Source: Rhodothermia bacterium
Lineage (GTDB): Bacteria > Bacteroidota > Rhodothermia > Rhodothermales > UBA2364
Assembly (NCBI GenBank): GCA_017303715.1
Contig: JAFLBZ010000006.1
Location: 62,001 to 126,000, forward strand
Reading direction: 5' to 3'
Length of the DNA stretch: 64,000 bases
The notes under the pieces: generated by a model
Database searches by the model: none
What the model saw: only the letters and a program-made list of their open reading frames with translations
What the model was told of the DNA's origin: nothing
Position numbers and translations under genes: made by a program
Part shown: positions 1 through 64,000 of the stretch, in pieces
How the letters are laid out: the number at the start of each line of letters is the position of its first letter
How positions within the stretch are numbered: the stretch's first letter is position 1

Positions 1-375
1 CTCTATCAACAAAAATGGCAAGATGTTCGTGGCATTTGTTTGGCGACCTCCAAGATCGTCTCCGAAGCCATTGGTTTAAAAACCCCACTTCTTTCTTCAC
101 TGGAACTTGCGCCGACGGAGAAAAAAGGCGCATTGGTTTTGGAGTTATGCAAAAAAGCAGGGGCAACACACTATCTTTCGGGGCCATTTGGAAAAGATTA
201 TTTACCGCTCCATGCGTTTGAGGAGGCTGAAATTCAAATCCTATGGCATGATTTTAAGACGCCACCAGCATTGGCTCCCGCGGATCCACTCATTCCACCA
301 CTTTCTGCTTTGAACGCACTCATGGAAGTAGGATCGAATGAACTTGCCCAATACCTTCGCGTTAATCCCCGCTAA
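1..375 (+). CDS. WbqC-like family protein, 3' part only
   Basis: The reading frame is open from the first base of the window and ends at a TAA at 373-375, so only the C-terminal 124 codons are present. The visible part has the look of WbqC-like proteins: a threonine/serine-rich turn, then THYLSGPFGKDYL, an FEEAEIQILWHDF segment, a proline-rich loop and the LIPPLSALNALMEVGS end (family members carry a similar S-x-L-D-x-L-x-x-x-G ending). WbqC-like proteins are found in surface polysaccharide loci, but their reaction is not firmly known. The PIG-L deacetylase 60 bp downstream on the same strand fits a glycan-related role. Identification is by pattern memory only. Confidence 0.7.
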   Translation, partial: LYQQKWQDVRGICLATSKIVSEAIGLKTPLLSSLELAPTEKKGALVLELCKKAGATHYLSGPFGKDYLPLHAFEEAEIQILWHDFKTPPALAPADPLIPPLSALNALMEVGSNELAQYLRVNPR

Positions 376-435
376 GCACAACAAAACCCATCATATTTAT
401 TAACAACAACTTATCACAAAGACCAAGTACTTTTC

Positions 436-1134
436 ATGTCTCAAAACCCAAAAAGAATTCTTGTTTTTGCAGCGCATCCAGACGACGAGGTACTTGGTTG
501 CGGTGGAACCATAGCACGTCTTGTTCAAGAGAACCACATTGTACATGTATGTATCTTGGGCGAAGGGGCAACCTCGCGCTTTGAACGTCGTGAGGATGCA
601 CCAAATGTACTTATTAATGAATTGGCAACGGCAAGCCAAAAAGCAGCAAACGTTTTAGGTGTTTCTTCTGTGATTGGATTGGGATTGCCCGATCAGCGCT
701 TTGATACCCTGCCCTTTTTGGAGATTGTAAAAAAAATAACCACCATCCTTAATGAAATTCAGCCGGAGGTGGTTTATACCCAACATGGCGGCGATTTAAA
801 CTTAGACCATGCGATCACTTTCCGTGCAACGCTCACCGCTTGCCGCCCATTTCAAGGCGCTACCGTCCGAGAGGTTTTGGCTTATGAAGTCCCTTCTTCT
901 ACTGAGTTTGCTTTCGGCAAGTTTTATCCTGTTTTTCAGCCAGATACCTTTATAAATATCAGCCCGTATTTGGATGCAAAAATTGCTGCAATGTATTGTT
1001 ATGCGCCCGAAATGCGCCCTTTCCCACATCCTCGCTCCGAAGAAGCCCTTCGCAGTATTGCAACACGCTGGGGAACTCAGGTAGGTTTTGATGCCGCAGA
1101 AGTGTTCCAAACCATCTTCCGCACGAAACCATAA
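436..1134 (+). CDS. PIG-L (LmbE-like) family deacetylase
   Basis: A 232-residue protein with the family's zinc-binding signature AHPDDE at residues 13-18, followed by GCGGT, and a second metal-ligand region HGGDLNLDH about 100 residues further on. PIG-L family enzymes are Zn-dependent N-deacetylases acting on N-acetylglucosamine-type or related amide substrates (GlcNAc-PI, mycothiol and bacillithiol precursors, lipid-linked sugars). No signal peptide is visible, so it should be cytoplasmic. Length is normal for the family. The start ATG follows an A-rich leader without a clear Shine-Dalgarno sequence. It lies 60 bp behind the WbqC-like gene and may be cotranscribed with it. The substrate cannot be told from sequence; bacillithiol BshB-type and glycan roles are both possible. 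Confidence 0.85.
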   Translation: MSQNPKRILVFAAHPDDEVLGCGGTIARLVQENHIVHVCILGEGATSRFERREDAPNVLINELATASQKAANVLGVSSVIGLGLPDQRFDTLPFLEIVKKITTILNEIQPEVVYTQHGGDLNLDHAITFRATLTACRPFQGATVREVLAYEVPSSTEFAFGKFYPVFQPDTFINISPYLDAKIAAMYCYAPEMRPFPHPRSEEALRSIATRWGTQVGFDAAEVFQTIFRTKP

Positions 1135-1324
1135 AAACCTTTTTTCCTTATCATTCTGGCGATGAAGCATATAGCCGCTGGCGTCAGGAAATTGATTTAC
1201 ATGGTCACATATTGATAACTGTATTCATGAATTGACCGGAAAGATCATAGTATAGCGAAACCATAGAAGGTTGTTCGCCGTTTTGTGGCGGAGATTGCCC
1301 ATATCAAACCATGTGAATGCAGTG

Positions 1325-2011
1325 ATGGAAACCCTTTCTCGGAAAGAAAGAGAACGTCTGAGCCGCCGGCGCGCAATGCTGGATGCGGCCATAGAAGTTT
1401 TTGCAGAAAAAGGCTACGAAAGTGCCTCCATCGAGGAGGTGGCACTCCGTGCAGAATTTGGCAAAGGAACCCTCTATCTCTATTTCCCAAAAGGAAAGGA
1501 AGCCATGTTGGAAGCCATTTTGAAGGATTTGGCAAATGAGGAATATGCGCTGGTAGAACAGGTTCTTGAGCGTGCCAAAATGCAAAACAGGTCTTTTCAA
1601 CAAACTTTTCGGGCACTAATCCAGGCCTATTTAAACCACTACGACCACAAAAAAGACCATTTCCGGCTCGTTATTAAAGTGCTGAATCGGTTAATGCTTT
1701 CCGACGAAAGTGCGTTAAAAGAACTGGCTTTATCGTTAAAAGCCAAAACCATTTTTCTGTTTGCAAGTTTTTTAGACGCGGCCATGCGAAAAGGAGAAAT
1801 CAGGAACTTCCAACCAGAAGCACTGACGCATATAATCTTTGGCAATCTACACGGCTATATCATGTACGATGTTGTCGTTCATCATACCACAAACAAAGGT
1901 GACCCTCAACTAAAATCCTCTTTGGCAGATGCCCAAGAATGGCTCTCGTCGTTGCTACTTCATGGCATTTGTACTGAAACGACAAACAAAGCAACCACAC
2001 GGCCTTTATAA
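1325..2011 (+). CDS. TetR/AcrR family transcriptional regulator
   Basis: A 228-residue regulator with an N-terminal helix-turn-helix of the TetR type: an AAIEVFAEKGYESASIEEVA helix pair, then the recognition helix around AEFGKGTLYLYFPKGKEAML (YxYF-xxKE signature). The C-terminal helical region is the ligand-sensing and dimer domain. The frame is open for 54 bp further upstream, but the ATG at 1325 places the first helix at the usual distance from the N-terminus. A GTG at 1313 is an alternative. Its stop is only 8 bp before the TolC-family gene, so it heads a four-gene operon with the efflux system and is very likely its autoregulated local repressor. The operator was not identified. Confidence 0.88.
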   Translation: METLSRKERERLSRRRAMLDAAIEVFAEKGYESASIEEVALRAEFGKGTLYLYFPKGKEAMLEAILKDLANEEYALVEQVLERAKMQNRSFQQTFRALIQAYLNHYDHKKDHFRLVIKVLNRLMLSDESALKELALSLKAKTIFLFASFLDAAMRKGEIRNFQPEALTHIIFGNLHGYIMYDVVVHHTTNKGDPQLKSSLADAQEWLSSLLLHGICTETTNKATTRPL

Positions 2012-2019
2012 GAAACAAC

Positions 2020-3660
2020 ATGCGTTTTTTACACCGTTCTCTTTACTTAATCATCCTTCTTTTGCCCGGCATTGTTTCCACACAAACGAGCAATACACCC
2101 AAAAAAGTGGTGATGACCCTTGACGAAGCCATTCAGATTGGTTTGGTCAACAACTACTTACTCCGAGCAGCGGCCTTGAGCCAGTCCGAGATTAACTCAC
2201 AGGTGGAGGAAGGGTTTAGCAACCTCTATCCCAAAGTTAATCTATCCGGAAATTACCAACGCAACCTGCTTAGTTCTAACCCTTTTGCCGGATCGAGTGC
2301 GGGTAGCCTCTTTACTGGGCTTGGGCAAATCGGTTGGCTTGGGTATAATGAGCAAGCGCGAACAGATAACGACCCTAATTCAAGCCCCATTACCCTTCAA
2401 GAATACTATCGGAGAATTGCAGAAGGACAGGCGGCAGCGGGTATCTCAACGAACAGCAGTTCCAATCCTTTTGCGGTTGAAAACAACTTTACGGGCAATA
2501 TTGCCCTTAATCAAACCTTGTATAATGCCGCCATTGGCGAAGGACTACGCGCCACCCGTGTACTCCAAAGCATTACGGCGGCTGGCTTCTTAAGGCAACA
2601 ACAACAAGTCGTAAGCCAGATTCGGGGAGCATTTTACCGTGTTATGTTGGCAAGAGAGCAAGTTTCCGTCCTTCAAAACAGTATGGATCGCTTGTCAGAA
2701 ACCACCCGCGATGTGGGCAAAACGGTTCAACAAGGTCTTGCACCACGTTTCCAGAGACTTTCGGCAGAGGTTGAACTTGGGAATTTGAATGCACAAAAAA
2801 TCGTTTCGACCAACAATGTGGCGTTAGCGCTTTCCGGCCTAAAGTTATTAGTGGGCTTGCCAATGGAAACGGAAATTGATATTCAGGCTACATGGGAGGA
2901 ACTTACAGAAAAGGCTTCTGAGGCCGATGGCCTTAACCTTCGCGATGCCTTAGACGTGGCGATACAGAATCGGCCCGACTTGGTACAAGCACAAAAAAAT
3001 ATTGCCCTCCAAGAAATCCAGAAGGGCGTTACTATTGCGCTTGGGAAGCCCATTGTAAGTGCATTTTCTAATATTTCTTACCTTGGCCGTATTCCCAGCA
3101 ACCGGACGTTTTCGGTACAAGATACCAACGACCCATTCAAGTTTACGAAAGAGCGCAATGGACTTCTCAGCAACGACTACTGGGATCCCAACATTACCAT
3201 CGGTTTACAGGTTGTCTGGAGCCTCTACGATGGCGGAACCCGTAAGTACCAACGCCAACGTAATCAGTTGGCCATCGAACGAGCAAAAATACAAGAACTC
3301 CAACTCCAAGAAAGCATTCGTTTAGAGGTTGAACAAGCCTTTTTGTCCTTGTCCTCGGCTTTGGAGCGGATGAGCAGCCAACGGCAAAACATTGCCCGTG
3401 CAGAAGAAAACTATCGCATTACTTCTACCAGACTTCGCGAAGGTGTCGGAAATCAGTTAGAGGAACGCCAGGCATCCGAACTTTTAGACCAAAGTAAGCT
3501 GGCTTATGCGGTAGCAACGTTCGATTATCTAAATGCAAAAAACAGTTTACAAACCGCAATGGGTAAATTGCCTTTTGTGGCCACCAAGGTTCCCGATTTT
3601 GCCCCCGCACGGTCTGGCGGCATCTGGGACTATGTCAATAAGTTTTATAAAGTTCAATAA
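2020..3660 (+). CDS. TolC family outer membrane efflux protein
   Basis: A 546-residue protein with an N-terminal signal peptide (hydrophobic LYLIILLLPG ending near residue 20) and the two-fold repeated coiled-coil organisation of TolC/OprM proteins: MTLDEAIQIGLVNNYLLRAA opens the first repeat and NLRDALDVAIQNRPDLVQAQ the second. It would form the trimeric outer membrane channel of the tripartite pump encoded by the next two genes. It is longer than the usual 430-480 residues. Part of the excess is a serine/asparagine-rich stretch around residues 85-150 between the first helices, containing NPFAGSS and NSSSNPFA segments. It is spaced 8 bp from the TetR gene and 46 bp from the adaptor gene. Confidence 0.9.
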   Translation: MRFLHRSLYLIILLLPGIVSTQTSNTPKKVVMTLDEAIQIGLVNNYLLRAAALSQSEINSQVEEGFSNLYPKVNLSGNYQRNLLSSNPFAGSSAGSLFTGLGQIGWLGYNEQARTDNDPNSSPITLQEYYRRIAEGQAAAGISTNSSSNPFAVENNFTGNIALNQTLYNAAIGEGLRATRVLQSITAAGFLRQQQQVVSQIRGAFYRVMLAREQVSVLQNSMDRLSETTRDVGKTVQQGLAPRFQRLSAEVELGNLNAQKIVSTNNVALALSGLKLLVGLPMETEIDIQATWEELTEKASEADGLNLRDALDVAIQNRPDLVQAQKNIALQEIQKGVTIALGKPIVSAFSNISYLGRIPSNRTFSVQDTNDPFKFTKERNGLLSNDYWDPNITIGLQVVWSLYDGGTRKYQRQRNQLAIERAKIQELQLQESIRLEVEQAFLSLSSALERMSSQRQNIARAEENYRITSTRLREGVGNQLEERQASELLDQSKLAYAVATFDYLNAKNSLQTAMGKLPFVATKVPDFAPARSGGIWDYVNKFYKVQ

Positions 3661-3706
3661 CCGCATTCGCCCTAAAGGTTCAACCTTGACCCAAACCAAC
3701 TTCAAC

Positions 3707-4864
3707 ATGAAAAACCTCCAAAAACTGGTCGCTCTTCCTGCTTTATTGATGCTCGTCCTTGTTTTTCCGGCCTGCAACCAAGGCAACAATACAGCTTCCA
3801 ATACACAAAACGTAGAAGAACTGACGTCGGCCATGATTCCAGTAGAAACCATGGTGGCGGGTGCTGGAAATTTTGACAATATGATCCAAATCCCCGGCGT
3901 GGTGGAAACCTCAAGTGATATAACGGTTTCTGCACTTAGTGCCGGAATTTTGCAGTACGTAGCCCCCGTTGGAAAGTACGTTTCTGCGGGCGAAACGGTT
4001 GCGGTTGTAGATCCAGCCGTGGCCGAAGCATCCCTTGCACAAGCCAGAGCTGCTTTAAGTGCCGCCGAAGCCGCCGTCGCTAATGCCGAAGCACAATTCC
4101 GACTTGCAGAGGATGCTTTTCGCCGCCAAGAACCCCTTTATCGGGACTCCATCATCTCGGCTATCGAATTTGAAGGCGTCAAAACACGTTTAGCTGCCGC
4201 CAAAGCGGTGGTCAACCAAACCAACGCAGGCAAAGCACAAGCGAATGCAGCCATTTCTCTCGCGCAAAAACAGGTTTCGAATACACGTGTGGTTGCGCCG
4301 TTTTCTGGTAAGATCGAACGTAAGTTGGCCGAGGTTGGCTCTACGGCTGCACCTGGCTCCCCGATCGTCCAAATTGTGAATGCGGGTAATGTAAAAATAA
4401 CGGGCGGCGTCTCTGAAAAATATGCCGCTACGGTTCGGTTAGGAACCAACGCATTTGTACGTTTCCCAACCATTGGCGATCAAGAAACCGTTGGCGTCAT
4501 CAGCTTTGTTGGTACAAATGTGAACCCGACCAGCCGTACTTTCCCCATCGAAATACAGGTAGCAAACCCCGATGGCTTGCTCAAGCCACAAATGACTGCC
4601 CAGATTTTTGTCAACAACGAAACCATTGGCAATGTTATCATTATTCCTGAAACGTCCATTATCCGTGACGAAGAAGGGACAAGCGTTTTTATTGCACGAC
4701 CAGAAGGACGTAAGAAGGTTGCCAAACGGGTCAACATCTCTATCGGGCCATCACAAGAAGGGAAAACCGTGGTGTATTCCGGATTGAACATCGGCGATGA
4801 GGTCATAACGAATGGCCAAAACAATGTATCCGAAGGTGATTTTTTAGAGATCGTTAAGGGTTAG
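3707..4864 (+). CDS. Efflux RND transporter periplasmic adaptor subunit (HlyD/AcrA type), lipoprotein
   Basis: A 385-residue membrane fusion protein. The ATG at 3707 gives an N-terminus MKNLQKLVALPALLMLVLVF followed by PAC, a lipoprotein-type signal with the acylated cysteine near residue 23; the frame runs open upstream into the TolC gene but that part has no such signal. The order is lipoyl/barrel-sandwich half (AGILQYVAPVGKYVSAGETV), an alanine-rich alpha-hairpin (residues about 100-190, ARAALSAAEAAVANAEAQF), the second lipoyl half (VVAPFSGKIERKLAEVG) and beta-barrel and membrane-proximal domains (GDEVITNGQNNVSEGD near the end). It bridges the RND pump to the TolC channel. It is 41 bp upstream of the pump gene. 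Confidence 0.9.
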   Translation: MKNLQKLVALPALLMLVLVFPACNQGNNTASNTQNVEELTSAMIPVETMVAGAGNFDNMIQIPGVVETSSDITVSALSAGILQYVAPVGKYVSAGETVAVVDPAVAEASLAQARAALSAAEAAVANAEAQFRLAEDAFRRQEPLYRDSIISAIEFEGVKTRLAAAKAVVNQTNAGKAQANAAISLAQKQVSNTRVVAPFSGKIERKLAEVGSTAAPGSPIVQIVNAGNVKITGGVSEKYAATVRLGTNAFVRFPTIGDQETVGVISFVGTNVNPTSRTFPIEIQVANPDGLLKPQMTAQIFVNNETIGNVIIIPETSIIRDEEGTSVFIARPEGRKKVAKRVNISIGPSQEGKTVVYSGLNIGDEVITNGQNNVSEGDFLEIVKG

Positions 4865-4905
4865 TCCCCCGTTCCAGCTTTTTCTCACGATAATTTAAGA
4901 TAAAA

Positions 4906-7900
4906 ATGATAGCAGATTGGGCCGTAAAAAACCGCATTACCGTTCTTGTTTTAACGGTTCTGCTGACCATCTGGGGCTTCTATGCCTATTTTTCCGTGCC
5001 AAAGGAAGCACAACCCTCCATCAAGATTCCCAATATCTTTGTCACTGTTATCTATCCGGGTGTAAGTCCGGACGATGTGGAGTCTTTAGTGGCACAGCCC
5101 TTAGAGCGCGAGATCCAAAGCATAAGCGGGATCAAGGAAATGCGCGTTACGGCTGGCGAAGGGGTCGCATCGCTGAACATCCAATTTGAGCCAAATGTTG
5201 CGATTGAGGATGCTTATCAAAAAGTGCGCGACCGCGTAAACATTGCCAAGCCCAAACTGCCTTCCGATATTCAAGAACCCATCGTCCGAGAAATCAACAT
5301 TTCGGAATTGCCCGTTATTACGGTCAACTTGGCCGCAGGATATTCGCTATCCAAGTTAAAAGATGTAGCAGACAAACTCAAGGACGAATTTGAAGGCGTT
5401 CCCGGCGTGTTAGAGGTGGAACTCATTGGGGCGTTGGAACGAGAAATGCAAATCAATGTGGATTTGGCCAAACTCCAATCTTATAACCTTTCTTTCCAAG
5501 ATGTCGCAGGTGCCATTCAAGGTGAAAACCTAACCATTCCGGGCGGCTCCGTGGACGTAGATCGCCTCAATTATTTGGTTCGCGTAAATGGTGAACTCAA
5601 GAGCGAAGCACAATTGGAGAACCTAATCGTAAAAGTACCAGAGCCTCAAGGCCCTATTGCACGACCATCGCCCATTTATTTACGGGATGTGGCGGAGGTC
5701 TCCTATGGTTTTAAAGACCGCACCACCTATTCCCGCCTCCGAATTGTACATCCAGACGAAGGCGGAATTGGCGGAACGGTTAAATCTAAGGATGGTAAAC
5801 CACTTCAGGTAATCTCGCTCCAAGTTAAAAAGCGGTCAGGCGCAAACATTATCGAAACAGTGGATGGCCTTAAGGCAAAAATTGCCACAACCAATATGCC
5901 AACGGGTACGTTTGTTGTTTATACCGGAGACAATTCCGAGTTTGTCCGTAACCTTGTAGAAGAGTTACAGAACAACTTGGTGGCTGGTATCTTCTTTGTG
6001 GTCATGGCCTTGGTCTTCTTCCTCGGTATTCGGGCTTCTATGCTTGTGGCCATCTCGATACCGCTTTCGATGCTGATGAGTTTTGCCGTTTTCCAAATCA
6101 TGGGCTTAACCCTAAACTTTATCGTTCTCTTTAGTTTGATTATTGCCCTTGGACTTCTGGCGGACAATGCAATTGTGGTGGTTGAAAACATCTACCGTTT
6201 CCGAGAAATGGGCTACGAGAAGTTTGAAGCCGCACGGCTGGCGACACGCGAAGTTACGGGGCCTGTTATTTATGCAACCCTGACCACTTTGGCTGCATTT
6301 TTCCCCATGCTTTTTTGGCCTGGCGTAATTGGAAAGTTCATGAGTTATCTGCCTCTTACCCTCATAATCACGCTCTCCACTTCGCTATTTGTGGCATTGA
6401 TCATGAACCCCGTGATTACCGCATACCTTGTCCGTTTAGACAATGAGCCTAAAGCCATTCCGCCAAAATGGATCAATTATGTCACCCTTATCGCAGTTGT
6501 TTCCCTGACGATTCTTGTCCTGATTATCAACTGGGTAACGGTTCCCGTTTTGATAGGCATGGGCTTGCTTGTTTTTGCGTTTACGAGATATTTTTTGGTT
6601 CCTGTAAGCGACCTCATCATCAACAAACAATTCCCGCGCTACCTCAAGAAATACGAAGGTTGGTTGGAGTTAATGATGCAACGCGATTATCAAGTAAAAA
6701 GGGCATTGTTACGCAATACCTTTACCCTTACCAGCTTTACGCTTGGTTTTATATTGCTCATATTAGGCTCCTTGCTTAGCTTTGGTGAACCTAATTATGG
6801 TGGCTTTACCCTCGCTCAAGTCGTGTTCATGGTTCCAGCCGCAGGTATCTTTGTTATAGGTATTTTAGGGATTTTTGTACATACCTTCGAGATTATGATT
6901 CGTGGCGGAGGCAAAACCATTGCCCTCAGTTGGAAAACAGCCCTTGTCATGCTTGCGGTATTCGGAATTGCTTGGCTACGAACTGATTTTACCAAACCGG
7001 ATGCCACCGACCAATTGGTAAAAACCGCCATTTCCCTTTCGATTACTCCGATTTTGATGTTGCTTTTCGGTTTTATTGGCATTTTCCTGAAAGCTCAGCG
7101 CCCACTTATTCTGACCGATAACCGCGCCATTGTCCTCAACCTTACTTTTGGTCTCTTCTTTGGCATTTTCATGATTTATGCCATTGCACCAACCGGGGTT
7201 GCTTTTTTTCCATCTACCGATCCACGTTTGGTAACGGTCAATTTAGAAGGCGGAATTGGTACCAATGTGCAGACGAGCAATAAAATTGCGCAAAAAGCCG
7301 AGTCCAAAATCGAGCGCTTAATTACAAAAGATCCGTTGGTTGCAGAAAACATCAAAAACTACCAAACAGGTGTGGGCACGGCTGGCGGTCAAGCGGCCTT
7401 TTTTGGCGGTGGCGGAAGCCCTCAAGTCTCTTTTATTACCATCAATATGGTGGATTATGGGGATCGGGGCGAATCCTCAAAGAACACCTTAGCCAAACTA
7501 CGAGAGGTCGTCCGGAGTATTCCCGGCGCATTGCTAAAATTCACAGCACCGAGCAATGGCCCTCCCACCGGCGCCCCAGTGAATATTGAGGTTTCTGGTC
7601 CTGATTTTAATGAAATTGTGAGAATCAGTCATGACATCAAATTTAAACTTAGCCGTGCCTCGGACTCCAAGCAAATAGATGGACTTGTTGACGTTCGAGA
7701 CAATCTCAATTCCGGAAGACCAGAAGTCCGTGTTAAGATTGATCGGGAACGTGCCCAGCAATACAAACTTTCTACCGGACAAATTGCCAGCACCATCCGA
7801 AGTGCAATTAATGGTACGGAAGCCAGTAAATTCCGTGATGGCGAGGATGAATACGATATTACCGTTCGCCTTCGTTCGGAAGACCGTAACGCCTTAGAAA

Positions 7901-8844
7901 GCATTCAAAACCTCACCCTTCCAGTGAATGTTGGTGGCAACCCGAATAACCGGCGCCAACTACCTCTTTCCGCCGTCGCCTCTTTGGAATTGGGGACTGG
8001 TTTTGGTTCTATCACCCGATTAGATGGCCGACGTGTAGTTACCGTTTCCGGCGATGCAGCCCCCGGTTATAGTGGGCCAGAAGTTTTGGGAAAGGTAACG
8101 GCATACCTCAAAGATTACAAAGTCAAAAAAGGATATGCCCTTAACTTTACAGGAGAAAACAAAGACCAACAAGAAAGTTTTGGCTTTTTGTCTATCGCCT
8201 TATTTATGGGTGTAGGGTTTATTTTCCTTCTTTTGGTTATGGAGTTCCGAAATATTCGCGGGCCTTTGGTCATCATGATTGGCATGGGACTTTCGTTAAT
8301 TGGTGTTATGCTAGGTCTTATCCTAACCCGCTCACCATTCGGCCTGATGACTTTCATCGCCCTTATCAGTCTATCGGGGTTGGTAGTCAATCACACCATT
8401 GTCTTGATAGACTTTGCCCTTAAACGTGAAGAAGAAGGTGAGTCCTCCCAAGCAGCCATAATCGAGGCGGGCGTTATCCGTACTCGCCCCATTTTCTTGA
8501 CGATCATTACATCGGTTATTGGACTTCTCCCCTTGGTGTTTGGACTGAACATTGACTTTGTGGGACTTTTCACCCATGCTGATCCCGGATTCCAATTTGG
8601 ATCGGAGAATGGTCAATTTTGGCTCCCAATGAACGTGGCACTGATTAGTGGTTCCATTTTTTCCATCTTCCTCACGCTATATGTTGCACCCGTTATGTAC
8701 AATGCTTTTACTTCCATCGCCAATCGGGTAGTAGGTGGCTTTAAGGTCAAAGAAGATGCGGAACCATTTCATTCTACTGGCTTGGGCGGAGACGGGGCTT
8801 CTGGCTTTAACTTGAATACGCCAATAAAAGACCGTACACATTAA
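4906..8844 (+). CDS. Efflux RND transporter permease subunit, unusually long (1312 aa)
   Basis: The inner-membrane proton-driven pump of the operon. Typical features are the N-terminal WAVKNRITVLV helix, the porter-domain motif YPGVSPDDVES, RND motif GLLADNAIVVVEN in TM4, and a second-half GLVVNHTIVLIDFA in TM10. The D-N pair in TM4 and the N in place of the AcrB lysine in TM10 follow the SwrC/YerP-like pattern, so this is not AcrB-like in its proton relay. Usual members have 1020-1100 residues. Here roughly 200 extra residues lie between TM6 and the TM7 region (about residues 515-735), with five or six additional hydrophobic segments, and the loop before TM12 is also expanded. Substrate unknown; the TetR neighbour suggests a lipophilic compound or drug. 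Confidence 0.9.
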   Translation: MIADWAVKNRITVLVLTVLLTIWGFYAYFSVPKEAQPSIKIPNIFVTVIYPGVSPDDVESLVAQPLEREIQSISGIKEMRVTAGEGVASLNIQFEPNVAIEDAYQKVRDRVNIAKPKLPSDIQEPIVREINISELPVITVNLAAGYSLSKLKDVADKLKDEFEGVPGVLEVELIGALEREMQINVDLAKLQSYNLSFQDVAGAIQGENLTIPGGSVDVDRLNYLVRVNGELKSEAQLENLIVKVPEPQGPIARPSPIYLRDVAEVSYGFKDRTTYSRLRIVHPDEGGIGGTVKSKDGKPLQVISLQVKKRSGANIIETVDGLKAKIATTNMPTGTFVVYTGDNSEFVRNLVEELQNNLVAGIFFVVMALVFFLGIRASMLVAISIPLSMLMSFAVFQIMGLTLNFIVLFSLIIALGLLADNAIVVVENIYRFREMGYEKFEAARLATREVTGPVIYATLTTLAAFFPMLFWPGVIGKFMSYLPLTLIITLSTSLFVALIMNPVITAYLVRLDNEPKAIPPKWINYVTLIAVVSLTILVLIINWVTVPVLIGMGLLVFAFTRYFLVPVSDLIINKQFPRYLKKYEGWLELMMQRDYQVKRALLRNTFTLTSFTLGFILLILGSLLSFGEPNYGGFTLAQVVFMVPAAGIFVIGILGIFVHTFEIMIRGGGKTIALSWKTALVMLAVFGIAWLRTDFTKPDATDQLVKTAISLSITPILMLLFGFIGIFLKAQRPLILTDNRAIVLNLTFGLFFGIFMIYAIAPTGVAFFPSTDPRLVTVNLEGGIGTNVQTSNKIAQKAESKIERLITKDPLVAENIKNYQTGVGTAGGQAAFFGGGGSPQVSFITINMVDYGDRGESSKNTLAKLREVVRSIPGALLKFTAPSNGPPTGAPVNIEVSGPDFNEIVRISHDIKFKLSRASDSKQIDGLVDVRDNLNSGRPEVRVKIDRERAQQYKLSTGQIASTIRSAINGTEASKFRDGEDEYDITVRLRSEDRNALESIQNLTLPVNVGGNPNNRRQLPLSAVASLELGTGFGSITRLDGRRVVTVSGDAAPGYSGPEVLGKVTAYLKDYKVKKGYALNFTGENKDQQESFGFLSIALFMGVGFIFLLLVMEFRNIRGPLVIMIGMGLSLIGVMLGLILTRSPFGLMTFIALISLSGLVVNHTIVLIDFALKREEEGESSQAAIIEAGVIRTRPIFLTIITSVIGLLPLVFGLNIDFVGLFTHADPGFQFGSENGQFWLPMNVALISGSIFSIFLTLYVAPVMYNAFTSIANRVVGGFKVKEDAEPFHSTGLGGDGASGFNLNTPIKDRTH

Positions 8845-8870
8845 TACGCTTTAAGGTCTTTCTATCTGTA

Positions 8871-8904
8871 AAGAGGTTGTTCAGATTTGGGACAACCTCT
8901 TTTT
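8871..8904 (+). terminator. Rho-independent terminator of the efflux operon
   Basis: A perfect 10-bp stem (AAGAGGTTGT at 8871-8880 against ACAACCTCTT at 8892-8901) with an 11-base loop is followed by a T-rich run. It lies 27 bp after the RND stop codon and ends the tetR-efflux transcript before the CoA-transferase gene. Confidence 0.85.
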
Positions 8905-8976
8905 GTTTACCACTTTTTCCTTTTTCTGCGCCTCAAGGTTCAATAACTTACCTAAAACCTATAACCTTAACACACC

Positions 8977-10155
8977 ATGTCTTACAAACTTCCTCTTTCG
9001 GGCGTACTTGTCTTAGACTTTACCCACGTCATTATGGGGCCTGCTTGCTCCCAAATGCTCGGCGACATGGGCGCTGAGGTTATTCACATTGAACCCCCTT
9101 CTGGAAACAGTACCCGTTTTTTAAGTGGTATGGGTGCTGGATATTTTCCGTTTTTTAGCCGAAATAAAAAAAGTTTAGCGATAGACATTAAGCAACCCGA
9201 AGGCAGGGAAATCATTTACCAACTCATCCAAAAGGCAGATGTTTTGGTGGAAAATTTTGGCCCCGGCACTATGACCCGCTTAGGCTATGGATACGAGAAA
9301 GCATCCTCCCTTAACGATCAACTTATTTATACCGAATTAAAAGGATTTCTCTCCGGCCCCTATGAAAATCGCCAAGCCATGGATGAGTTGATCCAAATGA
9401 TGAGCGGGATTGCCTATATGACCGGACCTCCGGGACAGCCACTCCGTGCGGGTATTTCCGTGGTTGATATCACTGGCGGTATGTTTGCTGCAATGGGGAC
9501 TCTCCTTGCCTTATACGAACGAAAAGAAACAGGGCAAGGAAAACACGTTAAAAGCGCCCTTTTCGAGTCTGCTGTTTATATGATGGGTCAATTTATGGCA
9601 GCTTCAGCCATCTTAGAAAAACCTATGCCCCCCATGCCTGCACGAACAAATGCGTGGAGTGTCTATAATTCTTTCCGAACCGCAGACCATCAAATGGTGT
9701 TCCTTGCTATCATCTCTGAAAAACATTGGGAACGCTTTTGTAAAGCTTTTGAAAAAGAAGACTGGCTTAGCGATGAATCCCTCAAAACCAATAATTTACG
9801 TTTGGTCTCTCCTTGGTTCTTTAATGCCATTTCCGAACTTATGGCGGGCTTAACCAAGGACGTTATTATTCAAAGATGTGCACAATTTGATTTGCCTTTT
9901 GCGCCCGTAAATACAACCGAAGACCTCTTCTCGGATCCACACCTAAACGCCAATCAAGGGATGCTGCAAACTTCGCTGCCAGACAACCATTCCGCGAACT
10001 TACCCCGTTTACCTTTTGAGTATGGCCAGTATAAATTCGATTTAAGACATCAACCGCCAAGCATTGGGGAAAACACAGAGGAAATTCTGCTTGCTTTAGG
10101 GTTGGACATCAACAACATCGAAGCTTTAGCGCGAAAGGGATTAATTTCAAATTAA
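8977..10155 (+). CDS. CaiB/BaiF family CoA-transferase (class III)
   Basis: A 392-residue cytoplasmic protein with the class III CoA-transferase layout: N-terminal LVLDFTHVIMGPACSQMLGDMG, then GAEVIHIEPP, a DVLVENFGPGTMTRLG segment, and AMDELIQMMSGIAYMTG, where Asp136 corresponds to the catalytic aspartate that forms the glutamyl/aspartyl anhydride in formyl-CoA transferase. The C-terminal DLPFAPVNTTEDLFSDPHL segment is also typical. It transfers CoA between carboxylic acids; the substrate pair is not visible (relatives act on carnitine, formate/oxalate, 2-methylacyl or succinyl-CoA substrates). It is a single gene, separated by a terminator upstream and facing the minus-strand T9SS genes downstream. 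Confidence 0.88.
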   Translation: MSYKLPLSGVLVLDFTHVIMGPACSQMLGDMGAEVIHIEPPSGNSTRFLSGMGAGYFPFFSRNKKSLAIDIKQPEGREIIYQLIQKADVLVENFGPGTMTRLGYGYEKASSLNDQLIYTELKGFLSGPYENRQAMDELIQMMSGIAYMTGPPGQPLRAGISVVDITGGMFAAMGTLLALYERKETGQGKHVKSALFESAVYMMGQFMAASAILEKPMPPMPARTNAWSVYNSFRTADHQMVFLAIISEKHWERFCKAFEKEDWLSDESLKTNNLRLVSPWFFNAISELMAGLTKDVIIQRCAQFDLPFAPVNTTEDLFSDPHLNANQGMLQTSLPDNHSANLPRLPFEYGQYKFDLRHQPPSIGENTEEILLALGLDINNIEALARKGLISN

Positions 10156-10258
10156 GCTATGTGTTACAATTTTCAACACATACTATATACTTTATAAATA
10201 ATTGATATTAAATGATTTAGCCTTTCAGATTTCAACTCATTTCTACCCATTATAACCC

Positions 10259-10298
10259 ATAAAAAAAATAGCCTCCCAACGCTTGTGCATCAGGAGGC
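10259..10298 (-). terminator. Terminator of the 10380-11996 gene
   Basis: Read on the minus strand, GCCTCC (10298-10293) and GGAGGC (10276-10271) form a 6-bp G+C-rich stem with a 16-base loop, followed by TA and a run of eight T. It lies about 80 bp behind the stop codon of the minus-strand gene. Confidence 0.75.
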
Positions 10299-10379
10299 CC
10301 CTTTAACAATACCTCATCAAGCGGACTGATGAAGCATGAGATGATGATGTCCAATTTTAAATTAAACCGCGTTAAAAAC

Positions 10380-11996
10380 TTACTTCAGGAGGGTCATCCG
10401 ACCTATTTGCGTTACTTTACCAGTGGTCAACTCAGCAGTAACACGATAAAGGTAAGTTCCCGATTGTAAAGATGCAGCGTTAAGGTTCAAGGTTTGATTT
10501 GCCCCACCTTGGAAGGCCACTTTGGGCATTTCCATAACGAGACGGCCTTGTACATCAAATACCTGAACACCCACAAGAGCGTTACCCGGTAAGTCAAAGC
10601 TAATCTTTGTAGAAGGATTAAACGGGTTTGGATAATTGCCTTTTACGGCAAACTCGGAGGGAAGTTCCACTTCACCTTCAGTTGCTGTAACTGGGCCACG
10701 TTTGAAGTCCACCTTATTTGCAGTACTGGCTACGGCAGAGTTCACACCGTCACTGACCAATACGCGATGGTAGAACGTAGCCGTTGCACCGCCTGCAATT
10801 TTAAAGGTGTTTTTCAATAATGTGTTCAAATCACCTACTGTGATGTTGAAGGTTGTAGCAGATCCAGCATCTTTTACATACGTAGCAGCTCCTAACGGAA
10901 AGGTCGGATCGGTAGAAAGTTGCCATGTGTATTTCAAGGGATCATTTTCTGCATCTGTACCAGCATTCCACGTAACGGTAAGGTTACCAGTCGGGGCACC
11001 TTCTACAATGTAGGTTGCATTGTTCGTGGGAATGAGACCAGTTACTGCCGATGGACGAGCATTTACAATACCTCTCGTCAATTCAACGGATGCAGCAACA
11101 CCTAACGTCGTATTAACGCCGTCCGATGCGTTTGCACGATGATAGACAGTTACTTTACTACCTTTTGCTACACCAGCCGCTGCCAAGATGTCATCAACTT
11201 GTTTGTACGTCAGCGTTACTTTTGTGTCAGTGGTTGAAGCTGAATTCAGAATAGTCGTGAATGCAGCGTCCGTTGCCAATTGCCACGTATAAGAAACCGA
11301 TTTACCATCTGGATCTACAGAAGCAGACCATGTCGGAACCAACGTGTCTGTAGGCTGACCAGCAACCGTTACTTGAGCGCCATTTACAGGATTCGTAATT
11401 GAAGACTGAGAAGGTGCTCCGTTGATTTTAACAGTTCCACTTTCCGCGGGAGAGATCGTAGAAGCAGCATAGTCTTTGTTAAGGATGGTCAGTTCTTCCA
11501 ATGTGACTGTCCCAACTTTACCCGTTGCAACACCACTATTGATGGCTAATGGAATGTTGGCCAAAAATCCACCACCAGTGACCGATTTCGTGGCTTGGTC
11601 TGCACCATTTAAGGCAACGGAAAGGGTGATAGTGGTTTTTGTACCAGCAGTCGTAATGGTTTCGAGACCAGCTCCATTGAAAATAGCTCCTCCATTTTGC
11701 GTCAACAAATTGGCTTGATTGGATTTTGTACCCTTCAAACCAAGTGTTTGTGCTGTATAGGTAAAGAACGTATTGTCAAACGAAACCTTAATCTCAAAAG
11801 CAATGGCATTGGTGACATTAGAGGCGTGAACCTCAACATTGTGTATGTCGCCAGCCTTTAGGTTACTTTCAACGCTTTTTAACCCTTGATCGCCAGCTTT
11901 CAAGTCGAAGTCAATATTTCCTCCTACTTGGGCATAGCTAACACCTACAAGAGCGAAAAGAGCCAATACATAAATTTTGATCTTGATCAATTTCAT
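10380..11996 (-). CDS. Secreted T9SS cargo protein with cohesin-like N-terminal domain and two Ig-like repeats
   Basis: A 538-residue exported protein. It begins with a signal peptide (KIYVLALFALVGVSYA). Residues about 25-190 resemble a cohesin-type beta-sandwich (AGDIHNVEVHASN, AIAFEIKVSFDN, a hydrophobic VGTVTLEELTI strand). Two tandem beta-sandwich repeats of about 110 residues follow; both have a W-x-A-x-x-D-P/A-x-x-x-x-Y-T-W-Q-L core and the ending T-x-Y-H-R-x-x-x-S-D-G-V-N. The last 85 residues are a type A Por secretion sorting domain (NYPNPFNPSTKI, VFDVQGRLV, GTYLYRV, MTLLK end), so the protein should pass the outer membrane by the type IX system and be surface-attached or released. 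Its neighbour on the same strand carries a dockerin. The start has a good AGAGG six bases upstream. Confidence 0.85.
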   Translation of the reverse strand: MKLIKIKIYVLALFALVGVSYAQVGGNIDFDLKAGDQGLKSVESNLKAGDIHNVEVHASNVTNAIAFEIKVSFDNTFFTYTAQTLGLKGTKSNQANLLTQNGGAIFNGAGLETITTAGTKTTITLSVALNGADQATKSVTGGGFLANIPLAINSGVATGKVGTVTLEELTILNKDYAASTISPAESGTVKINGAPSQSSITNPVNGAQVTVAGQPTDTLVPTWSASVDPDGKSVSYTWQLATDAAFTTILNSASTTDTKVTLTYKQVDDILAAAGVAKGSKVTVYHRANASDGVNTTLGVAASVELTRGIVNARPSAVTGLIPTNNATYIVEGAPTGNLTVTWNAGTDAENDPLKYTWQLSTDPTFPLGAATYVKDAGSATTFNITVGDLNTLLKNTFKIAGGATATFYHRVLVSDGVNSAVASTANKVDFKRGPVTATEGEVELPSEFAVKGNYPNPFNPSTKISFDLPGNALVGVQVFDVQGRLVMEMPKVAFQGGANQTLNLNAASLQSGTYLYRVTAELTTGKVTQIGRMTLLK

Positions 11997-12002
11997 TTTT
12001 TT

Positions 12003-12007
12003 CCTCT
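12003..12007 (-). promoter_or_regulatory. Ribosome binding site AGAGG of the 10380-11996 gene
   Basis: AGAGG on the minus strand ends six bases before the ATG at 11996. Clear Shine-Dalgarno sequences are rare in this window, so it supports this start and suggests strong translation of the T9SS cargo. Confidence 0.6.
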
Positions 12008-12132
12008 ATCCTTTTTTGGTTCTATCCCGGTTTCACACATCGTATTACACAACAAAAGAGATCAATAATCAATCTTTAGGTAAAACAAATGCGTGGTTTG
12101 TCTTGGAATACGTTTAGGGATTTCAAAACCTT

Positions 12133-12165
12133 AAAAGGGGAAGGGTTTGGTCACCCTCCCCCTTT
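12133..12165 (-). terminator. Terminator of the giant T9SS gene
   Basis: A 12-bp stem with one mismatch (12134-12145 against 12154-12165) and an eight-base loop. On the minus strand it is followed by TTTTAAGGTTTT. It lies about 25 bp behind the stop at 12191. Confidence 0.75.
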
Positions 12166-12190
12166 CTCGGTATGAACCTGTGTTACAGGA

Positions 12191-15100
12191 TTATTTCAAG
12201 AGGGTCATTTTGTTGACCTTCACGAAGTTACCTGCTTGGATGCGATAGAGGTAAACACCACTTGCAACTGGAGCACCGGCGTTGTCGGTTGCATTCCATG
12301 TCATGGTGTGTACACCAGCTTCAACTTGGCCAGAAACCATCGTTTTAACGAGACGACCAGTCATGTCGAAGATTTGGAGTTTTACGCTCGCAGATTCAGG
12401 CAAGCTGAAGCGGATAGCGGTTGTGGGGTTGAATGGGTTCGGGTAGTTTTGATCCAAAGCAAATTCACTTGGGATACCAACACCAGTAACTTCTTCAGCA
12501 CCTTTTGCAGCAGCAGCTTCAACTACAATGATGTCACTAAGTTTAACACTCTTCGCTTTTGCACTGAGTTCGATTACTGCAATAACACCATTTTCTACAA
12601 CACCAGCGGTAGAAGCTACAGCATAGGTATTGCCAGAAGCTACGGAGAGGCTGTTGCCTTTGAATGCAGCACCATCTTGTACTTTGACAACTTCAGCACC
12701 TTCAGCGGCGATGTCAAATTGGAAGCCTTGTACATTCGTTAAGCCAGTAGCACGAACATAAGCAAGATTGCCTTTAACTTCAACGCTCAACTTAGCAGAG
12801 GTTACTGGAAGTTGTTCGGTTTTGCCAAGTGCAGCACCCGTTCCAAAGAGCTTCGCAAAGCGAGCATAATCGGCAAGACCGATAGAGCCGTTGTTGTCGA
12901 AGTCGAAGGTTTTGGTGTAGTTAGCAGTACCAGCAGCAGCACCATAGGTTTGTGCAAATACTGCGAGGTCTTGTACGTTCACTTTACCGTCACCGTTGGC
13001 ATCGCCAGGTACGGTACCACCGATTGCAGAACCTTTTGCAGCGTTAGAAGCTTCAGATACGTTGATGCCGTCAGAAGCTTTAACGGTATAGTCGCTACCA
13101 CCAAAAGCCGGAGCTTCGAAGGTAATAGAAACTTTACCACCTGCAACGGTTGCTTGCGTAGCTGGAACGGTTGCAACAAGTGCACCAGCAGCGTCATATA
13201 CTTTGTATTCGGTTACAGCAAATACGGTAACGGTATTACCAACTTTTGTTCCGAAGGATGGGCCGTATTGCGTGAACTTACCATGATCGGCAGAGGTGAA
13301 GGTTGCAACAAGTTGCTTACCTGCATCACCATCAACAATAGCAAGATCTTTGCCTACATTAGCTGGAGCAACATCATCGGTCATGTTAACCGTTCCCCAT
13401 GCAACCATGTTAGAAGCAGCACTGTTAGCGAGCGTGTAGTTGTTACCAGCTTCACGAACACCATCGTCTTTCGTCATGTTTTCGCCAACAACGGCTACAC
13501 TGAACGTAACGGTTCCGCTCGTTGGAGCTACTGCAAAGGTTACCGAGAATTTATCCGTTCCCGTGGCACCAGAAGCACCTGTGGCAGGTGGCGCAAATTG
13601 TGCAACCAACGTGCTTACACCAGCTTTCGTCATATAGACTTCGTAACGAGCAACTTTCGTCGCACCGAACTGATAGGTTGGGTGGAACGGATCGTTGGTC
13701 GAACGGCAAATTTCACCTGATACTACTGCACCGTTTGTACCAGCTACGAGAGCAGGGCCAGCAGCGCCACAAGCAGTGATCGGAGATACAGTACGTACCA
13801 GATCGCCAGCGTTGACTTTACCAGCATTCGGGCCATTCAACGTTGCAGTTGGAGCCGCATTAGCACTGTTTTGGAGGTTGAATCGTGCAGTACCATTCAA
13901 ATCCTTCACTTTATTAATGTTCGAAAGTGATACCTTCAAATTGTTTGAAGGAGCAATCATGAACAAGTTGATAGGATACGTGGTGTAGGTAACCGCGCGA
14001 GCCGTTACATTTACTGCAACGATATTTGCGGGAGCAGGTAATGCACCAGTGTTATTCATATCGAATAAGATGTCGCCGTTGTCAACAGCAGCAACGTTTT
14101 CGGAGAAGTTTACAACAAAGGTGTTAGGACCAATGATGTTAGCACTGATGATCGCAGGACCAGCATAATCCATAGATGCCACGCCAGTAGCGTTAGCAGC
14201 CATTTGGTTCGAGTTGAAGTCAGATACTGCACCAGCAGCATTTGTTACTTGAGGTTTCGCATCGGTATCGCCATTTTCCGCTCCACCCGTTTTGCCTACG
14301 CTAAGTGCAACCCATTCGTCTTGGAGTTGATCCACTTGGCTCATCGTGGCTGCTGTGTTTTCAGCACCATTTGACCAATAGTAGGTACGTGGGTCGTTAG
14401 CACCAGCAGCAGTTGCCGGTTTGATGAAGCTATTTACGGTATAACCATCAACCGTAAACTTGGAAGCATCAACAGTATTGTCATCAATTTCTTCGTCCAA
14501 TTTAACGAGTACCAAATCCACCTTACCGTCAGAGTTGGTGTCAAGTGTCCAAGCAGCAGCGATTTTTGGAGCATCTGGGTCATTGATCGAAATATCAACA
14601 CCATTGGTGATGTTACCTTTCCGGTCATTGCTAGAAGCAGCCGTTGCCCAAATTGGGTTTCCACCCAAACCAGCGCCCGTTATTTGCATAGGAGTAACAA
14701 CTGCGGCACCTGTTGCTTTTGCAACGGTAGCAGTAGCACCATAACGGTCGGTTGGCAAGTTCGGAATGTTCAGCGTAGTAGCAATAGTTACGGTTGCGCT
14801 ACGTCCTGATACAGCTGTGGTACCAGCCATGTCAGAAATGTAGTTGTTGTTGGCCGTGATATTAGCACGTACAATTCCCAATACATCACCCAATACATCG
14901 TATTTGATCAGGTTGTTATTGGTTGCATTGTCAATCGTGAAGGAGGTTGAACCAGCGGGGAAAGTAATTGCACCGCCACCATAAGCACTTGCATGGGCTG
15001 GCGTAGGCGCTCCTGGAGGTGTACCATCATTGGTATAGGTAAAGTTACCTTCAGCAGCACCAACTTCTTGTACGGTTTCGGAGAAAGTTACACGAATGCG

Positions 15101-17746
15101 TTTGAAGCCAACTTGACCAACAGCACGAACCAATACGGGTTCTGCATCGTCAAAGAGGCGATCCAAAACTGCTGGGGCACCGCTTTTGTGGTTAAGCGTA
15201 TTGTTCATCGCGTCGCTTACAGAAACCATAGCGTTTCCAGCGAAGTCTTTGATGTTGGTTCCGGTAAGTGCAACTGACAATTCAACACCAGCTGTACCAT
15301 ACACTTTCAAAGAAACGGTTCCGTTTTGGAGCGCCATTTTCAGCGCAGCATCTACCGGTACAGTTGCAAAGATCGAACCACCACGGCCATTCACCGCAGC
15401 AACACCTGTTACTGAAGTGGAGATGTCTTTGTTATTTGCACTGTTTGCACTGTCTTCCAACATCAACTTCGTGAATGAAGAAGCCAAGTTAGAGAACGTA
15501 CCTTCAATGGTCATCGGTGCATTACCATCATACTTAACACGAACCTGACCACCACGCTGTGGTAAGTCTGGGGTATCAATCATTGTAAGGAGCAAGTCCA
15601 AGTTAATGGCAGAGCCAGAAGTGATCGTAGGAATTGCGCCTGTATCAAAGCTGCTTCCTTCAGCAAAAGAAACAAACACAACGTTGTCATTGTCGTTTGC
15701 ATCTTTTGGGTGATCAACGTTTACAGAGACGGTACCATAACCATCAACAGAGAAAGCAGGTGTTACCGTGCCTTGTGCACCTACGGTTGCGCCATCAACT
15801 GGCTCGGAGAAGATGATGTAATAACCATCTAATTTACCATTTGCATTTTGGTCAACGGTACCAGCATACATGGCAACTGGTGCAGCTTTATCTGTAGCGT
15901 TGCGGAGCCAAAGTTCACGACCAGCAGCTGGGAAACCATCTGGAACAGCTTGGTTGGTTTGAACAGGATCGCGGTCTCCGATATCTTCGCTATTGCCATC
16001 TGCCAAATAACGGCTTTGTGGCATGTAGTCAGTATGATAGGTAGCAGCTTCACCCGTAGCGTCTGCTTTCGCATAACCTAAGTTGGTTCCAGCAGCATTG
16101 GTCAATACGGATTTGTCAAATCCACTCAAGTAAACACGGACTTTACGATCATCCGGACGTGCTTGGGTAAATGCATGGTCAATTACAATCGGATTTACAC
16201 CATCATTGGTGCGTACCAAGAAATTGTTTTGACTCCATTTGGCATTGCCTTTGGTGGCTTCATCGGTACGTGCGGCAGCTGCACTGGCTTTAGCATCTAA
16301 GTAAAGACCTAGGTTGTTGCCTAATTTTTCCGAGTAAACAAACTCAACAGCATCAATATAGCCGTCTTTGTTGGTATCCAAAGCGCAGATGTCAATGATT
16401 GCAGGAGGCGCATCGTCGTCACCAGGGAAGGTAACTGAAGAAGCGGTAGAAGTCGCTTCGGTGTTACCACCTTTTGCCAACTCGATACCTACTGCATCAC
16501 GAATTTGTTTGTTCACAGGAGTAGTTGCCTGCCCAGTGGTATAGGTAAAGTTTGGCCAAGCGTCGGTATCTGGCGTGGTTTTTTCTGTAAGGTTCAATAC
16601 ACTCTTGGTATAGCGGTTCGCCAAGTTGGCGTGAGGGCCAGACTCAAGTGTACTTGCACCATAAGAAGCAACGGTATAAGCCCCATAGAAGCTATCCGAA
16701 ATAGAGGTAGCCGCTTTAAAATCAGCCAAAGCTGGAAGGGTTACGGCTTCGGAGTAGGTAACGGTGTAGGTATCAATTTTACCATTGCCTTGAACATTTG
16801 GCGTACCAGCAATGTGTGTAGCACCAGCAGTTCCGCCGGCAACGTTAGTGTCGTTGGTCTCAGCAGAGGTAACGAAAGGCGCAACACAGTCTGCTACCGC
16901 AAAGTTGGTAGCTGTAGAAAGTGGGGCACGGAAGTTGCTCAAAAGACGCAATCCACCTTGATCACTGACGTTACCAGGGGTATAGGTCATCGTAAGCGCT
17001 TCACCCGTCCATGCTTGGGCATAAACCTCATTGATGTTAAGGGTAATTACACCTACGCCACCTTCGTTGGTAATGCCACCACCACTTACGGTGTGCGCAG
17101 GAGCTGGAGCAGCTGTTACATCACCAAAGGCACCAGCAGCGAAGCCAGATGTGGCAATGGGGCCATTGAGTTTGATTTTGACTTGGTCAATACGACCATC
17201 AGCATCAGCGTCGCCCGTACAAGCAGAAGCAAATGAAACAAATACCCCATCTTGCTCATCAAGGGTAAAGGTTTCAATCTGGCCTACTTTGGTTCCACCG
17301 CCCACCATGGCCAATTGGCCTGTGTTTGCATTGTACGTTACTTGTGGTTTAGTATCGCCGTCGAACGATGCTTTTTCTGTAACGCTCAAGAACACGTCTT
17401 GGTAGCCGGCAGCTGCGATGGAGATACCGGTTACACCAGCTGAGCGAAGTGCGTCAGCATAGGCCATCGTTGCTGCATCGCCTTCAAAGTCGCCAAAAGT
17501 TGGCGCGGCATCAGAGAAGGTGTAGCCTGCAACGGTGAAGCCGTCGTAGTTAGGGACAGTACCCGGCTGGAAGGAACTTCCGACGGAGCCTGAGTTTAGG
17601 AGAACAACTTTGTCAATCTTACCGTTTCCGTTGGTATCCAACGTTACGATAGCACTGAACGGCTGTCCTGTCTGAGCAAAAGCTGCGCTAATGCTCAGTA
17701 AACCCACTGCTACGACTGCCAGTACTTTTGAGAAGGTTTTTTTCAT
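12191..17746 (-). CDS. Giant secreted T9SS cargo protein with repeated calcium-loop motifs, dockerin and cohesin-like region
   Basis: About 1851 residues, exported by a Sec signal (VLAVVAVGLLSISAAFA). The body has several beta-rich units. Many open with an EF-hand-like loop followed by a strand: DTNGNGKIDKV, DADADGRIDQV, GNGKIDTYTV, DTNKDGYIDAVEF, DQNANGKLDGYYI, DTNSDGKVDLVLV. The units then contain SbsA/Big_5-like strands such as VTFSETV, IIFSEPVDG and VNFSENVA. Residues about 1580-1640 form a dockerin type I-like pair (GDANGDGKVNVQDLAVF and DFDNNGSIGLADYARF). Residues about 1650-1755 look cohesin-like (GLTNVQGFQFDI). The last 90 residues are a Por sorting domain (NYPNPFNPTTAI, DMTGRLV, MTLLK). 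Known family traits suggest a calcium-stabilised surface fibre or S-layer-like protein; the function is inferred. Three ATGs stand in a row; spacing to AGAGG favours the third (17746), with 17752 the alternative. Confidence 0.85.
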   Translation of the reverse strand: MKKTFSKVLAVVAVGLLSISAAFAQTGQPFSAIVTLDTNGNGKIDKVVLLNSGSVGSSFQPGTVPNYDGFTVAGYTFSDAAPTFGDFEGDAATMAYADALRSAGVTGISIAAAGYQDVFLSVTEKASFDGDTKPQVTYNANTGQLAMVGGGTKVGQIETFTLDEQDGVFVSFASACTGDADADGRIDQVKIKLNGPIATSGFAAGAFGDVTAAPAPAHTVSGGGITNEGGVGVITLNINEVYAQAWTGEALTMTYTPGNVSDQGGLRLLSNFRAPLSTATNFAVADCVAPFVTSAETNDTNVAGGTAGATHIAGTPNVQGNGKIDTYTVTYSEAVTLPALADFKAATSISDSFYGAYTVASYGASTLESGPHANLANRYTKSVLNLTEKTTPDTDAWPNFTYTTGQATTPVNKQIRDAVGIELAKGGNTEATSTASSVTFPGDDDAPPAIIDICALDTNKDGYIDAVEFVYSEKLGNNLGLYLDAKASAAAARTDEATKGNAKWSQNNFLVRTNDGVNPIVIDHAFTQARPDDRKVRVYLSGFDKSVLTNAAGTNLGYAKADATGEAATYHTDYMPQSRYLADGNSEDIGDRDPVQTNQAVPDGFPAAGRELWLRNATDKAAPVAMYAGTVDQNANGKLDGYYIIFSEPVDGATVGAQGTVTPAFSVDGYGTVSVNVDHPKDANDNDNVVFVSFAEGSSFDTGAIPTITSGSAINLDLLLTMIDTPDLPQRGGQVRVKYDGNAPMTIEGTFSNLASSFTKLMLEDSANSANNKDISTSVTGVAAVNGRGGSIFATVPVDAALKMALQNGTVSLKVYGTAGVELSVALTGTNIKDFAGNAMVSVSDAMNNTLNHKSGAPAVLDRLFDDAEPVLVRAVGQVGFKRIRVTFSETVQEVGAAEGNFTYTNDGTPPGAPTPAHASAYGGGAITFPAGSTSFTIDNATNNNLIKYDVLGDVLGIVRANITANNNYISDMAGTTAVSGRSATVTIATTLNIPNLPTDRYGATATVAKATGAAVVTPMQITGAGLGGNPIWATAASSNDRKGNITNGVDISINDPDAPKIAAAWTLDTNSDGKVDLVLVKLDEEIDDNTVDASKFTVDGYTVNSFIKPATAAGANDPRTYYWSNGAENTAATMSQVDQLQDEWVALSVGKTGGAENGDTDAKPQVTNAAGAVSDFNSNQMAANATGVASMDYAGPAIISANIIGPNTFVVNFSENVAAVDNGDILFDMNNTGALPAPANIVAVNVTARAVTYTTYPINLFMIAPSNNLKVSLSNINKVKDLNGTARFNLQNSANAAPTATLNGPNAGKVNAGDLVRTVSPITACGAAGPALVAGTNGAVVSGEICRSTNDPFHPTYQFGATKVARYEVYMTKAGVSTLVAQFAPPATGASGATGTDKFSVTFAVAPTSGTVTFSVAVVGENMTKDDGVREAGNNYTLANSAASNMVAWGTVNMTDDVAPANVGKDLAIVDGDAGKQLVATFTSADHGKFTQYGPSFGTKVGNTVTVFAVTEYKVYDAAGALVATVPATQATVAGGKVSITFEAPAFGGSDYTVKASDGINVSEASNAAKGSAIGGTVPGDANGDGKVNVQDLAVFAQTYGAAAGTANYTKTFDFDNNGSIGLADYARFAKLFGTGAALGKTEQLPVTSAKLSVEVKGNLAYVRATGLTNVQGFQFDIAAEGAEVVKVQDGAAFKGNSLSVASGNTYAVASTAGVVENGVIAVIELSAKAKSVKLSDIIVVEAAAAKGAEEVTGVGIPSEFALDQNYPNPFNPTTAIRFSLPESASVKLQIFDMTGRLVKTMVSGQVEAGVHTMTWNATDNAGAPVASGVYLYRIQAGNFVKVNKMTLLK

Positions 17747-17753
17747 CATCATA

Positions 17754-17758
17754 CCTCT
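17754..17758 (-). promoter_or_regulatory. Ribosome binding site that decides between three consecutive ATGs
   Basis: AGAGG on the minus strand lies one base before the first ATG (17752), four before the second (17749) and seven before the third (17746). The last spacing is the normal one, so the third ATG is probably the main start. Confidence 0.55.
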
Positions 17759-17818
17759 TCAGATTACTGTTAGTTTAGAGTGATTGTTAAGGATTAGGTT
17801 ATTGGTATTGTTAAGGGT

Positions 17819-17826
17819 CAAATTTA
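17819..17826 (-). promoter_or_regulatory. Possible Bacteroidota-type -7 element (TAAATTTG)
   Basis: TAAATTTG on the minus strand matches the TAnnTTTG -7 consensus known from Bacteroidota and lies 66 bp before the start of the giant T9SS gene. No well-placed TTTG -33 box was found, so this is tentative. Confidence 0.25.
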
Positions 17827-17992
17827 GATGAAGACCAAAATGATATGAGTAAACCAATTTTGTATAGCAACTATTAAAGATACCAACAAAATTAGCAAAT
17901 TCAATTCTGGTACATCGGATATGATATTACGTCAAGTAATAGCAAAAAGCAACTGTCATCTTGAGATGCGTTACAAATTCGCAATCAGTTTG

Positions 17993-18012
17993 ACAGTAAG
18001 TGCACTTACTGT
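17993..18012. repeat. Perfect 20-bp palindrome over a stop codon
   Basis: The sequence ACAGTAAGTG is followed directly by its reverse complement CACTTACTGT. The TAA stop of the lipoprotein gene (18006-18008) lies inside it. There is no T-run on either side, so it is not a classical terminator. It may be a dimeric protein-binding site or a 3' stabilising hairpin. Confidence 0.7.
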
Positions 18013-18476
18013 TTACAGTCGTCAAAGGTTTTTTTACCCGTTTTATCGTAGTTCACGCTACAAAGTAACTTCCCTTGATCGTCATATTTGAATTCTGCAA
18101 GTACTTTTCCATCAGGATAGTATTTGGTGGAGGTTCCGACTTCAATTCCATTTTTATAGGTACGTTTTAGCCGAAGGAACTCTTTTCCATTTTCGGTAAA
18201 ATACACTTTGTACTCGCCTTCAAATTTGCCATTTTTCATTTTGGCATCCATTCTCTGGGTTACATCTTGGGGTATAGCGCCTTTTATCTCGCCCGAATAT
18301 GGCTTGCCTGTTTCGGCATCCATGTAGGTATTGTCCTTCAACATGAGGTCTTTACCTTCCTCCAAAAACAATCCGGCCTTTGGATTTCGGCCTTCATATT
18401 TTTTGTGTGGATCGTCTTGGCACGCCGAGAGGGTCATTATAGGGAGTAGAAAAATCAAATACTTGATCTTGTTCAT
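18006..18476 (-). CDS. Lipoprotein with MORN_2 / YwqK-like repeats
   Basis: A 156-residue protein with a lipoprotein signal (YLIFLLPIMTLSAC, cysteine at residue 19). The mature part holds short beta-hairpin repeats of the MORN_2 type: YTNG/YKNG turns such as GKPYSGEIKG, MKNGKFEGEYKVYF, YKNGIEVGTSTKYYPDG and LAEFKYDDQGKL. Proteins with such repeats are common in Bacteroidota and are often called YwqK-family antitoxin-like, but that name says little about function. I chose the ATG at 18476; an in-frame TTG at 18497 would add seven residues. No toxin partner is visible nearby: the next gene on the strand is YqgE, about 115 bp upstream. Function unknown. Confidence 0.75.
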   Translation of the reverse strand: MNKIKYLIFLLPIMTLSACQDDPHKKYEGRNPKAGLFLEEGKDLMLKDNTYMDAETGKPYSGEIKGAIPQDVTQRMDAKMKNGKFEGEYKVYFTENGKEFLRLKRTYKNGIEVGTSTKYYPDGKVLAEFKYDDQGKLLCSVNYDKTGKKTFDDCKQ

Positions 18477-18592
18477 TATCTTATTAAGCGATTTCAATGA
18501 ATGGATTTTGTTTTAAAGGGATAAGATAAAGATAGGTCATCCTCATTAGCAGGCGGGGCAACACATTTTCCCCAAATATCCTCTTATCTCCC

Positions 18593-19162
18593 CTAATTCA
18601 GCCTTGGATCGTCTGGAAAGTTGGCCAATATACCAAATGCCCCGCCCATCTGTCGCAGGACTTGGCGCCAGACCTTTGTCCCAACGCCAGAAAAAACCCA
18701 TTCTGGCTTCGCCTCGGTAAGAATCCAATCATTGTGCCGGATTTCGTTCTCCAATTGTCCCGCACTCCATCCAGAATAGCCTAAAAAAAAGGCAATCTGA
18801 TCCGATGAAAGCAAGCCAAGAGTCATTCTCCGTTCTAATTCTTCAAAATCAGCGCCCCAATAGAGACCGTTTGTGATATACAGGGACTCTGGCAAATCTT
18901 GATAGGTATGTAGCACATGTAAGGTTTGGGGTTCACAAGGCCCGCCAATGCGTAGCGGCGCATCGAATTTGCCGTTATATTCCAAAACTTCCGAAAGGTT
19001 GTGCGGCAACGTCTCGTTAAGCACCAGTCCAAAACTCCCTTCTTCGTTGTGTTCACAAAGCAGTACAATCGTGCGTCGGAAGTTGGGATCTGCCATCATT
19101 GGTTCCGAGATTAGCAAAGTTCCAGCACCTATTTTCGGCCTTTCTCTTTTTCTACTTGCCAT
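18593..19162 (-). CDS. YqgE/AlgH family protein (DUF179)
   Basis: A 189-residue soluble protein with the full family pattern: GTLLISEPMMADPNFRRTIV near the N-terminus, then CEHNEEGSFGLVLNE, RIGGPCEP, LYITNGLYWGADFEEL, FFLGYSGWSAGQLENEI and the EWVFSG end region. YqgE/AlgH proteins are widespread in Bacteroidota and Proteobacteria and have no settled biochemical role; AlgH was first linked to alginate expression in Pseudomonas. The ATG at 19162 gives the usual family length; a GTG at 19198 would add twelve residues. It lies 54 bp downstream of the beta-lactamase-like gene and may share its transcript. Confidence 0.9.
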   Translation of the reverse strand: MASRKRERPKIGAGTLLISEPMMADPNFRRTIVLLCEHNEEGSFGLVLNETLPHNLSEVLEYNGKFDAPLRIGGPCEPQTLHVLHTYQDLPESLYITNGLYWGADFEELERRMTLGLLSSDQIAFFLGYSGWSAGQLENEIRHNDWILTEAKPEWVFSGVGTKVWRQVLRQMGGAFGILANFPDDPRLN

Positions 19163-19216
19163 AGCGATTGGGGTTTTGCGGTTAAAATACACAACCACCT
19201 TTCGCCTTCCAAGTGG

Positions 19217-20341
19217 TTATTGGGTTTGTTCGTGCCATTTCCAAACATCTTGTTTGAAGAAACCCTGCTCCACGAGGAGGCGCTGTATTTTCCCAAAAGC
19301 CGCATGATCGTTTGCGCGGTTGCTAAACCATGCTATTAACTTGCCGGAAGCAGGTATTGCCACGACGAAATTTGAGAAGCCGCATGTTGTCCCGGAATGG
19401 AATAGCACTTGGTCATCAAAAAACCAACCGGCTCCATATTTATGTTCATCGCTGGCCATAGAGAACAGCGTTTTATGTACCCAAACAAGACCTATCAATG
19501 AATTATTACGCAAGGCCCTGTACCAAATCGCATAGTCGTCTATGGACAAATAAACCCCGCCATCACCTAAGGTCGCACTTGTTTGACTTTGATCCTTAAA
19601 GAACCACTTGCCCGCTTGATTTTGGGCATATCCATAAGAGCGCTGTGGAATGACGGAGGGCGGACTGAATACTCGGGCATTTTTCATACCCAAGGGTTTA
19701 AAGACAAATTTGTCTAAAAAACGGGCATATGATAATCCAGAGACTTTCTCTACGACGAGCGCGAGCAGGCAATAAGCAGAATTGCTATAACGAAATTGTG
19801 TTCCGGGCCGGAAGTATGTTGTATCTACCTTCTGAAGGAGCAGTAAATGGTCTTTGTCCGCAATTTGGCGAAGACCCTGATAATCCGCCTGAAGTTGTCT
19901 TTTCACGGCAGCATTTTCGGCAAGAATATTTCCACTTTCTTCAGTTAACAAACCCTCGCCATCCACAATGCCAGAGGTATGCGTGATCATATGTTGCAAA
20001 TTGATGTTTCGGCTCCAGGCGGGTAGTTCCGGAAAAAACGTACTTAGCGCATCCGAAAGCCGGAGTTTGCCTTGTTTTTCCAACAACAAAATGGCCATCG
20101 CGGTGAATTGTTTGGAAACGGAGGCCATCCGAAACGTAGTCTTTGGCGTAATGACCATGGGTTTTTGCACGTAACCAAGACCAAATCCCTTCCGAAAGAT
20201 TACTTTCCCGCCATCCATGACCAAAACCGCAACGCCGGGTTCGTTGGGTTTATATTGTTCGTTTAAAACCGCCTCTAATTGGCTTGGTAGCGATTGCGAA
20301 AAGACCATAACGGGTAATAAAAGTAGAAAAAACCGTAGCAT
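19217..20341 (-). CDS. Serine hydrolase of the class C beta-lactamase / DD-peptidase family
   Basis: A 374-residue exported protein: a short signal (MLRFFLLLLPVMVFSQ), then the beta-lactamase-like serine hydrolase fold. The nucleophile motif S-x-x-K is S74-V-S-K77, the Y-x-N motif is Y185-S-N187, and an H-S-G triad stands near residue 327 in place of K-T-G. These three motifs define class C beta-lactamases, DD-carboxypeptidases and esterases of the LACTB type. The H-x-G form is common in the esterase/peptidase branch, so a true beta-lactamase is less likely than a peptidase or esterase acting in the periplasm. It ends shortly before YqgE; the strong hairpin between it and the upstream gene suggests its own promoter. 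Confidence 0.85.
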   Translation of the reverse strand: MLRFFLLLLPVMVFSQSLPSQLEAVLNEQYKPNEPGVAVLVMDGGKVIFRKGFGLGYVQKPMVITPKTTFRMASVSKQFTAMAILLLEKQGKLRLSDALSTFFPELPAWSRNINLQHMITHTSGIVDGEGLLTEESGNILAENAAVKRQLQADYQGLRQIADKDHLLLLQKVDTTYFRPGTQFRYSNSAYCLLALVVEKVSGLSYARFLDKFVFKPLGMKNARVFSPPSVIPQRSYGYAQNQAGKWFFKDQSQTSATLGDGGVYLSIDDYAIWYRALRNNSLIGLVWVHKTLFSMASDEHKYGAGWFFDDQVLFHSGTTCGFSNFVVAIPASGKLIAWFSNRANDHAAFGKIQRLLVEQGFFKQDVWKWHEQTQ

Positions 20342-20356
20342 GATGTAGAAGGATTT

Positions 20357-20395
20357 TAGAAAAGGCCAACCGTTTTGCTCAAACGATCGGCCTTT
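20357..20395 (-). terminator. Hairpin terminator behind the DUF1080 fusion gene
   Basis: AAAGGCC (20361-20367) pairs with GGCCTTT (20389-20395) and CGTTT (20371-20375) with AAACG (20381-20385), with a small internal loop. On the minus strand it is followed by a short T-rich stretch. It lies about 25 bp behind the stop at 20419. Confidence 0.6.
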
Positions 20396-20418
20396 GGTAT
20401 AGCTTATTTTGCTGGGAA

Positions 20419-23400
20419 CTACAACCGCTTAATTTTGATATTCCGGAACCAAACAGGGTCGCCGTGATCTTGCAGTGCGATTCTCCCCTTTTTTGATTTG
20501 GCGAAATCTGGCATTTCTATAAACTTAGAGCCTTTGACCAAAGTATTCCACTCCGGCGTCCAGAGGGTCGTAGAGACCACTTTTATGCCGTTCAACCAAT
20601 GTTCCAATTTGCCTTTGTTCAGCACAATTCGGACAAAGTTCCATTCTCCAACAGGTTTGGTTGGGTAAAACGGGCTTGCGATCAGGTCGTATAAATCTCC
20701 GGCGCGGTGTTTTGGGATACGGCCATCAGGATGTTTTACAATGTCTAAGACCTGCATTTCCGGCCCTGTTAACCAAGGATATTTATATTTAGCATCCTCG
20801 ACTACCAAATACATAATGCCTGAATTGCCCCCTTCAGAGATTTTCCACTCAAGGTTTAGTTCAAAGTTTTCATATTCCTCGTTGGTTACGATGTCGCCAC
20901 CATCTTGGGTTTGCCAATCGGACTTTGTTCCACCCAAAGCAAGCGTACCTTCTACGGCTTTCCATGCGGAACCGATGCTTTGTTTCCCATACGTCCGCCA
21001 GCCGTTTGTGGTTTTGCCATCGAAGAGCATTTGCCATCCAGCAGCTTTTTCTACGGTAGTAAGCGTATTGGGTTGGCGAATTTCACCTGCTACCGACGAT
21101 GTAAAGCCGGGTGTATTTTGTGGGATGCGGTTCAGGGTGTACCATGCTTCGGTACTCCATAGGCTATTTCCTTTTTGGCTTACCCAAGGTCTCATCAAGC
21201 GGATATAGACTACATGTTGCGGTTTAAGGCCGGGGACTTCGAGGAATACTTTTTTGCGGTCTTCTGAAACCGCAATGCGACCCACCTTCATGGTTTGTAA
21301 ATCCATCTTTGGGCCTCCATATTCGATTGTCGGCTTGTACCACCATTGTTGGACAAGGTATTCTGCCGGATCAAAACCATCACTTAGCCCCAAGGGTTCG
21401 GTAAACTCGATCTCCATCCCATTCGTTTTGGCACGCACCGCCAACATCTCGAAAGCAGATTTACCATTGTAGGAAAGTCTTTGGAGACCATACCAGAGTT
21501 TGCCTGTTTGTCCCCAGTTTCCGGGATTGCCAATACCACCCACATAATACTTCCCGTCTGGCCCCAAAATTGCACGATTGACGCCGGCTTCCAAGCCCTG
21601 AATAAACCGGAAAACCACACCTTGGTATTCGCCATCCACTTTCTCCACGAAGACCCGTTTAAGGCCACCATGTGTAACTTCGCCGTGCATCATTTGCCCT
21701 TTATAAGGCCCCGATTCTAATTTTAACGGCTGGCTTGGCGAGTTGCCAATTTCATCTTGCGGCAGCCAAACAACGGGCTGCATCACAGGTGTATTTGCCG
21801 TCCCTTCAAAGTCCACAGACCGAGAACCGAAAAAGGCGCCTTTTTTCACATGTAGGATTTTGGATGAGGGCAACCAATCTCCTTGGTTATCTGCTACAAA
21901 CATTTCGCCATCTACACCAATGCCAATACCATTCGGTGTCCTGAGGCCAGACGCAACAAACTCAACTGACCCATCTTTCGCATTGATTTTGGCAACCTTT
22001 CCACGGTCTGGTATTTGTGGATTGGCGCTTGCGCCACCGGGCAAAATGGCGGTGGCAAATGTGGCATAAAAGAAACCCTCTTTATACACCAAGCCAAAAG
22101 CGAACTCATGGAAATTCGGCGACACCTTCCAGTTGTTGCTGACCGTTAAGTACTCATCGGTAATACCATCTTTATCGTGGTCAATTAACTTGGTGAGTTC
22201 ATGTTTCTGAAGTACATAGACCTCACCATTAACGACTTTCAACCCTAAAGGCTCTGCCAAACCAGAGGCAATGAGAGTAACTTTAATGTTTTCGGGATTC
22301 CCATTGTTTACATTTTCGAGTTTATACACGCCGCCAATTTCATCCCAAGTACTTACGTAAACAGCCCCATCCGGCACAACATCTAAGCCCCCGACCATTG
22401 GTTTAAAGTCTTTAGGGCGTATCGTTTCGAGGGTAAAGCCCGGATGTACCTCCAATAACGGTGCTGCATCACCCGGCCTACCAATAATCACAGGCTCCGG
22501 CTCAACATAAGGTTTTGTTTTCTTAAGGTCTTTGGGATCGTAGCTCAGTAATGCAGATGGGATAACCGAAAATTCCTCTTCACCATGCCGAATCCATTGC
22601 AGGGAAACCGCCTTCCCGCCTCCTCCTTGGAAAAAGCGTAGCCGTATCGGATAGCGTCCTTGCTTAAGTTGTACCTCGCCATCTTTGGGATCAGGGCCAT
22701 GTAAACCGCCATTATCCACCACTTTTTTTCCTTCTATGAACAACTCGGAGCCATCATCGCTGATGGTTCGGAACACATAATTGCTGGATTCTGGAATATT
22801 GATAAAGCCCGTAAATTCGGCATAAAAGTTCTCGTCTAAGTTGCCAAAATCATCGGGCGTAGTTGCGTGTACGGTTGGAACGACACCTGCATAGACTGGT
22901 GCGTCTTGATCTGAAAGCTCTGGGTAATCCGATAGGGACTGGAATCGGTAGATATTTACGGCCAAACCCTCGTTTTTGGGATTCGGGACCGACTTCATCA
23001 GTGGATAGGTCTGCCCTTTGTCTAACGGGTCTTCGTGTAGTTCTTCACCATCTAAGCCCATAATGTAGGCGATCATGGCTTTTACATCCTCTTGAGGCAA
23101 ATTCGGATGTGGTGTCATCGCAGATTCTCCCCACACCCCTGCACCACCTTTAACCACTTTGCCGACCAACGCATTTACACTTGTATTGGTAAATTTATAC
23201 TTCTCGGCAATCGCGCGGAAGGCCGGCCCCACCGTCTGTACGCTCTCGTTGTGACAGGTATAGCAGTCCGTCTTTTCCATCAACACCACTGCTGGATGTT
23301 TTACGCCAGAAGAATCTTTTTTTACAGCGGCATAGACCTTGGGTTCAGCGGCCAGCCAAGCCGTTAATTTTGTTTTTGCATTGGAGTTGAGGAGCAGCCT

Positions 23401-24036
23401 ACCGCTTACGGCATTGGTCATTTTTTCGTTATTCGGAAGCGCCTCGAATTTCCCGTCCGTTTCAAAACTATTGGCCGCCGCCAATGAGTTCAAGGCCACA
23501 TCCAAAACTACGGTGGTTCCTTGAGGCACATTTTCCGTCTCCCAGATCCGTTCAAACCCCACTTTCCCCTCTTTTTCCACATATTCCGGTATTTCTCGCA
23601 CAGTAACCACCTTCCCGTCAGCCCCTGCCAACTCGTAACGCAGGGTTACTTGCTCGTTCTGGAAGCGATGACCTTTGTATTGTACTTTCGGTTTTGTGAT
23701 TTCCCCACCTTTTTTTAATGCCCAAGGCATACGGTTTTCGCTCACAAAATATGCGGGGCCAACGCTTGTGGGTTGTGGACCATGATTTTGCGTATAAACT
23801 GGGCCGTCAAAGTTCACGCCTTCTTTCCATAATCGGTAGATGGAACCATGCTCCGCATCGTATGCGGCCCATAGGTCTTTGTGCAGTGCAACTGTAACCA
23901 TACGCGGGTTCAGGTCCAATACAGACCGGAACACCCAAGGGTCACGGCCTCGTTCTATACCTTTTTGTTTACATCCTAAAGGCAAGACCAACAATACCAA
24001 AAGCATTGCATAGCGAAGTACATTATTTTTTTTCAT
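20419..24036 (-). CDS. Multidomain lipoprotein: c-type cytochrome, PA14, beta-propeller and DUF1080 (3-keto-glycoside hydrolase-like)
   Basis: A 1205-residue lipoprotein (signal MLLVLLVLPLGC after a basic start; the ATG at 24036 is preferred to one at 24099). Visible domains are an N-terminal region with one haem motif CYTCH at 258-262, a PA14-like beta-barrel from about 399 to 490 (FINIPESSNYVF, SDDGSELFIEGKKVVDNGG), a sugar-dehydrogenase-like six-blade propeller from about 528 to 860 (GLDVVPDGAVYVST, FVASGLRTPNGIGIG, GDWLPSSKILHV), and a C-terminal DUF1080 jelly-roll from about 995 (MLFDGKTTNGWRTY, NSGIMYLV, GPEMQVLD, GRIALQDHG). DUF1080 proteins cleave 3-keto-glycosides; the cytochrome could take electrons from a partner oxidation. 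This links it to the Tat oxidoreductase near 31 kb. A similar domain mix is known from planctomycete and Bacteroidota secretomes. Confidence 0.85.
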   Translation of the reverse strand: MKKNNVLRYAMLLVLLVLPLGCKQKGIERGRDPWVFRSVLDLNPRMVTVALHKDLWAAYDAEHGSIYRLWKEGVNFDGPVYTQNHGPQPTSVGPAYFVSENRMPWALKKGGEITKPKVQYKGHRFQNEQVTLRYELAGADGKVVTVREIPEYVEKEGKVGFERIWETENVPQGTTVVLDVALNSLAAANSFETDGKFEALPNNEKMTNAVSGRLLLNSNAKTKLTAWLAAEPKVYAAVKKDSSGVKHPAVVLMEKTDCYTCHNESVQTVGPAFRAIAEKYKFTNTSVNALVGKVVKGGAGVWGESAMTPHPNLPQEDVKAMIAYIMGLDGEELHEDPLDKGQTYPLMKSVPNPKNEGLAVNIYRFQSLSDYPELSDQDAPVYAGVVPTVHATTPDDFGNLDENFYAEFTGFINIPESSNYVFRTISDDGSELFIEGKKVVDNGGLHGPDPKDGEVQLKQGRYPIRLRFFQGGGGKAVSLQWIRHGEEEFSVIPSALLSYDPKDLKKTKPYVEPEPVIIGRPGDAAPLLEVHPGFTLETIRPKDFKPMVGGLDVVPDGAVYVSTWDEIGGVYKLENVNNGNPENIKVTLIASGLAEPLGLKVVNGEVYVLQKHELTKLIDHDKDGITDEYLTVSNNWKVSPNFHEFAFGLVYKEGFFYATFATAILPGGASANPQIPDRGKVAKINAKDGSVEFVASGLRTPNGIGIGVDGEMFVADNQGDWLPSSKILHVKKGAFFGSRSVDFEGTANTPVMQPVVWLPQDEIGNSPSQPLKLESGPYKGQMMHGEVTHGGLKRVFVEKVDGEYQGVVFRFIQGLEAGVNRAILGPDGKYYVGGIGNPGNWGQTGKLWYGLQRLSYNGKSAFEMLAVRAKTNGMEIEFTEPLGLSDGFDPAEYLVQQWWYKPTIEYGGPKMDLQTMKVGRIAVSEDRKKVFLEVPGLKPQHVVYIRLMRPWVSQKGNSLWSTEAWYTLNRIPQNTPGFTSSVAGEIRQPNTLTTVEKAAGWQMLFDGKTTNGWRTYGKQSIGSAWKAVEGTLALGGTKSDWQTQDGGDIVTNEEYENFELNLEWKISEGGNSGIMYLVVEDAKYKYPWLTGPEMQVLDIVKHPDGRIPKHRAGDLYDLIASPFYPTKPVGEWNFVRIVLNKGKLEHWLNGIKVVSTTLWTPEWNTLVKGSKFIEMPDFAKSKKGRIALQDHGDPVWFRNIKIKRL

Positions 24037-24138
24037 GGAAGGTGTGGGGTGAGAAGGAAAATGACAAACAATAACTTCATTCCCATTGAATGAGGTCAAT
24101 AATTTAAGATGAATCTGCTTAGGTTTCCAAGCGCACCC

Positions 24139-25071
24139 TTAAGAAAGTAGTGCAGCCCCCAGACAAGGCACAAATGGGCTTAGGCTGGTACTGGCATCCT
24201 TTAGCCGATCTGCATTTTCAGCAAGAAACGTAAGTGGATTAAGCAATTTGGGTGTAACACCAAAGGCATAGGTAAAGCTTGCAAAGGCCGTAATATCCAC
24301 GGGATTTCCATAGATAAAGACATTGCCCACCATCGTTGGTAAAAAATGGAGTCGTTCCATCATTTGCAGGCTATGCCGCGTACTTTCTTCCGGTCTTATC
24401 CCTTCTGCAAAGGTACTGAAATGCAAATTTGAAGACCGGCATAACAGAAATTCTGTGTGTTCCTCGTAACATCCCAAGGCCAAGATGAACGGGAGGCGTT
24501 GTTGTGAAGTGGTTGTTTCGGCGGCCATACGCTCGCTAATGACTTTTGCAACCGAGGTCTCAAGGCTCACAAACTGATAACGCGCCGCTGAAAAGTCCCT
24601 TAGACAAGTAGCAAAACGTTGATAAACTTCCTTAAACACAACACTTATGTGATACCATGTTACCGTGTCTCCGCTCTCAAACTCTTCGACATACAAGGGT
24701 TGTGGCCAAAAATGAAGTTTAGGAGTTTCTGTTCCTACAATAGTCCGTGCCTCTTTTAGGAAAACTCGCGCACGCGAGGCTTCATCCAAGTTAGACGAGA
24801 CGGGCACATAAAATGAATAGCCTTGGTTTGGGTGTAGAGCCAACCTTACTTCGGCGTTATACCCTTCTCCGAAGACGCTTCGCATGGCCAACCGGAGCGT
24901 TTCCAAAGATTCCAAGCGTTCTTCATGTCCAAGTAGCGCACCCGCCACATCAAAATCAAATCCACAACTTCCAAGCCGAACCAATTGCCATGTTTGGCCT
25001 TGCCGTTGAACCTCTGCATACCGGAGGGTGTCGCCGGAAAGTTCTAATCCAATAATATTTCGGGTTTCCAT
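24139..25071 (-). CDS. Actin-like ATPase superfamily protein, PilM-like
   Basis: A 310-residue protein without signal peptide. The first strand pair IIGLELSGDTLRYAEVQRQ resembles the phosphate-1 hairpin of PilM/FtsA-type actin-like proteins, and the end (LNPLTFLAENADRL, then FVPCLGAALLS) has the usual PilM closing pattern of a P-x-x-G-A-A-L motif. A central FVSLETSVAKVISERM helix also fits. In known systems PilM is the cytoplasmic scaffold of the type IV pilus or T2SS inner-membrane complex and works with PilN, PilO and PilP. None of these is nearby: the neighbours are a cytochrome fusion and pdxJ. It may be an orphan copy or a different actin-like family (Bacteroidota DUF3822 is another possibility). 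Function is uncertain. Confidence 0.55.
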   Translation of the reverse strand: METRNIIGLELSGDTLRYAEVQRQGQTWQLVRLGSCGFDFDVAGALLGHEERLESLETLRLAMRSVFGEGYNAEVRLALHPNQGYSFYVPVSSNLDEASRARVFLKEARTIVGTETPKLHFWPQPLYVEEFESGDTVTWYHISVVFKEVYQRFATCLRDFSAARYQFVSLETSVAKVISERMAAETTTSQQRLPFILALGCYEEHTEFLLCRSSNLHFSTFAEGIRPEESTRHSLQMMERLHFLPTMVGNVFIYGNPVDITAFASFTYAFGVTPKLLNPLTFLAENADRLKDASTSLSPFVPCLGAALLS

Positions 25072-25261
25072 GCTTTAGGTATCCAAATAGCAAAATCACG
25101 CCGGATTAAGGCGAAAGTCCATAAATGAGCGGGACTTCAAAATAATGGCCATTCTACAAAAATACAAGGCTTCAATTTGATTTGTTGTGTGGAATTTGGG
25201 TCTCTCGGCTTTTAATTCGTAAGTTGATGTCGTTTTTTTCAACAGTTTAGGCTTTTGATTC

Positions 25262-25981
25262 ATGACCAATCTCTTAATCAATATTGACCATATTGCCACT
25301 TTGCGCAATGCCCGACGCGAAACTTTCCCAGACCCTATCCATGCCGCTGTTTTATGTGAATTAGCAGGTGCAGACGGCATCGTTTTTCATCTCCGAGAGG
25401 ATAGACGACACATCCGCGAACGTGATGTTTATTTACTCAAAGAAACCGTTCAAGGGAAATTGGATTTTGAACTCTCTTTAGCGCCCGAAATTGTGCAAAT
25501 TTGTTGTGCGGTAAAGCCACACCTCGCCACTTTAGTCCCCGAAAAACGTGAAGAAGTGACAACGGAAGGCGGTTTAGATGTACTTTCTAACATCAAGTCC
25601 GTAACGGAAACCACCCGCAAACTACAAGATACGGGCATAGAAGTTAGCTTATTTCTTGACCCCGTCCCAGCGCAAATAGAGGCCGCCGTACAAGTAGGCG
25701 CAACCTGCATCGAACTACACACCGGCGATTTTGCAAATGCAAAAACACCTAAAGCGCAATTAGAACAAGCCCAAAAACTGGGGAAAGGCGCCATGTTGGC
25801 ACATGAATTGGGGCTACGTGTACATGCCGGACACGGATTAGACTACCATAACTGGCCGCTTTTTCATCAACACGTGCCACATGTGTGTGAAGTCTCTATT
25901 GGATTTTCTATCATTGCCCGCGCCGTTTTCGTTGGAATGGAGCGTGCCGTACACGAAATGAAGACCCTCATTAAGGGCTAA
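25262..25981 (+). CDS. pdxJ: Pyridoxine 5'-phosphate synthase
   Basis: A 239-residue TIM-barrel enzyme that condenses 3-amino-2-oxopropyl phosphate with 1-deoxy-D-xylulose 5-phosphate to pyridoxine 5'-phosphate, the last ring-closing step of the DXP-dependent vitamin B6 pathway. Family signatures are NIDHIATLRNARRE at the N-terminus, the GADGIVFHLREDRRHI strand-loop, LDFELSLAPE, HLATLVPEKREEVTTEGGLD, VSLFLDPVPAQIEAA, CIELHTGDFA and HAGHGLDYHN. Length is as usual. It is transcribed divergently from the PilM-like gene, with about 190 bp between them. No operon partner follows immediately. The ATG lies behind a run of T without a clear ribosome binding site. Confidence 0.97.
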   Translation: MTNLLINIDHIATLRNARRETFPDPIHAAVLCELAGADGIVFHLREDRRHIRERDVYLLKETVQGKLDFELSLAPEIVQICCAVKPHLATLVPEKREEVTTEGGLDVLSNIKSVTETTRKLQDTGIEVSLFLDPVPAQIEAAVQVGATCIELHTGDFANAKTPKAQLEQAQKLGKGAMLAHELGLRVHAGHGLDYHNWPLFHQHVPHVCEVSIGFSIIARAVFVGMERAVHEMKTLIKG

Positions 25982-26121
25982 AGATGAAAAAAACAACCAC
26001 ATCTAAAAAATAATGCTTGGTCAAACAAAAAACTTTTTTATTTTATGGCTTTCTCGACCGGTACCCTGCCCCGGTTCCACCATTGTTTCTGACAAACACC
26101 AAGCGTAAACCGAGAAGATTA

Positions 26122-26538
26122 ATGAGTTACCGACACCATGACGATTCCTATGATCGCCGATACGAAGACAGACCACGCTCCCGCGATCGGGAAGAAGTTT
26201 TTTCCAAACGTGTACCCGCCGGAAAAAGAACGTACTTTTTTGATGTAAAATCCACCCGATCAGGCGAAGATTTCTTCATCACCATTACCGAAAGCAAGCG
26301 GGTTTCGGAAGACCGATACGAGAAACACAAGATTTTTCTGTATAAAGAAGACTTTGGAAAGTTCTTCCGTGCCTTCCACGAAGTTGTAGAGCACATTCGG
26401 GAACGAATGCCTGATGCCGATATGCGAGGCTTGCCAGAGTCTATCACCTTCTCGGATGCAGACCAAGCCTCTTCCGATCCATTCCGGTTCGATGATGACG
26501 TGTTTTCCGATAAATTTATACCAGACGAAGACCAATAA
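26122..26538 (+). CDS. PUR-alpha-like nucleic-acid-binding protein (DUF3276)
   Basis: A 138-residue protein. The first 25 residues are rich in Arg, Asp and Tyr (DDSYDRRYEDRPRSRDREE). A single PUR repeat follows, with RVPAGKRTYFFDVKST, DFFITITESKRV and KHKIFLYKEDFGKFFRAFHE. The tail is acidic. PUR-domain proteins bind single-stranded DNA and RNA; bacterial members (Borrelia BpuR, Bacteroidota DUF3276) dimerise and act as RNA or DNA binders. The frame is open for 105 bp upstream, but the ATG at 26122 gives the usual family start MSYRHHDD. It is a single-gene unit with a terminator 28 bp downstream. Confidence 0.9.
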   Translation: MSYRHHDDSYDRRYEDRPRSRDREEVFSKRVPAGKRTYFFDVKSTRSGEDFFITITESKRVSEDRYEKHKIFLYKEDFGKFFRAFHEVVEHIRERMPDADMRGLPESITFSDADQASSDPFRFDDDVFSDKFIPDEDQ

Positions 26539-26566
26539 GGCTCCTTACCCTTAGCCCCCTTTGAAG

Positions 26567-26594
26567 GCCGGATATTTTTGTTATCCGGCTTTTG
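26567..26594 (+). terminator. Rho-independent terminator of the PUR protein gene
   Basis: GCCGGATA (26567-26574) pairs with TATCCGGC (26582-26589) across a seven-base loop and is followed by TTTTTG. It lies 28 bp behind the stop codon. Confidence 0.85.
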
Positions 26595-26795
26595 TGTTTC
26601 ATACATCATCATAAACACCCTGCGATACAGACTTCAAAATTCTGGATATTGACCGAAAAGCCACATTTTCATCAAATCATGACGGACTAAGCAAAATTTA
26701 CTTGACCAAATATGAATTAATTGCCGAATTTTTGAATTGCTTGTTTTTCAACCCCAATTTATTGATTCATAAAACCCGACCATTCTTGTAACATC

Positions 26796-27917
26796 ATGAC
26801 GGCAACAGAAAATCAGTCCAAAACCGTAACCGTATTACTTGATAGGATTAGGCCCAATATTCGGGCAGAACATGCCTATCTGGTGGGCCTAGAACCACAC
26901 ATTGCGACAAAACTGAATCAAAATGAAAATCCTTACGACTGGCCTCAAGAGATTAAAACCCAGCTCTTAGAGGTTTTTTTGAACACCCCTTGGAACCGTT
27001 ACCCAAACGATCAGCCCGTTATTTTACAAAAAGCCATCGCCGATTTTACAGACTTAGACCCTGCGAACATTCTCGTTTCGAATGGCTCAAACGAAATGAT
27101 GCTCAGTTTGGGCGCTGTTTTGATTCATAAAGATGCGCCTGTTGTTTTGCCCTCCCCTTTATTTTCACTGTACGAAAAAATTGTCCGACTTTGCGAAGGA
27201 AAATTGGTCTCTGTGCCTTCCAAGCCAGATTTTAGTTTTGATATTCCCGCGATCTTGGAAGCCATTAAACAGCACAACCCCACATTAACGGTCATTGGCG
27301 CTCCCAACAACCCGACCGGCGCCAACGTCAACCAAACGGATTTGCTCCGCATTTTGGACACGGCTAAAGGATTTGTGCTTATAGACGAGGCTTATGTCGA
27401 ATTTGTAGGTGATGGCCGAGGGATGCAAGACGCACTATCCCACTATCCAAATCTATTAATTTTAAGAACTTTCTCTAAATCATTTGCATTGGCGGGCATT
27501 AGAATCGGCTATCTTTTGGGAAACCCTGACGTTTTACAAGAAATCCTAAAATATCGGATTCCTTTCATGGTAGATCAATTAACCGAACACATTGGCGTCA
27601 CGGTGCTACAAAACGCTGCTTGGATGCAGGAAAAAGTAAAAGAAATTGTTTCTGAAACCAAAAGACTACACCAAGCATTGACAAAGGTTTCGGGTGTCGT
27701 AAACCTACTCCCCACCGATGCCAACTTCATGCTTTTTAAAACCAAGCTGCCCGCTAAAACCATAATGCAACGAATGTCTAAACGCGGCATCCTCTTGCGC
27801 AACATGAGTGGATATGCGGAATTAAAAGATTATTTACGGGTGAACGCCGGAACGCCAGAGGAAAACGACCGTTTTTTAGACGCTATTAAAATCGTGTTGA
27901 GTACAGAAGGCATGTGA
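26796..27917 (+). CDS. hisC: Histidinol-phosphate aminotransferase
   Basis: A 373-residue fold-type I PLP enzyme converting imidazole acetol phosphate and glutamate to histidinol phosphate. Visible motifs are KLNQNENPYDWP near the N-terminus (the HisC N-E-N-P signature), NILVSNGSNEMM (cofactor phosphate loop), APNNPTGANV, VLIDEAYVEF and the Schiff-base lysine in RTFSKSFALAGIRIGY at about residue 228. The ending LRVNAGTPEENDRFL carries the substrate-binding arginine. Length is normal. The other his genes are not adjacent, so histidine biosynthesis genes are scattered here. The next gene begins 51 bp downstream on the same strand. A related aromatic or threonine-phosphate transaminase role is possible but less likely. 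Confidence 0.93.
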   Translation: MTATENQSKTVTVLLDRIRPNIRAEHAYLVGLEPHIATKLNQNENPYDWPQEIKTQLLEVFLNTPWNRYPNDQPVILQKAIADFTDLDPANILVSNGSNEMMLSLGAVLIHKDAPVVLPSPLFSLYEKIVRLCEGKLVSVPSKPDFSFDIPAILEAIKQHNPTLTVIGAPNNPTGANVNQTDLLRILDTAKGFVLIDEAYVEFVGDGRGMQDALSHYPNLLILRTFSKSFALAGIRIGYLLGNPDVLQEILKYRIPFMVDQLTEHIGVTVLQNAAWMQEKVKEIVSETKRLHQALTKVSGVVNLLPTDANFMLFKTKLPAKTIMQRMSKRGILLRNMSGYAELKDYLRVNAGTPEENDRFLDAIKIVLSTEGM

Positions 27918-27968
27918 TTATGGCGCCGTTTTTTTGTACCTTTGGTGGTTCTTAAAAATTGGAGTCCA

Positions 27969-28565
27969 ATGGATTTAATACAGGTTGACATTATTGGTTT
28001 GTCCACAAGCCCGTCGAGTGGTGGGGCATACGCTTTGGTTCTAGGTGAAGTAGGCGGAAACAAGCGCCTTCCAATCATTATAGGCGCCTCGGAAGCACAG
28101 GCCATTGCATTAGAACTGGAAAAAATTGATCCGCCACGCCCCATGACGCATGATTTGCTACGGGAGGTTTTCCGTTCCGTTCGAGCAAATATCTCCGAGA
28201 TTGTGATAGACGAGTTGCGAGAAGGCACTTTTTACGCCAAAATTCGCTACGAATTTGAAGGCGAAGAACAAGAATTGGATGCCCGTCCGAGTGATGCCGT
28301 AGCCTTGGCTGTCCGCGTTGATGTACCTATCTTTGTAGAAATGAAGGTTCTGGAAGAAGCAGGTATTCCAACAGAAGAGGAAAATGAAAGCCCCTCCGTG
28401 CCTATTCGGTCTCAAGAGCAACGGCCCAAAGAGAAAAAAAGCGCTCCGAAGTCGAATTTAGAACGGATGCAGGCCGAGTTGGAAAAAGCCATTGAGGATG
28501 AGGAATACGAAAAAGCGGCTCGATTGCGCGACGAAATAGAACGCTTAACCGGAAAGTCGAATTAA
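27969..28565 (+). CDS. Bifunctional nuclease family protein (DUF151) with C-terminal UVR motif
   Basis: A 198-residue protein. Residues 1-125 are the DUF151 domain (VDIIGLSTSPSSGGAYALVL, RLPIIIGASEAQAIALELE, TYAKIRYE-like strand, LDARPSDAVALAVRV). A charged linker follows, then a UvrB/UvrC-type helical hairpin at the C-terminus (LEKAIEDEEYEKAARLRDEI). DUF151 proteins of plants and bacteria were reported to have DNase and RNase activity; the DUF151-UVR fusion is common in Bacteroidota and relatives. The UVR hairpin is a protein-protein contact element. The ATG at 27969 is preferred to an upstream in-frame GTG at 27942 because family proteins start at MDLIQVDIIGL. It may be cotranscribed with hisC. 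Confidence 0.9.
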   Translation: MDLIQVDIIGLSTSPSSGGAYALVLGEVGGNKRLPIIIGASEAQAIALELEKIDPPRPMTHDLLREVFRSVRANISEIVIDELREGTFYAKIRYEFEGEEQELDARPSDAVALAVRVDVPIFVEMKVLEEAGIPTEEENESPSVPIRSQEQRPKEKKSAPKSNLERMQAELEKAIEDEEYEKAARLRDEIERLTGKSN

Positions 28566-28835
28566 CCCAAAAACCATTTTTAGAAAAATCCGCTGGTGGG
28601 CTTTGGCTTCGCATTACCATCGGTTTTTTTCGGCGACACGCAGCGAGGGGACTTCGACAATGCGTAACCAGCAGGTACATATAACGAAAACACCTCCCTT
28701 TGCGACGACTTGATGGCCCAACATGTACCCTCAAAAAGGTGCGTTTATAAAGCCATGTCTCCTCCTGAACATTAAACCATCCCTGCACAATATGGTCAAA
28801 AAGAAACGTGTTCATCTTTGAAAACCTTCACGACC

Positions 28836-29129
28836 ATGTTACAAAAGTTTACCACCTACCAACTTACCGATGCAGAAAGCGCTCAAACCAATGGTGGGGC
28901 TGCGGCAGCCGGCGTTTTGCAAATAAACAAACAAACCACCATAGAATACTACTTCTATACACCGAGTATTGGCTATATCGAGGGTGTAGGTGATGCTTCA
29001 TTGGGCGATTATGGCGTAGCGATGTGGATCACCAGAAATGGGGTACGGCACGAGGTACAGTCACGCCGGCGGATTAGTCGCCTAAACGAGCGTTTCAATC
29101 TTGGTATTCCTGCACAATCTCTTGTCTGA
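28836..29129 (+). CDS. Small peptide with double-glycine-like leader (possible secreted peptide precursor)
   Basis: A 97-residue product starting MLQKFTTYQLTDAESAQTNGG; a TTG start at 28818 would add six residues. The N-terminal 21 residues look like the leader of double-glycine peptides (L-T/S-x-x-E-x-x-x-x-x-G-G), cut by C39-type ABC transporter peptidases. The remainder is alanine/glycine-rich at first (AAAAG), then has aromatic and beta-prone segments (TTIEYYFYTPSIGYIEG) and a basic tail (RRRISRLNERF). No modification enzyme or C39 transporter lies within the window. It is a single gene between the DUF151 gene and the convergent apbE. Alternative: a small hypothetical protein whose leader match is accidental. 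Confidence 0.6.
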   Translation: MLQKFTTYQLTDAESAQTNGGAAAAGVLQINKQTTIEYYFYTPSIGYIEGVGDASLGDYGVAMWITRNGVRHEVQSRRRISRLNERFNLGIPAQSLV

Positions 29130-29184
29130 CAAACCAACCACAAGCCTGATCTGGTGGAATGAGCATGTTATACGAATACCAAAC

Positions 29185-30165
29185 TCATTTCATTGTTTTC
29201 AGGAATACCCGCACGCCCTTATATCGGTTCTTGGCGGTTTGGACACCTTCCTCCCCAAGAACCGAAAGGGTCGTAGAAAGCGCATCCGCCAGTGCCCCGT
29301 CCTCCGAAAGAACCGTTACGCTTGTTCTCGTAGTTAGGCCCAAACCCGATCTTGGATCAAGAACGTGTGAATACCGAATGCCTGCAACTTCTACAAACTG
29401 CTCGGTATCGCCGCTGGTCGCAACAACGGTATCGTGGAGGTAATGAAGGGGCTTTTCAGAATCGTTTGGCAAAACAACGCCCCAGCCTTTTTGGTTGGGT
29501 GGTGGTGCGCCAATGGCAATTTCCCCACCTATTTCTACCAATGCACGCGGGCTTCCGGCTTTATGTAAAATATGGAGGGCGGCTTGTGCAATATAGCCTT
29601 TTGCAATTCCTCCCAAATCCAACTTCATTTCCGATTGCAACAACTTTACCCCTCTATTTTTCGGATAAAGCACCACTTTTTGCCAACCTATATTCTTTTT
29701 CGCTTGTCGGAGTTGAGCAGCATCTGGCAAACTACCCAAGTGGCGGGACTTCCGCCAAAGTTGTGAGAGCGGCCCAACGGTTATATCGAATGCCCCGCCC
29801 GACCAAGCAGCAATTTCCTGTGCCCGTGCAAGCACCGTAAACAACTCCCGACTTACGACTTTTACCCTATCCACTGCTTGCGTCGTAAGTAAATTCAACT
29901 CACTGTCTATACGATAATCGCTCATAATGGCGTCTAAACGGTCTATTTCTGCAAATGCCAGTCGTGCGCGTTCTACCGCCGTTTCTTCTTGTTCGGAAAA
30001 CAATGCAATCCGTACTTGCATCCCAAGGTGGTGTTGCCTAAATTCAAATTTCTTTAAAGTTCTCTTTACGCTTATTTCATTTCGCCTACCACACCCCACC
30101 CATATGGCCATCATCAGCAAACAAATGATCATAAAGCCTTTGCAAACAAGCTTCCTACTGTTCAT
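29185..30165 (-). CDS. apbE: FAD:protein FMN transferase (ApbE), lipoprotein
   Basis: A 326-residue periplasmic enzyme that attaches FMN from FAD to threonine residues of target flavoproteins (NqrB/NqrC, RnfG/RnfD and related). The signal MIICLLMMAIWVGC gives an acylated cysteine near residue 25. Family motifs are FRQHHLGMQVRI, YRIDSELNLL, GAFDITVGPL, DLGGIAKGYIAQAA, EIGGEIA and the metal/FAD site YSHVLDPRSG with DALSTTLSVLG after it. No Nqr or Rnf genes are in the window. Its first 62 bp overlap head to head with the formylglycine-enzyme-like gene on the plus strand. A start at 30132 would shorten the signal to a still plausible length and the overlap to 29 bp. Confidence 0.92.
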   Translation of the reverse strand: MNSRKLVCKGFMIICLLMMAIWVGCGRRNEISVKRTLKKFEFRQHHLGMQVRIALFSEQEETAVERARLAFAEIDRLDAIMSDYRIDSELNLLTTQAVDRVKVVSRELFTVLARAQEIAAWSGGAFDITVGPLSQLWRKSRHLGSLPDAAQLRQAKKNIGWQKVVLYPKNRGVKLLQSEMKLDLGGIAKGYIAQAALHILHKAGSPRALVEIGGEIAIGAPPPNQKGWGVVLPNDSEKPLHYLHDTVVATSGDTEQFVEVAGIRYSHVLDPRSGLGLTTRTSVTVLSEDGALADALSTTLSVLGEEGVQTAKNRYKGVRVFLKTMK

Positions 30166-30922
30166 TTTGGGTTACAACCTCGTTTTAGGACAACAAACGA
30201 AAGAGGTACAGACCATAAAAATAGAAGGGACTGTTGTCTCTTTCGATATGGTAAAAATACCATCAGGACAAGCCATACTGCAACTTGGCGATCAAACGGT
30301 TTCCCGTTCTCTTGACAAAACCATGTGGATTTCCAAAACAGAAGTCACATGGGACTTGTTTGACATCTTTGTTTATGGATTGGACACTAAAAGCGCCAGT
30401 CCTTCGCCCGAAGTCGCCGCCGTTGCCCGACCCAGCAAACCTTACGTCTTGCCCGGTCGCGTGTTTGGGCATCTCGGTTTTCCCGCCTCTGCCATGTCCT
30501 ATTACCACGCGGGCATGTTCACGAAATGGCTTTCTGCGAAAACAGGCAAAAAATTCAGGCTTTTGACCGAGCCTGAATGGGAATACATGTGCATCAAAGG
30601 CCGCAAACCAACATCCGTGACAACAGAAGAGGGCTGGGTTTGGGAAAACTCGGACGACAAATTGCACAAAGTAGGCGCAAAACCGGAGAATGAATTGGGC
30701 TTGGTTGATGTATTTGGGAATGTAGGCGAGTGGGTGCAGTCCGATACCGAAACACCTTTTACCAAAGGTGGGCACTTTTTGGAGGATGCCGAAAATGTCT
30801 CTTGTACAGCAAAATCTCCACAAACACCCGATTGGAACATGACCGATCCGCAACTGCCCAAAAGCCGTTGGTGGCTCTCGGACGCCTCCTATGTCGGCCT
30901 CCGCATCGCAATGGAAGAATAA
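30104..30922 (+). CDS. Formylglycine-generating enzyme (SUMF1/FGE-sulfatase) family protein, exported
   Basis: A 272-residue protein with a signal peptide (TSFLLFILGYNLVLG), followed by the FGE-like fold: MVKIPSGQAILQLGD, WISKTEVTWDLFDIF, a MSYYHAGMFTKWLSAKTGKKFRLLTE segment with the usual EPEWEYMC, then LGLVDVFGNVGEWV and a C-terminal SYVGLRI. True FGEs oxidise a cysteine in sulfatases to formylglycine; many Bacteroidota members (GldJ/GldK type) have structural roles instead. No sulfatase is seen in the window. The start is either ATG 30104 or ATG 30125; both keep the signal peptide. It overlaps the 5' end of apbE and is 69 bp upstream of the Tat oxidoreductase, probably as first gene of a four-gene operon. 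Confidence 0.82.
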   Translation: MAIISKQMIIKPLQTSFLLFILGYNLVLGQQTKEVQTIKIEGTVVSFDMVKIPSGQAILQLGDQTVSRSLDKTMWISKTEVTWDLFDIFVYGLDTKSASPSPEVAAVARPSKPYVLPGRVFGHLGFPASAMSYYHAGMFTKWLSAKTGKKFRLLTEPEWEYMCIKGRKPTSVTTEEGWVWENSDDKLHKVGAKPENELGLVDVFGNVGEWVQSDTETPFTKGGHFLEDAENVSCTAKSPQTPDWNMTDPQLPKSRWWLSDASYVGLRIAMEE

Positions 30923-30991
30923 ATTAACCACTATAAATCCAGTAATACACACCTTTTTGCCTCCTTTTTTCACCAAAAAACCCGTTTAACC

Positions 30992-32281
30992 ATGAACAAT
31001 ACACGACGCGATTTCTTAAAAACCTCGGCTGTGGCCACTGCCGGACTTATGGTATCTGGCCATTTTGCATGGGCCAATGTGGCCGAAACCCTAAAAGTGG
31101 GCTTGATTGGCTGCGGAGGACGTGGAACGGGTGCGGCCCGAGATTGTGTCACCGGAGCAGATGGCATCACCATTTGGGCCATGGGAGACCTCTTTGAAGA
31201 CCGCTTGGATGCTTCTTTTGCACAACTCAAGCAACACATTGGCGACAAATTGCAGGTCACCGAGTCACGAAAATTTACGGGCTTTGATGCTTACCAAAAA
31301 GTCTTGGCGACCGGAGTAGATGTCGTGATTTTGGCAGCCCCTCCGGGATTCCGTCCTGCACATTTCGAGGCTGCGGTTAATGCCGGAAAGCATATTTTCA
31401 TGGAAAAACCCGTTGCCGTAGATCCCACAGGTATTCGGAAAATACTCGCCGCCGCCGAGGTTTCCGTACAAAAAAAACTATGCGTGGTGGCTGGTACACA
31501 ACGCCGACACGATCCCAAATACGTCGAGGCAATCCAGCGTATTCATAATGGTGCCATCGGAGAAGTGGTTACGGGGCAGGTTTATTGGAACCAAGGAGGA
31601 CTTTGGAAATACGACCGCAAACCCGGTATGAGTGATATGGAGTGGCAAATCCGAAACTGGCTTTATTTTACATGGACTTCCGGCGATCACATTGTTGAGC
31701 AACACATCCATAACATTGATGTCGCAAACTGGGTGATGAAGGGACATCCCGTAAAAGCCGTTGGAATGGGTGGCCGACAAGTTCGTGTTGATCCCGCTTA
31801 CGGGCACATTTTCGACCATTTTGCCATTGAGTTCGAGTATGCAAATGGTACGAAAATCCTCTCGATGTGCCGTCAACAAGACGGAACAGAGTCTAATGTG
31901 AGTGAATTTTTCTATGGTACAAAGGGCACAAGCAATGCCAAAGACAGCATCCGAGGCGAACAACCTTGGCGCTACAAAGGAACTGGCCCAGATGTAAATC
32001 CATATGTAAATGAACATACCAACCTCATTAAAGCCATCCGTAACGGAAACCTACTGAATGAGGCTAAACAAGTCGCGGAAAGCAACCTAACAGCCATTAT
32101 GGGCCGCGAAGCCGCTTATACAGGTGCGCTTATTACATGGGATGACATCCTACAAGCAAACCAAGACCTAACACCCGCCCAAATGGTCTTTGGCGATCTA
32201 CCCGTAGCACCCGTACCCCATCCGGGTATTACAAAAATCAATCGCCCCGCCTATGGCCACTTCTTTGAGACCAAGCCCTAA
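30992..32281 (+). CDS. Gfo/Idh/MocA family oxidoreductase with Tat signal
   Basis: A 429-residue NAD(P)-dependent sugar-type oxidoreductase exported by the Tat pathway: the N-terminus has NTRRDFLKTSAVATAGLM (twin arginine). Next comes the Rossmann motif GLIGCGGRGTGAARD, the EKPVAVDP lysine motif and the catalytic region GDHIVEQHIHNIDVANW. The C-terminal alpha/beta domain includes the GREAAYTG helix. Tat-exported members with bound cofactor are common in Bacteroidota and Planctomycetes, and have been linked to 3-keto-sugar formation that feeds DUF1080 hydrolases. A DUF1080 fusion lies at 20.4-24.0 kb. It is 26 bp upstream of the isomerase gene and clearly in the same operon. Confidence 0.9.
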   Translation: MNNTRRDFLKTSAVATAGLMVSGHFAWANVAETLKVGLIGCGGRGTGAARDCVTGADGITIWAMGDLFEDRLDASFAQLKQHIGDKLQVTESRKFTGFDAYQKVLATGVDVVILAAPPGFRPAHFEAAVNAGKHIFMEKPVAVDPTGIRKILAAAEVSVQKKLCVVAGTQRRHDPKYVEAIQRIHNGAIGEVVTGQVYWNQGGLWKYDRKPGMSDMEWQIRNWLYFTWTSGDHIVEQHIHNIDVANWVMKGHPVKAVGMGGRQVRVDPAYGHIFDHFAIEFEYANGTKILSMCRQQDGTESNVSEFFYGTKGTSNAKDSIRGEQPWRYKGTGPDVNPYVNEHTNLIKAIRNGNLLNEAKQVAESNLTAIMGREAAYTGALITWDDILQANQDLTPAQMVFGDLPVAPVPHPGITKINRPAYGHFFETKP

Positions 32282-32307
32282 ATTACCTACCTTTTGAATT
32301 GAACCTC

Positions 32308-33228
32308 ATGAACAGACGACACTTTATCCAAACCAGTGCTTTTGGGATGGCAGCTACTACATTTCCGATTTCTGGCCAAGCCAAGGACACAGATGCTACA
32401 ACGGAAAAGCACCAATTCAAACAGAAATACGCCCCACACGATGGCATGTTTAGACATCATGCCGGAAAGGACATCTTAGACCAACTCCGGTTTATGGCTG
32501 ATACGGGGTTTATGGCCTTCGAAGACAACGGTATGCGTGGGCGAACTGTAGAGCAACAAAAGGCGATCGGCAACCTTATGAGCCAACTCGGCATGACGAT
32601 GGGGGTTTTTGTGGCGCACAATATTGCATGGAGCGATGCCAACCTTGCCTCTGGAGACCTTGCAAAGCGCGAACAATTCCTTGCCGAAATTCGGGAATCC
32701 GTCGAAGTCGCAAAGCGATGTAATGCCAAGTGGATGACGGTTGTACCCGGTGCATTAGACAAAAGATTGGCCTTAGACTACCAGACCGCCCATGTGGTAG
32801 AAGCTCTCCGCCAAGCCTCCGAAATCTTAGAACCACATGGCTTGGTCATGGTACTCGAACCCTTAAATCCGTATAGGGATCATCCGGGCCTCTTCCTAAG
32901 CCGCTCACCCCAGGCTTATTTGGTGTGCCGCGCCGTAAACAGTCCCTCATGCAAAATCTTATTCGACATTTATCACCAACAAATTACCGAAGGAAACCTA
33001 ATCCCCAACATCGAAAAGTGTTGGGAGGAAATTGCCTACTTCCAAATTGGTGACAATCCGGGGCGGAATGAACCCGGTACGGGCGAAATTAACTACCGGA
33101 ATGTATTCTCATTCATCTACAACAAAGGATATCGAGGGGTATTGGGCATGGAACATGGCAACGCCAAGCCGGATAAAGCCGGAGAGCAAGCCGTTATTAA
33201 TGCTTATGTTGCAGCCGATTCGTTCTAA
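32308..33228 (+). CDS. Sugar phosphate isomerase/epimerase-like TIM-barrel protein with Tat signal
   Basis: A 306-residue protein with a twin-arginine signal (MNRRHFIQTSAFGMAATTF) and an AP endonuclease 2 / hydroxypyruvate isomerase-type TIM barrel. Family strands are MADTGFMAFEDNGM, GVFVAHNIAW, LVMVLEPLNPYRDHPG (metal-ligand glutamate), CKILFDIYHQQITEGNL (D and H ligands), IAYFQIGDNPGRNEPGTGEI (typical of hydroxypyruvate isomerases) and GVLGMEHGN. It probably isomerises or epimerises a sugar or keto-acid in the periplasm together with the preceding oxidoreductase; the substrate is inferred only by context. An in-frame TTG at 32299 lies just upstream, but the ATG at 32308 gives the proper Tat start. 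Confidence 0.88.
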   Translation: MNRRHFIQTSAFGMAATTFPISGQAKDTDATTEKHQFKQKYAPHDGMFRHHAGKDILDQLRFMADTGFMAFEDNGMRGRTVEQQKAIGNLMSQLGMTMGVFVAHNIAWSDANLASGDLAKREQFLAEIRESVEVAKRCNAKWMTVVPGALDKRLALDYQTAHVVEALRQASEILEPHGLVMVLEPLNPYRDHPGLFLSRSPQAYLVCRAVNSPSCKILFDIYHQQITEGNLIPNIEKCWEEIAYFQIGDNPGRNEPGTGEINYRNVFSFIYNKGYRGVLGMEHGNAKPDKAGEQAVINAYVAADSF

Positions 33229-33267
33229 CTCTGATATACATTTTCAGAATAACCAAAACACAGCCCT

Positions 33268-33981
33268 ATGAGACCAACTTCAATCTTATTCTTATGCCTT
33301 CTCTTTTGGAGTGGCAAAGTGTTTGCCCAAGGTAATACAAACGCGAAAATCACCGGAAACCCATACTTAGGCGAATGGAATTATAAAATTTTAGATACGC
33401 CAGACGGTGATATGGTGGGTAAACTCATCTTGAAGGTGGATGGAAAAGGCCAACTTACGAATGATGCCTTTTTAGCGCCTGCCGCGATTAGCCAATATGT
33501 TTATAGTGAAGAAGGTCTAACGTTCTCCACAAAGGTATCTTTGGCCAACGGCTATACCTTTAATTGTACGTTTTCAGGCGAACTAAAATCTGGCGAACTA
33601 AAAGGGAAATTGGAAGTCATGGAAATGGGGCGCACCTTCGAGGTGGTGGCAAGCCGTTCTATAGAGGTTGGCATATTCTCCGGCAAATGGAGCTATACCA
33701 TTTATAACACCCCACAAGGAGACCTCTCTGGCGTATTAACCATCTTAGAAGAGGGGAGCGGAACTTTGGCAAATGACGCCTTTATAGAAACGGCTTTGGT
33801 TAAACAACTGGTTGTCGAGGGCAATACGTTGACCTTCAAATCAGCAGTCACTGTGGCAGATGGACAAACGTTTTCCATTAATTTTATCGGCACTTCGGAA
33901 AATAACCTATTGAATGGCAGCCTGTCGGTACTGGAGATTGGCCAAGATTATGTTGTGAAAGGGAAGCGCATCCTAGAATGA
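33268..33981 (+). CDS. Secreted protein made of two tandem about 95-residue repeats
   Basis: A 237-residue protein with a signal peptide (SILFLCLLFWSGKVFA). The mature protein is an internal duplication: repeat 1 starts GEWNYKILDTPDGDMVG and repeat 2 GKWSYTIYNTPQGDLSG. Both continue through a G-x-L-x-N-D-A-F strand, a V-x-x-x-G-L/N-T-F-x-x-x-V strand, and a G-x-T/L-F-x-x-x-F-x-G/I-G-x-x-x hairpin, ending EMGRTFEVVASRS versus EIGQDYVVKGKR. The pattern suggests beta-sandwich or lipocalin-like barrels. No family was recognised. It is 39 bp behind the isomerase and likely the last gene of the operon, so it may bind the sugar or assist the enzymes. Confidence 0.75.
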   Translation: MRPTSILFLCLLFWSGKVFAQGNTNAKITGNPYLGEWNYKILDTPDGDMVGKLILKVDGKGQLTNDAFLAPAAISQYVYSEEGLTFSTKVSLANGYTFNCTFSGELKSGELKGKLEVMEMGRTFEVVASRSIEVGIFSGKWSYTIYNTPQGDLSGVLTILEEGSGTLANDAFIETALVKQLVVEGNTLTFKSAVTVADGQTFSINFIGTSENNLLNGSLSVLEIGQDYVVKGKRILE

Positions 33982-34429
33982 GTGCCATAACGAGCGCTAT
34001 GGGTTAATCAGGCTTTCGCCATAATGGGGGCTACCAGAAAACCCAGCGCTGAAGCATGGGGTTAATTCCAAGCCGAAAAGCATTTGGCAACGCCGCTTGT
34101 CTGAATAGAGTCGCAAAGCAAGTAAAAACAATCCTAAATGGAAAATGAGTACCCAACAATAATGGCTCCCCGATCATCATCACAGAGACACAAATCCAAG
34201 TAAAACATTAAGGGTTATACAAAAAGCCGTTGAAAGAAAATCAGCGAAAACACTTTTTACACAACCTCGGTATATTTCTATCTTCAATCCGATGCTTTAT
34301 CACGTTAAGGCATCTATGTAGGGCAGTGAGATCGTGCATATGGTATCCCAAAACCACTTTTTTATGTCCGGTTTGCCCGATACTGACAGACATAACTTGG
34401 CAAGGTTACTAATGGGCATATCCCAAAGA

Positions 34430-34474
34430 AGAGCAGCCTCATGATTTCACAAGGCTGCTCTATACGACTTTTTT
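34430..34474 (+). terminator. Rho-independent terminator-like hairpin in a gene-free stretch
   Basis: AGAGCAGCC (34430-34438) pairs with GGCTGCTCT (34453-34461) over a 14-base loop; a run of six T follows at 34469-34474. The nearest upstream gene ends about 450 bp before it, so it either ends a long trailer or a small unrecognised transcript. Confidence 0.6.
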
Positions 34475-34488
34475 AATCTATAATTGAA

Positions 34489-34624
34489 CTTGCGTGCGCG
34501 TAGGCTGCGGTTTGGTAAGAGAAGTTCGTATTAGAAATGATTGCCCTACGGTTTACCAGCCAATTTGCGAGGAAGTGAATTTCGCCATGTGCTTAAGATG
34601 GAGAAACAACCTCGCGCACGCAAG
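34489..34624. repeat. Inverted-repeat-bounded element of 136 bp
   Basis: CTTGCGTGCGCG at 34489-34500 is repeated as its exact reverse complement at 34613-34624. Inside, GGTAA (about 34516-34520) and TTACC (about 34556) can pair as a second stem. It could be a small nonautonomous element, a structured RNA, or part of the regulatory region of the following sigma/kinase operon. Confidence 0.5.
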
Positions 34625-34787
34625 AACTTTTCGCTTTCATTAGGCTTAACGTAATGGATACCCAAAAAGGATCATGCGTGTAAAAACTTTTTTTGATCAC
34701 CTTGTCCATGCCGTTTTTTGTCTTACTTTCCAAAAGCGGTTTACCCATCACAATACAAAACTATGGCATAAGCCAACCCTTACCCAA

Positions 34788-35354
34788 ATGGCACAAAATC
34801 CAAACCTTACCCAACTCCTCCGACAAATCAGTGACGGCGACCAAAAAGCGCTAAATGATGTTTTTCCACTGGTTTATGATGAGCTTCGCGCTATTGCACA
34901 CCATCGTCTTGCCCGCAATCGAATGGGCGAAACGCTGAATACGACCGCCTTGGTGCATGAGGCATACATGAAATTGATAGATCAGTCGCAGTCCCACATC
35001 AATGATCGCAGCCATTTCTTCGCACTCTCCAGTGTGGCAATGCGTCACATTTTAGTGGATTATGCCCGCTCGCGGAGCGCTGCAAAACGCGGTGGTGCAA
35101 ATGTGGCACTTAGTTTAGATGATGTGAATATTGCCGTCGAAGATCGTGCGCAAGAACTGTTAAACTTAGACCAAGCGCTCGAAAAGTTGGCCTCGGTCAA
35201 TGAACGCATGTCTAAAGTGGTGGAATATAAATTCTTTGGTGGCTTAACGAACGAAGAAGTTGCCACGGTGCTTGGCGTATCGGTTCCGACGGTCAAGCGC
35301 GATTGGCAGTTTGCCCGAACTTGGTTGTACCAGCACATGACCTCAGACCAATAA
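34788..35354 (+). CDS. ECF sigma factor, TIGR02999-like, with Thr-Thr in region 2.2
   Basis: A 188-residue sigma-70 factor with regions 2 and 4 only. Region 2 holds FPLVYDELRAIAHHRLARN, then LNTTALVHEAYMKL, and HFFALSSVAMRHILVDYAR; region 4 has FFGGLTNEEVATVLGVSVPTVKRDWQFARTWL. This pattern matches the TIGR02999 family, often paired with Ser/Thr kinases. The acidic D-x-E-D residues that most ECF factors use to bind core RNA polymerase are absent; Asn51-Thr52-Thr53 stand there. In the Vibrio EcfP/PknT system such a factor is activated by phosphorylation of a threonine. The kinase gene starts 14 bp downstream. I chose ATG 34788; the open frame upstream lacks sigma features. Confidence 0.88.
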   Translation: MAQNPNLTQLLRQISDGDQKALNDVFPLVYDELRAIAHHRLARNRMGETLNTTALVHEAYMKLIDQSQSHINDRSHFFALSSVAMRHILVDYARSRSAAKRGGANVALSLDDVNIAVEDRAQELLNLDQALEKLASVNERMSKVVEYKFFGGLTNEEVATVLGVSVPTVKRDWQFARTWLYQHMTSDQ

Positions 35355-35368
35355 GCCGCTTGGGTGCT

Positions 35369-36592
35369 ATGCAAGATTTGGATCGGATACAAGATTTATT
35401 TAGTGAAGCCCTCGAACAACCATTGAATTTACGAACGGAATGGTTGAAAATGGCTTGTGAAGGGAATGTACCACTCTTTGCCGAAGTCCAGAAGTTGCTC
35501 AATGTAGCTTCGCAGGCACATGACGCCTTTGGCGAATCCGGCTCCGAATTTTTCGAGCCGCTCTTGGGGCAATTAGAAACTGAATTAGAAGGAAAAGACT
35601 GGGTTGGACGGCAAATTGGCCGGTATCATATCCAGAAATTGCTTGGACATGGGGGCATGGGAGCCGTTTTTTTGGCAGAAGAGCGCGGTGCAATAACCCG
35701 GCGGGTTGCGCTTAAAATTGTCCGAAGAGGTATGGATACCGACCACATGATCCGTCGGTTTAAGACCGAACGCACGGTCTTGGGTGCATTGAACCATCCC
35801 AATATTGCAAGGCTAATAGATGCGGGGGTTAATGATGACGGACAGCCTTATTTTGTGATGGAATACATCAAGGGGAAGGCCATCAATACCCATTGCGATG
35901 ATCTGAGGCTACGCATTGACGAAAGGCTGGAGGTATTTCTACCCGTTTTGGAGGCCGTTGGCTTTGCGCACCAAAACCAAGTAATCCACCGAGACCTCAA
36001 ACCGGGGAATATCCTGATTAATGACCTGAACGAAGTTAAACTTTTGGACTTCGGGATTGCCAAAGTCTTAGACCCCAAAAGATATAACCTTTCCTTCTCT
36101 ATCACCCAAACAGAACTTCGGCTTCTGACGCCGGAATATGCCAGTCCAGAACAAATTGCCGGCAAACAAATTGGGCCAACTGCCGATGTGTATCAATTGG
36201 GCGTTTTACTGTATGAACTCATCACCGGCCACCGCCCGTATAGTTTGGGAAATATCGCCTCTAAATTTGAAATGGCACGCATTATTTTGGAGGAACCGCC
36301 CACCCGTCCCAGCTCCGTAGTTGAGAAAGTTGTGAAGTTGGCGCATGGACGTAAGCAAACCGTCGTACTTTCCCCCGAAGAAGTGGCCAACAGCCGGAGA
36401 ACCACCTTGGAGCGCCTTAAACACCGGCTTATAGGAGACCTCGAATTTATCTTAAACAAGGCTTTAGAGAAAAAACCGGAAGACCGGTACCAAACCGCCG
36501 AAGCCTTTGCGGAAGATATTCGCAAGCACCTGAAAGGCGTTTCTATTCAAGGTCGTGCCAACGGATTTTGGAAAAAGATGTTGAGGAAATAA
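35369..36592 (+). CDS. Hanks-type serine/threonine protein kinase
   Basis: A 407-residue soluble kinase. Residues 1-80 are a helical N-terminal extension (DRIQDLFSEALEQP-type, seen in ECF-linked kinases). The catalytic domain follows: glycine loop LLGHGGMGAV (91-100), ATP lysine K116 in VALK, catalytic loop HRDLKPGN with D209, DFG at 227-229, a TPEYASPE activation-segment end, and TADVYQLGVLLYEL. Related kinases beside TIGR02999 sigma factors usually continue into a membrane segment and TPR or WD repeats; this one ends near residue 407 after an EDIRKHLKG helix, so it lacks those sensors. It follows the sigma gene by 14 bp and very likely phosphorylates it. Confidence 0.92.
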   Translation: MQDLDRIQDLFSEALEQPLNLRTEWLKMACEGNVPLFAEVQKLLNVASQAHDAFGESGSEFFEPLLGQLETELEGKDWVGRQIGRYHIQKLLGHGGMGAVFLAEERGAITRRVALKIVRRGMDTDHMIRRFKTERTVLGALNHPNIARLIDAGVNDDGQPYFVMEYIKGKAINTHCDDLRLRIDERLEVFLPVLEAVGFAHQNQVIHRDLKPGNILINDLNEVKLLDFGIAKVLDPKRYNLSFSITQTELRLLTPEYASPEQIAGKQIGPTADVYQLGVLLYELITGHRPYSLGNIASKFEMARIILEEPPTRPSSVVEKVVKLAHGRKQTVVLSPEEVANSRRTTLERLKHRLIGDLEFILNKALEKKPEDRYQTAEAFAEDIRKHLKGVSIQGRANGFWKKMLRK

Positions 36593-36715
36593 GCCAATGC
36601 CTTAATTTTTAGGAGTGGGATTTATTTTAAGCCTTTAATTGTAAATGATTTAGGCATTCTTTCTCGCCTTTTTTATTCCCAAATAATACATACCGAAAAG
36701 CAAAAAAATAACATT

Positions 36716-37465
36716 ATGCAATTAGACCTAACAGGTAAAACCGTTTTGGTAACAGGCGGCTCCCGTGGTATCGGACGGGCCATTGTTGAAGTTTGTGTAA
36801 ATGCAGGTGCAAAGACTGCCTTCACCTATCGTTCCGCCAGCGCCGAGGCCGAGGCTCTTTGCGAACAACTGAAGGGCAAGGGTAGCGAAGTTATGGCTTT
36901 CCAGAGCGATGCAGCAGATTTTGCAGCATCGGAACAGGTGGTCAACGAGATCATAAAAACATGGGGACACTTGGATGTGTTGGTCAACAATGCCGGAATA
37001 ACCAAAGACAATTTATTGCTACGCATGACGGAGGCCGATTGGGATGCCGTTATGACCACGAACCTGAAAAGTATCTTCAATTTTACCAAAGCTGCATACC
37101 GTCCCATGATGAAGCAACGCGCCGGAAGCATCATCAACCTTTCTTCGGTGGTGGGCGTTATGGGAAATGCCGGACAAGCCAATTATGCGGCTTCGAAGGC
37201 AGGCATAATTGGCTTCTCCAAAAGCATGGCCAAAGAGTTGGGTGGCCGGAATGTGCGTGTAAATGTGATTGCACCGGGTTTCATCGAAACCGATATGACG
37301 CATGTTCTGGGGGATGCCGTGAAAGAGGCTTTGCTCAAAAACATTCCATTAGGCACTTTGGGCAAGCCAGAGGACATTGCGGCAGCGGTGGTTTTCTTGG
37401 CCTCGGATGCCTCCCGATACATTACAGGCCACGTCTTGCATGTTGACGGCGGTATGGCGATGTAA
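36716..37465 (+). CDS. fabG: 3-oxoacyl-[acyl-carrier-protein] reductase
   Basis: A 249-residue short-chain dehydrogenase with the FabG pattern: cofactor loop VTGGSRGIGRAI, NNAGITKDNLLLRM, the catalytic Ser144 (NLSSVVGVMGNAGQANY), Tyr157 and Lys161 (YAASKAG), and the ending ASRYITGHVLHVDGGMAM. It reduces beta-ketoacyl-ACP with NADPH in the elongation cycle of type II fatty acid synthesis. Length and motif spacing match E. coli FabG. The other fab genes are not adjacent. The nucleotidyltransferase gene begins four bases behind its stop, so the two are cotranscribed, an arrangement I do not recognise as a standard fab operon. Confidence 0.93.
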   Translation: MQLDLTGKTVLVTGGSRGIGRAIVEVCVNAGAKTAFTYRSASAEAEALCEQLKGKGSEVMAFQSDAADFAASEQVVNEIIKTWGHLDVLVNNAGITKDNLLLRMTEADWDAVMTTNLKSIFNFTKAAYRPMMKQRAGSIINLSSVVGVMGNAGQANYAASKAGIIGFSKSMAKELGGRNVRVNVIAPGFIETDMTHVLGDAVKEALLKNIPLGTLGKPEDIAAAVVFLASDASRYITGHVLHVDGGMAM

Positions 37466-37469
37466 ATCT

Positions 37470-38342
37470 ATGGCAACAACCCGCTTAATGATTATGGCCG
37501 CTGGTTTAGCCAGCCGTATGAAGAAAATACCCGAAGTCGGACACATCCCGCCAGCGTTGCGGGAACAGGCGTTGTTGCGTCCCAAAAGTATGATTGGCGT
37601 GGGGCAGAATGGTCGTCCGTTTCTCGAATATGTACTTGTGGAGGCCTTTTTTGCGGGCATAAACGAGGTGTTGTTCATCCTAAATCCAAAAGACGAGGTT
37701 ACACAGCCCCATGTGCAAACGTTGGAAGCCAATGGAACCTTCCCCAACATGGCTTTTCGGTTTGCCCGACAACACACCCCTCCCGACCGGGCAAAACCTC
37801 TGGGAACCGCAGATGCTGTCTTGCAGGCATTGGAACAAACACCAGATTGGCAATCCCAGCGGTTCTTGGTTTGTAATGCCGATAATTTATACTCGCGATA
37901 CGTCCTGAACCTCTTGGCTACTTCGTCATATCCCAACCTATTGCCCTCTTATGTCTTCGACGCCTTAGCCCTTCCGGAAGAGCGCTACCAGAACTTGGCC
38001 ATTGTGAAGACGGACAAAGAAGGTTTTTTAACCGATTTGATCGAAAAGCCAGATGGCGAAGCCGCTAAACAATACCGTCTTGAGGGATTTGGCGTAAGTA
38101 TGAATGTCTATGCACTGTTTGCACCGGATATTTGGCCTTTTTTGAAGGCTGTCCCCTTTAGCCCAGAACGTAACGAAAAAGAACTGCCAACGGCCATCCG
38201 TCTTCTTGCACATACCAAGCCGCGCTCCGTGTTTACCCTTCCCGTTGCGGAGTCGGTTCCAGATTTAACGGGTATGGAGGACTTGTTGGTGGTGCGGGAA
38301 AAATTGGCAGCCTTCTCTACATCATCCTTGCCTGCTACATAA
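37470..38342 (+). CDS. Nucleotidyltransferase family protein (sugar-1-phosphate NTP transferase-like)
   Basis: A 290-residue protein with the N-terminal NTP-transferase signature LMIMAAGLASRMKKI (G-x-x-x-R at the nucleotide loop), a conserved RPKSMIGVG lysine segment, the P-L-G-T-A-D-A-V base-binding loop, FLVCNADNLYSR (metal aspartate) and FLTDLIEKPDG, the usual E-K-P of sugar nucleotidyltransferases. It should form an NDP-sugar from a sugar-1-phosphate; the sugar is unknown. The RmlA/GalU type is the closest in pattern. The ATG at 37470, right behind fabG, was chosen because the signature must be near the N-terminus. RuvA follows 11 bp downstream. Confidence 0.85.
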   Translation: MATTRLMIMAAGLASRMKKIPEVGHIPPALREQALLRPKSMIGVGQNGRPFLEYVLVEAFFAGINEVLFILNPKDEVTQPHVQTLEANGTFPNMAFRFARQHTPPDRAKPLGTADAVLQALEQTPDWQSQRFLVCNADNLYSRYVLNLLATSSYPNLLPSYVFDALALPEERYQNLAIVKTDKEGFLTDLIEKPDGEAAKQYRLEGFGVSMNVYALFAPDIWPFLKAVPFSPERNEKELPTAIRLLAHTKPRSVFTLPVAESVPDLTGMEDLLVVREKLAAFSTSSLPAT

Positions 38343-38353
38343 CTTTGTAAAAA

Positions 38354-38965
38354 ATGATTACCTATTTACAGGGGCTATTGGCTTCTAAAAAACCTACCGA
38401 GGCCATTCTTGACCTCCAAGGCGTTGGATATTTGGTGTTAATTCCCACCTCATCCTATCAAACATTGCCCGAAGTAGGCCAAAATATCCGTCTTTTTATT
38501 CATTATTATGTAAATAACAACACCGATACCATTGCCCTTTATGGTTTTGCTACACAAACCGAACGTAGCGTATTTGAATTGCTCATTGGCGTATCCGGCA
38601 TAGGCCCCAAAATGGGCTTAGCGGTTCTATCGGCTATGAGTCCAAGCGAATTGCAAGAAGCGATGACAAACAATGGTACTGATTTGTTGACCAAAATCCC
38701 AGGTGTAGGTAAAAAAACTGCGGAGCGGATGATTGTGGAGCTGAAAGACAAATTTGCCACCTTAGACTTGCCCAGAAACGCAACCTTGGCCGCGAATACC
38801 ACACCGGAGAAAGCGGCTGCACGGGCAGATGCCCTTTCCGCACTTGAGGCATTGGGGCTTTCTCGCGCCATTGCTGAAAAAAAACTCCGATTGGTGCTAC
38901 GCAACCATCCCACCATAACCTCTGCACAGGACTTGATTCGCCTTGCCTTACGCGAAAATGCGTGA
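38354..38965 (+). CDS. ruvA: Holliday junction branch migration protein RuvA
   Basis: A 203-residue protein. The N-terminal OB-fold (MITYLQGLLASKKPTEAILDLQGVGYLVLIP) is followed by two helix-hairpin-helix motifs (GVSGIGPKMGLAVLSAMSP and KIPGVGKKTAERMIVELKDK) and a C-terminal three-helix domain (ARADALSALEALGLSRAIAEKKL) that touches RuvB. RuvA tetramers bind four-way junctions and load the RuvB ATPase for branch migration. Length is typical. RuvB and RuvC are not in the window. It is 11 bp downstream of the nucleotidyltransferase gene and about 110 bp upstream of the response regulator. Confidence 0.96.
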   Translation: MITYLQGLLASKKPTEAILDLQGVGYLVLIPTSSYQTLPEVGQNIRLFIHYYVNNNTDTIALYGFATQTERSVFELLIGVSGIGPKMGLAVLSAMSPSELQEAMTNNGTDLLTKIPGVGKKTAERMIVELKDKFATLDLPRNATLAANTTPEKAAARADALSALEALGLSRAIAEKKLRLVLRNHPTITSAQDLIRLALRENA

Positions 38966-39077
38966 GATTGCTTTTGGATATAACGGGAGTTCATTGTACT
39001 TTTAGGTGCATGAGATGCCAAGTAATTGGTATTGAACAAAAAACGACTTGCTCAACGAGCGCCGATTATTACTCGCT

Positions 39078-39767
39078 ATGCCCCGCATTTTATTGGTTGA
39101 TGACGAGCCAGACCTGCTCCAGTTGCTACGTTACCGCTTGGAACGGGAAGGTTTCGAGGTGTTTTGGGCCGAAGATGGCCAAGAAGCGCTACATAAATTA
39201 CGCGAAATCCGTCCGGACTTAGTGGTATTGGATGTGATGATGCCCCGTATGGATGGTGTAGAGACGTGTAAACGGATCCGAAACGACGCTGCTTTTGCCC
39301 AAGTTCCCATCCTAATGCTTACGGCCAGAACCACCGAGAACGATGAAATCTTGGGATTAGAGGCTGGGGCGGATGATTATTTGCCTAAACCTATCTCTAC
39401 GCACCTTTTCATCAGCCGACTACGCGCCCTACTCCGGAGGACATTGCCGGAAACTGCTCCAGAATTAGAGGTCGCTTCGATGTTTGATATTCGGGTAGAT
39501 CGAGAGCGGTACTTGGTGCTGCGTACCTTAAACAATGGCACTGAAGAGGAAATCAGGCTTCCTCGAAAAGAATTTGAATTGCTTTATTTCCTCATCACAC
39601 ATCCGGGCAAGGTCTATTCCCGCCAAGAAATTTTGAACCAAGTTTGGGGAAGTGAGGTATTGGTGGTGGATCGGACAGTGGATGTCCATGTCCGCAAAAT
39701 CCGTGAGAAATTAGGAGAAGACTACATTGAAACAGTGAAAGGGGTTGGATATCGGTTTAAACTATAG
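39078..39767 (+). CDS. Response regulator, OmpR/PhoB family
   Basis: A 229-residue regulator. The receiver domain has the acidic pair Asp8-Asp9 (RILLVDDEPD), phosphoacceptor Asp52 (DLVVLDVMMPRMDG) and Lys104 (LPKP). The DNA-binding domain is the OmpR/PhoB winged helix (RLPRKEFELLYFLITHPGKV, VDVHVRKIREKLGEDY, ETVKGVGYRFKL). The ATG at 39078 is preferred over an upstream in-frame TTG because the first beta-strand begins immediately after it. The sensor kinase gene follows after five bases, so the two form a PhoB/PhoR-like pair. The target genes are unknown; phosphate response or envelope stress are possible from the PhoR-like kinase architecture. Confidence 0.93.
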   Translation: MPRILLVDDEPDLLQLLRYRLEREGFEVFWAEDGQEALHKLREIRPDLVVLDVMMPRMDGVETCKRIRNDAAFAQVPILMLTARTTENDEILGLEAGADDYLPKPISTHLFISRLRALLRRTLPETAPELEVASMFDIRVDRERYLVLRTLNNGTEEEIRLPRKEFELLYFLITHPGKVYSRQEILNQVWGSEVLVVDRTVDVHVRKIREKLGEDYIETVKGVGYRFKL

Positions 39768-39772
39768 CCCTT

Positions 39773-40876
39773 ATGCCCGAAACAGGACGCCCAAAATTGA
39801 AAATAGACGAGTTGGCCTTGAAAATGGCCTTCCTTGCTGCGGCGTTGATGGCCACATTGGTCGCAATAGGATATTTTGCCCACAATTTTCTTAGCTTTCA
39901 ACTCCTCATTTTGCTCTCCATACCGTCCATGGGATTGGCTTCCTATTTTGCAGCACGTTTCTTTCTTACCAGCCGGATCGAATTAGCGCACTCCACCCTA
40001 AGAAGAATCCGAAAACGAAACTTTGAAGGTATAGACAATACCAAACCCCCGCACGGCGACGCCTTAGACGAGCTGGTACGGCAGGTTTACCGCATTGGCC
40101 ATACCATGCAATCCGAGATTAATCGTTTGAAACAACTCGAAAACTATCGTCGCGAGTTCTTGGGTGATGTTTCACATGAGCTTAAAACCCCAATTTTTGC
40201 CGTTCAAGGTTTTGCGGAAACCCTATTGGATGGCGCCTTGGAAGACGAGGCCGTTAACCGTGTGTTTATAGAGAAAATTCTTCGGAACGCAGAGCGGCTA
40301 AACAACTTGGTGGAGGACTTGGCTTCGATTTCGATGATCGAAACAGGTGAACTTAAAATGAATCTTCACCCGTTTGAACTTCAAACCTTGGTACAGGATG
40401 TGGCCGACGAACTAGAGCCATTGATGCTGAAGAACGAAATTCAATTATTTATTTTTATCCCGGAAAACCTAAGTTCTGTAAAAGCGGATCGCGACAGAAT
40501 CCGGCAAGTTCTGGCCAATTTATTAACCAATGCAGCAAAGTATAACCGATCTGGCGGACGTATCGAAGTAACTGCTCGTAGGATTGGGGCAAAAGATGTC
40601 TATATTTCGGTATCGGATGATGGGTTGGGCATTGCACCGGAGCACTTAGACCGGCTTACTGAGCGGTTTTATCGGGTGGATAAGAGTCGCTCCCGCGACC
40701 AAGGTGGGACAGGCTTGGGTTTGGCGATTGTTAAACACATTCTAGAAGCCCATAAAAGCCATTTGGACGTAGAAAGTACCTTGGGTAAAGGCTCCACATT
40801 TTCCTTTTTGTTACCCATCCAACCCATCACGATAAACTTGGAGCCTACCCCGATCATCCAAAGCCAACCAAGCTAA
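39773..40876 (+). CDS. Sensor histidine kinase (PhoR/WalK-like)
   Basis: A 367-residue membrane kinase. Two transmembrane helices (about 17-38, AFLAAALMATLVAIGYF, and 45-65) are separated by only a few residues, so there is no periplasmic sensor domain. A short HAMP-like linker follows, then the H-box FLGDVSHELKTPIFAV with His135, the N-box VLANLLTNAAKYNRSGG, the G1 box VSDDGLGIAPEHL, F-box RFYRVDKSRS and G2 box GGTGLGLAIVKHIL. The H-box with S-H-E-L-K-T-P is of the HisKA PhoR class. It lies five bases behind its response regulator. With so small an outer loop it may sense the membrane state or a partner protein. Confidence 0.92.
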   Translation: MPETGRPKLKIDELALKMAFLAAALMATLVAIGYFAHNFLSFQLLILLSIPSMGLASYFAARFFLTSRIELAHSTLRRIRKRNFEGIDNTKPPHGDALDELVRQVYRIGHTMQSEINRLKQLENYRREFLGDVSHELKTPIFAVQGFAETLLDGALEDEAVNRVFIEKILRNAERLNNLVEDLASISMIETGELKMNLHPFELQTLVQDVADELEPLMLKNEIQLFIFIPENLSSVKADRDRIRQVLANLLTNAAKYNRSGGRIEVTARRIGAKDVYISVSDDGLGIAPEHLDRLTERFYRVDKSRSRDQGGTGLGLAIVKHILEAHKSHLDVESTLGKGSTFSFLLPIQPITINLEPTPIIQSQPS

Positions 40877-40920
40877 GCCTCTAAAAACGCCCACATTCTT
40901 TCATCCTTCCGCAATCCCAT

Positions 40921-41370
40921 ATGCTTTATACGGCACAAGACTTGTATGCACCCGGACAATTGGCCATTGACAACCTCATTGCAACGGCTAATTGGATGAT
41001 GAACGAACTGACAAAAGGACTGGCGCCTTACCAAATCACCTTGGCACAATATAAGGTGTTGCTCTATTTGTATCATCGATACCCGACGCATGTGAATGTT
41101 TCCCAGATTGGTGAGAACCTTGTAGATCGAACGCCGGACGTGACGAGACTCTTAGACCGCTTAGAAAAGCAGAATTGGATCGCTCGGAAGCGTGCCGACC
41201 ATGACAAGCGCATTGTAGAAGTGCATATGACCGAAGCGGGGCTAACGTTGGTAGATGCCGTAAGAGAACTGCACGACCGGATTATTGAACGCTTATCGGG
41301 GATTTTATCAAATGCAGAGCATCTTTTACTGATAGACTATTTAGAACGGCTCCGACGTGCCCCACTTTAA
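40921..41370 (+). CDS. MarR family transcriptional regulator
   Basis: A 149-residue winged-helix regulator. A helix (NLIATANWMMNELTKGLAPYQIT) leads into LAQYKVLLYLYHRYPTHVNVSQIG, the recognition helix TPDVTRLLDRLEKQNWI, and the wing RKRADHDKRIVEVHMTEAG, with the D-x-R of MarR wings. A C-terminal dimerisation helix ends the protein. It probably binds as a dimer near its own promoter. It starts 44 bp after the sensor kinase gene and converges with the DoxX-like gene, whose stop is 12 bp away. The regulated genes and ligand are not apparent; DoxX-like proteins are sometimes MarR-controlled, but here transcription is convergent. Confidence 0.9.
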   Translation: MLYTAQDLYAPGQLAIDNLIATANWMMNELTKGLAPYQITLAQYKVLLYLYHRYPTHVNVSQIGENLVDRTPDVTRLLDRLEKQNWIARKRADHDKRIVEVHMTEAGLTLVDAVRELHDRIIERLSGILSNAEHLLLIDYLERLRRAPL

Positions 41371-41382
41371 ACATCTGCGGCA

Positions 41383-41805
41383 TCAAGAACTTGGGGTCTC
41401 GGGTACGGGCGCTTCGGCCTCTATTCCAGCACCAAGTAGTATGGCGCCACCCATTAGCCCCGCATCTTTGAGGAGCGCCCAAAGATACTTCAGGGCTTCC
41501 GGCCCTCCAGCAATGACACCCGGAAGGTGGATAACGAGTATATACAAGCCTAAAAGTACTGAAAGCAGTGTCATCGCCAACCGCGTATGCTTCTGGGTAT
41601 AAATGCTGATGGCTGCCGCAATTTGGCAAAGGCCAGCGAGATGTACAAACACTAAGCCAAAAGGAACCCATTTAGGCATCACCCCACCAATAATTGGCGC
41701 TGCCAGCAACTGCTTCACACCAAACAATAAAAAGGGCAATGAAAACAAAATCCGACCGATGCGTGGGTTTAAGATCACTACCTCTATTTGCTTCATGCTT
41801 TTCAT
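41383..41805 (-). CDS. DoxX-like integral membrane protein
   Basis: A 140-residue protein with four hydrophobic segments: LFSLPFLLFGVKQLL, FGLVFVHLAGLCQIAAAI, LAMTLLSVLLGLYILVIH and AGLMGGAILLGAGI. The spacing and the G-x-x-x-F-L-F-x-G-x-x-x-L pattern in TM1, with P-x-x-x-G near the second helix, are typical of DoxX/DoxD-like proteins, membrane proteins of unclear function linked in some bacteria to quinone or sulfur redox or stress. The tail (EAEAPVPETPSS) is soluble. It is convergent with the MarR gene and divergent from the 41999 gene; about 190 bp separate it from the latter. Confidence 0.75.
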   Translation of the reverse strand: MKSMKQIEVVILNPRIGRILFSLPFLLFGVKQLLAAPIIGGVMPKWVPFGLVFVHLAGLCQIAAAISIYTQKHTRLAMTLLSVLLGLYILVIHLPGVIAGGPEALKYLWALLKDAGLMGGAILLGAGIEAEAPVPETPSS

Positions 41806-41890
41806 GTCTTGTCAAAATTTTGGGGTTGGATGATGCAAATATAGGACTTCTATACCAAGTGCGGCGAAAAATCGGTTGAATTCAAGAATG

Positions 41891-41926
41891 TTTTCCAGAA
41901 AGAGGCGGTTATTTTCCAGAATGAGG
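41891..41926. promoter_or_regulatory. Pair of 15-bp direct repeats, operator-like, upstream of the 41999 gene
   Basis: TTTTCCAGAAAGAGG at 41891-41905 and TTTTCCAGAATGAGG at 41912-41926 differ at one base and are exactly 21 bp apart, two helical turns. They lie in the divergent intergenic region, 73-108 bp before the ATG at 41999, as a dimeric regulator site would. Confidence 0.5.
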
Positions 41927-41998
41927 AAGATTTTTCTCAACAAATAAAAAAAATCTGCCAAACAGATCGAACCACGTTCTCCTGCTTTATTTTCTGGT

Positions 41999-43693
41999 AT
42001 GCGTAACCTGATTTCCATATTCCTGATAACTGCGATCTGGAGCCTCATCAGCCCAGTTGTTGCTCAAGAAATGCCCCTGAGGGGGATGGTTTGGGATGTA
42101 CCCAAGTCCGAAAAAGAAGCCCTTTCCGAGATGAAAGCCCTGCATAAGATTGGCGTAAGGGCCTTAAGAACCAATTTGGTCTGGCGAGACACACTCTTTG
42201 CCTTGGCGGATTCTATGGGCATGTATTTTTTTCAGGAGCTCCCTTTTTCTGATCTCTCGGTTGCAGAACTCCGGCGGATGCTCCCGTTTGCGATTAAAAC
42301 CCTTTCTAAGAACATCGAAAAATCAAAGAAGTATCGTTCAGCACGGTACTTTGGTCTTGCCCAGAACTGCGATACCAGCGATCCCGCTGCCATGGTGTAT
42401 TTCTCCGGATTGATGAATGTCATACGTACAAAGGGCGCACCTTTTACACAAGGTTATTACACCACCTCTTTCACCAAACGCGACCAAGCGTTTCCTTCGG
42501 TAGATTTTGTCTTGGTGAAAGCCATAGATCGCGATGATCCGATTGCCCTTACCCAGCAAATGTCTCGACAAACGAATGGCAAAGCGATGGGGGTGGTCTT
42601 AGGTATGGGGGTTTCCCGCGAGAACAGAATGGGATATAAGGTGCAAAATAGTCCCGAAGCCCAAGCGCGATATTTGGAGCGAAAACTCAATCGGTTGGTA
42701 TATACGTCTCCAGTACCGCTAAAAGCTATTTTTGTGTATCGTTGGAAGGACGTCTCCCGATCCATTTTTTCACAAAGTGCAACAACGGATCACAATTTGC
42801 ATTATGGCCTTTGGGGAACCGATAAAAAACCAAGGCCGGGCTATGACGTGGTAAAAGGAATATATACGGGTAAACAAACCGTTTTTGCCTTTAAAGCGGG
42901 TTCGCCTTTGGCCCAAGATCAGGTTTGGATGATTATTTTGGGTTGGGTGATTGTAGCCCTTATTGTGATTGCGTACATCCTTTCGTATCGGCTTCAAGAT
43001 ATTTTGCCTCGCTTTTTCCTTGCTCACGATTCGTATCAAGAATATCTCCTGCGGTCGCGAGATGCACATACCGGAACAAATGCCTTGCTAATGGTGGCTT
43101 TTGGTCTTTGCGCGGGCTTATCAAGTGTTATTATCTTTTATGGACTTAGGCCATACTCTGCACTGGGGTATTTTGTCGAAGAACTGCCCGCGATGTTCCA
43201 ATTCGTTGTTTTGGCGGCTCTCCGGATGCCGTGGAGTTTTTCGCTCTTTGCTACAGTGATCTTTGCGGCCACGATGATTTTTATTGCCCTATTGTTATAC
43301 GGCCTTGCGCGGTATTTTGGCCAACAAACCATTACACCGCAAAAAACCCTTATGGTTACGGTTTGGGCACAGTGGCCTATGGTCATTCTCATGTTAACGG
43401 CCATGGTAACGTTTAATACTTGGGGAACCTCCAGTATGTTGCCTCCCTTATATTTAATCGGATTTTGGGGCTTGCTTAACATTTTAGCCTTTTTCCAGAT
43501 TGCATACGACTTTGCCTATATTGTCAAAAAGCCTTTTTGGATGCTTGCTTTAGGAGGATTGGCCGCCTTTGCGCTCATCAGCATTGTGTTTTTACTTTTT
43601 AGATTCCCCGAGATGTCTTCGGAATGGAACTTCTTAACCAACCTCATCAAAGAGGGATTGGAACGCGGTGTTTACGTCTCACCCACAAACTGA
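41999..43693 (+). CDS. Degenerate glycoside hydrolase-like domain fused to a multi-helix (Yip1-like) membrane domain
   Basis: A 564-residue protein with a signal peptide (IFLITAIWSLISPVVA). Residues about 25-290 recall the TIM barrel of GH2-type enzymes: LRGMVWDVP, EMKALHKIGVRALRTNLVW, LADSMGMYFFQELPF, a VDFVLVKAIDRDDP strand, and SPEAQARYLERKLNRL. The place of the acid/base N-E carries N-C (GLAQNCDTSD) and the usual nucleophile E region reads VVLGMGV, so both catalytic acids appear lost. From about residue 309 there are six or so hydrophobic segments (WMIILGWVIVALIVIAYIL, LAALRMPWSFSLFATVIF and others) with Yip1-like spacing. It may be a carbohydrate-sensing or export-associated membrane protein; function unknown. 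The DciA-like gene follows six bases behind. Confidence 0.7.
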   Translation: MRNLISIFLITAIWSLISPVVAQEMPLRGMVWDVPKSEKEALSEMKALHKIGVRALRTNLVWRDTLFALADSMGMYFFQELPFSDLSVAELRRMLPFAIKTLSKNIEKSKKYRSARYFGLAQNCDTSDPAAMVYFSGLMNVIRTKGAPFTQGYYTTSFTKRDQAFPSVDFVLVKAIDRDDPIALTQQMSRQTNGKAMGVVLGMGVSRENRMGYKVQNSPEAQARYLERKLNRLVYTSPVPLKAIFVYRWKDVSRSIFSQSATTDHNLHYGLWGTDKKPRPGYDVVKGIYTGKQTVFAFKAGSPLAQDQVWMIILGWVIVALIVIAYILSYRLQDILPRFFLAHDSYQEYLLRSRDAHTGTNALLMVAFGLCAGLSSVIIFYGLRPYSALGYFVEELPAMFQFVVLAALRMPWSFSLFATVIFAATMIFIALLLYGLARYFGQQTITPQKTLMVTVWAQWPMVILMLTAMVTFNTWGTSSMLPPLYLIGFWGLLNILAFFQIAYDFAYIVKKPFWMLALGGLAAFALISIVFLLFRFPEMSSEWNFLTNLIKEGLERGVYVSPTN

Positions 43694-43699
43694 TGTTTG

Positions 43700-43990
43700 A
43701 TGAAACACCATAAACCCAAAAAATTGGATGCCGTTTTAGATTCCCTTATCGACAAATGGGGGATACGGGAACGCATCGAAACCGCAAAAGTTATTGAGGC
43801 TTGGGCCAATTTAGCCGGTCCGCAAATCAATGGGGTTACAGAGGCGGTATGGTTTAAAAATGGGCGCCTCTTCGTCCACATCATTTCACCAGCATGGCGG
43901 CAAGAATTGTACATGCGCAGAGCAGAGTGGCTTAGACGACTAAACGAAGAGTTAGAGACTGGTAGGGTAGAAGAAATTGTTTTTCGGTAG
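43700..43990 (+). CDS. DUF721 (DciA-like) domain protein
   Basis: A 96-residue protein of the DUF721 family: LDSLIDKWGIRERI, AKVIEAWANLAGPQINGVTEAVWFKNGRL, then FVHIISPAWRQELYMRRAEWLRRLNE. DciA, from the same family, is the replicative-helicase (DnaB) loader of most bacteria lacking DnaC; short versions like this one have the KH-like core only. Chromosomal copies in Bacteroidota are usually near recF/gyrB-type genes or, as here, alone. An in-frame TTG precedes the ATG by one codon. It is six bases behind the 41999 gene and so probably cotranscribed. It is nucleic-acid-binding by family, cytoplasmic. Confidence 0.82.
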   Translation: MKHHKPKKLDAVLDSLIDKWGIRERIETAKVIEAWANLAGPQINGVTEAVWFKNGRLFVHIISPAWRQELYMRRAEWLRRLNEELETGRVEEIVFR

Positions 43991-44443
43991 CGCATGAGGC
44001 CACTCGGTACAAGAAACACCTAACCTATCCTTGCTTCAGTACATTAATAAGAGTCGCTGCGTCAATCGTGGATAAAAAAATGATCACCATTAACTTAAAG
44101 CATGATGCGTTGTTAAAAAAATCCGTATTTATTTGTTTAAAGTGCTGAATTATATCAATAAGGTATTCTATAATTTTAAATAAAAGTTAAGGACTACCTC
44201 AACAGATATTTTTAGAGAAGGGCTTAGGTATCTCAAATTTTATTTTAAAAGTGGCATAATTTTTATGCGACATAAAAGAGCAACAAACCGCTAACAAGGT
44301 AATGCTATAAGCGGGTTTAGTGGCTTCGATTGGGCATCTAAGCAAGGCTCAACATTCAGTTCGGTGCTAAAAATCTTCGCCTGCGCCAAGTTGCAAAACG
44401 TTAACAGTCAGCTTAACACAACACAATAAAAAGCCAAGAAATC
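43991..44443. other. A+T-rich gene-free stretch with a structured cassette-like 3' half
   Basis: The first 250 bp are A+T rich and show nothing beyond a small hairpin near 44253. From about 44285, AAACCGCT pairs with AGCGGGTTT (one bulged base) around CTAACAAGG. The stretch from there to AACGTTAACAG (about 44400) resembles the repeated intercassette sequences I know from Bacteroidota genomes that sit between unrelated small genes. Confidence 0.5.
44311..44332 (+). repeat. Cassette-flanking repeat, upstream copy
   Basis: GCGGGT-tta-GTGGCT-tcg-ATTG. The same phrase, GCGGGT-aac-GTGGCT-a-ATTG, follows the DinB-like gene at 45048-45067. Confidence 0.55.
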
Positions 44444-45013
44444 ATGGATAATGATTATTTAGACAGCATAAGAAAACAATTCGGGTATTACAAAATGCTC
44501 GGCGACAAAACATTTTTGCAACTGAATGACGACAAGTTATTCTGGAAATATAATGACGACAGCAACAGTATTGCAACTATTGTAAAACACTTATGGGGAA
44601 ATATGCTTTCGCGTTGGACAGATTTTTTGACTTCGGATGGAGAGAAGGAATTTCGTGACAGGGATGCTGAATTTGAAAACGATATTAAAAACAGAGAAGA
44701 ACTTTTAGAAAGATGGAACGAAGGGTGGAGTTGTCTTTTCAATGCAATCAATGCTTTGACACCCAACGACCTTGACAAAATTATTTATATACGCAATCAA
44801 GGACACACCGTAACCGAAGCAATTAACCGACAACTTGCACATTATCCATATCATATTGGACAAATTGTTTTTTTAGGCAAAATGCTTGCTGAAAATGGAT
44901 GGACTTCATTATCAATACCAAAAGGAGACTCACAAGTTTATAACACGAACAAATTTTCAAAACCAAGGCAAAGGGGACACTTTACAGATGAATATATAAG
45001 TGATGAAAAATAA
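44444..45013 (+). CDS. DinB superfamily protein (DUF1572-like), cassette-borne
   Basis: A 189-residue four-helix protein: MDNDYLDSIRKQFGYYKMLG, DKLFWKYNDDSNSIATIVKHLWGNMLSRW (metal histidine in the K-H-L-x-G motif), then RWNEGWSCLFNAIN, and RQLAHYPYHIGQIVFLGKML (H-Y-x-Y-H-I-G-Q-I motif with two further histidines). It matches DUF1572, a DinB-like family of metal-dependent proteins with roles in thiol or stress chemistry that are mostly undefined. Codon use is A+T rich, unlike the surrounding genes. It lies between related flanking repeats and without operon partners, so it looks acquired on a small cassette. Typical length. Confidence 0.82.
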   Translation: MDNDYLDSIRKQFGYYKMLGDKTFLQLNDDKLFWKYNDDSNSIATIVKHLWGNMLSRWTDFLTSDGEKEFRDRDAEFENDIKNREELLERWNEGWSCLFNAINALTPNDLDKIIYIRNQGHTVTEAINRQLAHYPYHIGQIVFLGKMLAENGWTSLSIPKGDSQVYNTNKFSKPRQRGHFTDEYISDEK

Positions 45014-45047
45014 ATAATCGAACAGCTAAGATCAGCTGGGTTCAATG

Positions 45048-45067
45048 GCGGGTAACGTGGCTAATTG
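45048..45067 (+). repeat. Cassette-flanking repeat, downstream copy
   Basis: Shares GCGGGT, GTGGCT and ATTG in the same order with 44311-44332. It is itself framed by GTTCAAT (45040-45046) and ATTGAAC (45064-45070), which could form a stem. Confidence 0.55.
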
Positions 45068-45291
45068 AACATTCTATCTCGCATCCACTATTGTGGAATA
45101 TCGAGAAACAAGAAACTTTAGCAGAGAAGTTTGAAATTGGAAAAAAGGAGAATTGAAAATGCTGCTCCGAGGAGGTATCCTATTGTTTAACAATCTATCT
45201 TGATAGATGTGCAAAATTTGATCGTTTCAGATTGATTGGCTCATTACGCAAGTGGATACAACATTCCGGTTCACACCTAACCCAGATCAAC

Positions 45292-45642
45292 ATGAATGAA
45301 TTTGCAACACTATACGACTATCTTATCCAAAAACGTGGTGCAACTGAAACGTTCCCTTTTGGGGAGGATGTTTTGGTGATGAAGGTAATGGGTAAGATGT
45401 TTGCACTAATCCGCATTAACGAGATCCCTACCAAAATCAACCTCAAATGTCATCCAGAGCGGGCTTTAGCACTACGTGCGCAATATGATGCCATTCAACC
45501 CGGCTACCATATGAGTAAACAACATTGGAATACTATTACCGTAGGCGATATTCCCATGTCTTTGGTATTTGAATTGATAGACCACTCATACGATTTGGTG
45601 GTAGCCTCCCTCAAAAAAGCGGAACGAATGTCACTAGCGTGA
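45292..45642 (+). CDS. MmcQ/YjbR family DNA-binding protein
   Basis: A 116-residue protein with the family core: YDYLIQKRGATETFPFGEDVLVMKVMGKMFALI, then INLKCHPERALALRAQYDAIQPGYHMSKQHWNTI and IPMSLVFELIDHSYDLVVASLKK. YjbR-like proteins have a CyaY-like fold and may bind DNA; their role is not known. The ATG at 45292 gives the usual family length; the frame extends 60 bp upstream with an alternative non-ATG start. It lies alone behind the cassette-like region and is followed by a gene-free stretch. Its codon usage looks like the chromosome backbone again. Confidence 0.88.
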   Translation: MNEFATLYDYLIQKRGATETFPFGEDVLVMKVMGKMFALIRINEIPTKINLKCHPERALALRAQYDAIQPGYHMSKQHWNTITVGDIPMSLVFELIDHSYDLVVASLKKAERMSLA

Positions 45643-45950
45643 TGAACAACACCTTGCCATAAAGCTACCCTTGTTTGTGTTTACGAAATAAAACCATTGA
45701 CCCATCCTCAATTTCCCTATAGCCCAAAGTTGTATAGTTGTATAAGAGATGTAACGAATTTGTATTGCACCTGTTAGACGCCTTTTTTACGGCTCTAAAA
45801 GCCCTCCATAACCTGCCTGCACATTCCGAAATATTCTATAATAGAACAAGTAACAACTTGGGTTCATGTTAACTTGTGGGCATACCTAAAAATGAAAAAG
45901 CACACGACAAAACTTGACGTGTGCTTTAAGATATATAATATCTTTATTTC
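45643..45950. other. Gene-free stretch of about 300 bp
   Basis: I see no coding sequence. The only clear feature is the minus-strand terminator at 45891-45927 of the subtilisin gene. Confidence 0.6.
45891..45927 (-). terminator. Terminator of the subtilisin gene
   Basis: AAAGCACACG (45897-45906) pairs perfectly with CGTGTGCTTT (45918-45927) across an 11-base loop; on the minus strand TTCATTTTT follows. It lies 24 bp behind the stop at 45951. Confidence 0.85.
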
Positions 45951-47120
45951 TTATCGAACGCCGATATAGTACCGCGCACCATTTGGGTCTGCTGAAGATT
46001 GACGTCCATCACTTCTCGGACCTCCAAGCAACAAAAGCCCAGTTGCATGTGGGGTTGCCATAGAAGTTCCACTAATCGTGTTATATCCACCGCCTTTCCA
46101 AGTAGAGTTGATGCTGACACCGGGTTCTGCCCAGTCAACAATGCTTGCATTGTAATTGGAGAAGGAAGCAAGTTGGTCAGAACTGTTTGTAGCAGCTATG
46201 GTGATCACGTTCGGGGCATTTATCCGACCCGGAGACGAGAGGTTGGCATCTTGGCTTTCATTTCCTGCTGCCAAAGCAAATTTAACACCTGTTGCAGCAG
46301 CATTCCGTACCGCATCATCTAAAGCCGTACTTACCCCACCTCCCAAGCTCATGTTAGCAGCGGAGCATAGGCTTGTACCACCAGCAGCGACGTAGTTTAC
46401 CCCTGCAATGACGCCAGAATTGGTTCCGCTACCTTGACTGTTCAGCACCTTAATGGCAACAATTGTAGCGCCCGCAGCTACACCAATAACCCCTATCGTA
46501 TTGTTTTTTGCGGCTATAGTTCCGGCAACGTGTGAACCATGGCCGTTTCCATCATCCGCGTTTTGTGCGTCTTTACCACTAGTAATAAAGGTACGGCTGT
46601 TGGCAATATCTACGGTCAAGTCTGCATGGTCTAAGTCCACCCCGGTATCCAATACACATGCACGAAGGCCAACGCCATTGGCTGCTCCGCCAACACGAGT
46701 AATCCCCCATGGGGTGGTTTGTGCAGGCGAGGTGCCACCGCCACCACCGGGTTTAGCAGATGCCGAAGGATTGTTGAGTACGATAAAGCGATCCTGTTCG
46801 ACATAATCTACTTGGGGGTCTTTTTTAACGGCCTCAAGTTGTTCGTTGGAAAGTTGAACCGTTACACCCTGAAATCCTTGTATGGCGTCGAAGGTGTAGA
46901 GGGGTTCCTTCATGGTTTTGTTCAGCGCACTGTTTAAATAGGCTTCTGTAGAGACTCCTTTTTTGAGGACAACGATGTACTGTCCGGGAACAATATCTCC
47001 GTTTTTAACAGAAAGTGACGCTGTGTCTGTGTCTGGTATCGCCTCAGAAGTTTGAATGTCGTCACATCCAAAACTAAAGAGACTTAGGCCCAGTGCAAGT
47101 GCAGCTAGTTTGGAACGCAT
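45951..47120 (-). CDS. S8 family serine peptidase (subtilisin) with I9 propeptide, lipoprotein
   Basis: A 389-residue lipoprotein (LGLSLFSFGC, cysteine 19). Residues about 45-115 are an inhibitor I9 propeptide (GQYIVVLKKGVSTEAYL, GVTVQLSNEQLEAVKKDPQVDYVEQD), followed by a Gly-rich linker and the peptidase domain. The catalytic triad is complete: Asp158 (ACVLDTGVD), His194 (GHGSHVAGT) and Ser353 (GTSMATPH), with oxyanion Asn287 (AAGNES). The protein ends shortly after GLLLLGG with a short tail (GARYYIGVR), as seen in other Bacteroidota versions. It should be an autoactivated surface or periplasmic protease. It is a single gene with its own terminator. Start ATG at 47120. Confidence 0.95.
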   Translation of the reverse strand: MRSKLAALALGLSLFSFGCDDIQTSEAIPDTDTASLSVKNGDIVPGQYIVVLKKGVSTEAYLNSALNKTMKEPLYTFDAIQGFQGVTVQLSNEQLEAVKKDPQVDYVEQDRFIVLNNPSASAKPGGGGGTSPAQTTPWGITRVGGAANGVGLRACVLDTGVDLDHADLTVDIANSRTFITSGKDAQNADDGNGHGSHVAGTIAAKNNTIGVIGVAAGATIVAIKVLNSQGSGTNSGVIAGVNYVAAGGTSLCSAANMSLGGGVSTALDDAVRNAAATGVKFALAAGNESQDANLSSPGRINAPNVITIAATNSSDQLASFSNYNASIVDWAEPGVSINSTWKGGGYNTISGTSMATPHATGLLLLGGPRSDGRQSSADPNGARYYIGVR

Positions 47121-47721
47121 AAGGTTTTTTGGTTTTTTGGGTTATGAAGTTAACCACGACAAATTGAGAATCGTAGTTAAAGGAGGATTAATGAACTGTT
47201 TAAGTGTCAAAAGATTGGAAAGTATTAATAAATATAAAGTTAAGTATAACGATAATGCAAGTGGTGCCCTTAAAAACAAGACTTTTTTTTGGTAATCGTT
47301 ATGATTTGGCCGACAGTACCGAAGGGAGGTGTCAAACATTATACCTATGTTTTTATTCGTTAAAGGCTCAAAATACAAATTGCTCAATAACTAACCATCA
47401 TCGCTAAGAGGTGAAGTTGTTAAATTGTTTGCTCCACTTTTTCCCAGAACAATTAGGTGTTTTACCCTTTGGGAATCCACGTCACATCAAAAGACGGGGT
47501 TACGTTCATCGGCCTGACGGAAGGCTTATTCGTCTTCCTCCACTTTTAAAATCATATATTTTCTTTTTTTCTTCATTCTGGAAACAGATATGCTCTTCAG
47601 GCTCTGACGGCGGCAATCGCCCGCAATTCAATCGTAACCCATTTTGAGACCAAACTTAGCATAGGCTTTGCAGGCGGTATGTTGCCAAACGATTATTTTA
47701 GCCTAAAACAAGACTCCTGAA
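47121..47721. other. Gene-free stretch of about 600 bp
   Basis: The stretch holds the promoter region of the minus-strand subtilisin gene and the leader of gmk. The frames are short, start with GTG or TTG and have no recognisable protein features. A short in-frame stretch just before gmk (ending in ...PNDYFSLKQDS) could be a gene end but has no start. I see no RNA gene. Confidence 0.5.
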
Positions 47722-48300
47722 ATGATGAAAATCGTTGTCCTGACAGCGCCAAGCGGCTCCGGAAAAACCACCATTGCCAAAGCACTTTTGGCTCAATTCC
47801 CGTTGATGCGATTCTCCGTTTCGGCGACAACCCGTCCAAAACGCCCGTATGAGCAACACGGACGGGACTATTTCTATATGTCAGAAGAGTCCTTCCGTGC
47901 AAAAATTGCTGAAGATGCGTTTATTGAATACGAGGAAGTATATCCGGGCTTGTTTTATGGTACGCTACGCTCCGAAATTGAACGGATTGCCACTTCTGGC
48001 ATTGCGCTTTTGGACATAGATGTGGAGGGGGCACAAAATGTGAAGGAACAATATGGCGAACACGCCCTGACCTTATTCATCAAACCACCGAGTTTGGAAG
48101 TCTTACGAGCGCGTTTACTTGCACGAGAAACCGAGACCCCAGAATCGTTGGAACGACGATTAAAAAAAGCAGCCTATGAGATGTCTTTTGCGGACAAATG
48201 CGATATTGTGATTTTGAACGACGATCTGGATACGGCTGTTGCCGAGGCGATGGCACACGTACATCAGTTTCTGACGAGCCGGGCAGCTAAATCAGTTTAA
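47722..48300 (+). CDS. gmk: Guanylate kinase
   Basis: A 192-residue P-loop kinase that phosphorylates GMP to GDP with ATP. Motifs are the Walker A loop APSGSGKTTIA (residues 9-19), the GMP-binding region FSVSATTRPKRPYEQHGRDYFYMSEESF, EYEEVYPGLFYGTLRSEIERI, and LLDIDVEGAQNVKE (Walker B aspartate). The lid and C-terminal helix follow (RLKKAAYEMSFADKCDIVILNDD). Two ATGs are adjacent at 47722 and 47725. The region is otherwise isolated: a 600-bp gap precedes it, and the usual neighbours of gmk (rpoZ, yicC, coaBC) are absent here. Confidence 0.96.
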   Translation: MMKIVVLTAPSGSGKTTIAKALLAQFPLMRFSVSATTRPKRPYEQHGRDYFYMSEESFRAKIAEDAFIEYEEVYPGLFYGTLRSEIERIATSGIALLDIDVEGAQNVKEQYGEHALTLFIKPPSLEVLRARLLARETETPESLERRLKKAAYEMSFADKCDIVILNDDLDTAVAEAMAHVHQFLTSRAAKSV

Positions 48301-48422
48301 CGTGCGTTCTGGAGTCATCTGGTTGTGGACGATCAAAATTTTGTGGTATCTGGACGGCCTTATCTTGTTGTTCGCTTTGAAAGGGCTGATTCTATTAATA
48401 ACAATAACATAGAACCAGCAAC

Positions 48423-49550
48423 TCACGGAAGTAACTCAAAGAAGAAATGTGCCAAAATGGCTCCATTAACCTGAATTTCCACTTTGTGCGTGCCGGGGAA
48501 AAGAGGACGGGTAGTCATGTTCCGGCGAAGTAAGTGTTTCTTTTCAACGATAAGGGGCCGGTTTGTCGTCAGATGAGCCACTCGCAGTTTATAGACTTTT
48601 TTACCCGCAAGGTTGCCTTGTTTGTTTTGGAAGTGCATCACATAGTCTATGGAAATGGTTTTGGGGGAATTGGCACTCACTTCAAATCCAAAAGACAGGG
48701 CGTTGCCCATTTGTACCGATGCGTCGTGATTGACTTCCGTTACGGAAATATCTTGGTGGTCACCAAAGCCCAAAAGTGTCAATGCCGCAGGATGTCCTGT
48801 TTTCACCAACGTTCGTAAAGCATGTTTTTGCAAAAAAGCCATTTCAGCAGCATCTTGTTTGCCCATCTCAGACCAAATATTTAGCCGGTTCAAGACGAGG
48901 TCTGGCATACGTTTGGCAAGGTCATTCAAATGGTTTGCCACACTTCTGGTCACGTATCGGGTAGGATCAGCAAACAAGCGATCCAGAATTGGGAGAGCCG
49001 TTTCGGGCGGCCACGATAATTTTTGTGACCAAGGAAGCATGGGGCGGCTGCCTTCACTACACAAGCGCCGGACGTGGTAATTCGGGTCTTGCGTCCATGT
49101 TAATAAGGTGGCCAAGGTCTCTTCTGGAAAAGCATTGATAAAGTACCGGATGGCATCCTCGGCGGAGAATCGCTTGGTAATTTCGCGCAGTGCCGCCAAT
49201 GAAAACGCAAGTTCCTGACGTGTGCATCCATAGTGCGCCACATAATCACTAAATGGGGCATAGATAAAATCGCCAAAATCTTTGTCGCTCCGGCTTTCGT
49301 CCAATGGTGCGGGCAGGGCGTTGAGCAATACCTTGACGGCCTCTTGGTAGGTTGGCGGCAAATGCGTATGAAGGCAAGTGCGGATATGGGCAATACGCTG
49401 TTTTAGCTCCAAAACCGGAAACGCCGTAGCCACCTCGTCCACAAAAGCCTTCTCCCGAAACGCCGGATAAACCCGTGCCAGGTCTTTGGCCAATTGAGCC
49501 ACTTTGGGTTGGTTAAACAAATGGTCTTTCAGAGAGAATTTTTCTTCCAT
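48423..49550 (-). CDS. DNA alkylation repair protein (AlkC/AlkD-like HEAT-repeat glycosylase)
   Basis: A 375-residue protein. The first 250 residues are HEAT-like helical repeats of the alkyl-purine glycosylase family: FSLKDHLFNQPKVAQLAKDLARVYPAF, DFGDFIYAPFSDYVAHYG, FSAEDAIRYFINAFPEETL, NYHVRRLCSEGSRPMLPWSQ and YVTRSVANHLNDLAKRMPDLVL. The C-terminal 100 residues are an Ig-like beta-sandwich (ISIDYVMHFQNKQGNLAGKKVYKL) ending in LFPGTHKVEIQVNG, a combination described for AlkC-type enzymes. They excise 3-methyladenine and related bases without base flipping. It is cytoplasmic and stands alone on the minus strand, opposite gmk. Confidence 0.9.
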   Translation of the reverse strand: MEEKFSLKDHLFNQPKVAQLAKDLARVYPAFREKAFVDEVATAFPVLELKQRIAHIRTCLHTHLPPTYQEAVKVLLNALPAPLDESRSDKDFGDFIYAPFSDYVAHYGCTRQELAFSLAALREITKRFSAEDAIRYFINAFPEETLATLLTWTQDPNYHVRRLCSEGSRPMLPWSQKLSWPPETALPILDRLFADPTRYVTRSVANHLNDLAKRMPDLVLNRLNIWSEMGKQDAAEMAFLQKHALRTLVKTGHPAALTLLGFGDHQDISVTEVNHDASVQMGNALSFGFEVSANSPKTISIDYVMHFQNKQGNLAGKKVYKLRVAHLTTNRPLIVEKKHLLRRNMTTRPLFPGTHKVEIQVNGAILAHFFFELLP

Positions 49551-49635
49551 GTGGTAATTTTCGTTTCTTTAAACGATTTATTTTTATAAAGTTATGTATG
49601 TTACGAATTGGAAATCTTAATCACAAATTTTCACT

Positions 49636-50334
49636 TTAAGCAGGTTTGAGGCGCGACCAAATCCAAAAAGGAGCATACAAAAGGGTAAAAAGGATCAGTC
49701 CCAAAACACCCATATAAGGAATGTAATACGGCCAATCGGGCATCCTTAACGCATCGGCGGCAATGGGGGCATGGCCCAGAAACATGTAGTTCGCATTGGG
49801 AATCAACCAATCCGCAAAGCCAATGGGAAGTGCCAAAAGTGCGGTAATGCCCAATGTTCGGAAAATCCCCCCAAAAGTGGGGCGAAGGCCATAACCGATC
49901 ACCAAATACAGCGGTGTAGCCACCAATAAAGTATGCCATAAAAAGAAGGGCGCTGCATAAATGTCTTCATAAGCCAATTCTGGCATGAACAATCCGGCAA
50001 GTCCACCACCAAGTCCCCAAAAATACCCCGCTTCAAATGCCCAAAATTTGCGGGTGAGGGCAGCATAAGACAACGTAATGGCCGAGATGTCGCACAAGTG
50101 AAAAGGCAAGCCCTCGGCAAGCGACCAAAAACCACCTTGAACTTCTAAAAACGTGATCCAACCGTAAAACCCGATAAAGGCCGCAACCAAGCATTGGGCG
50201 ATGAGGCGTTGTTGCTGTGGCGTTTGGTAAGACCTGCCGAGATAGGCCAAGGCTCCTATAAACAAAAAAGATAAGGCAAGCGCCGAAAGGTGATACGGGC
50301 CATACCAAACAAAAGGTGGTACTTCAACCGACAT
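49636..50334 (-). CDS. TIGR02206 (YwaF-like) membrane protein
   Basis: A 232-residue protein with seven hydrophobic segments. The family's conserved H-L-C-D motif stands in LPFHLCDISAITLSYA, with a G-P-Y-H-x-S start (WYGPYHLSALALSFLF) and a W-H (FFLWHTLLVATPLYL) segment further on. TIGR02206 proteins, related to TMEM164, are intact in many bacteria; TMEM164 has acyltransferase activity in animals, but the bacterial role is unknown. It is preceded by 11 bp by the small membrane protein on the same strand and so likely cotranscribed with it. Confidence 0.85.
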   Translation of the reverse strand: MSVEVPPFVWYGPYHLSALALSFLFIGALAYLGRSYQTPQQQRLIAQCLVAAFIGFYGWITFLEVQGGFWSLAEGLPFHLCDISAITLSYAALTRKFWAFEAGYFWGLGGGLAGLFMPELAYEDIYAAPFFLWHTLLVATPLYLVIGYGLRPTFGGIFRTLGITALLALPIGFADWLIPNANYMFLGHAPIAADALRMPDWPYYIPYMGVLGLILFTLLYAPFWIWSRLKPA

Positions 50335-50345
50335 AATCGCACTGT

Positions 50346-50594
50346 TTATGGTCGGTGAACCTGCACGTCCGGCTCGTCATTTGGCATTTGGGGCACGGAT
50401 TGTTGCGCAGCCGCCTCGGCCTCGGCACGTTTTTTGGCCTCATATTGGGCCTTAAGCCGTGCAAGATTTTCTTTGGTCCATTTCTCGTTCTCGGTGTCTT
50501 GTTTTTGCATAAACTTATAAATGGGATAAACCCCAGCAGCCATTGCGAAAGCAACCGTTAAAAACAGTATCACGGACATTACTTCAAAAGACAT
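50346..50594 (-). CDS. Small membrane protein with coiled-coil tail
   Basis: An 82-residue protein with one transmembrane helix (SVILFLTVAFAMAAGVYPIY) and a charged, alanine/glutamate-rich helical segment (ENLARLKAQYEAKKRAEAEAAAQQ), then a proline-rich tail. No family was recognised. Codon usage and an ATG start fit a real gene. It is read divergently from the NUDIX gene (82 bp between) and precedes the TIGR02206 gene by 11 bp, suggesting a shared membrane function. It could act as a small adaptor of that protein; this is inference only. Confidence 0.65.
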   Translation of the reverse strand: MSFEVMSVILFLTVAFAMAAGVYPIYKFMQKQDTENEKWTKENLARLKAQYEAKKRAEAEAAAQQSVPQMPNDEPDVQVHRP

Positions 50595-50676
50595 AAAGGC
50601 TCCGTATATTTTAAACAGAAAAACGGGGCAAACCCAGCCCCATATCCCTCAACATATTTCCCAATATAAGCGATTT

Positions 50677-51153
50677 ATGACGCAAAATCTGGTTCGCGTG
50701 GTAGATGTTTATCCTTATCGTAAAACAGATCAAGGGCATGAGTTTTTGTTGTTACGGCGTGCGGTCGGTGTTGTCTATGCCAAGCAGTGGCGCATGATCG
50801 GCGGAAAAATTCACCCGCAAGAATCGGCTTGGCAAACGGGTCTTCGTGAACTATATGAAGAAACCGGGCGAATACCGCACCTCTTTTGGGTTTTGCCGTC
50901 CATAAATACCTTTTACAACTGGGCGACGGATACCATTTGTCACACACCTGCCTTTGCTGCGGAATTACAAGCAGACCCCATCTTAAACCACGAACATGAT
51001 GCTTTTGCATGGTTCTCGGCACAAGAGGCCATCCAATATTTGGCATGGGACGAGCAAAAAAGATTGCTCATGTTGCTGAATCAGGTATTAAGCGAAAAGC
51101 GGTTACTGTCCGATTGGATCATTCCACATTTGCGCGAGACTACACATATATAA
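50677..51153 (+). CDS. NUDIX hydrolase
   Basis: A 158-residue enzyme with a complete Nudix box G-x5-E-x7-R-E-U-x-E-E-x-G-U: residues 44-66, GKIHPQESAWQTGLRELYEE followed by TGR. Upstream is the usual FLLLRRAVGVVYAKQWRMIGG strand pair and downstream DAFAWFSAQEAI. It hydrolyses a nucleoside diphosphate linked to another moiety; the substrate is not clear (the MutT/ADP-ribose and dihydroneopterin triphosphate classes are all possible). It lies 68 bp upstream of recG. No signal peptide; cytoplasmic. Confidence 0.92.
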   Translation: MTQNLVRVVDVYPYRKTDQGHEFLLLRRAVGVVYAKQWRMIGGKIHPQESAWQTGLRELYEETGRIPHLFWVLPSINTFYNWATDTICHTPAFAAELQADPILNHEHDAFAWFSAQEAIQYLAWDEQKRLLMLLNQVLSEKRLLSDWIIPHLRETTHI

Positions 51154-51221
51154 AATAATTCTCGCATTGGCCTCTATGTTGGCTTTTTTTGTATTTTTAG
51201 GGGGTTATTACGCTTTTCGAT

Positions 51222-53336
51222 ATGACAGAACAAGCAATTCAGCATACTGAAAACCCATTGGATAGCGACATCCAGTGGTTAGAAGGAGTGGGGCCGCGCC
51301 GTGCCGAGGTCTTCCGAAAAGCTGGCGTCCACACGTTCAGAGATTTGTTTCGCTTCTTTCCGAGGCGTTATTTAGACCGCACGACGGTCACGCCCATCCA
51401 TCAGTTACAAGAAGGGTTATCAACCACCATTGTAGGGCGTGTGGTCTCGCAAAATATGATCGAAGCCGGTAAAAAACGGTTCGAGATGCAGGTGGAGGAT
51501 GAGTCAGGCGGGCGCGTAAACTGTGTTTGGTTCAATGGACATCAATGGGTACGGCGGTTGTTCATAAATGGCGAATTGGTAGCGCTACATGGTTCTCCGC
51601 AAAAATTTGGTCGGACTTTTTCGTTAACACATCCTGATTTCGACAAATTAGAAACCGAAAAAGCCTCGCTCACCACGGGACGTATCATTCCCTTGTATCC
51701 GGGCGGACAATCATGGGATAGGGTTGGATTAACCAATAAAGCCCTACGACATATTATTTATGGCCTATTTAAAAAATATGGCCTGCTTTTGGAAGAAAAC
51801 CTACCCGAATCCATTCGCAAAACGTATAACCTTATGGAAGGCCGTATTGCGCTACGGGCCATCCATTTTCCTAAATCGGAGGAAGAACGAGAGTTGGCCA
51901 TGCTCCGATTAAAGTTTGAAGAATTTTTTTTCCTTCAGTTGCTCTTGGCCACCACCCGACAACAGGTCAAGAAAACTGCCGATGGCTTGGTCTTTGAAGC
52001 GCCGGGAAAGTACTTCGAGCAGTTTACCCAAGCCGTACTACCCTTTACCCTCACCAATGCGCAGCTAAAAGCCATCTCGGATGTCCTCGTGGATACGCAC
52101 AGTGGCTATCCGATGAACCGTTTGGTGCAAGGTGATGTGGGCAGCGGGAAGACCGTTGTGGCCATAGCAGCCATGTTACACGCCATAGACAGCGGATACC
52201 AAGCCGCCTTTATGGCCCCAACCGAGATTTTGGCAGAACAACACTACCAAAGCCTATGCCGCTATTTGGAACCTCTGGGTCTAAAAGTACACCTCTTGGT
52301 GGGCGGACAACACAAAAAAAGACGAACCGAAATCCTGAATGATCTGGCCACAGGCGAAGCCCAAATTGCCGTTGGAACACACGCCATTATCGAAAATAAG
52401 GTTGTTTTTAAAGCACTTGGCATGGCAGTTGTGGACGAACAACACCGCTTTGGGGTGATGCAACGCGCCCGAATGTTCGACAAAGGACAACGGCCACATA
52501 TGTTGCTGATGACAGCCACACCGATTCCGCGCTCTTTGGCCATGACCTTATATGGAGATTTGGATGTGACCATCATGAACGAATTGCCCGCTAACCGGAA
52601 GCCGATCAAAACCCTCCTCCGTAATGAAGCCCGACGTGGCGAGGTCTATGAATTTATGCGTACAGAACTTCGCGCCGGACGACAAGCCTATGTGGTTTAC
52701 CCTTTGGTGGAAGAAAGTGAAAAACTAGATCTTAAAGACGCCGAAAATGGCTTTGAGCAGATTACGGAAGCCTTTCGACCCTATAAAGCCGGATTGGTGC
52801 ATGGTCGGATGTTGCCCTACGAGAAAGAGGAGGAAATGAAGCGTTTTAAAGACGGAGCATTGGACATTCTGGTGGCAACGACGGTGATAGAAGTAGGTGT
52901 GGATGTGCCCAATGCGTCTGTTATGGTTATTGAACATGCGGAGCGGTTTGGCCTGAGCCAGTTGCACCAGTTAAGAGGGCGCGTGGGACGTGGCACGGAG
53001 CAAAGTTATTGTATCCTCATGGCAGACTATAAGCAATCCGCCGAGGCCAAAACCCGCCTGGAGGTCATGGCCAGTACTACCGATGGCTTTGTGATTTCGG
53101 AAGAAGACCTCAAATTACGCGGCGCTGGGGATTTCTTCGGCACACGGCAAAGTGGCCTGCCAGACCTCAAAATTGCCAACATCACACAAGACGCAGACAT
53201 TTTGACCCGCGCTCGTGAGGCCGCTTTTGCCTTGATTGAGAACGATCCCCACCTCCGCATACCAGAAAACGAACTTACGCGCAATCACTTTCTCCGCTCC
53301 GCTCCAAAAAGCCTCGGCATGGCACGCATTGGCTAA
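51222..53336 (+). CDS. recG: ATP-dependent DNA helicase RecG
   Basis: A 704-residue superfamily 2 helicase that remodels stalled forks and Holliday junctions. An N-terminal helical piece (VGPRRAEVFRKAGVHTFRDLFRFFPRRYLD) leads to the wedge OB domain (TIVGRVVSQNM, GGRVNCVWFNGHQWV). The helicase motifs follow: Walker A VQGDVGSGKTVVA, DEQH (VVDEQHRFGVMQR), the TATPIPRSLAMTLYGDLD motif, and C-terminal DILVATTVIEVGVDVPNAS and QLRGRVGRGTEQSYC. The end is SLGMARIG. Length is typical. The 3' end is duplicated 5.3 kb downstream (58601-58659). Confidence 0.97.
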   Translation: MTEQAIQHTENPLDSDIQWLEGVGPRRAEVFRKAGVHTFRDLFRFFPRRYLDRTTVTPIHQLQEGLSTTIVGRVVSQNMIEAGKKRFEMQVEDESGGRVNCVWFNGHQWVRRLFINGELVALHGSPQKFGRTFSLTHPDFDKLETEKASLTTGRIIPLYPGGQSWDRVGLTNKALRHIIYGLFKKYGLLLEENLPESIRKTYNLMEGRIALRAIHFPKSEEERELAMLRLKFEEFFFLQLLLATTRQQVKKTADGLVFEAPGKYFEQFTQAVLPFTLTNAQLKAISDVLVDTHSGYPMNRLVQGDVGSGKTVVAIAAMLHAIDSGYQAAFMAPTEILAEQHYQSLCRYLEPLGLKVHLLVGGQHKKRRTEILNDLATGEAQIAVGTHAIIENKVVFKALGMAVVDEQHRFGVMQRARMFDKGQRPHMLLMTATPIPRSLAMTLYGDLDVTIMNELPANRKPIKTLLRNEARRGEVYEFMRTELRAGRQAYVVYPLVEESEKLDLKDAENGFEQITEAFRPYKAGLVHGRMLPYEKEEEMKRFKDGALDILVATTVIEVGVDVPNASVMVIEHAERFGLSQLHQLRGRVGRGTEQSYCILMADYKQSAEAKTRLEVMASTTDGFVISEEDLKLRGAGDFFGTRQSGLPDLKIANITQDADILTRAREAAFALIENDPHLRIPENELTRNHFLRSAPKSLGMARIG

Positions 53337-53369
53337 GCAAATCCCTGATGTTGTGGATTTAACCTTGGC
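53311..53369 (+). repeat. Direct repeat at the recG 3' end (left boundary of the island)
   Basis: This stretch covers the last recG codons (S-L-G-M-A-R-I-G-stop) and the next 33 bp. It is repeated at 58601-58659 in the same orientation; the first 30 bases match at 28 positions and the remaining 29 at about 20 or more. It resembles an attachment-site core placed at a gene end. Confidence 0.7.
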
Positions 53370-53689
53370 TATTGAGAGGCTAAAGAGATACCCACTTCCT
53401 CAAAAAGTCTCGAATTTGATGATGAAGACGGTTTCCCGTTCTAAGTGCTTAAAACCACCATCCCAAACTTAACGTTGGAATGATTGGAAAAATGCTTACC
53501 TGTTTAATTTTAGTCTCCGATTTTATCACTCCTAAAATAGGGTCAATTTCAATTTCTTTCTCAGGATAGACATAGAAAGGACTTTTATGTTGAAAAGGCA
53601 GTCTTTGCGTAATGATCATTTGTCAGTATTTCATTATAAGATTTTGACCTTCTGAAAATTATAGTGGAACTAAGCTCTTAAAACAAGCA
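53337..53689. other. Left end of the recG-linked island
   Basis: Between recG and the TonB receptor there is no intact gene. The stretch contains the right half of the recG repeat and the 56-codon receptor remnant (53449-53619); the rest shows nothing. Confidence 0.6.
53449..53619 (-). pseudogene. C-terminal remnant of a second TonB-dependent receptor
   Basis: The 56-codon frame on the minus strand contains HKSPFYVY, then DPILGVIKS, KIKQVSIFPIIPTLSLGW and a stop. The end of the intact receptor at 53690 reads HKNPFYVY, DPFLGTIQS, KIKQISIFPIIPTLSF, stop. About 28 of 46 positions agree and the stop is equivalent. The homology starts only at the HK of the last barrel strands, so the rest of the paralogue is missing. 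It is a leftover of a former tandem copy, not a functional protein. Confidence 0.8.
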
Positions 53690-55990
53690 TCAGAAGTAGA
53701 GCTTAAAACTTAAGGTTGGAATGATTGGAAAAATACTTATTTGTTTTATCTTGATTGGAGATTGTATCGTACCTAAGAAGGGATCTACTTCTTGATCTCC
53801 ACCATCTGTATAAACATAGAAAGGATTTTTATGGGAGTAAACATTATAGATACTTAGCATCGTCTCTCTTCTTTTTTCCTCAAACCTTCTACGAATGCCT
53901 ATATCTAAATGGTGTGTGGCAGGTAATCTGTAACCATTTTTTTCACTATATATTGTTATCCGCTCTCCATTGATGTAATAATATCCTATAGGAAAGGTAA
54001 TAGCTTGACCTGTTCCGTATGTCCAAGCCAGCGTATAAGTACGCTGATTTACATCTCGGCTCGCCACAATAGAAAAATTGTGCTTCCTATCATACCTATA
54101 CAAAAATGCTCTCCCTTCATTGAGTTCTATAAAGTTTCGTTTCGATTCAGAAAGTGTATATCCCAACCACCCTTGCCATTTGCCACCTCTCTTCTGTATA
54201 AACAACTCCATCCCTTTTGCTATTCCTGTACCTTGTACCACCCGATTTTGCCAATCATCTCCGTCAACGACAGAGACGCCTTCTTTATACTCTAAAAGAT
54301 GCTTCATCTCCTTGTGATAAATCTCAATGCTGATTTCCAACTTTTGCTTATTTGGAGAAAAGGTTTTGGCAATTCCCGCGCTTACTTGCAAGGCTTCTTG
54401 AGGTTTTATGCGTTTCGTACTTGGCACCCATAAATCAGTGGGGAGGCCTACACCACTATTACTTAATAAGTGGATAAATTGTTGGGTTGTTCCTATTGCA
54501 CCTTTTAAACTCCATTGCTTATTGAATAAATATCTGGTACTAAATCTGGGTTGGATTCGAGGATAACTTTTGCCTTCTACAACTGCCAAATCAGCTCGAA
54601 CCCCTATAATATTTTTCCATCTTTTTGTTGCACTCCATTCATCTTCTGCATAAATATAATTATCTAAAGCGTTTGTTTTTACTTGCTGTGTACTTCGGCT
54701 TTTTCCTTCACTAAATATTGAAATTTTTGGAATGAAATGTAAAAAAATGCCACCAAATCCATATTTTAGTATATGGGTTTGATTCCAAAAATATTCAAGA
54801 TCAGCTTTCAAGGAAACTTCTTTTATACCGGAAGAAAATAAAATTAAAGTATTGTTTTTATGACCGCTCTCATCAATTTGCAAAATAGAATTTTCAAGAT
54901 TAAAGTTATATTGACTATAAATAAAGCTTGAATTCATAAAGCTCTTATTGCTTAATACATGATTCCAACGCAGGGTGGTCGTTAAATTTCCCCAATTTAT
55001 TTCATTTTGTTCTTTTGAACCAAAACTCCCACTAATATAAGATTGCCCATAAACATCTTTTCCACCATATAGGCTAAAGTAAAAACGATTTTTTGTATCT
55101 TTAATATAATTTGTTTTAAAATTAAAATCGGTAAAATGATAGTTTAAATCAACGTTCTTAGTGATTGCTCCTACAACCCTCATCGCTGCAAATAGGACAT
55201 CGGCATAGGTTCTTCTTACAGTAAATAGAAAGGAGCTTTTACTCTTTTGAATGGGGCTTTCAATCATTATTTTAGAGGATATTAACCCAACTTCTGCGTT
55301 AATATTTCTTTTTTCCGCATTTCCTTCTTTCATTTGCAAATCAATTACCGAAGACAATCTTCCGCCATACCGAGCAGGTGCATTTCCTTTATAAACTTCA
55401 ATATGATTTAGAGCATCTGGATTAAAAACGGAAATAAAACCGAATAAGTGTTGGGCATTATATACGGTAGCACCATCTAAAAGCATTAGATTTTGGTCTG
55501 GACTTCCTCCCCGGACATGAAGCCCAGCTGTACCTTCATTACCGCCTTTGATACCGGGCATCCATTGTAAGGTTTTTAGCACATCCGCTTCACCTCCTAT
55601 GGTTGGCATATTACTGACGTCTTTTGGCTTTAGTAGGATAAATCCCATTTGTACTTGCTCTTCGATGGGTGTATCTGCGAATACCTCTACTTCCGATACA
55701 TTTGATTGCTCGTGTAGTTTAATAATAAGGGGCCTATTGGTTTGAGAAGTAACATTAATGGTTTCGGATTGGTAGCCGATGTAAGAAACCCTAATTTGCG
55801 TTGGCATTTTTCGCAATTGAATGCTGAAAAAGCCATAACGATTGGCACTTGCGCCATTAGCCTCGTTTATTTCTACTATATTAGCACCAATAAGGACTTC
55901 ATTGCTTTGTGCATCTTTAACATAACCTGAAAATGGTTGTGCATGGATAACACCAAAAAAAATTATGAAAATAAAAATGTATTTAATCAT
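53690..55990 (-). CDS. TonB-dependent outer membrane receptor with carboxypeptidase-like N-domain
   Basis: A 766-residue receptor. A signal peptide (YIFIFIIFFGVIHA) is followed by a CarboxypepD regulatory-like domain (FSGYVKDAQSNEVLIGANIV, RVSYIGYQSETINV), then a plug domain (GGEADVLKTLQWMPGIKGGNEGTAGLHVRGGSPDQ, then the NPDALNHIEVYKG motif and PARYGGRLSSVIDLQMKEG) and a 22-strand barrel ending in SFKLYF. It imports an unknown large or scarce solute across the outer membrane with TonB energy. It is not a typical SusC (shorter). Its first codons overlap the end of the DUF4249 gene by eight bases, a coupled pair. Codon usage is strongly A+T rich. Confidence 0.92.
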   Translation of the reverse strand: MIKYIFIFIIFFGVIHAQPFSGYVKDAQSNEVLIGANIVEINEANGASANRYGFFSIQLRKMPTQIRVSYIGYQSETINVTSQTNRPLIIKLHEQSNVSEVEVFADTPIEEQVQMGFILLKPKDVSNMPTIGGEADVLKTLQWMPGIKGGNEGTAGLHVRGGSPDQNLMLLDGATVYNAQHLFGFISVFNPDALNHIEVYKGNAPARYGGRLSSVIDLQMKEGNAEKRNINAEVGLISSKIMIESPIQKSKSSFLFTVRRTYADVLFAAMRVVGAITKNVDLNYHFTDFNFKTNYIKDTKNRFYFSLYGGKDVYGQSYISGSFGSKEQNEINWGNLTTTLRWNHVLSNKSFMNSSFIYSQYNFNLENSILQIDESGHKNNTLILFSSGIKEVSLKADLEYFWNQTHILKYGFGGIFLHFIPKISIFSEGKSRSTQQVKTNALDNYIYAEDEWSATKRWKNIIGVRADLAVVEGKSYPRIQPRFSTRYLFNKQWSLKGAIGTTQQFIHLLSNSGVGLPTDLWVPSTKRIKPQEALQVSAGIAKTFSPNKQKLEISIEIYHKEMKHLLEYKEGVSVVDGDDWQNRVVQGTGIAKGMELFIQKRGGKWQGWLGYTLSESKRNFIELNEGRAFLYRYDRKHNFSIVASRDVNQRTYTLAWTYGTGQAITFPIGYYYINGERITIYSEKNGYRLPATHHLDIGIRRRFEEKRRETMLSIYNVYSHKNPFYVYTDGGDQEVDPFLGTIQSPIKIKQISIFPIIPTLSFKLYF

Positions 55991-57179
55991 TCGTTTGTTT
56001 TAGAAAATAAACCGATATATTGTTGGATATATTCAGCGAAAAAATCGCATAAATTCCTTTTACTTTCCATTCAAGGTTAACTTCTTTTAAAAAATTTTGT
56101 GCGGTAAAGTATAGACGTATTTTATGCTCATTTAAGTACCAACCACCATTTAAGTTTGTAAAATCTTCCGTATTATCTTTTCGGATTTGACCAAAAAGTC
56201 TGCCATCAGATTCAAATTCCAAATGGCCTTCTGCATTGGGAAAATTAATAGTTTCTAAGTTGACAGTTTGCGAAAACCCATCCATTATTTTGTATTTTCC
56301 AGCAATAAGTGTTTCAGTAGGGATTGCATTCTTAGACCAATTAAACCTATTTACCCCTGTAAAAATTCCATAGCCATTTTCGATTTCTCCTTTAAAGGGT
56401 ATTGGCTCTGAAAGTAAGTTATATTGATGTTTTATTTGCTTGTTCTTATATAGAAGATAATTGTAAAATTGTTTTTCTATATGTAAAATTTCTATTTGAT
56501 ATTGAGAGCTTTCTGTCTCTATGCCATGTTTTATGTTAATTGACTTTATATCCTTGGGAATTTTTCCAGAAAATTGGTCGAGCCAATAATCACCCTGATT
56601 CTCCAAATATAGCAGTGAACTATATGTTTGTTCATTAACTTGTTGTTGTAATTCTGGATTTAGGATTTTAAAACCTATAGGACTATACTCGAAGTAATTT
56701 TCCCATGTATTTAAACTGCTTTCATACAATCTTACCTGGATATATATATCATCTTTTTTTGACTCTTGCCTGACTTCAAACTGGCCAAGTTCTTCGTTTG
56801 GTGTAATAGTAATGGGTGTTAGGCTTGGGAGTTGCCCAGTGGCACGAACTTGTGGGTATCCATTCGCTTGTATTTTTAAGGTATAGCTAATATTATGTTT
56901 GGGTAAATTCTGGTCTGACCAATAATACCCACCTCCTAAATGGTTTAATTGCCGAACGCTTCCATCGCTTCCATAGATAATAACTTCTGCATCTGCGATG
57001 TGGTTTGTGAGTTTTGTATCCGCAAAAGTGTTACTGTGTTGGAGTATTAATTTCCAAGTCTTACCTTCTTCAAAAACACAATAGACTACGGGTTTTTTTA
57101 TGGATACCGAAGATGAATCTATCTCGGAAATACAAGAAGAGAGAAAAAAGCCCAGAAACAGGAAGTAGATCTTAAACAT
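55983..57179 (-). CDS. DUF4249 family lipoprotein, receptor partner
   Basis: A 398-residue lipoprotein (KIYFLFLGFFLSSC, ATG at 57179; the frame extends upstream to 57233). The start VSIKKPVVYCVFEEGKTWKLILQHSNTF and the DAEVIIYGSDG, GGGYYWSDQNLPKHNISYTLKIQANGYP segments match DUF4249, a beta-sandwich family of Bacteroidota nearly always coded next to a TonB receptor, as here. Members are thought to sit on the outer membrane face and to help the receptor capture its ligand, but the ligand is unknown. The stop overlaps the receptor start. A 60-bp gap separates it from the upstream hypothetical lipoprotein gene, so the three probably form an operon. Confidence 0.85.
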   Translation of the reverse strand: MFKIYFLFLGFFLSSCISEIDSSSVSIKKPVVYCVFEEGKTWKLILQHSNTFADTKLTNHIADAEVIIYGSDGSVRQLNHLGGGYYWSDQNLPKHNISYTLKIQANGYPQVRATGQLPSLTPITITPNEELGQFEVRQESKKDDIYIQVRLYESSLNTWENYFEYSPIGFKILNPELQQQVNEQTYSSLLYLENQGDYWLDQFSGKIPKDIKSINIKHGIETESSQYQIEILHIEKQFYNYLLYKNKQIKHQYNLLSEPIPFKGEIENGYGIFTGVNRFNWSKNAIPTETLIAGKYKIMDGFSQTVNLETINFPNAEGHLEFESDGRLFGQIRKDNTEDFTNLNGGWYLNEHKIRLYFTAQNFLKEVNLEWKVKGIYAIFSLNISNNISVYFLKQTND

Positions 57180-57239
57180 AGAAGAAGGAAAGAGATAGCC
57201 GTTAAAGCAATGTTCAACGGCTATATATGACAATTAAAA

Positions 57240-58244
57240 TTAATTTACTATCTCGTTTGTAGCAAGTGTTGACCAATTACCCCCTATATCTTTAAATAGA
57301 ACACTATGCCTACTTCTTGGGTCATATCCAGCATCTCTTCGATCAGTTCTGGTATTGATATCTTTACACCCCACAGTTACAAAGTAACCATCTGGTATTT
57401 CATTGTTAGATGTATTTACAAAATAAGAATAAGGTGCGCATTGAGCTGAGGCTGCATAAGTACCAGTGGTAGTTTGTGAGTTAAATGATGAGCTACTTCC
57501 CCAAACCCTAACAAATAAATCAACATTTTTTTCTAATTCAGGCGGGACAAGATAATGCCCAAATCCATACCAAGTCCCATTGATTCGGGCTCTAGCTCCT
57601 GTAAATCCATAAGCTTGTCGGGTAAAATAGGTGGTTCCTAATGCTTGATTACCAAAACGAAAACTAAGCTCGTAACAAGTGCCATAAACACAACTCACTG
57701 GAAAATTAGATACTGGAAAATCAACAAATTGAAAATCTGAAGTCTTTGTTAGTTTAGATACAAGAGGGTTTTTCAATCTTATTAAGTGCAGTTGGTTTTC
57801 GTCATGGAGATTTGCAAAATAAAGACTCAGCTCTCTTTCCACTTCTTTCCCATCGGCGCCATAAAACAACTCTACTTCTGTTCCTTTAGGGGTGTGTTTC
57901 AGCACTTGCTCTTTTTGGAATTCTAACATCTCTGCTCCCACTTTTACCCGTCCTTTTTCGTCGAGAACACTAACCGTAAAAGGGTCAACTGCATGTTTTA
58001 GGCTTTGCCAAAGGGTTTCGTTTAGTTCAATGGTTCTTTTTTTACGAAGTTCATTTTGTGCTGCCTCTGCTTCCTCATCCGAGGCAAAACTTTGAAGTTC
58101 TTTTTGCCTTGCGCTTAGTTGTAAGGTGTAGGTTCTCCCATTTTCGTTAAAAGTTTCTACACGGCTTTCTGAAGGGCTGCTGTGTGGCGAATCACATCCA
58201 TTGAGTAGGATGGTCAAAGCCAAGAATGCGAAGAGTTTACGCAT
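57240..58244 (-). CDS. Uncharacterised lipoprotein, first gene of the receptor unit
   Basis: A 334-residue lipoprotein (FAFLALTILLNGC, cysteine 17). The first half is a charged, helix-prone region (SFASDEEAEAAQNELRKKRTIEL), then mixed alpha/beta (VDPFTVSVLDEKGRVKVGAEML). The second half is aromatic- and glycine-rich (FRFGNQALGTTYFTRQAYGFTGARARINGTWYGFGHY) with four cysteines in two pairs (CVYGTC; SAQC ... VGC), which could form disulfides in the periplasm. No family was recognised. It leads the DUF4249 and TonB receptor genes and has an unusual promoter region with palindrome and tandem repeats. It may be a ligand-binding or ligand-processing surface protein. Confidence 0.7.
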   Translation of the reverse strand: MRKLFAFLALTILLNGCDSPHSSPSESRVETFNENGRTYTLQLSARQKELQSFASDEEAEAAQNELRKKRTIELNETLWQSLKHAVDPFTVSVLDEKGRVKVGAEMLEFQKEQVLKHTPKGTEVELFYGADGKEVERELSLYFANLHDENQLHLIRLKNPLVSKLTKTSDFQFVDFPVSNFPVSCVYGTCYELSFRFGNQALGTTYFTRQAYGFTGARARINGTWYGFGHYLVPPELEKNVDLFVRVWGSSSSFNSQTTTGTYAASAQCAPYSYFVNTSNNEIPDGYFVTVGCKDINTRTDRRDAGYDPRSRHSVLFKDIGGNWSTLATNEIVN

Positions 58245-58274
58245 GGTGTTTGGTGTTGAAGTTGTTTATGTTTT

Positions 58275-58290
58275 TCAATTCATGAATTGA
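58275..58290. promoter_or_regulatory. Perfect 16-bp palindrome
   Basis: TCAATTCATGAATTGA is its own reverse complement. It lies 31 bp upstream of the start of the minus-strand lipoprotein gene and directly abuts the tandem repeat array, an operator-like position. Confidence 0.55.
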
Positions 58291-58370
58291 GGTGAATTGA
58301 GGTGAATTGAGGTGACTTGAGGTGAATTGAGGTGAATTGAGGTGAATTGAGGTGAATTGAGGTGAATTTA
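58283..58370. repeat. Tandem repeat array of GGTGAATTGA, about 8.8 copies
   Basis: The unit GGTGAATTGA (10 bp) is repeated without gaps from 58291 to 58370, preceded by a partial copy from 58283. Two copies differ: GGTGACTTGA at 58311 and GGTGAATTTA at 58361. The array lies 39-126 bp before the ATG at 58244 (minus). Confidence 0.9.
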
Positions 58371-58600
58371 AAGAATGACATGTGTTTTGTCAAGGGTTGT
58401 TTTATTTTTTTCTGTGTAAAGTTATTTAATTACTGTAAATACACTTAAAAGATTTGTTATTATGAGGAATAAAGTATAGTTTATTTCTTGTTTTAAGCCT
58501 ATAATTTCCAATTACTTATAGATAAATAATATTGAAATAAAACGTATTCATCTCGATAACTACTGGCAAGCAATCAATTATAAAAAGTAGGTTCCGCGAA

Positions 58601-58659
58601 GCCTCGGCATGGTACGCATTGGCTAAACAACTTTCTGATGTTCTGGATTTAGCTATGGC
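58601..58659 (+). repeat. Second copy of the recG 3' end (right boundary of the island)
   Basis: This is a diverged copy of 53311-53369. It still codes S-L-G-M-V-R-I-G-stop in the recG frame, then continues CTGATGTTCTGGATTT like the other copy. It has no recG body before it. Confidence 0.7.
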
Positions 58660-58780
58660 CACATAGAACCTTTAGCCTTTTCCAAAATCGTTTAGTGGCG
58701 GAACACGACACACCCGCGCAACGTTTTGATTTGGTTTTGATGCAGCCACCGGAAATACCCCGTTCCAAAGACAGTGCCTT

Positions 58781-59431
58781 ATGATAGCCCTCACCAAGTA
58801 TCTATTTTTATTTGTTTTAGTGATTCTAACTAATGGTTCTTCTTTACCACCTTCTGGATTTTCTGAAGAGATTCAGGATGCCTACGAGCGCAAAGACACG
58901 CTACGTTTACGCAAAGCCTTACAAGCGGCCACTACACAGTCCGAAAAGTTCTTGGCCATCTATCGGCTTTATCCTTTGACCTTGGACAAAAGCCTCCTTC
59001 GCAACATCCCAACCGAACTCAAGCAAAGTTCCGCAAGAGAATATGCCCTTTTGGCAGCACTTTGGAGTTACCGCATAAACGAAGACAAAAGTATTCTCAT
59101 TTCTGCGGGCATGAGAATCAATGGCCTTTTAGACAAAGCAAAAAGACTAAACCCGAACGAACCTGTGTATTTATTAGTGGATGGGCAAGGGCTGTTTTAT
59201 ATGCCAAGCGTGTTCGGGGGGAGCTACAACAAAGCTTTGGTGCGTTTTAGAACAGCTCGCGATGTGATTGTTCGTGAAAAACCCGCCGGACTCAGCCGCT
59301 TGGATGCCGAAACGTGGATTTGGTACACCCTGCAAAAACAAAAAGCGGCCAACGCGCAGACGTATAAACAGGAATTATTGGGAAGAGGATTGCCCCAAGT
59401 CTATCGCGAATTTTTACTTAGCCCACCATGA
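58781..59431 (+). CDS. Secreted helical protein of unknown function
   Basis: A 216-residue exported protein (signal YLFLFVLVILTNGSSLPP). The mature part is helical and TPR-like in feel: EIQDAYERKDTLRLRKALQAA, QSEKFLAIYRLYPLTLDKSLLRN, REYALLAALWSYRINEDKSILISAG, MRINGLLDKAKRLNPNEPVYLL and GSYNKALVRFRTARDVI. The G-S-Y-N-K-A-L segment resembles the end motif of Bacteroidota TPR proteins. It overlaps the glycosyltransferase gene by four bases (ATGA), so the two are translationally coupled. A role in the same cell-surface sugar or pigment pathway is possible, but not proven. Confidence 0.72.
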   Translation: MIALTKYLFLFVLVILTNGSSLPPSGFSEEIQDAYERKDTLRLRKALQAATTQSEKFLAIYRLYPLTLDKSLLRNIPTELKQSSAREYALLAALWSYRINEDKSILISAGMRINGLLDKAKRLNPNEPVYLLVDGQGLFYMPSVFGGSYNKALVRFRTARDVIVREKPAGLSRLDAETWIWYTLQKQKAANAQTYKQELLGRGLPQVYREFLLSPP

Positions 59432-60501
59432 TGTTTTTGCTTTGGGCTTTGGTTGCCGCCTATTGCGTCCTTTTTGTAAATGTGCTTGCCAATCATTTTT
59501 ACACCCGAAGAATCGCCCGACGCGCAAAGACAGCCCCAGAGGACTTACCTCGGATCTCGGTGGTTATTCCTGCTCGCAACGAAGCCACCAACCTATTGCG
59601 CTTATTGCCGTCCTTGCAGGCGCAAAACTATCCCCGCTTAGAGGTCTTGGTTTATGACGATGCCTCGGAGGACGAAACGTGGGAGGTTATTCAGCGATAT
59701 GCAACAAATAACTTGCGCGGCATTCGGGGCAATGGCCCTGCAAAAGGATGGTTGGGCAAGCCCCATGCGTTGTTTCAGGCATCAAAACAAGCAACTGGCG
59801 AGGTTTTAATATTTTTAGATGCCGATGCCTATTTGCTGCACCCTAATACCCTTTCGCTTCTTGTACGCCAGTTCGCCGCTTTACCCGAAAAAGCCTACTT
59901 AAGCGGACTGCCATTGTTGACGGGTGGAGGTTTAATATTGGTGAGTTTAGTCCCTTTCTTGGTCACATCCCTCTTGCCCATGAACCTGATGCGTTTGGCA
60001 CGTTTTAAAAGCCTGAGCATGATGAATGGGCAGTTCTGGATGATCCGCCGCAGGTTGTATGAAGCACTTCAGCCGCATGAATTTGCGAAAGACCGCATCC
60101 TTGAAGATGTAGAAATTGGACGCTATTTAAAAGGAAACCGTGTGATTCCCCATCTTGCGGATATAAAAAACCTGATCTCAGTTAGGATGTACGAGGACTT
60201 TAAGGAAGCGTGGCTTGGCTTCCGAAAAAACTTTTATTTGGTGGTTGGTGGCGGAAATCCCTTTTTATTTGGGCTTCTTTGGCTTTTTCTAACGGGGCTT
60301 CTGGTCGCTACGTGGTGGGTTTCGCCATGGTTTTTACTGGCAGGATTGGTGCTAAAAACCCTTGTAGATAAAATATCGGGTTTTCCGCTTTGGGTATCGC
60401 TTTGCACACCCATTTCTTTTGCTTGCCTTTCCGCATTGTTGTTAGACTCGGCGTTTTCGCATTGGACAGGGCGGATAACTTGGAAAGGCCGACACGTCTA
60501 A
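59428..60501 (+). CDS. Family 2 glycosyltransferase with membrane helices
   Basis: A 357-residue GT-A enzyme. An N-terminal membrane helix (LLWALVAAYCVLFVNVLA) precedes the catalytic domain: ISVVIPARNEATNLLRLLPSL, LEVLVYDDASEDET, the metal aspartates LIFLDADAYLL (D-x-D), and the later R-I-L-E-D-V-E-I-G-R segment. A C-terminal cluster of three or four helices ends the protein. The layout resembles CrtQ-like enzymes (glycosylation of carotenoid acids) and other membrane-linked GT2 proteins acting on lipid acceptors. No carotenoid genes are seen nearby. Its start overlaps the previous gene's stop. Confidence 0.88.
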   Translation: MMFLLWALVAAYCVLFVNVLANHFYTRRIARRAKTAPEDLPRISVVIPARNEATNLLRLLPSLQAQNYPRLEVLVYDDASEDETWEVIQRYATNNLRGIRGNGPAKGWLGKPHALFQASKQATGEVLIFLDADAYLLHPNTLSLLVRQFAALPEKAYLSGLPLLTGGGLILVSLVPFLVTSLLPMNLMRLARFKSLSMMNGQFWMIRRRLYEALQPHEFAKDRILEDVEIGRYLKGNRVIPHLADIKNLISVRMYEDFKEAWLGFRKNFYLVVGGGNPFLFGLLWLFLTGLLVATWWVSPWFLLAGLVLKTLVDKISGFPLWVSLCTPISFACLSALLLDSAFSHWTGRITWKGRHV

Positions 60502-60586
60502 ACCCTTTCGTACAGATTTTCCTTACAGCAAAAGCGTAAACACCGCCGTATATTGGACACTTAGTTTAGATTCAATCCAAATTACG

Positions 60587-62458
60587 ATGAGATATTTCAG
60601 TTGGCTACTTGTGGTGATGCTTGCCGCAAGTTGCCATACACCCACAGACGAAACCCTTCGTACACGAGACGCCAAACAACACGCGATGGCGGATATCACG
60701 TTGTTAAAAACGGAACTTCGGAACCTCCATCGGGAAATTGCTGCGCCAACGCCTCATCCGCAACAAATTCAGGAGACGTTCCGGTCTGCTCGGCGGCATT
60801 ACAAAGCTGTAGAGTACCTCGCCGAGTACTTGGTTCCGCGTGTGGCCAAGCGTTTGAACGGGCCTGCCCTTCAAAAGGTGGAAATAGATGCGGACGAAAT
60901 CACAACCACCGACCCTAACGGCTTTCAGGTGGTAGAGGCACAGCTTTTTCCCGAATATGCACCCCAAAACAAACAAGCCTTAGTCAATGAAGTGGCTTAT
61001 TTGGTGCAACTCACCGAGCAATTAGAGACCAACCTCTCGGTGAGTACGCTTAAAGACCGACAGCTCTTCGAGGCCATGCGGCTCCAAGTAGTACGTATTT
61101 TATCATTGGGAATTTCCGGCTTCGATTCGCCTGTGGCACTCTATTCCCTGCCGGAGTCCGTGGCCAGTTTATCCCGAATGAAGGAAATCCTTGCCCCTTA
61201 TATGGCAGATGCAGACCTCACAGCCCTGCGAAAGGCACTAACGGGAGCCATTGCATTTTTGAGGAAAAACCCTTTGGATTTTAACGGATTTGATCGTGCG
61301 GCCTTTATCCGAGATCACCTCACACCGCTCAGCAAATCACTTTTGGCCGCTCAACAAGCCCTTGACATTCCGGTCTCCACCTATCGTGCGCCATTGCGTC
61401 CAGACTTCACGACTGTTTTTAGCGATAAAGCGTTTGATCTTTCTGCCTTTGCACCGAATGATGCCCAAAAGCCAGATCCACTCGAAGCGCATTTGGGAAA
61501 AATACTATTTTATGACCCATTCTTGGCCGGAGACGGCGGGCGGAGTTGCGCCTCGTGCCATTTGAATGACCGAGCTTTTACGGATGGCCTACCCTTCGCC
61601 ACCTCGACAGATGGCAACCAAGACGGGATGCGAAATACGCCCACCATCCTCAATGCGGGTCTTTCCCGCTCCACCGCTTATGACTTGACCGCCTACACCC
61701 TCGAAGACCGTGTGGAAAAAGTACTCCTAAACCCAAAAGAACTCCATACCACACCCGAAGCAGTGGGGCAAAAACTTAAGACGGTTCCAGAATACGTAGC
61801 CCTTTTTAAGAAATCCTTCCCCACACAAAATCCTACCGATGCACAAATGGGGCGCATGGCGGTGCGGGCCATTTCCTCGTATATGCGCACCTTAACCAGT
61901 TTAAATAGCCCTATAGATCGTTTTTTAAGAGGGGAAAAAGTACAGGTCTCTCCAGAAGCGATTCGTGGTTTTAACCTTTTTATGGGTAAAGCAAAATGCG
62001 GAACGTGTCACTTTGCACCCTTGTACAATGGGACGGTTCCGCCAGCATATATGGAGGCCGAGTCCGAGGTTTTGGGTGTTCCGGAAAAGCCGCTAACCGC
62101 TGGGGCCACCATCAGCCCCGATCTTGGTAAATTTGCACTCCTCAAAATGGACATACATCGGCACGCCTTCAAAACCACCACTGTTCGGAATGCAGCCCTC
62201 ACAGCTCCTTATATGCACAACGGCGTTTATGCTACACTGGATGATGTTCTGGATTTCTACAACCGAGGCGGTGGAGCAGGCATTGGTATCTCTCTACCCA
62301 ACCAGACCTTGCCCCCAGACCCGCTGAACCTCACGAAAGACGAGCTTGTGGCGCTCCGACTGTTCATTGAATCCCTTAATGATACTTCTCCCGTTACGCC
62401 GCCTGTTCGCGACTTTCCCCCGATTCCGGACGGAAACAAATTTACGCGCAAACGTTAA
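60587..62458 (+). CDS. MauG/cytochrome-c peroxidase family protein with helical N-terminal extension, lipoprotein
   Basis: A 623-residue lipoprotein (YFSWLLVVMLAASC). Residues about 20-280 are an all-helical extension (LKTELRNLHREIAA, HYKAVEYLAEYLVPRVAKRL, LSPLSKSLLAAQQAL-like); I cannot name it with confidence. The C-terminal 330 residues are the di-haem peroxidase domain with haem motifs CASCH at 321-325 and CGTCH at 471-475, GRSCASCHLNDRAFTDG and RNTPTILNAG (MauG/CCP signatures), then FKTTTVRNAALTAPYMHNGVYATLDDVLDFYNRGGG near the end. It reduces hydrogen peroxide or oxidises a partner in the periplasm. The helical extension is common in Bacteroidota versions; an imelysin-like origin is a guess. 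Confidence 0.9.
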   Translation: MRYFSWLLVVMLAASCHTPTDETLRTRDAKQHAMADITLLKTELRNLHREIAAPTPHPQQIQETFRSARRHYKAVEYLAEYLVPRVAKRLNGPALQKVEIDADEITTTDPNGFQVVEAQLFPEYAPQNKQALVNEVAYLVQLTEQLETNLSVSTLKDRQLFEAMRLQVVRILSLGISGFDSPVALYSLPESVASLSRMKEILAPYMADADLTALRKALTGAIAFLRKNPLDFNGFDRAAFIRDHLTPLSKSLLAAQQALDIPVSTYRAPLRPDFTTVFSDKAFDLSAFAPNDAQKPDPLEAHLGKILFYDPFLAGDGGRSCASCHLNDRAFTDGLPFATSTDGNQDGMRNTPTILNAGLSRSTAYDLTAYTLEDRVEKVLLNPKELHTTPEAVGQKLKTVPEYVALFKKSFPTQNPTDAQMGRMAVRAISSYMRTLTSLNSPIDRFLRGEKVQVSPEAIRGFNLFMGKAKCGTCHFAPLYNGTVPPAYMEAESEVLGVPEKPLTAGATISPDLGKFALLKMDIHRHAFKTTTVRNAALTAPYMHNGVYATLDDVLDFYNRGGGAGIGISLPNQTLPPDPLNLTKDELVALRLFIESLNDTSPVTPPVRDFPPIPDGNKFTRKR

Positions 62459-62636
62459 GTGCAGATATTTCGCCAAAAGACGCATCACTTTGTTGTAATT
62501 TGGGATTCGGCTTGTTCGTATCCCTTTTTCCTCGGTGGGCAGTTCCTCTATTCGGTACAAATGGCTATGTTTAAAACCCTATAGCCATGAGAATATTTTT
62601 AGGTACACCACCGTGGTTTTCGCCTGCGTTATCATC

Positions 62637-62858
62637 ATGATCCATAAAAAAATGATTGATTTTCCGAACGTCCTCCACTTCTGGACGGCTAAAAATCCAT
62701 TGGGGCATGGATTGGGCAGACTGGATTTCCTTAAAGTCCTTTACAAGGGAGCAACGGATGGTATGGTGGTGCGTACATCTTCTCCGTTAGTCACCCCAAA
62801 AGACCAAGTGGCGAGCTTTGTCGTCATTCTTGCTCCGATGTTAACCCCGATCTTATGA
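62637..62858 (+). CDS. Small hypothetical protein, possibly coupled to the acyltransferase
   Basis: A 73-residue frame (MIHKKMIDFPNVLHFWTAKN ... APMLTPIL) whose stop overlaps the acyltransferase start by four bases (ATGA). This spacing is the main reason to list it. The frame is open for another 100 bp upstream. No family or signal peptide was recognised. It could also be noncoding leader. Confidence 0.3.
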   Translation: MIHKKMIDFPNVLHFWTAKNPLGHGLGRLDFLKVLYKGATDGMVVRTSSPLVTPKDQVASFVVILAPMLTPIL

Positions 62859-64000
62859 AGCCCGAAGAAGCACAACTTCATCGCCACATTCTTGCATTAG
62901 ATGGCTTCCGAGGGCTGGCTGTTTTTTTGGTGATGTTCGACCATTTCACCGATATGGGCGGATTGTTGAAAGGTGGGACGGCGATACAGCGCCTCCTCAA
63001 TGGCGGATACATCGGTGTAGATATGTTCTTTATTTTATCTGGTTTTTTGATTACAGGTATTTTATTGGACACCAAAGGTAGCCAGAATTATTTTTCGGCA
63101 TTTTATGCCCGTCGCACCCTTAGAATTTTCCCGCTTTATTACTTTGTACTGGCCGTTGCATATGGCTCCGCGCCATTTTTGTCGCCCCAAAACAACTTAA
63201 GTCTTACCGGGCCAAACTCGCCGCTTTGGTATTGGCTGTATGTTTCTAACTTTGGAACGATTGTAAAAGGAGACTGGTTGTTGTCTCCTTACTGGCTCAA
63301 TTTAGGCCACTTGTGGTCACTTTCCATCGAAGAACAGTTTTACCTTATATGGCCTTTGGTGGTCTTTATTTTTCCCAAGAAGCACCTCCAAACTGTTTGC
63401 TGGGTATTGGTTGCCACAGCGGTTTCGCTCCGGCTCTATTATTTAAAAACAGAAGGTGATTACTCTTTGATGGCCTATTTATTCACCTTTGCGCGGCTCA
63501 ACACCTTGGCCATTGGGGCTTGGTTGGCCATTGCCTTCCGCGATTCCGTGCTATGGGAGCAGGTTCGTGCCCTCCGATGGTGGGTATTTTGGATAAGCGG
63601 GGTGCTTTATTTTTCGGTAAGAACTTACTGGATAGATGGCCGGCATTACGAAGACGTTTTTGCCATGTTTTTCTTCTCCGCGCTTTTGGTTTTGGCCATA
63701 CAAGAAAAAGGGGCACAGCCTTGGAAACTTTTTTTGCAATCTCGGCCTTTGGTTTTTTTGGGAAAATACAGCTATGCACTTTATATTTATCATCATTTGC
63801 TAAAGCCGATTTTCTGGATCAAGTTGTACAATGGTATCTTGATCCCAACATTTGGTGAAGGCTGGCTGGGGGTAATTGCCTATATTTGTATTGCCTCATC
63901 CGTTACTATTACTCTTGCTCTCCTAAGTTGGCACTTATTAGAATGGCCCCTTCAGCGGCTTAAGAAGCGGTTTCCTTACCGACCCGCTGCGCCAACTTCC
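62855..64000 (+). CDS. Acyltransferase family 3 (OafA/YrhL-like) membrane protein, 3' end cut by window
   Basis: The frame is open from ATG 62855 to the window end without a stop (382 codons). The start LDGFRGLAVFLVMFDHFTDM is the acyltransferase-3 signature (R-G-x-A-x-x-x-V-x-x-x-H, with D-H here), followed by GYIGVDMFFILSGFLITGIL, RRTLRIFPLYYF, and LWSLSIEEQFYLIWPLVVFI, the S-I-E-E-Q-F-Y-L-x-W-P motif. Later helices end in LVFLGKYSYALYIYHH. These integral membrane enzymes O-acetylate sugars of lipopolysaccharide, exopolysaccharide or peptidoglycan. The extreme C-terminus is not seen. It may be coupled to the small frame before it. Confidence 0.9.
   Translation, partial: MKPEEAQLHRHILALDGFRGLAVFLVMFDHFTDMGGLLKGGTAIQRLLNGGYIGVDMFFILSGFLITGILLDTKGSQNYFSAFYARRTLRIFPLYYFVLAVAYGSAPFLSPQNNLSLTGPNSPLWYWLYVSNFGTIVKGDWLLSPYWLNLGHLWSLSIEEQFYLIWPLVVFIFPKKHLQTVCWVLVATAVSLRLYYLKTEGDYSLMAYLFTFARLNTLAIGAWLAIAFRDSVLWEQVRALRWWVFWISGVLYFSVRTYWIDGRHYEDVFAMFFFSALLVLAIQEKGAQPWKLFLQSRPLVFLGKYSYALYIYHHLLKPIFWIKLYNGILIPTFGEGWLGVIAYICIASSVTITLALLSWHLLEWPLQRLKKRFPYRPAAPTS

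Follow-up and report, generated by a model that had tools for sequence, protein, structure and literature searches.

A GH2-type barrel without its catalytic glutamates, fused to a Yip1-like membrane domain, is conserved in an order of the Rhodothermia

A gene at positions 41999–43693 of the forward strand of the window, the whole 64,000-nucleotide stretch of Rhodothermia DNA analysed here, encodes a 564-residue protein composed of a signal peptide, a predicted periplasmic barrel of the glycoside hydrolase family 2 (GH2) type, and a membrane domain of six helices. The fold of the barrel and the loss of its catalytic glutamate pair are well supported, and we consider it very probable that the parts taken together, a pseudoenzyme in this architecture, are correctly described. 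The gene is nearly universal in its order and has homologues in other classes of the phylum. We propose that its product is a non-catalytic inner-membrane receptor or scaffold, perhaps with a role in the cell cycle, and give this reading a probability of roughly 45%.

The signal peptide (residues 1–22; positions 41999–42064, forward strand) is visible in the hydropathy profile and as a helix at residues 2–17 of the AlphaFold2 model; its hydrophobic helix ends in SPVVAQ, the cleavage site being judged by eye. The barrel occupies residues 24–293 (42068–42877, same strand) and the membrane domain residues 309–558 (42923–43672, same strand), with about six transmembrane helices in the C-terminal half according to both hydropathy and the AlphaFold2 model. 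No Pfam or NCBIfam model matches the 564-residue protein above chance. An earlier note on this DNA had proposed that a glycosidase-like half is joined to a polytopic membrane domain; the open reading frame is as it described, and the same fusion recurs in the order and across the phylum. Start codons of the orthologues were chosen by rule, and the N-termini of L017, L019, L021 and L028 are uncertain.

A profile of 29 orthologues (alignment A1, which holds 29 of 30 loci, the stop-split locus L018 being left out) finds GH2 barrels among PDB sequences, with 3fn9 at E = 2e-6 and 6ncy at 2.7e-6; eight PDB sequences match at E ≤ 1e-4. The AlphaFold2 model made with the same alignment (pLDDT 84.9) contains eight strand-helix repeats within residues 27–290, that is, a (beta/alpha)8 barrel. 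When the barrel model was used as a Foldseek query, all 50 entries among the matches listed were beta-glucuronidases or beta-galacturonidases, and VIA-align superimposes residues 21–292 on the GH2 beta-galacturonidase 6ncx_D with a Z of 26.9 and an rmsd of 2.8 over 267 residues. Structure prediction, which the earlier note had recommended, therefore returns a TIM barrel comparable to those of GH2, and the GH2-type barrel that had been proposed for the N-terminal half is borne out by profile matches, model and superposition alike. Pfam PF02836 has no match in the 564-residue protein at E values up to 10, and matches two of the 29 orthologues (best E 0.033). Features shared with the beta-glucuronidases and beta-galacturonidases of GH2 are the barrel fold, a strand-2 arginine, the HPS and GL motifs, Q222 and an RPA..V ending. 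Unlike these enzymes, the 564-residue protein has neither catalytic glutamate and neither a jelly-roll nor an immunoglobulin-like domain, and it carries a polytopic membrane domain. The GH2 sugar-binding and immunoglobulin-like domains are absent, with only the signal peptide lying ahead of the barrel.

Aligned by profile, the "NE" pair of GH2 falls on Q122-N123, so the place of the acid/base glutamate, after strand 4, is N123 (codon 42365–42367, forward strand), while the place of the nucleophile glutamate on strand 7 is V200 (codon 42596–42598, forward strand), two residues before the invariant G202. Both glutamates are absent, as had been read directly from the sequence, but the acid/base site had been placed one residue late, in an "N-C" pair: the position is N123 and not C124. 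Glutamate is found at position 123 in none of the 83 order rows having a letter there and at position 200 in 3/85, and the complete pair occurs in 0/85 order loci (85 of the 86 loci, as the distant L088 misses the E ≤ 1e-60 cut). Because both catalytic residues are missing, the 564-residue protein is, judged from its sequence, not a GH2 member in the enzymatic sense.

Among residues located close to or at the strands' C-terminal ends (strand positions taken from the AlphaFold2 model), several others are strongly conserved. These are W249 (85/85), D251 (84/85), W32 (82/82), Y153 (80/84), R57 (79/84), D125 (70/84 order rows; codon 42371–42373, forward strand), an acid at position 80 (81/84) and T126, which is also kept; D125 is the acid of a DTS motif after strand 4. 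The kept residues may line one pocket, the mouth of the barrel. The pocket of the window protein is not fully conserved, since position 174, an aspartate in 77 of the 85 order rows, is a lysine (K174) in the window's genus.

Modelled alone, the membrane domain reaches a pLDDT of 91.5. Among the 29 orthologues, the first two predicted cytoplasmic loops average 5.2 and 2.9 Lys and Arg residues, and two predicted periplasmic loops 2.0 and 0.3. The signal peptide and the positive charge of the predicted cytoplasmic loops argue for a barrel on the periplasmic side, which agrees with the inner-membrane placement, barrel toward the periplasm, that had been suggested before. The description of this half as a Yip1-like multi-helix domain fared less evenly: the half does form a membrane domain, with some six helices, but the likeness to Yip1 comes through relatives only. 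Pfam Yip1 (PF04893) is unmatched in 29/29 close orthologues. It does match 7 of 20 long relatives, which are described below, and among ten C-terminal halves of long relatives tested against it one lies just over the cut-off (28.8 versus 28.6 bits). Comparison with solved structures does not match the membrane domain convincingly to any fold (lowest E 2.1 in Foldseek, highest Z 5.8 in VIA-align), and its sequence profile reaches a best E of 0.3 against the PDB. A Yip1 entry is not named among the matches listed in the PDB searches, and these results are no argument against a Yip1 fold.

Prokaryotic Yip1 and DUF4271 (PF14093) are polytopic domains of comparable size, and the 564-residue protein matches neither PF04893 nor PF14093. 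DUF4271 was considered as a possible stand-alone remnant of the membrane domain in the Bacteroidia; hhalign gives E = 0.27 and 0.049, the value of 0.27 for the membrane domain against DUF4271 being non-significant. The idea is attractive because DUF4271 is found in 49/198 genomes of the phylum, all 49 outside the window's class, and because 3 of the 15 proteins from the sister lineages match it at scores under the cut-off. The open frames L266–L277, of 213–479 residues, are DUF4271 membrane proteins from other classes of the phylum and may be distant kin of the membrane domain.

The gene is found in 112 of the 114 genomes of the order, including all 77 of good quality and all 49 genera, and it is single-copy. 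In the class sample it is present in 151/195 genomes. Matches occur in 100 of the 247 genomes of the phylum sample, although some of the weaker ones, which cover the barrel only, are probably ordinary GH2 enzymes. A comparison of two congeners gives dN/dS values of 0.06 over the gene as a whole, 0.04 over the barrel and 0.05 over the membrane half (against the window gene itself, synonymous sites are saturated), and these low ratios show that the gene is under purifying selection. The orthologue L018/L106 of genome G021 is interrupted by an in-frame TAG, which may be a genuine disruption or a fault of the assembly.

Proteins of other classes also combine these two domains. The 20 of these long relatives that were first examined have 845–902 residues, and in them Pfam recognizes the GH2 barrel in 20/20, the immunoglobulin-like domain in 19 and the sugar-binding domain in 17, in addition to the seven Yip1 matches; they consist of a complete GH2, with two beta domains and the barrel, followed by the membrane domain. 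A scan of named genomes with the long-form alignment gave 356 relatives, and the best 80 of the 356, which were kept, come from Ignavibacteria, Kryptonia, Kapaibacterium, Chlorobi and unclassified Bacteroidota. The order and the long forms align end to end over both halves in hhalign (E = 1e-49). The profile comparison of the order with its sister lineages also covers both halves (E = 2e-40). The 15 sequences from these lineages have a shortened barrel but retain the membrane domain and the fusion. A search for the same fusion elsewhere, another of the checks that had been proposed, has yielded a core gene of the order and homologues across the phylum. We know of no family name for the long GH2-Yip1 proteins of Ignavibacteria, Kryptonia and Kapabacteria.

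Nine of 100 long loci duplicate others, and the following counts are quoted on the 91 that are distinct. The acid/base glutamate is retained in 27, the nucleophile in 5 and both in 3 (likewise 3/100 in the raw count, duplicates included). All three proteins with both glutamates belong to Kryptonia and carry GIGNEF and ITEYG motifs, and the commonest residues at the nucleophile place in long relatives are Arg or Lys. The designation as a pseudoenzyme, which the earlier note had made dependent on what relatives retain, hence holds throughout the 85 order loci, but as 3/91 distinct distant relatives have both residues, it does not extend to every member of the family. That so few keep the pair indicates that the ancestor was probably an active enzyme and that catalysis was lost repeatedly. 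In a quick tree, in which the sister lineages have long branches, a fully supported branch sets the 32 long forms apart, and the Kryptonia rows nest among them. An active ancestor with several losses is the easiest account of this placement; regain is also possible.

The gene adjoins cell-cycle genes in separate lineages, a recurrence that the earlier note, based on the letters of this DNA, could not reveal. Four of the 86 order loci have an end too near to judge, leaving 82 testable, and ftsZ was counted where it lies on the same strand at most 1500 bases upstream. It is found there in 39/82 loci from seven families: f2 (4/4), f4 (17/17), f7 (1/1), f8 (3/3), f14 (5/5), f12 (3/6) and f3 (6/6, with an opposite-strand gene in between). 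In these loci ftsQ and ftsA mostly lie ahead of ftsZ. Families f1 (that of the window), f5, f6, f9, f10, f11, f13 and f15 lack the adjoining ftsZ, which is missing from 43/82 loci altogether, and ftsZ is near the gene in 0/14 loci of the sister lineages. In f15 its place directly upstream is taken in 15/15 loci by a large M14 zinc carboxypeptidase gene (for example L082:7790–10393, reverse strand).

In the long relatives the gene directly downstream is smc (SMC by Pfam) in 80 of 87 testable distinct loci, with a gap of at most 50 bases in 77 of those 80; the raw count, duplicates included, is 89/96. In the window the neighbour is dciA (43697–43990, forward strand; Pfam DciA E = 7e-19), which encodes a short helicase loader of 97 residues from a TTG start at 43697 or an ATG at 43700 and begins 3 bases past the stop codon of the 564-residue gene. 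In 8/8 other loci of f1 and f12, dciA is likewise the first gene recognised after it, although the distance exceeds 1 kb in two of the eight. The occurrence of three cell-cycle neighbours in separate lineages suggests a functional link, as far as gene order can indicate one. However, the smc block of the long relatives also holds tpiA and two genes identified by eye, gatB and one that is lpxB-like, so the synteny with ftsZ and smc may instead reflect passive inheritance of a gene block.

Several other genes were observed nearby. An MlaC-like gene is among the neighbours, as is an outer-membrane efflux gene. The gene L085:4279–5268 (forward strand) and its homologues encode products of about 330 residues with no Pfam match, glycosyltransferase-like by eye in the case of L085, and are the next recognised gene, in convergent orientation, in 47/86 order loci. 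Elsewhere in the window, positions 35303–36592 hold an open reading frame that, read by eye, is Ser/Thr protein kinase-like with no obvious sensor part.

Under the receptor or scaffold reading, the six-helix Yip1-like domain would hold in place a periplasmic GH2-type barrel lacking the catalytic pair. The mouth of the barrel, lined with conserved residues, would bind either a protein partner or a glycan of the envelope. The membrane domain would pass this binding on to inner-membrane machinery or anchor such machinery, and the neighbouring ftsZ, smc and dciA genes suggest machinery of the cell cycle. While we infer the binding, signalling and cell-cycle steps, the reading is favoured by the anatomy of the protein, the catalytic loss, the kept residues of the mouth, the shrinking of the barrel while the fusion is maintained, and the gene linkage. 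Sugar sensing, one of the two roles suggested in the earlier note, is at this stage a conjecture.

The product could instead be an envelope transporter or a handler of lipids or glycolipids, in which the barrel captures a substrate that the Yip1-like domain moves or flips and the ftsZ and smc gene order is inherited and meaningless. Transporter, channel or receptor roles have been suggested for prokaryotic Yip1 members in a review of the family (PMC6682643), and the MlaC-like and outer-membrane efflux neighbours, with the lpxB-like gene of the long relatives, would fit such a role. We nevertheless regard it as unlikely, since smc and ftsZ, not these genes, show the tightest linkage; the structure searches with the membrane model also gave no transporter fold (Foldseek best E 2.1, VIA-align Z 5.8), which is weak evidence.

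That the protein is still an enzyme, with catalysis shifted to D125, D162, D169, D251 and the aspartate that the family has at 174, is quite improbable in our estimation. Acids are indeed conserved at these places (D251 84/85, D169 83/85, D162 78/84, D174 77/85, D125 70/84), and three Kryptonia relatives keep the classical glutamate pair. However, the GH2 pair is missing in 85/85 order rows, D125 is not invariant, the window protein has K174, and the barrel of the sister lineages is degraded while the protein persists. A neutral relic in the course of being lost would explain the missing catalytic residues and the stop-split L018 of genome G021, yet this is extremely improbable, being already contradicted by a dN/dS of 0.06 between congeners and by the presence of the gene in 112/114 genomes.

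Searches of open-licence PMC papers gave no description of this architecture among the matches listed, in keeping with the earlier remark that it was not a recognised one. Its nearest counterparts are the long GH2-Yip1 proteins of Ignavibacteria, Kryptonia and Kapabacteria, which match it along the full extent of both barrel and membrane domain but are longer, carry GH2_N and GH2 beta domains ahead of the barrel, adjoin smc and include three members of 91 with both glutamates. Further parallels, Klotho and YKL-39, are animal proteins from other GH families, and Klotho has a single membrane helix. Both are known pseudoglycosidases, GH1-like and GH18-like respectively, in which a glycosidase fold without catalysis is used for binding, and Klotho is part of a receptor complex, according to the review PMC7828330. 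By analogy, the 564-residue protein may work like a pseudoglycosidase receptor.

A near-universal, single-copy gene of the order with homologues in neighbouring classes likely matters to the cell. The proteins form a series, from a full GH2 with its glutamates (Kryptonia) to a full GH2 without them (most long relatives), a bare barrel (the order) and a shrunken barrel (the sister lineages), which shows an enzyme becoming something else with its membrane partner kept. The review PMC6682643 states that, as of 2019, prokaryotic Yip1 relatives had no reported function, and the combination of a Yip1-like domain with a domain of known fold and with linkage to smc and ftsZ makes that function testable. 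A broader proposal, which we consider unlikely, is that these proteins form an ancient class of bacterial transmembrane pseudoglycosidases in this phylum: the dead periplasmic barrel would read the state of an envelope glycan, and the Yip1-like domain would couple it to the division and chromosome machinery of FtsZ, SMC and DciA. If true, such a class would provide the first handle on the role of prokaryotic Yip1-like domains.

Follow-up and report, generated by a model that had tools for sequence, protein, structure and literature searches.

The data presented here suggest that a mosaic receptor operon next to recG in a Rhodothermia bacterium is held in place by homologous recombination and not by an integrase, having been captured beside recG and then had its interior displaced by other alleles; the probability of this reading is put at roughly 0.5. 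The operon lies in a 64,000-nucleotide stretch of DNA (assembly GCA_017303715.1, contig JAFLBZ010000006.1, positions 62,001 to 126,000 of the forward strand), which is called the window and to which all coordinates given without a prefix refer. On one side it is bounded by the end of recG and on the other by a truncated second recG 3' end, referred to as the scar. The locus was compared among three species of the genus, namely the one that carries the window (G000), G001 (Bacteroidetes bacterium UBA2364, a metagenome-assembled genome in which the repeat is perfect) and G002.

The 3' end of recG is repeated in the window

The recG gene itself is intact (51222-53336, plus strand) and encodes 704 amino acids with the Pfam domains RecG wedge, DEAD, Helicase_C and RecG_dom3_C; the product is 86-88% identical to those of G001 and G002. 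A first-pass annotation of the window had claimed that the end of recG and the 33 bp that follow it recur in a diverged form, and had proposed that the two repeats be aligned. The alignment bears the claim out. The left copy (53309-53369, plus strand), made up of the final 28 bp of recG and the next 33 bp, matches the right copy, the scar (58599-58659, plus strand), without gaps over 61 bp, of which 52 are identical, and the next-best match to the repeat in the window is 31/60. A search of the whole 4.35-Mb genome found these two copies only (E = 1.5e-52 for the query and 2.5e-13 for the second copy, with all remaining matches at E > 1). The chance expectation of the repeat is about 1e-13, which excludes a chance origin. 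The recG portion has one mismatch in 28 bp, which changes A to V in the translation, and the portion after the stop codon has 8 in 33 (p = 0.2 for the difference between coding and post-stop divergence).

The operon between the repeats

The approximately 5.2 kb between the two copies had been described as a receptor unit, and the Pfam matches agree with this and give its content as a minus-strand operon of three genes. The first gene encodes a putative lipoprotein of 334 amino acids (57240-58244) that has a lipobox-like LLNGC in its translation and no Pfam match. This is followed by the gene for a DUF4249 protein of 398 amino acids (55983-57179; PF14054, E 1.1e-19), and the last gene encodes a TonB-dependent receptor of 766 amino acids, receptor B (53690-55990; CarbopepD_reg_2, Plug and TonB_dep_Rec_b-barrel). 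The receptor and DUF4249 genes are adjacent on one strand both here and in G001. Judging from these protein families, the operon's likely product is an uptake complex of the outer membrane. DUF4249 proteins have been proposed as partners of TonB transporters, as for BT2172/BT2173 (PMC11003636). The window operon is like that operon type in its conserved pairing of neighbouring genes for a TonB-dependent transporter and a DUF4249 protein, for which joint action was proposed, but differs in that a variable lipoprotein heads it and in that its gene set appears to be the product of a mosaic exchange across species. An AlphaFold2 model of the lipoprotein, built on a two-sequence alignment, had a mean pLDDT of 31, too low for the fold to be read.

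Three features of the region were absent from the first-pass annotation: a 142-bp receptor stub, a 10-bp array of 8.6 copies and a 101-bp copy of another gene's end. The stub (53448-53589, minus strand) holds about 47 codons, without a start, from the 3' end of the gene for a displaced receptor, receptor A. The array (58283-58368; 10-bp unit TTCACCTCAA on the operon strand, TRF score 165) sits in the operon leader, which in G001 holds two units. TTGACA at 58388-58393 on the minus strand is a candidate -35 element of the operon promoter by resemblance to the consensus only, and is kept in all four aligned leaders. The leader and the 5' end of the lipoprotein gene together make up a conserved 5' anchor (57831-58307, minus strand) with 84.9% DNA identity to G001.

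Arrays of this kind, with the unit TTCAYCTCAA just downstream of TTGACA, were seen both in the window (58283-58393) and elsewhere (L069:9205-9235; L180:2966-3025; L181:6676-6732). Those in G001 and G002 precede small genes that would encode peptides similar to double-glycine leader peptides (MKTLTLDQ...SLQVTGGE) and that adjoin genes for predicted membrane proteins. The array was found in 3/3 congeners and in 0/3 other genomes searched, and it may be a shared regulatory leader.

The interior had also been called A+T rich, and this is confirmed: the G+C content is 35.4% from 53.37 to 58.60 kb against 50% in recG, and GC3 is 0.28-0.29 in all three operon genes against 0.53 in recG, 0.46 in the gene at 58781 and 0.51 in the gene at 59428. 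The lipoprotein is present in a single copy in its own genome, which rules out a multi-copy family of the island there. The plasmid and phage collections held no match to the lipoprotein, and carriage on known plasmids or phages was rejected on that basis.

The recG locus in related species

In G001, a complete operon of the same kind and orientation comes after recG, with a second recG 3' end behind it. The G001 operon is likewise A+T rich (36% G+C). GC3 of the operon is 0.28-0.30 across both species and that of recG 0.53-0.55, so that the operon composition looks foreign-like in each. In G002, recG is followed by the last 117 receptor codons only and then by unrelated sequence, with neither a lipoprotein gene nor a second recG end at the locus. 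Both congeners thus carry the operon or a truncated tail of it after recG, which means that it is not private to one genome; as far as this comparison reaches, an operon at recG is a feature of the genus. Among the recG loci of other families, most of which had about 1.5 kb of flank only, there was no strong match to an adjacent receptor. A genome of a distant family (G025) does have a receptor and a lipoprotein of these kinds 0.5 kb apart (42% and 33% amino acid identity), which suggests an old operon type, whatever the mobility of its alleles.

These results bear on the earlier description of the region as an acquired island. The contrast in composition stands, but the notion that the operon is private to its own genome does not hold, since a complete operon follows recG in G001 and a truncated one in G002. 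A receptor unit of normal composition in relatives would have spoken against acquisition; the relatives do have the unit at this place, but its composition is not normal. An empty site, in which recG lacks the operon, was not found in the two congeners, and the suggestion that recG would there be followed directly by the 58781 gene failed, as the congener homologue of that gene follows another gene on another contig.

Edges of the second recG ends

Each second recG copy matches the recG of its own species alone, at 85% in the window and at 100% over 214 bp in G001. The left edges differ, with 28 bp of recG before the end of the stop codon in the window and 191 bp in G001, whereas the right edges are similar, 33 bp past the recG stop in the window and 23 bp past it in G001. 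The distance from leader to scar is also similar in both (about 190-210 bp), but the spacers that fill it are unrelated, their alignment score being no better than that of shuffles. The differing left edges and unrelated spacers suggest that the two junctions were made separately. The scars would thus be lineage-specific and have variable left edges, unlike an att core, although erosion of the window copy is a possible alternative.

A site-specific recombinase would produce one core. The first-pass annotation had seen no integrase, and the Pfam scan agrees: the operon genes and their listed neighbours, scanned between 44.4 and 62.5 kb, gave no integrase domain. The window showed no tRNA gene or known RNA, and attachment to one was rejected. 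The further proposal that the repeats are the att-type boundaries of an island was not upheld, given that the left edges differ, that the copies match their own recG and that no integrase or tRNA gene is near.

A mosaic interior

The recG genes of the window and G001 share 76% identity over aligned codons, 38% at fourfold sites and 73.5% across the recG DNA block. The leader and lipoprotein codons 1-139 are closer than this, at about 85-87% identity and 70% at fourfold sites. Past lipoprotein residue 139, identity to G001 drops sharply; the C-terminus is 35% identical at the amino acid level, the DUF4249 protein is 29% identical to its counterpart and receptor B is 56% identical to receptor A of G001. 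The stub, however, matches the 3' end of the recG-adjacent receptor A gene of G001 and G002 at 89% identity and the end of receptor B at 73%, and the two congeners' receptor A tails diverge from each other about as much as the stub does from them. The stub and these tails together suggest that receptor A was formerly present here and that set B later replaced it. A-type sequence also appears, from these identities, to have been transferred between lineages after their split.

The locus has two features of homology-anchored displacement, a conserved anchor with a sharp switch and an orphan 3' end of the displaced gene, and it is a mildly unusual case of recombination-driven mosaicism. From the protein families, the exchanged parts are inferred to be the ligand-binding parts that set ligand specificity. 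Elsewhere in the window, a DUF1572/DinB-like gene (44444-45013) lies in a stretch of 35% G+C and its DNA is 81-84% identical to both congeners, compared with the usual 71-75%. This suggests another recently exchanged gene.

The right flank

After 8 bp, the right recG copy gives way to a duplicate of the final 101 bp of a gene for a 236-amino-acid protein (58668-58768, plus strand), which is 84% identical to the intact gene on contig C19 of the same genome (L171:10426-11136). The counterpart of this gene in G001 and G002 is intact and stands immediately before the homologue of the 58781 gene. The right-flank genes, for a 216-amino-acid protein and a family 2 glycosyltransferase (58781-60501, plus strand), have their homologues on G002 contig C21 and G001 contig C111, away from recG. 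Judged by this gene order, the right flank of the window is a rearranged junction. The 101-bp copy has a signature like that of recG, a gene end copied while the intact gene is elsewhere, and a second copied gene end at the junction suggests that such junctions formed repeatedly in this lineage. Synteny between the species is broken up into reordered blocks a few kb long, so a breakpoint beside the operon is not special in itself.

A dispersed repeat of about 100-250 bp with the motif CATGGGGTTAA and small hairpins, REP-like by eye, was seen at several sites (window 34035-34139; C6:128328-128501; L179:5888-6290; L171:7620-7713; C6:38353-38602). At least three copies lie at the edges of synteny blocks with G001 or G002, and the repeat may be involved in the frequent rearrangements. 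In G002, the receptor gene is interrupted at L070:11180-11463 by sequence that starts with GGGGTGCATTTCAAAA and has the end of a short frame, MSNWEQVIKLLMQKADNF, by eye; this is possibly the remnant of an insertion sequence.

Discussion

The favoured model has two steps. In the first, DNA that carries the operon joined beforehand to a recG 3' end would enter a related strain, where the incoming recG end would pair with the resident recG. That incoming DNA brought its own recG end was also considered in the first-pass annotation, and this idea stands up. Capture would take either a homologous junction paired with an illegitimate one or a single crossover with a circularised fragment, and each route would yield an intact recG, then the operon and then a truncated second recG end, that is, a partial duplication of variable length such as the 61 bp of the window and the 214 bp of G001. 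The left edge of the scar would be arbitrary, as with the 28 bp of recG in the window and the 191 bp in G001, and its right edge would mark the point at which chromosomes with the operon part from those without it (33 and 23 bp past the stop codon). The operon would keep landing at one place because the guiding homology is recG. Both copies in the window come from one lineage and the donor strain is assumed; no donor, operon-free recG flank or excised circle was found among the three species. In the second step, for which the pattern is visible and the mechanism is proposed, other alleles would displace the interior, with the leader and the lipoprotein 5' end serving as the anchor. Receptor A, the DUF4249 protein that goes with it and the C-terminus of the lipoprotein would have given way to set B, with the 3' stub of A left beside recG. 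It is also conceivable, though unlikely, that the operon is a recombinase-free mobile cassette that loops out via its two recG ends and lands again at recG elsewhere, with recG homology targeting it throughout the genus.

Both steps have precedents. In E. coli, single-crossover capture left a partial gene-end duplication in 56/60 recombinants, of 109-950 bp in the sequenced clones (PMC3240628). Such capture and homology-facilitated illegitimate recombination (PMC3240628; PMC2884548) share one-sided homology and a partial gene-end duplication with the present locus; however, those are known from laboratory selections, whereas here capture is inferred from natural scars in two species, both at recG. 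Displacement that leaves orphan gene remnants has also been proposed (PMC5361080). As in the sequential displacement of T6SS effector-immunity modules in Vibrio cholerae, and in that of Rhs C-termini, there is a conserved upstream anchor, a replaced downstream part and a remnant, though the unit here is a receptor, DUF4249 and lipoprotein module and not a toxin-immunity pair, and there is one remnant (PMC5361080). The H47 island of E. coli (PMC5426353) also has no recombinase of its own and is flanked by extensive imperfect direct repeats. Its cargo is unrelated, and its excision was demonstrated by PCR and is RecA-independent, whereas the window locus is known from sequence alone.

The main rival to homology-guided capture is an intragenomic tandem duplication in each lineage, spanning the recG 3' end and the operon, followed by deletion of the second operon with its recG end left behind. 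It needs no donor, it accounts for second copies that match their own recG, perfectly so in G001, and it suits a genus in which gene order is heavily shuffled. However, the sequence to the right of each scar shows no remnant of a second operon, and two deletions would have had to stop independently within a few dozen bases of the operon boundary. Duplication also leaves unexplained that the operon ends are more similar across species than the core genome is. This course of events is somewhat unlikely. A single insertion and scar in the ancestor of the genus, with the G001 copy later homogenised by gene conversion, the window copy eroded and the G002 copy lost, would explain why order, orientation and the leader-to-scar distance of about 190-210 bp are alike in two species. 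The differing left edges, and spacers that are unrelated although the adjoining leaders still align, make a single origin improbable.

The decayed integrase-type island with att sites in the recG 3' end, which was the initial reading, is doubtful to a similar degree. Integrase islands at gene 3' ends do have direct repeats of the gene end beside an intact gene, and the cargo here is A+T rich. The window locus differs from them in its variable left edges and in having no integrase or tRNA gene in view and no common core; the G001 repeat is 214 bp and perfect, not a short shared core, the cargo ends and the neighbouring junction with its second copied gene end point to homology-driven exchange, and the plasmid and phage collections lack the lipoprotein. 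A perfect 214-bp repeat in a metagenome-assembled genome could also raise the suspicion of an assembly artefact. This is very improbable, since the window copy is 15% diverged and so does not represent misjoined recG reads, and the pattern is present in two separately assembled genomes.

Direct repeats of gene 3' ends are routinely read as the attachment sites of integrase-borne elements. This locus offers an alternative, in that such repeats can be scars of homology-guided capture, the marks of which are variable left edges, lineage-specific copies and no recombinase. Additionally, the architecture of a constant anchor and a swapped interior, known from toxin loci, is found here in an uptake operon, where an interior swap would be a means of changing ligand specificity.
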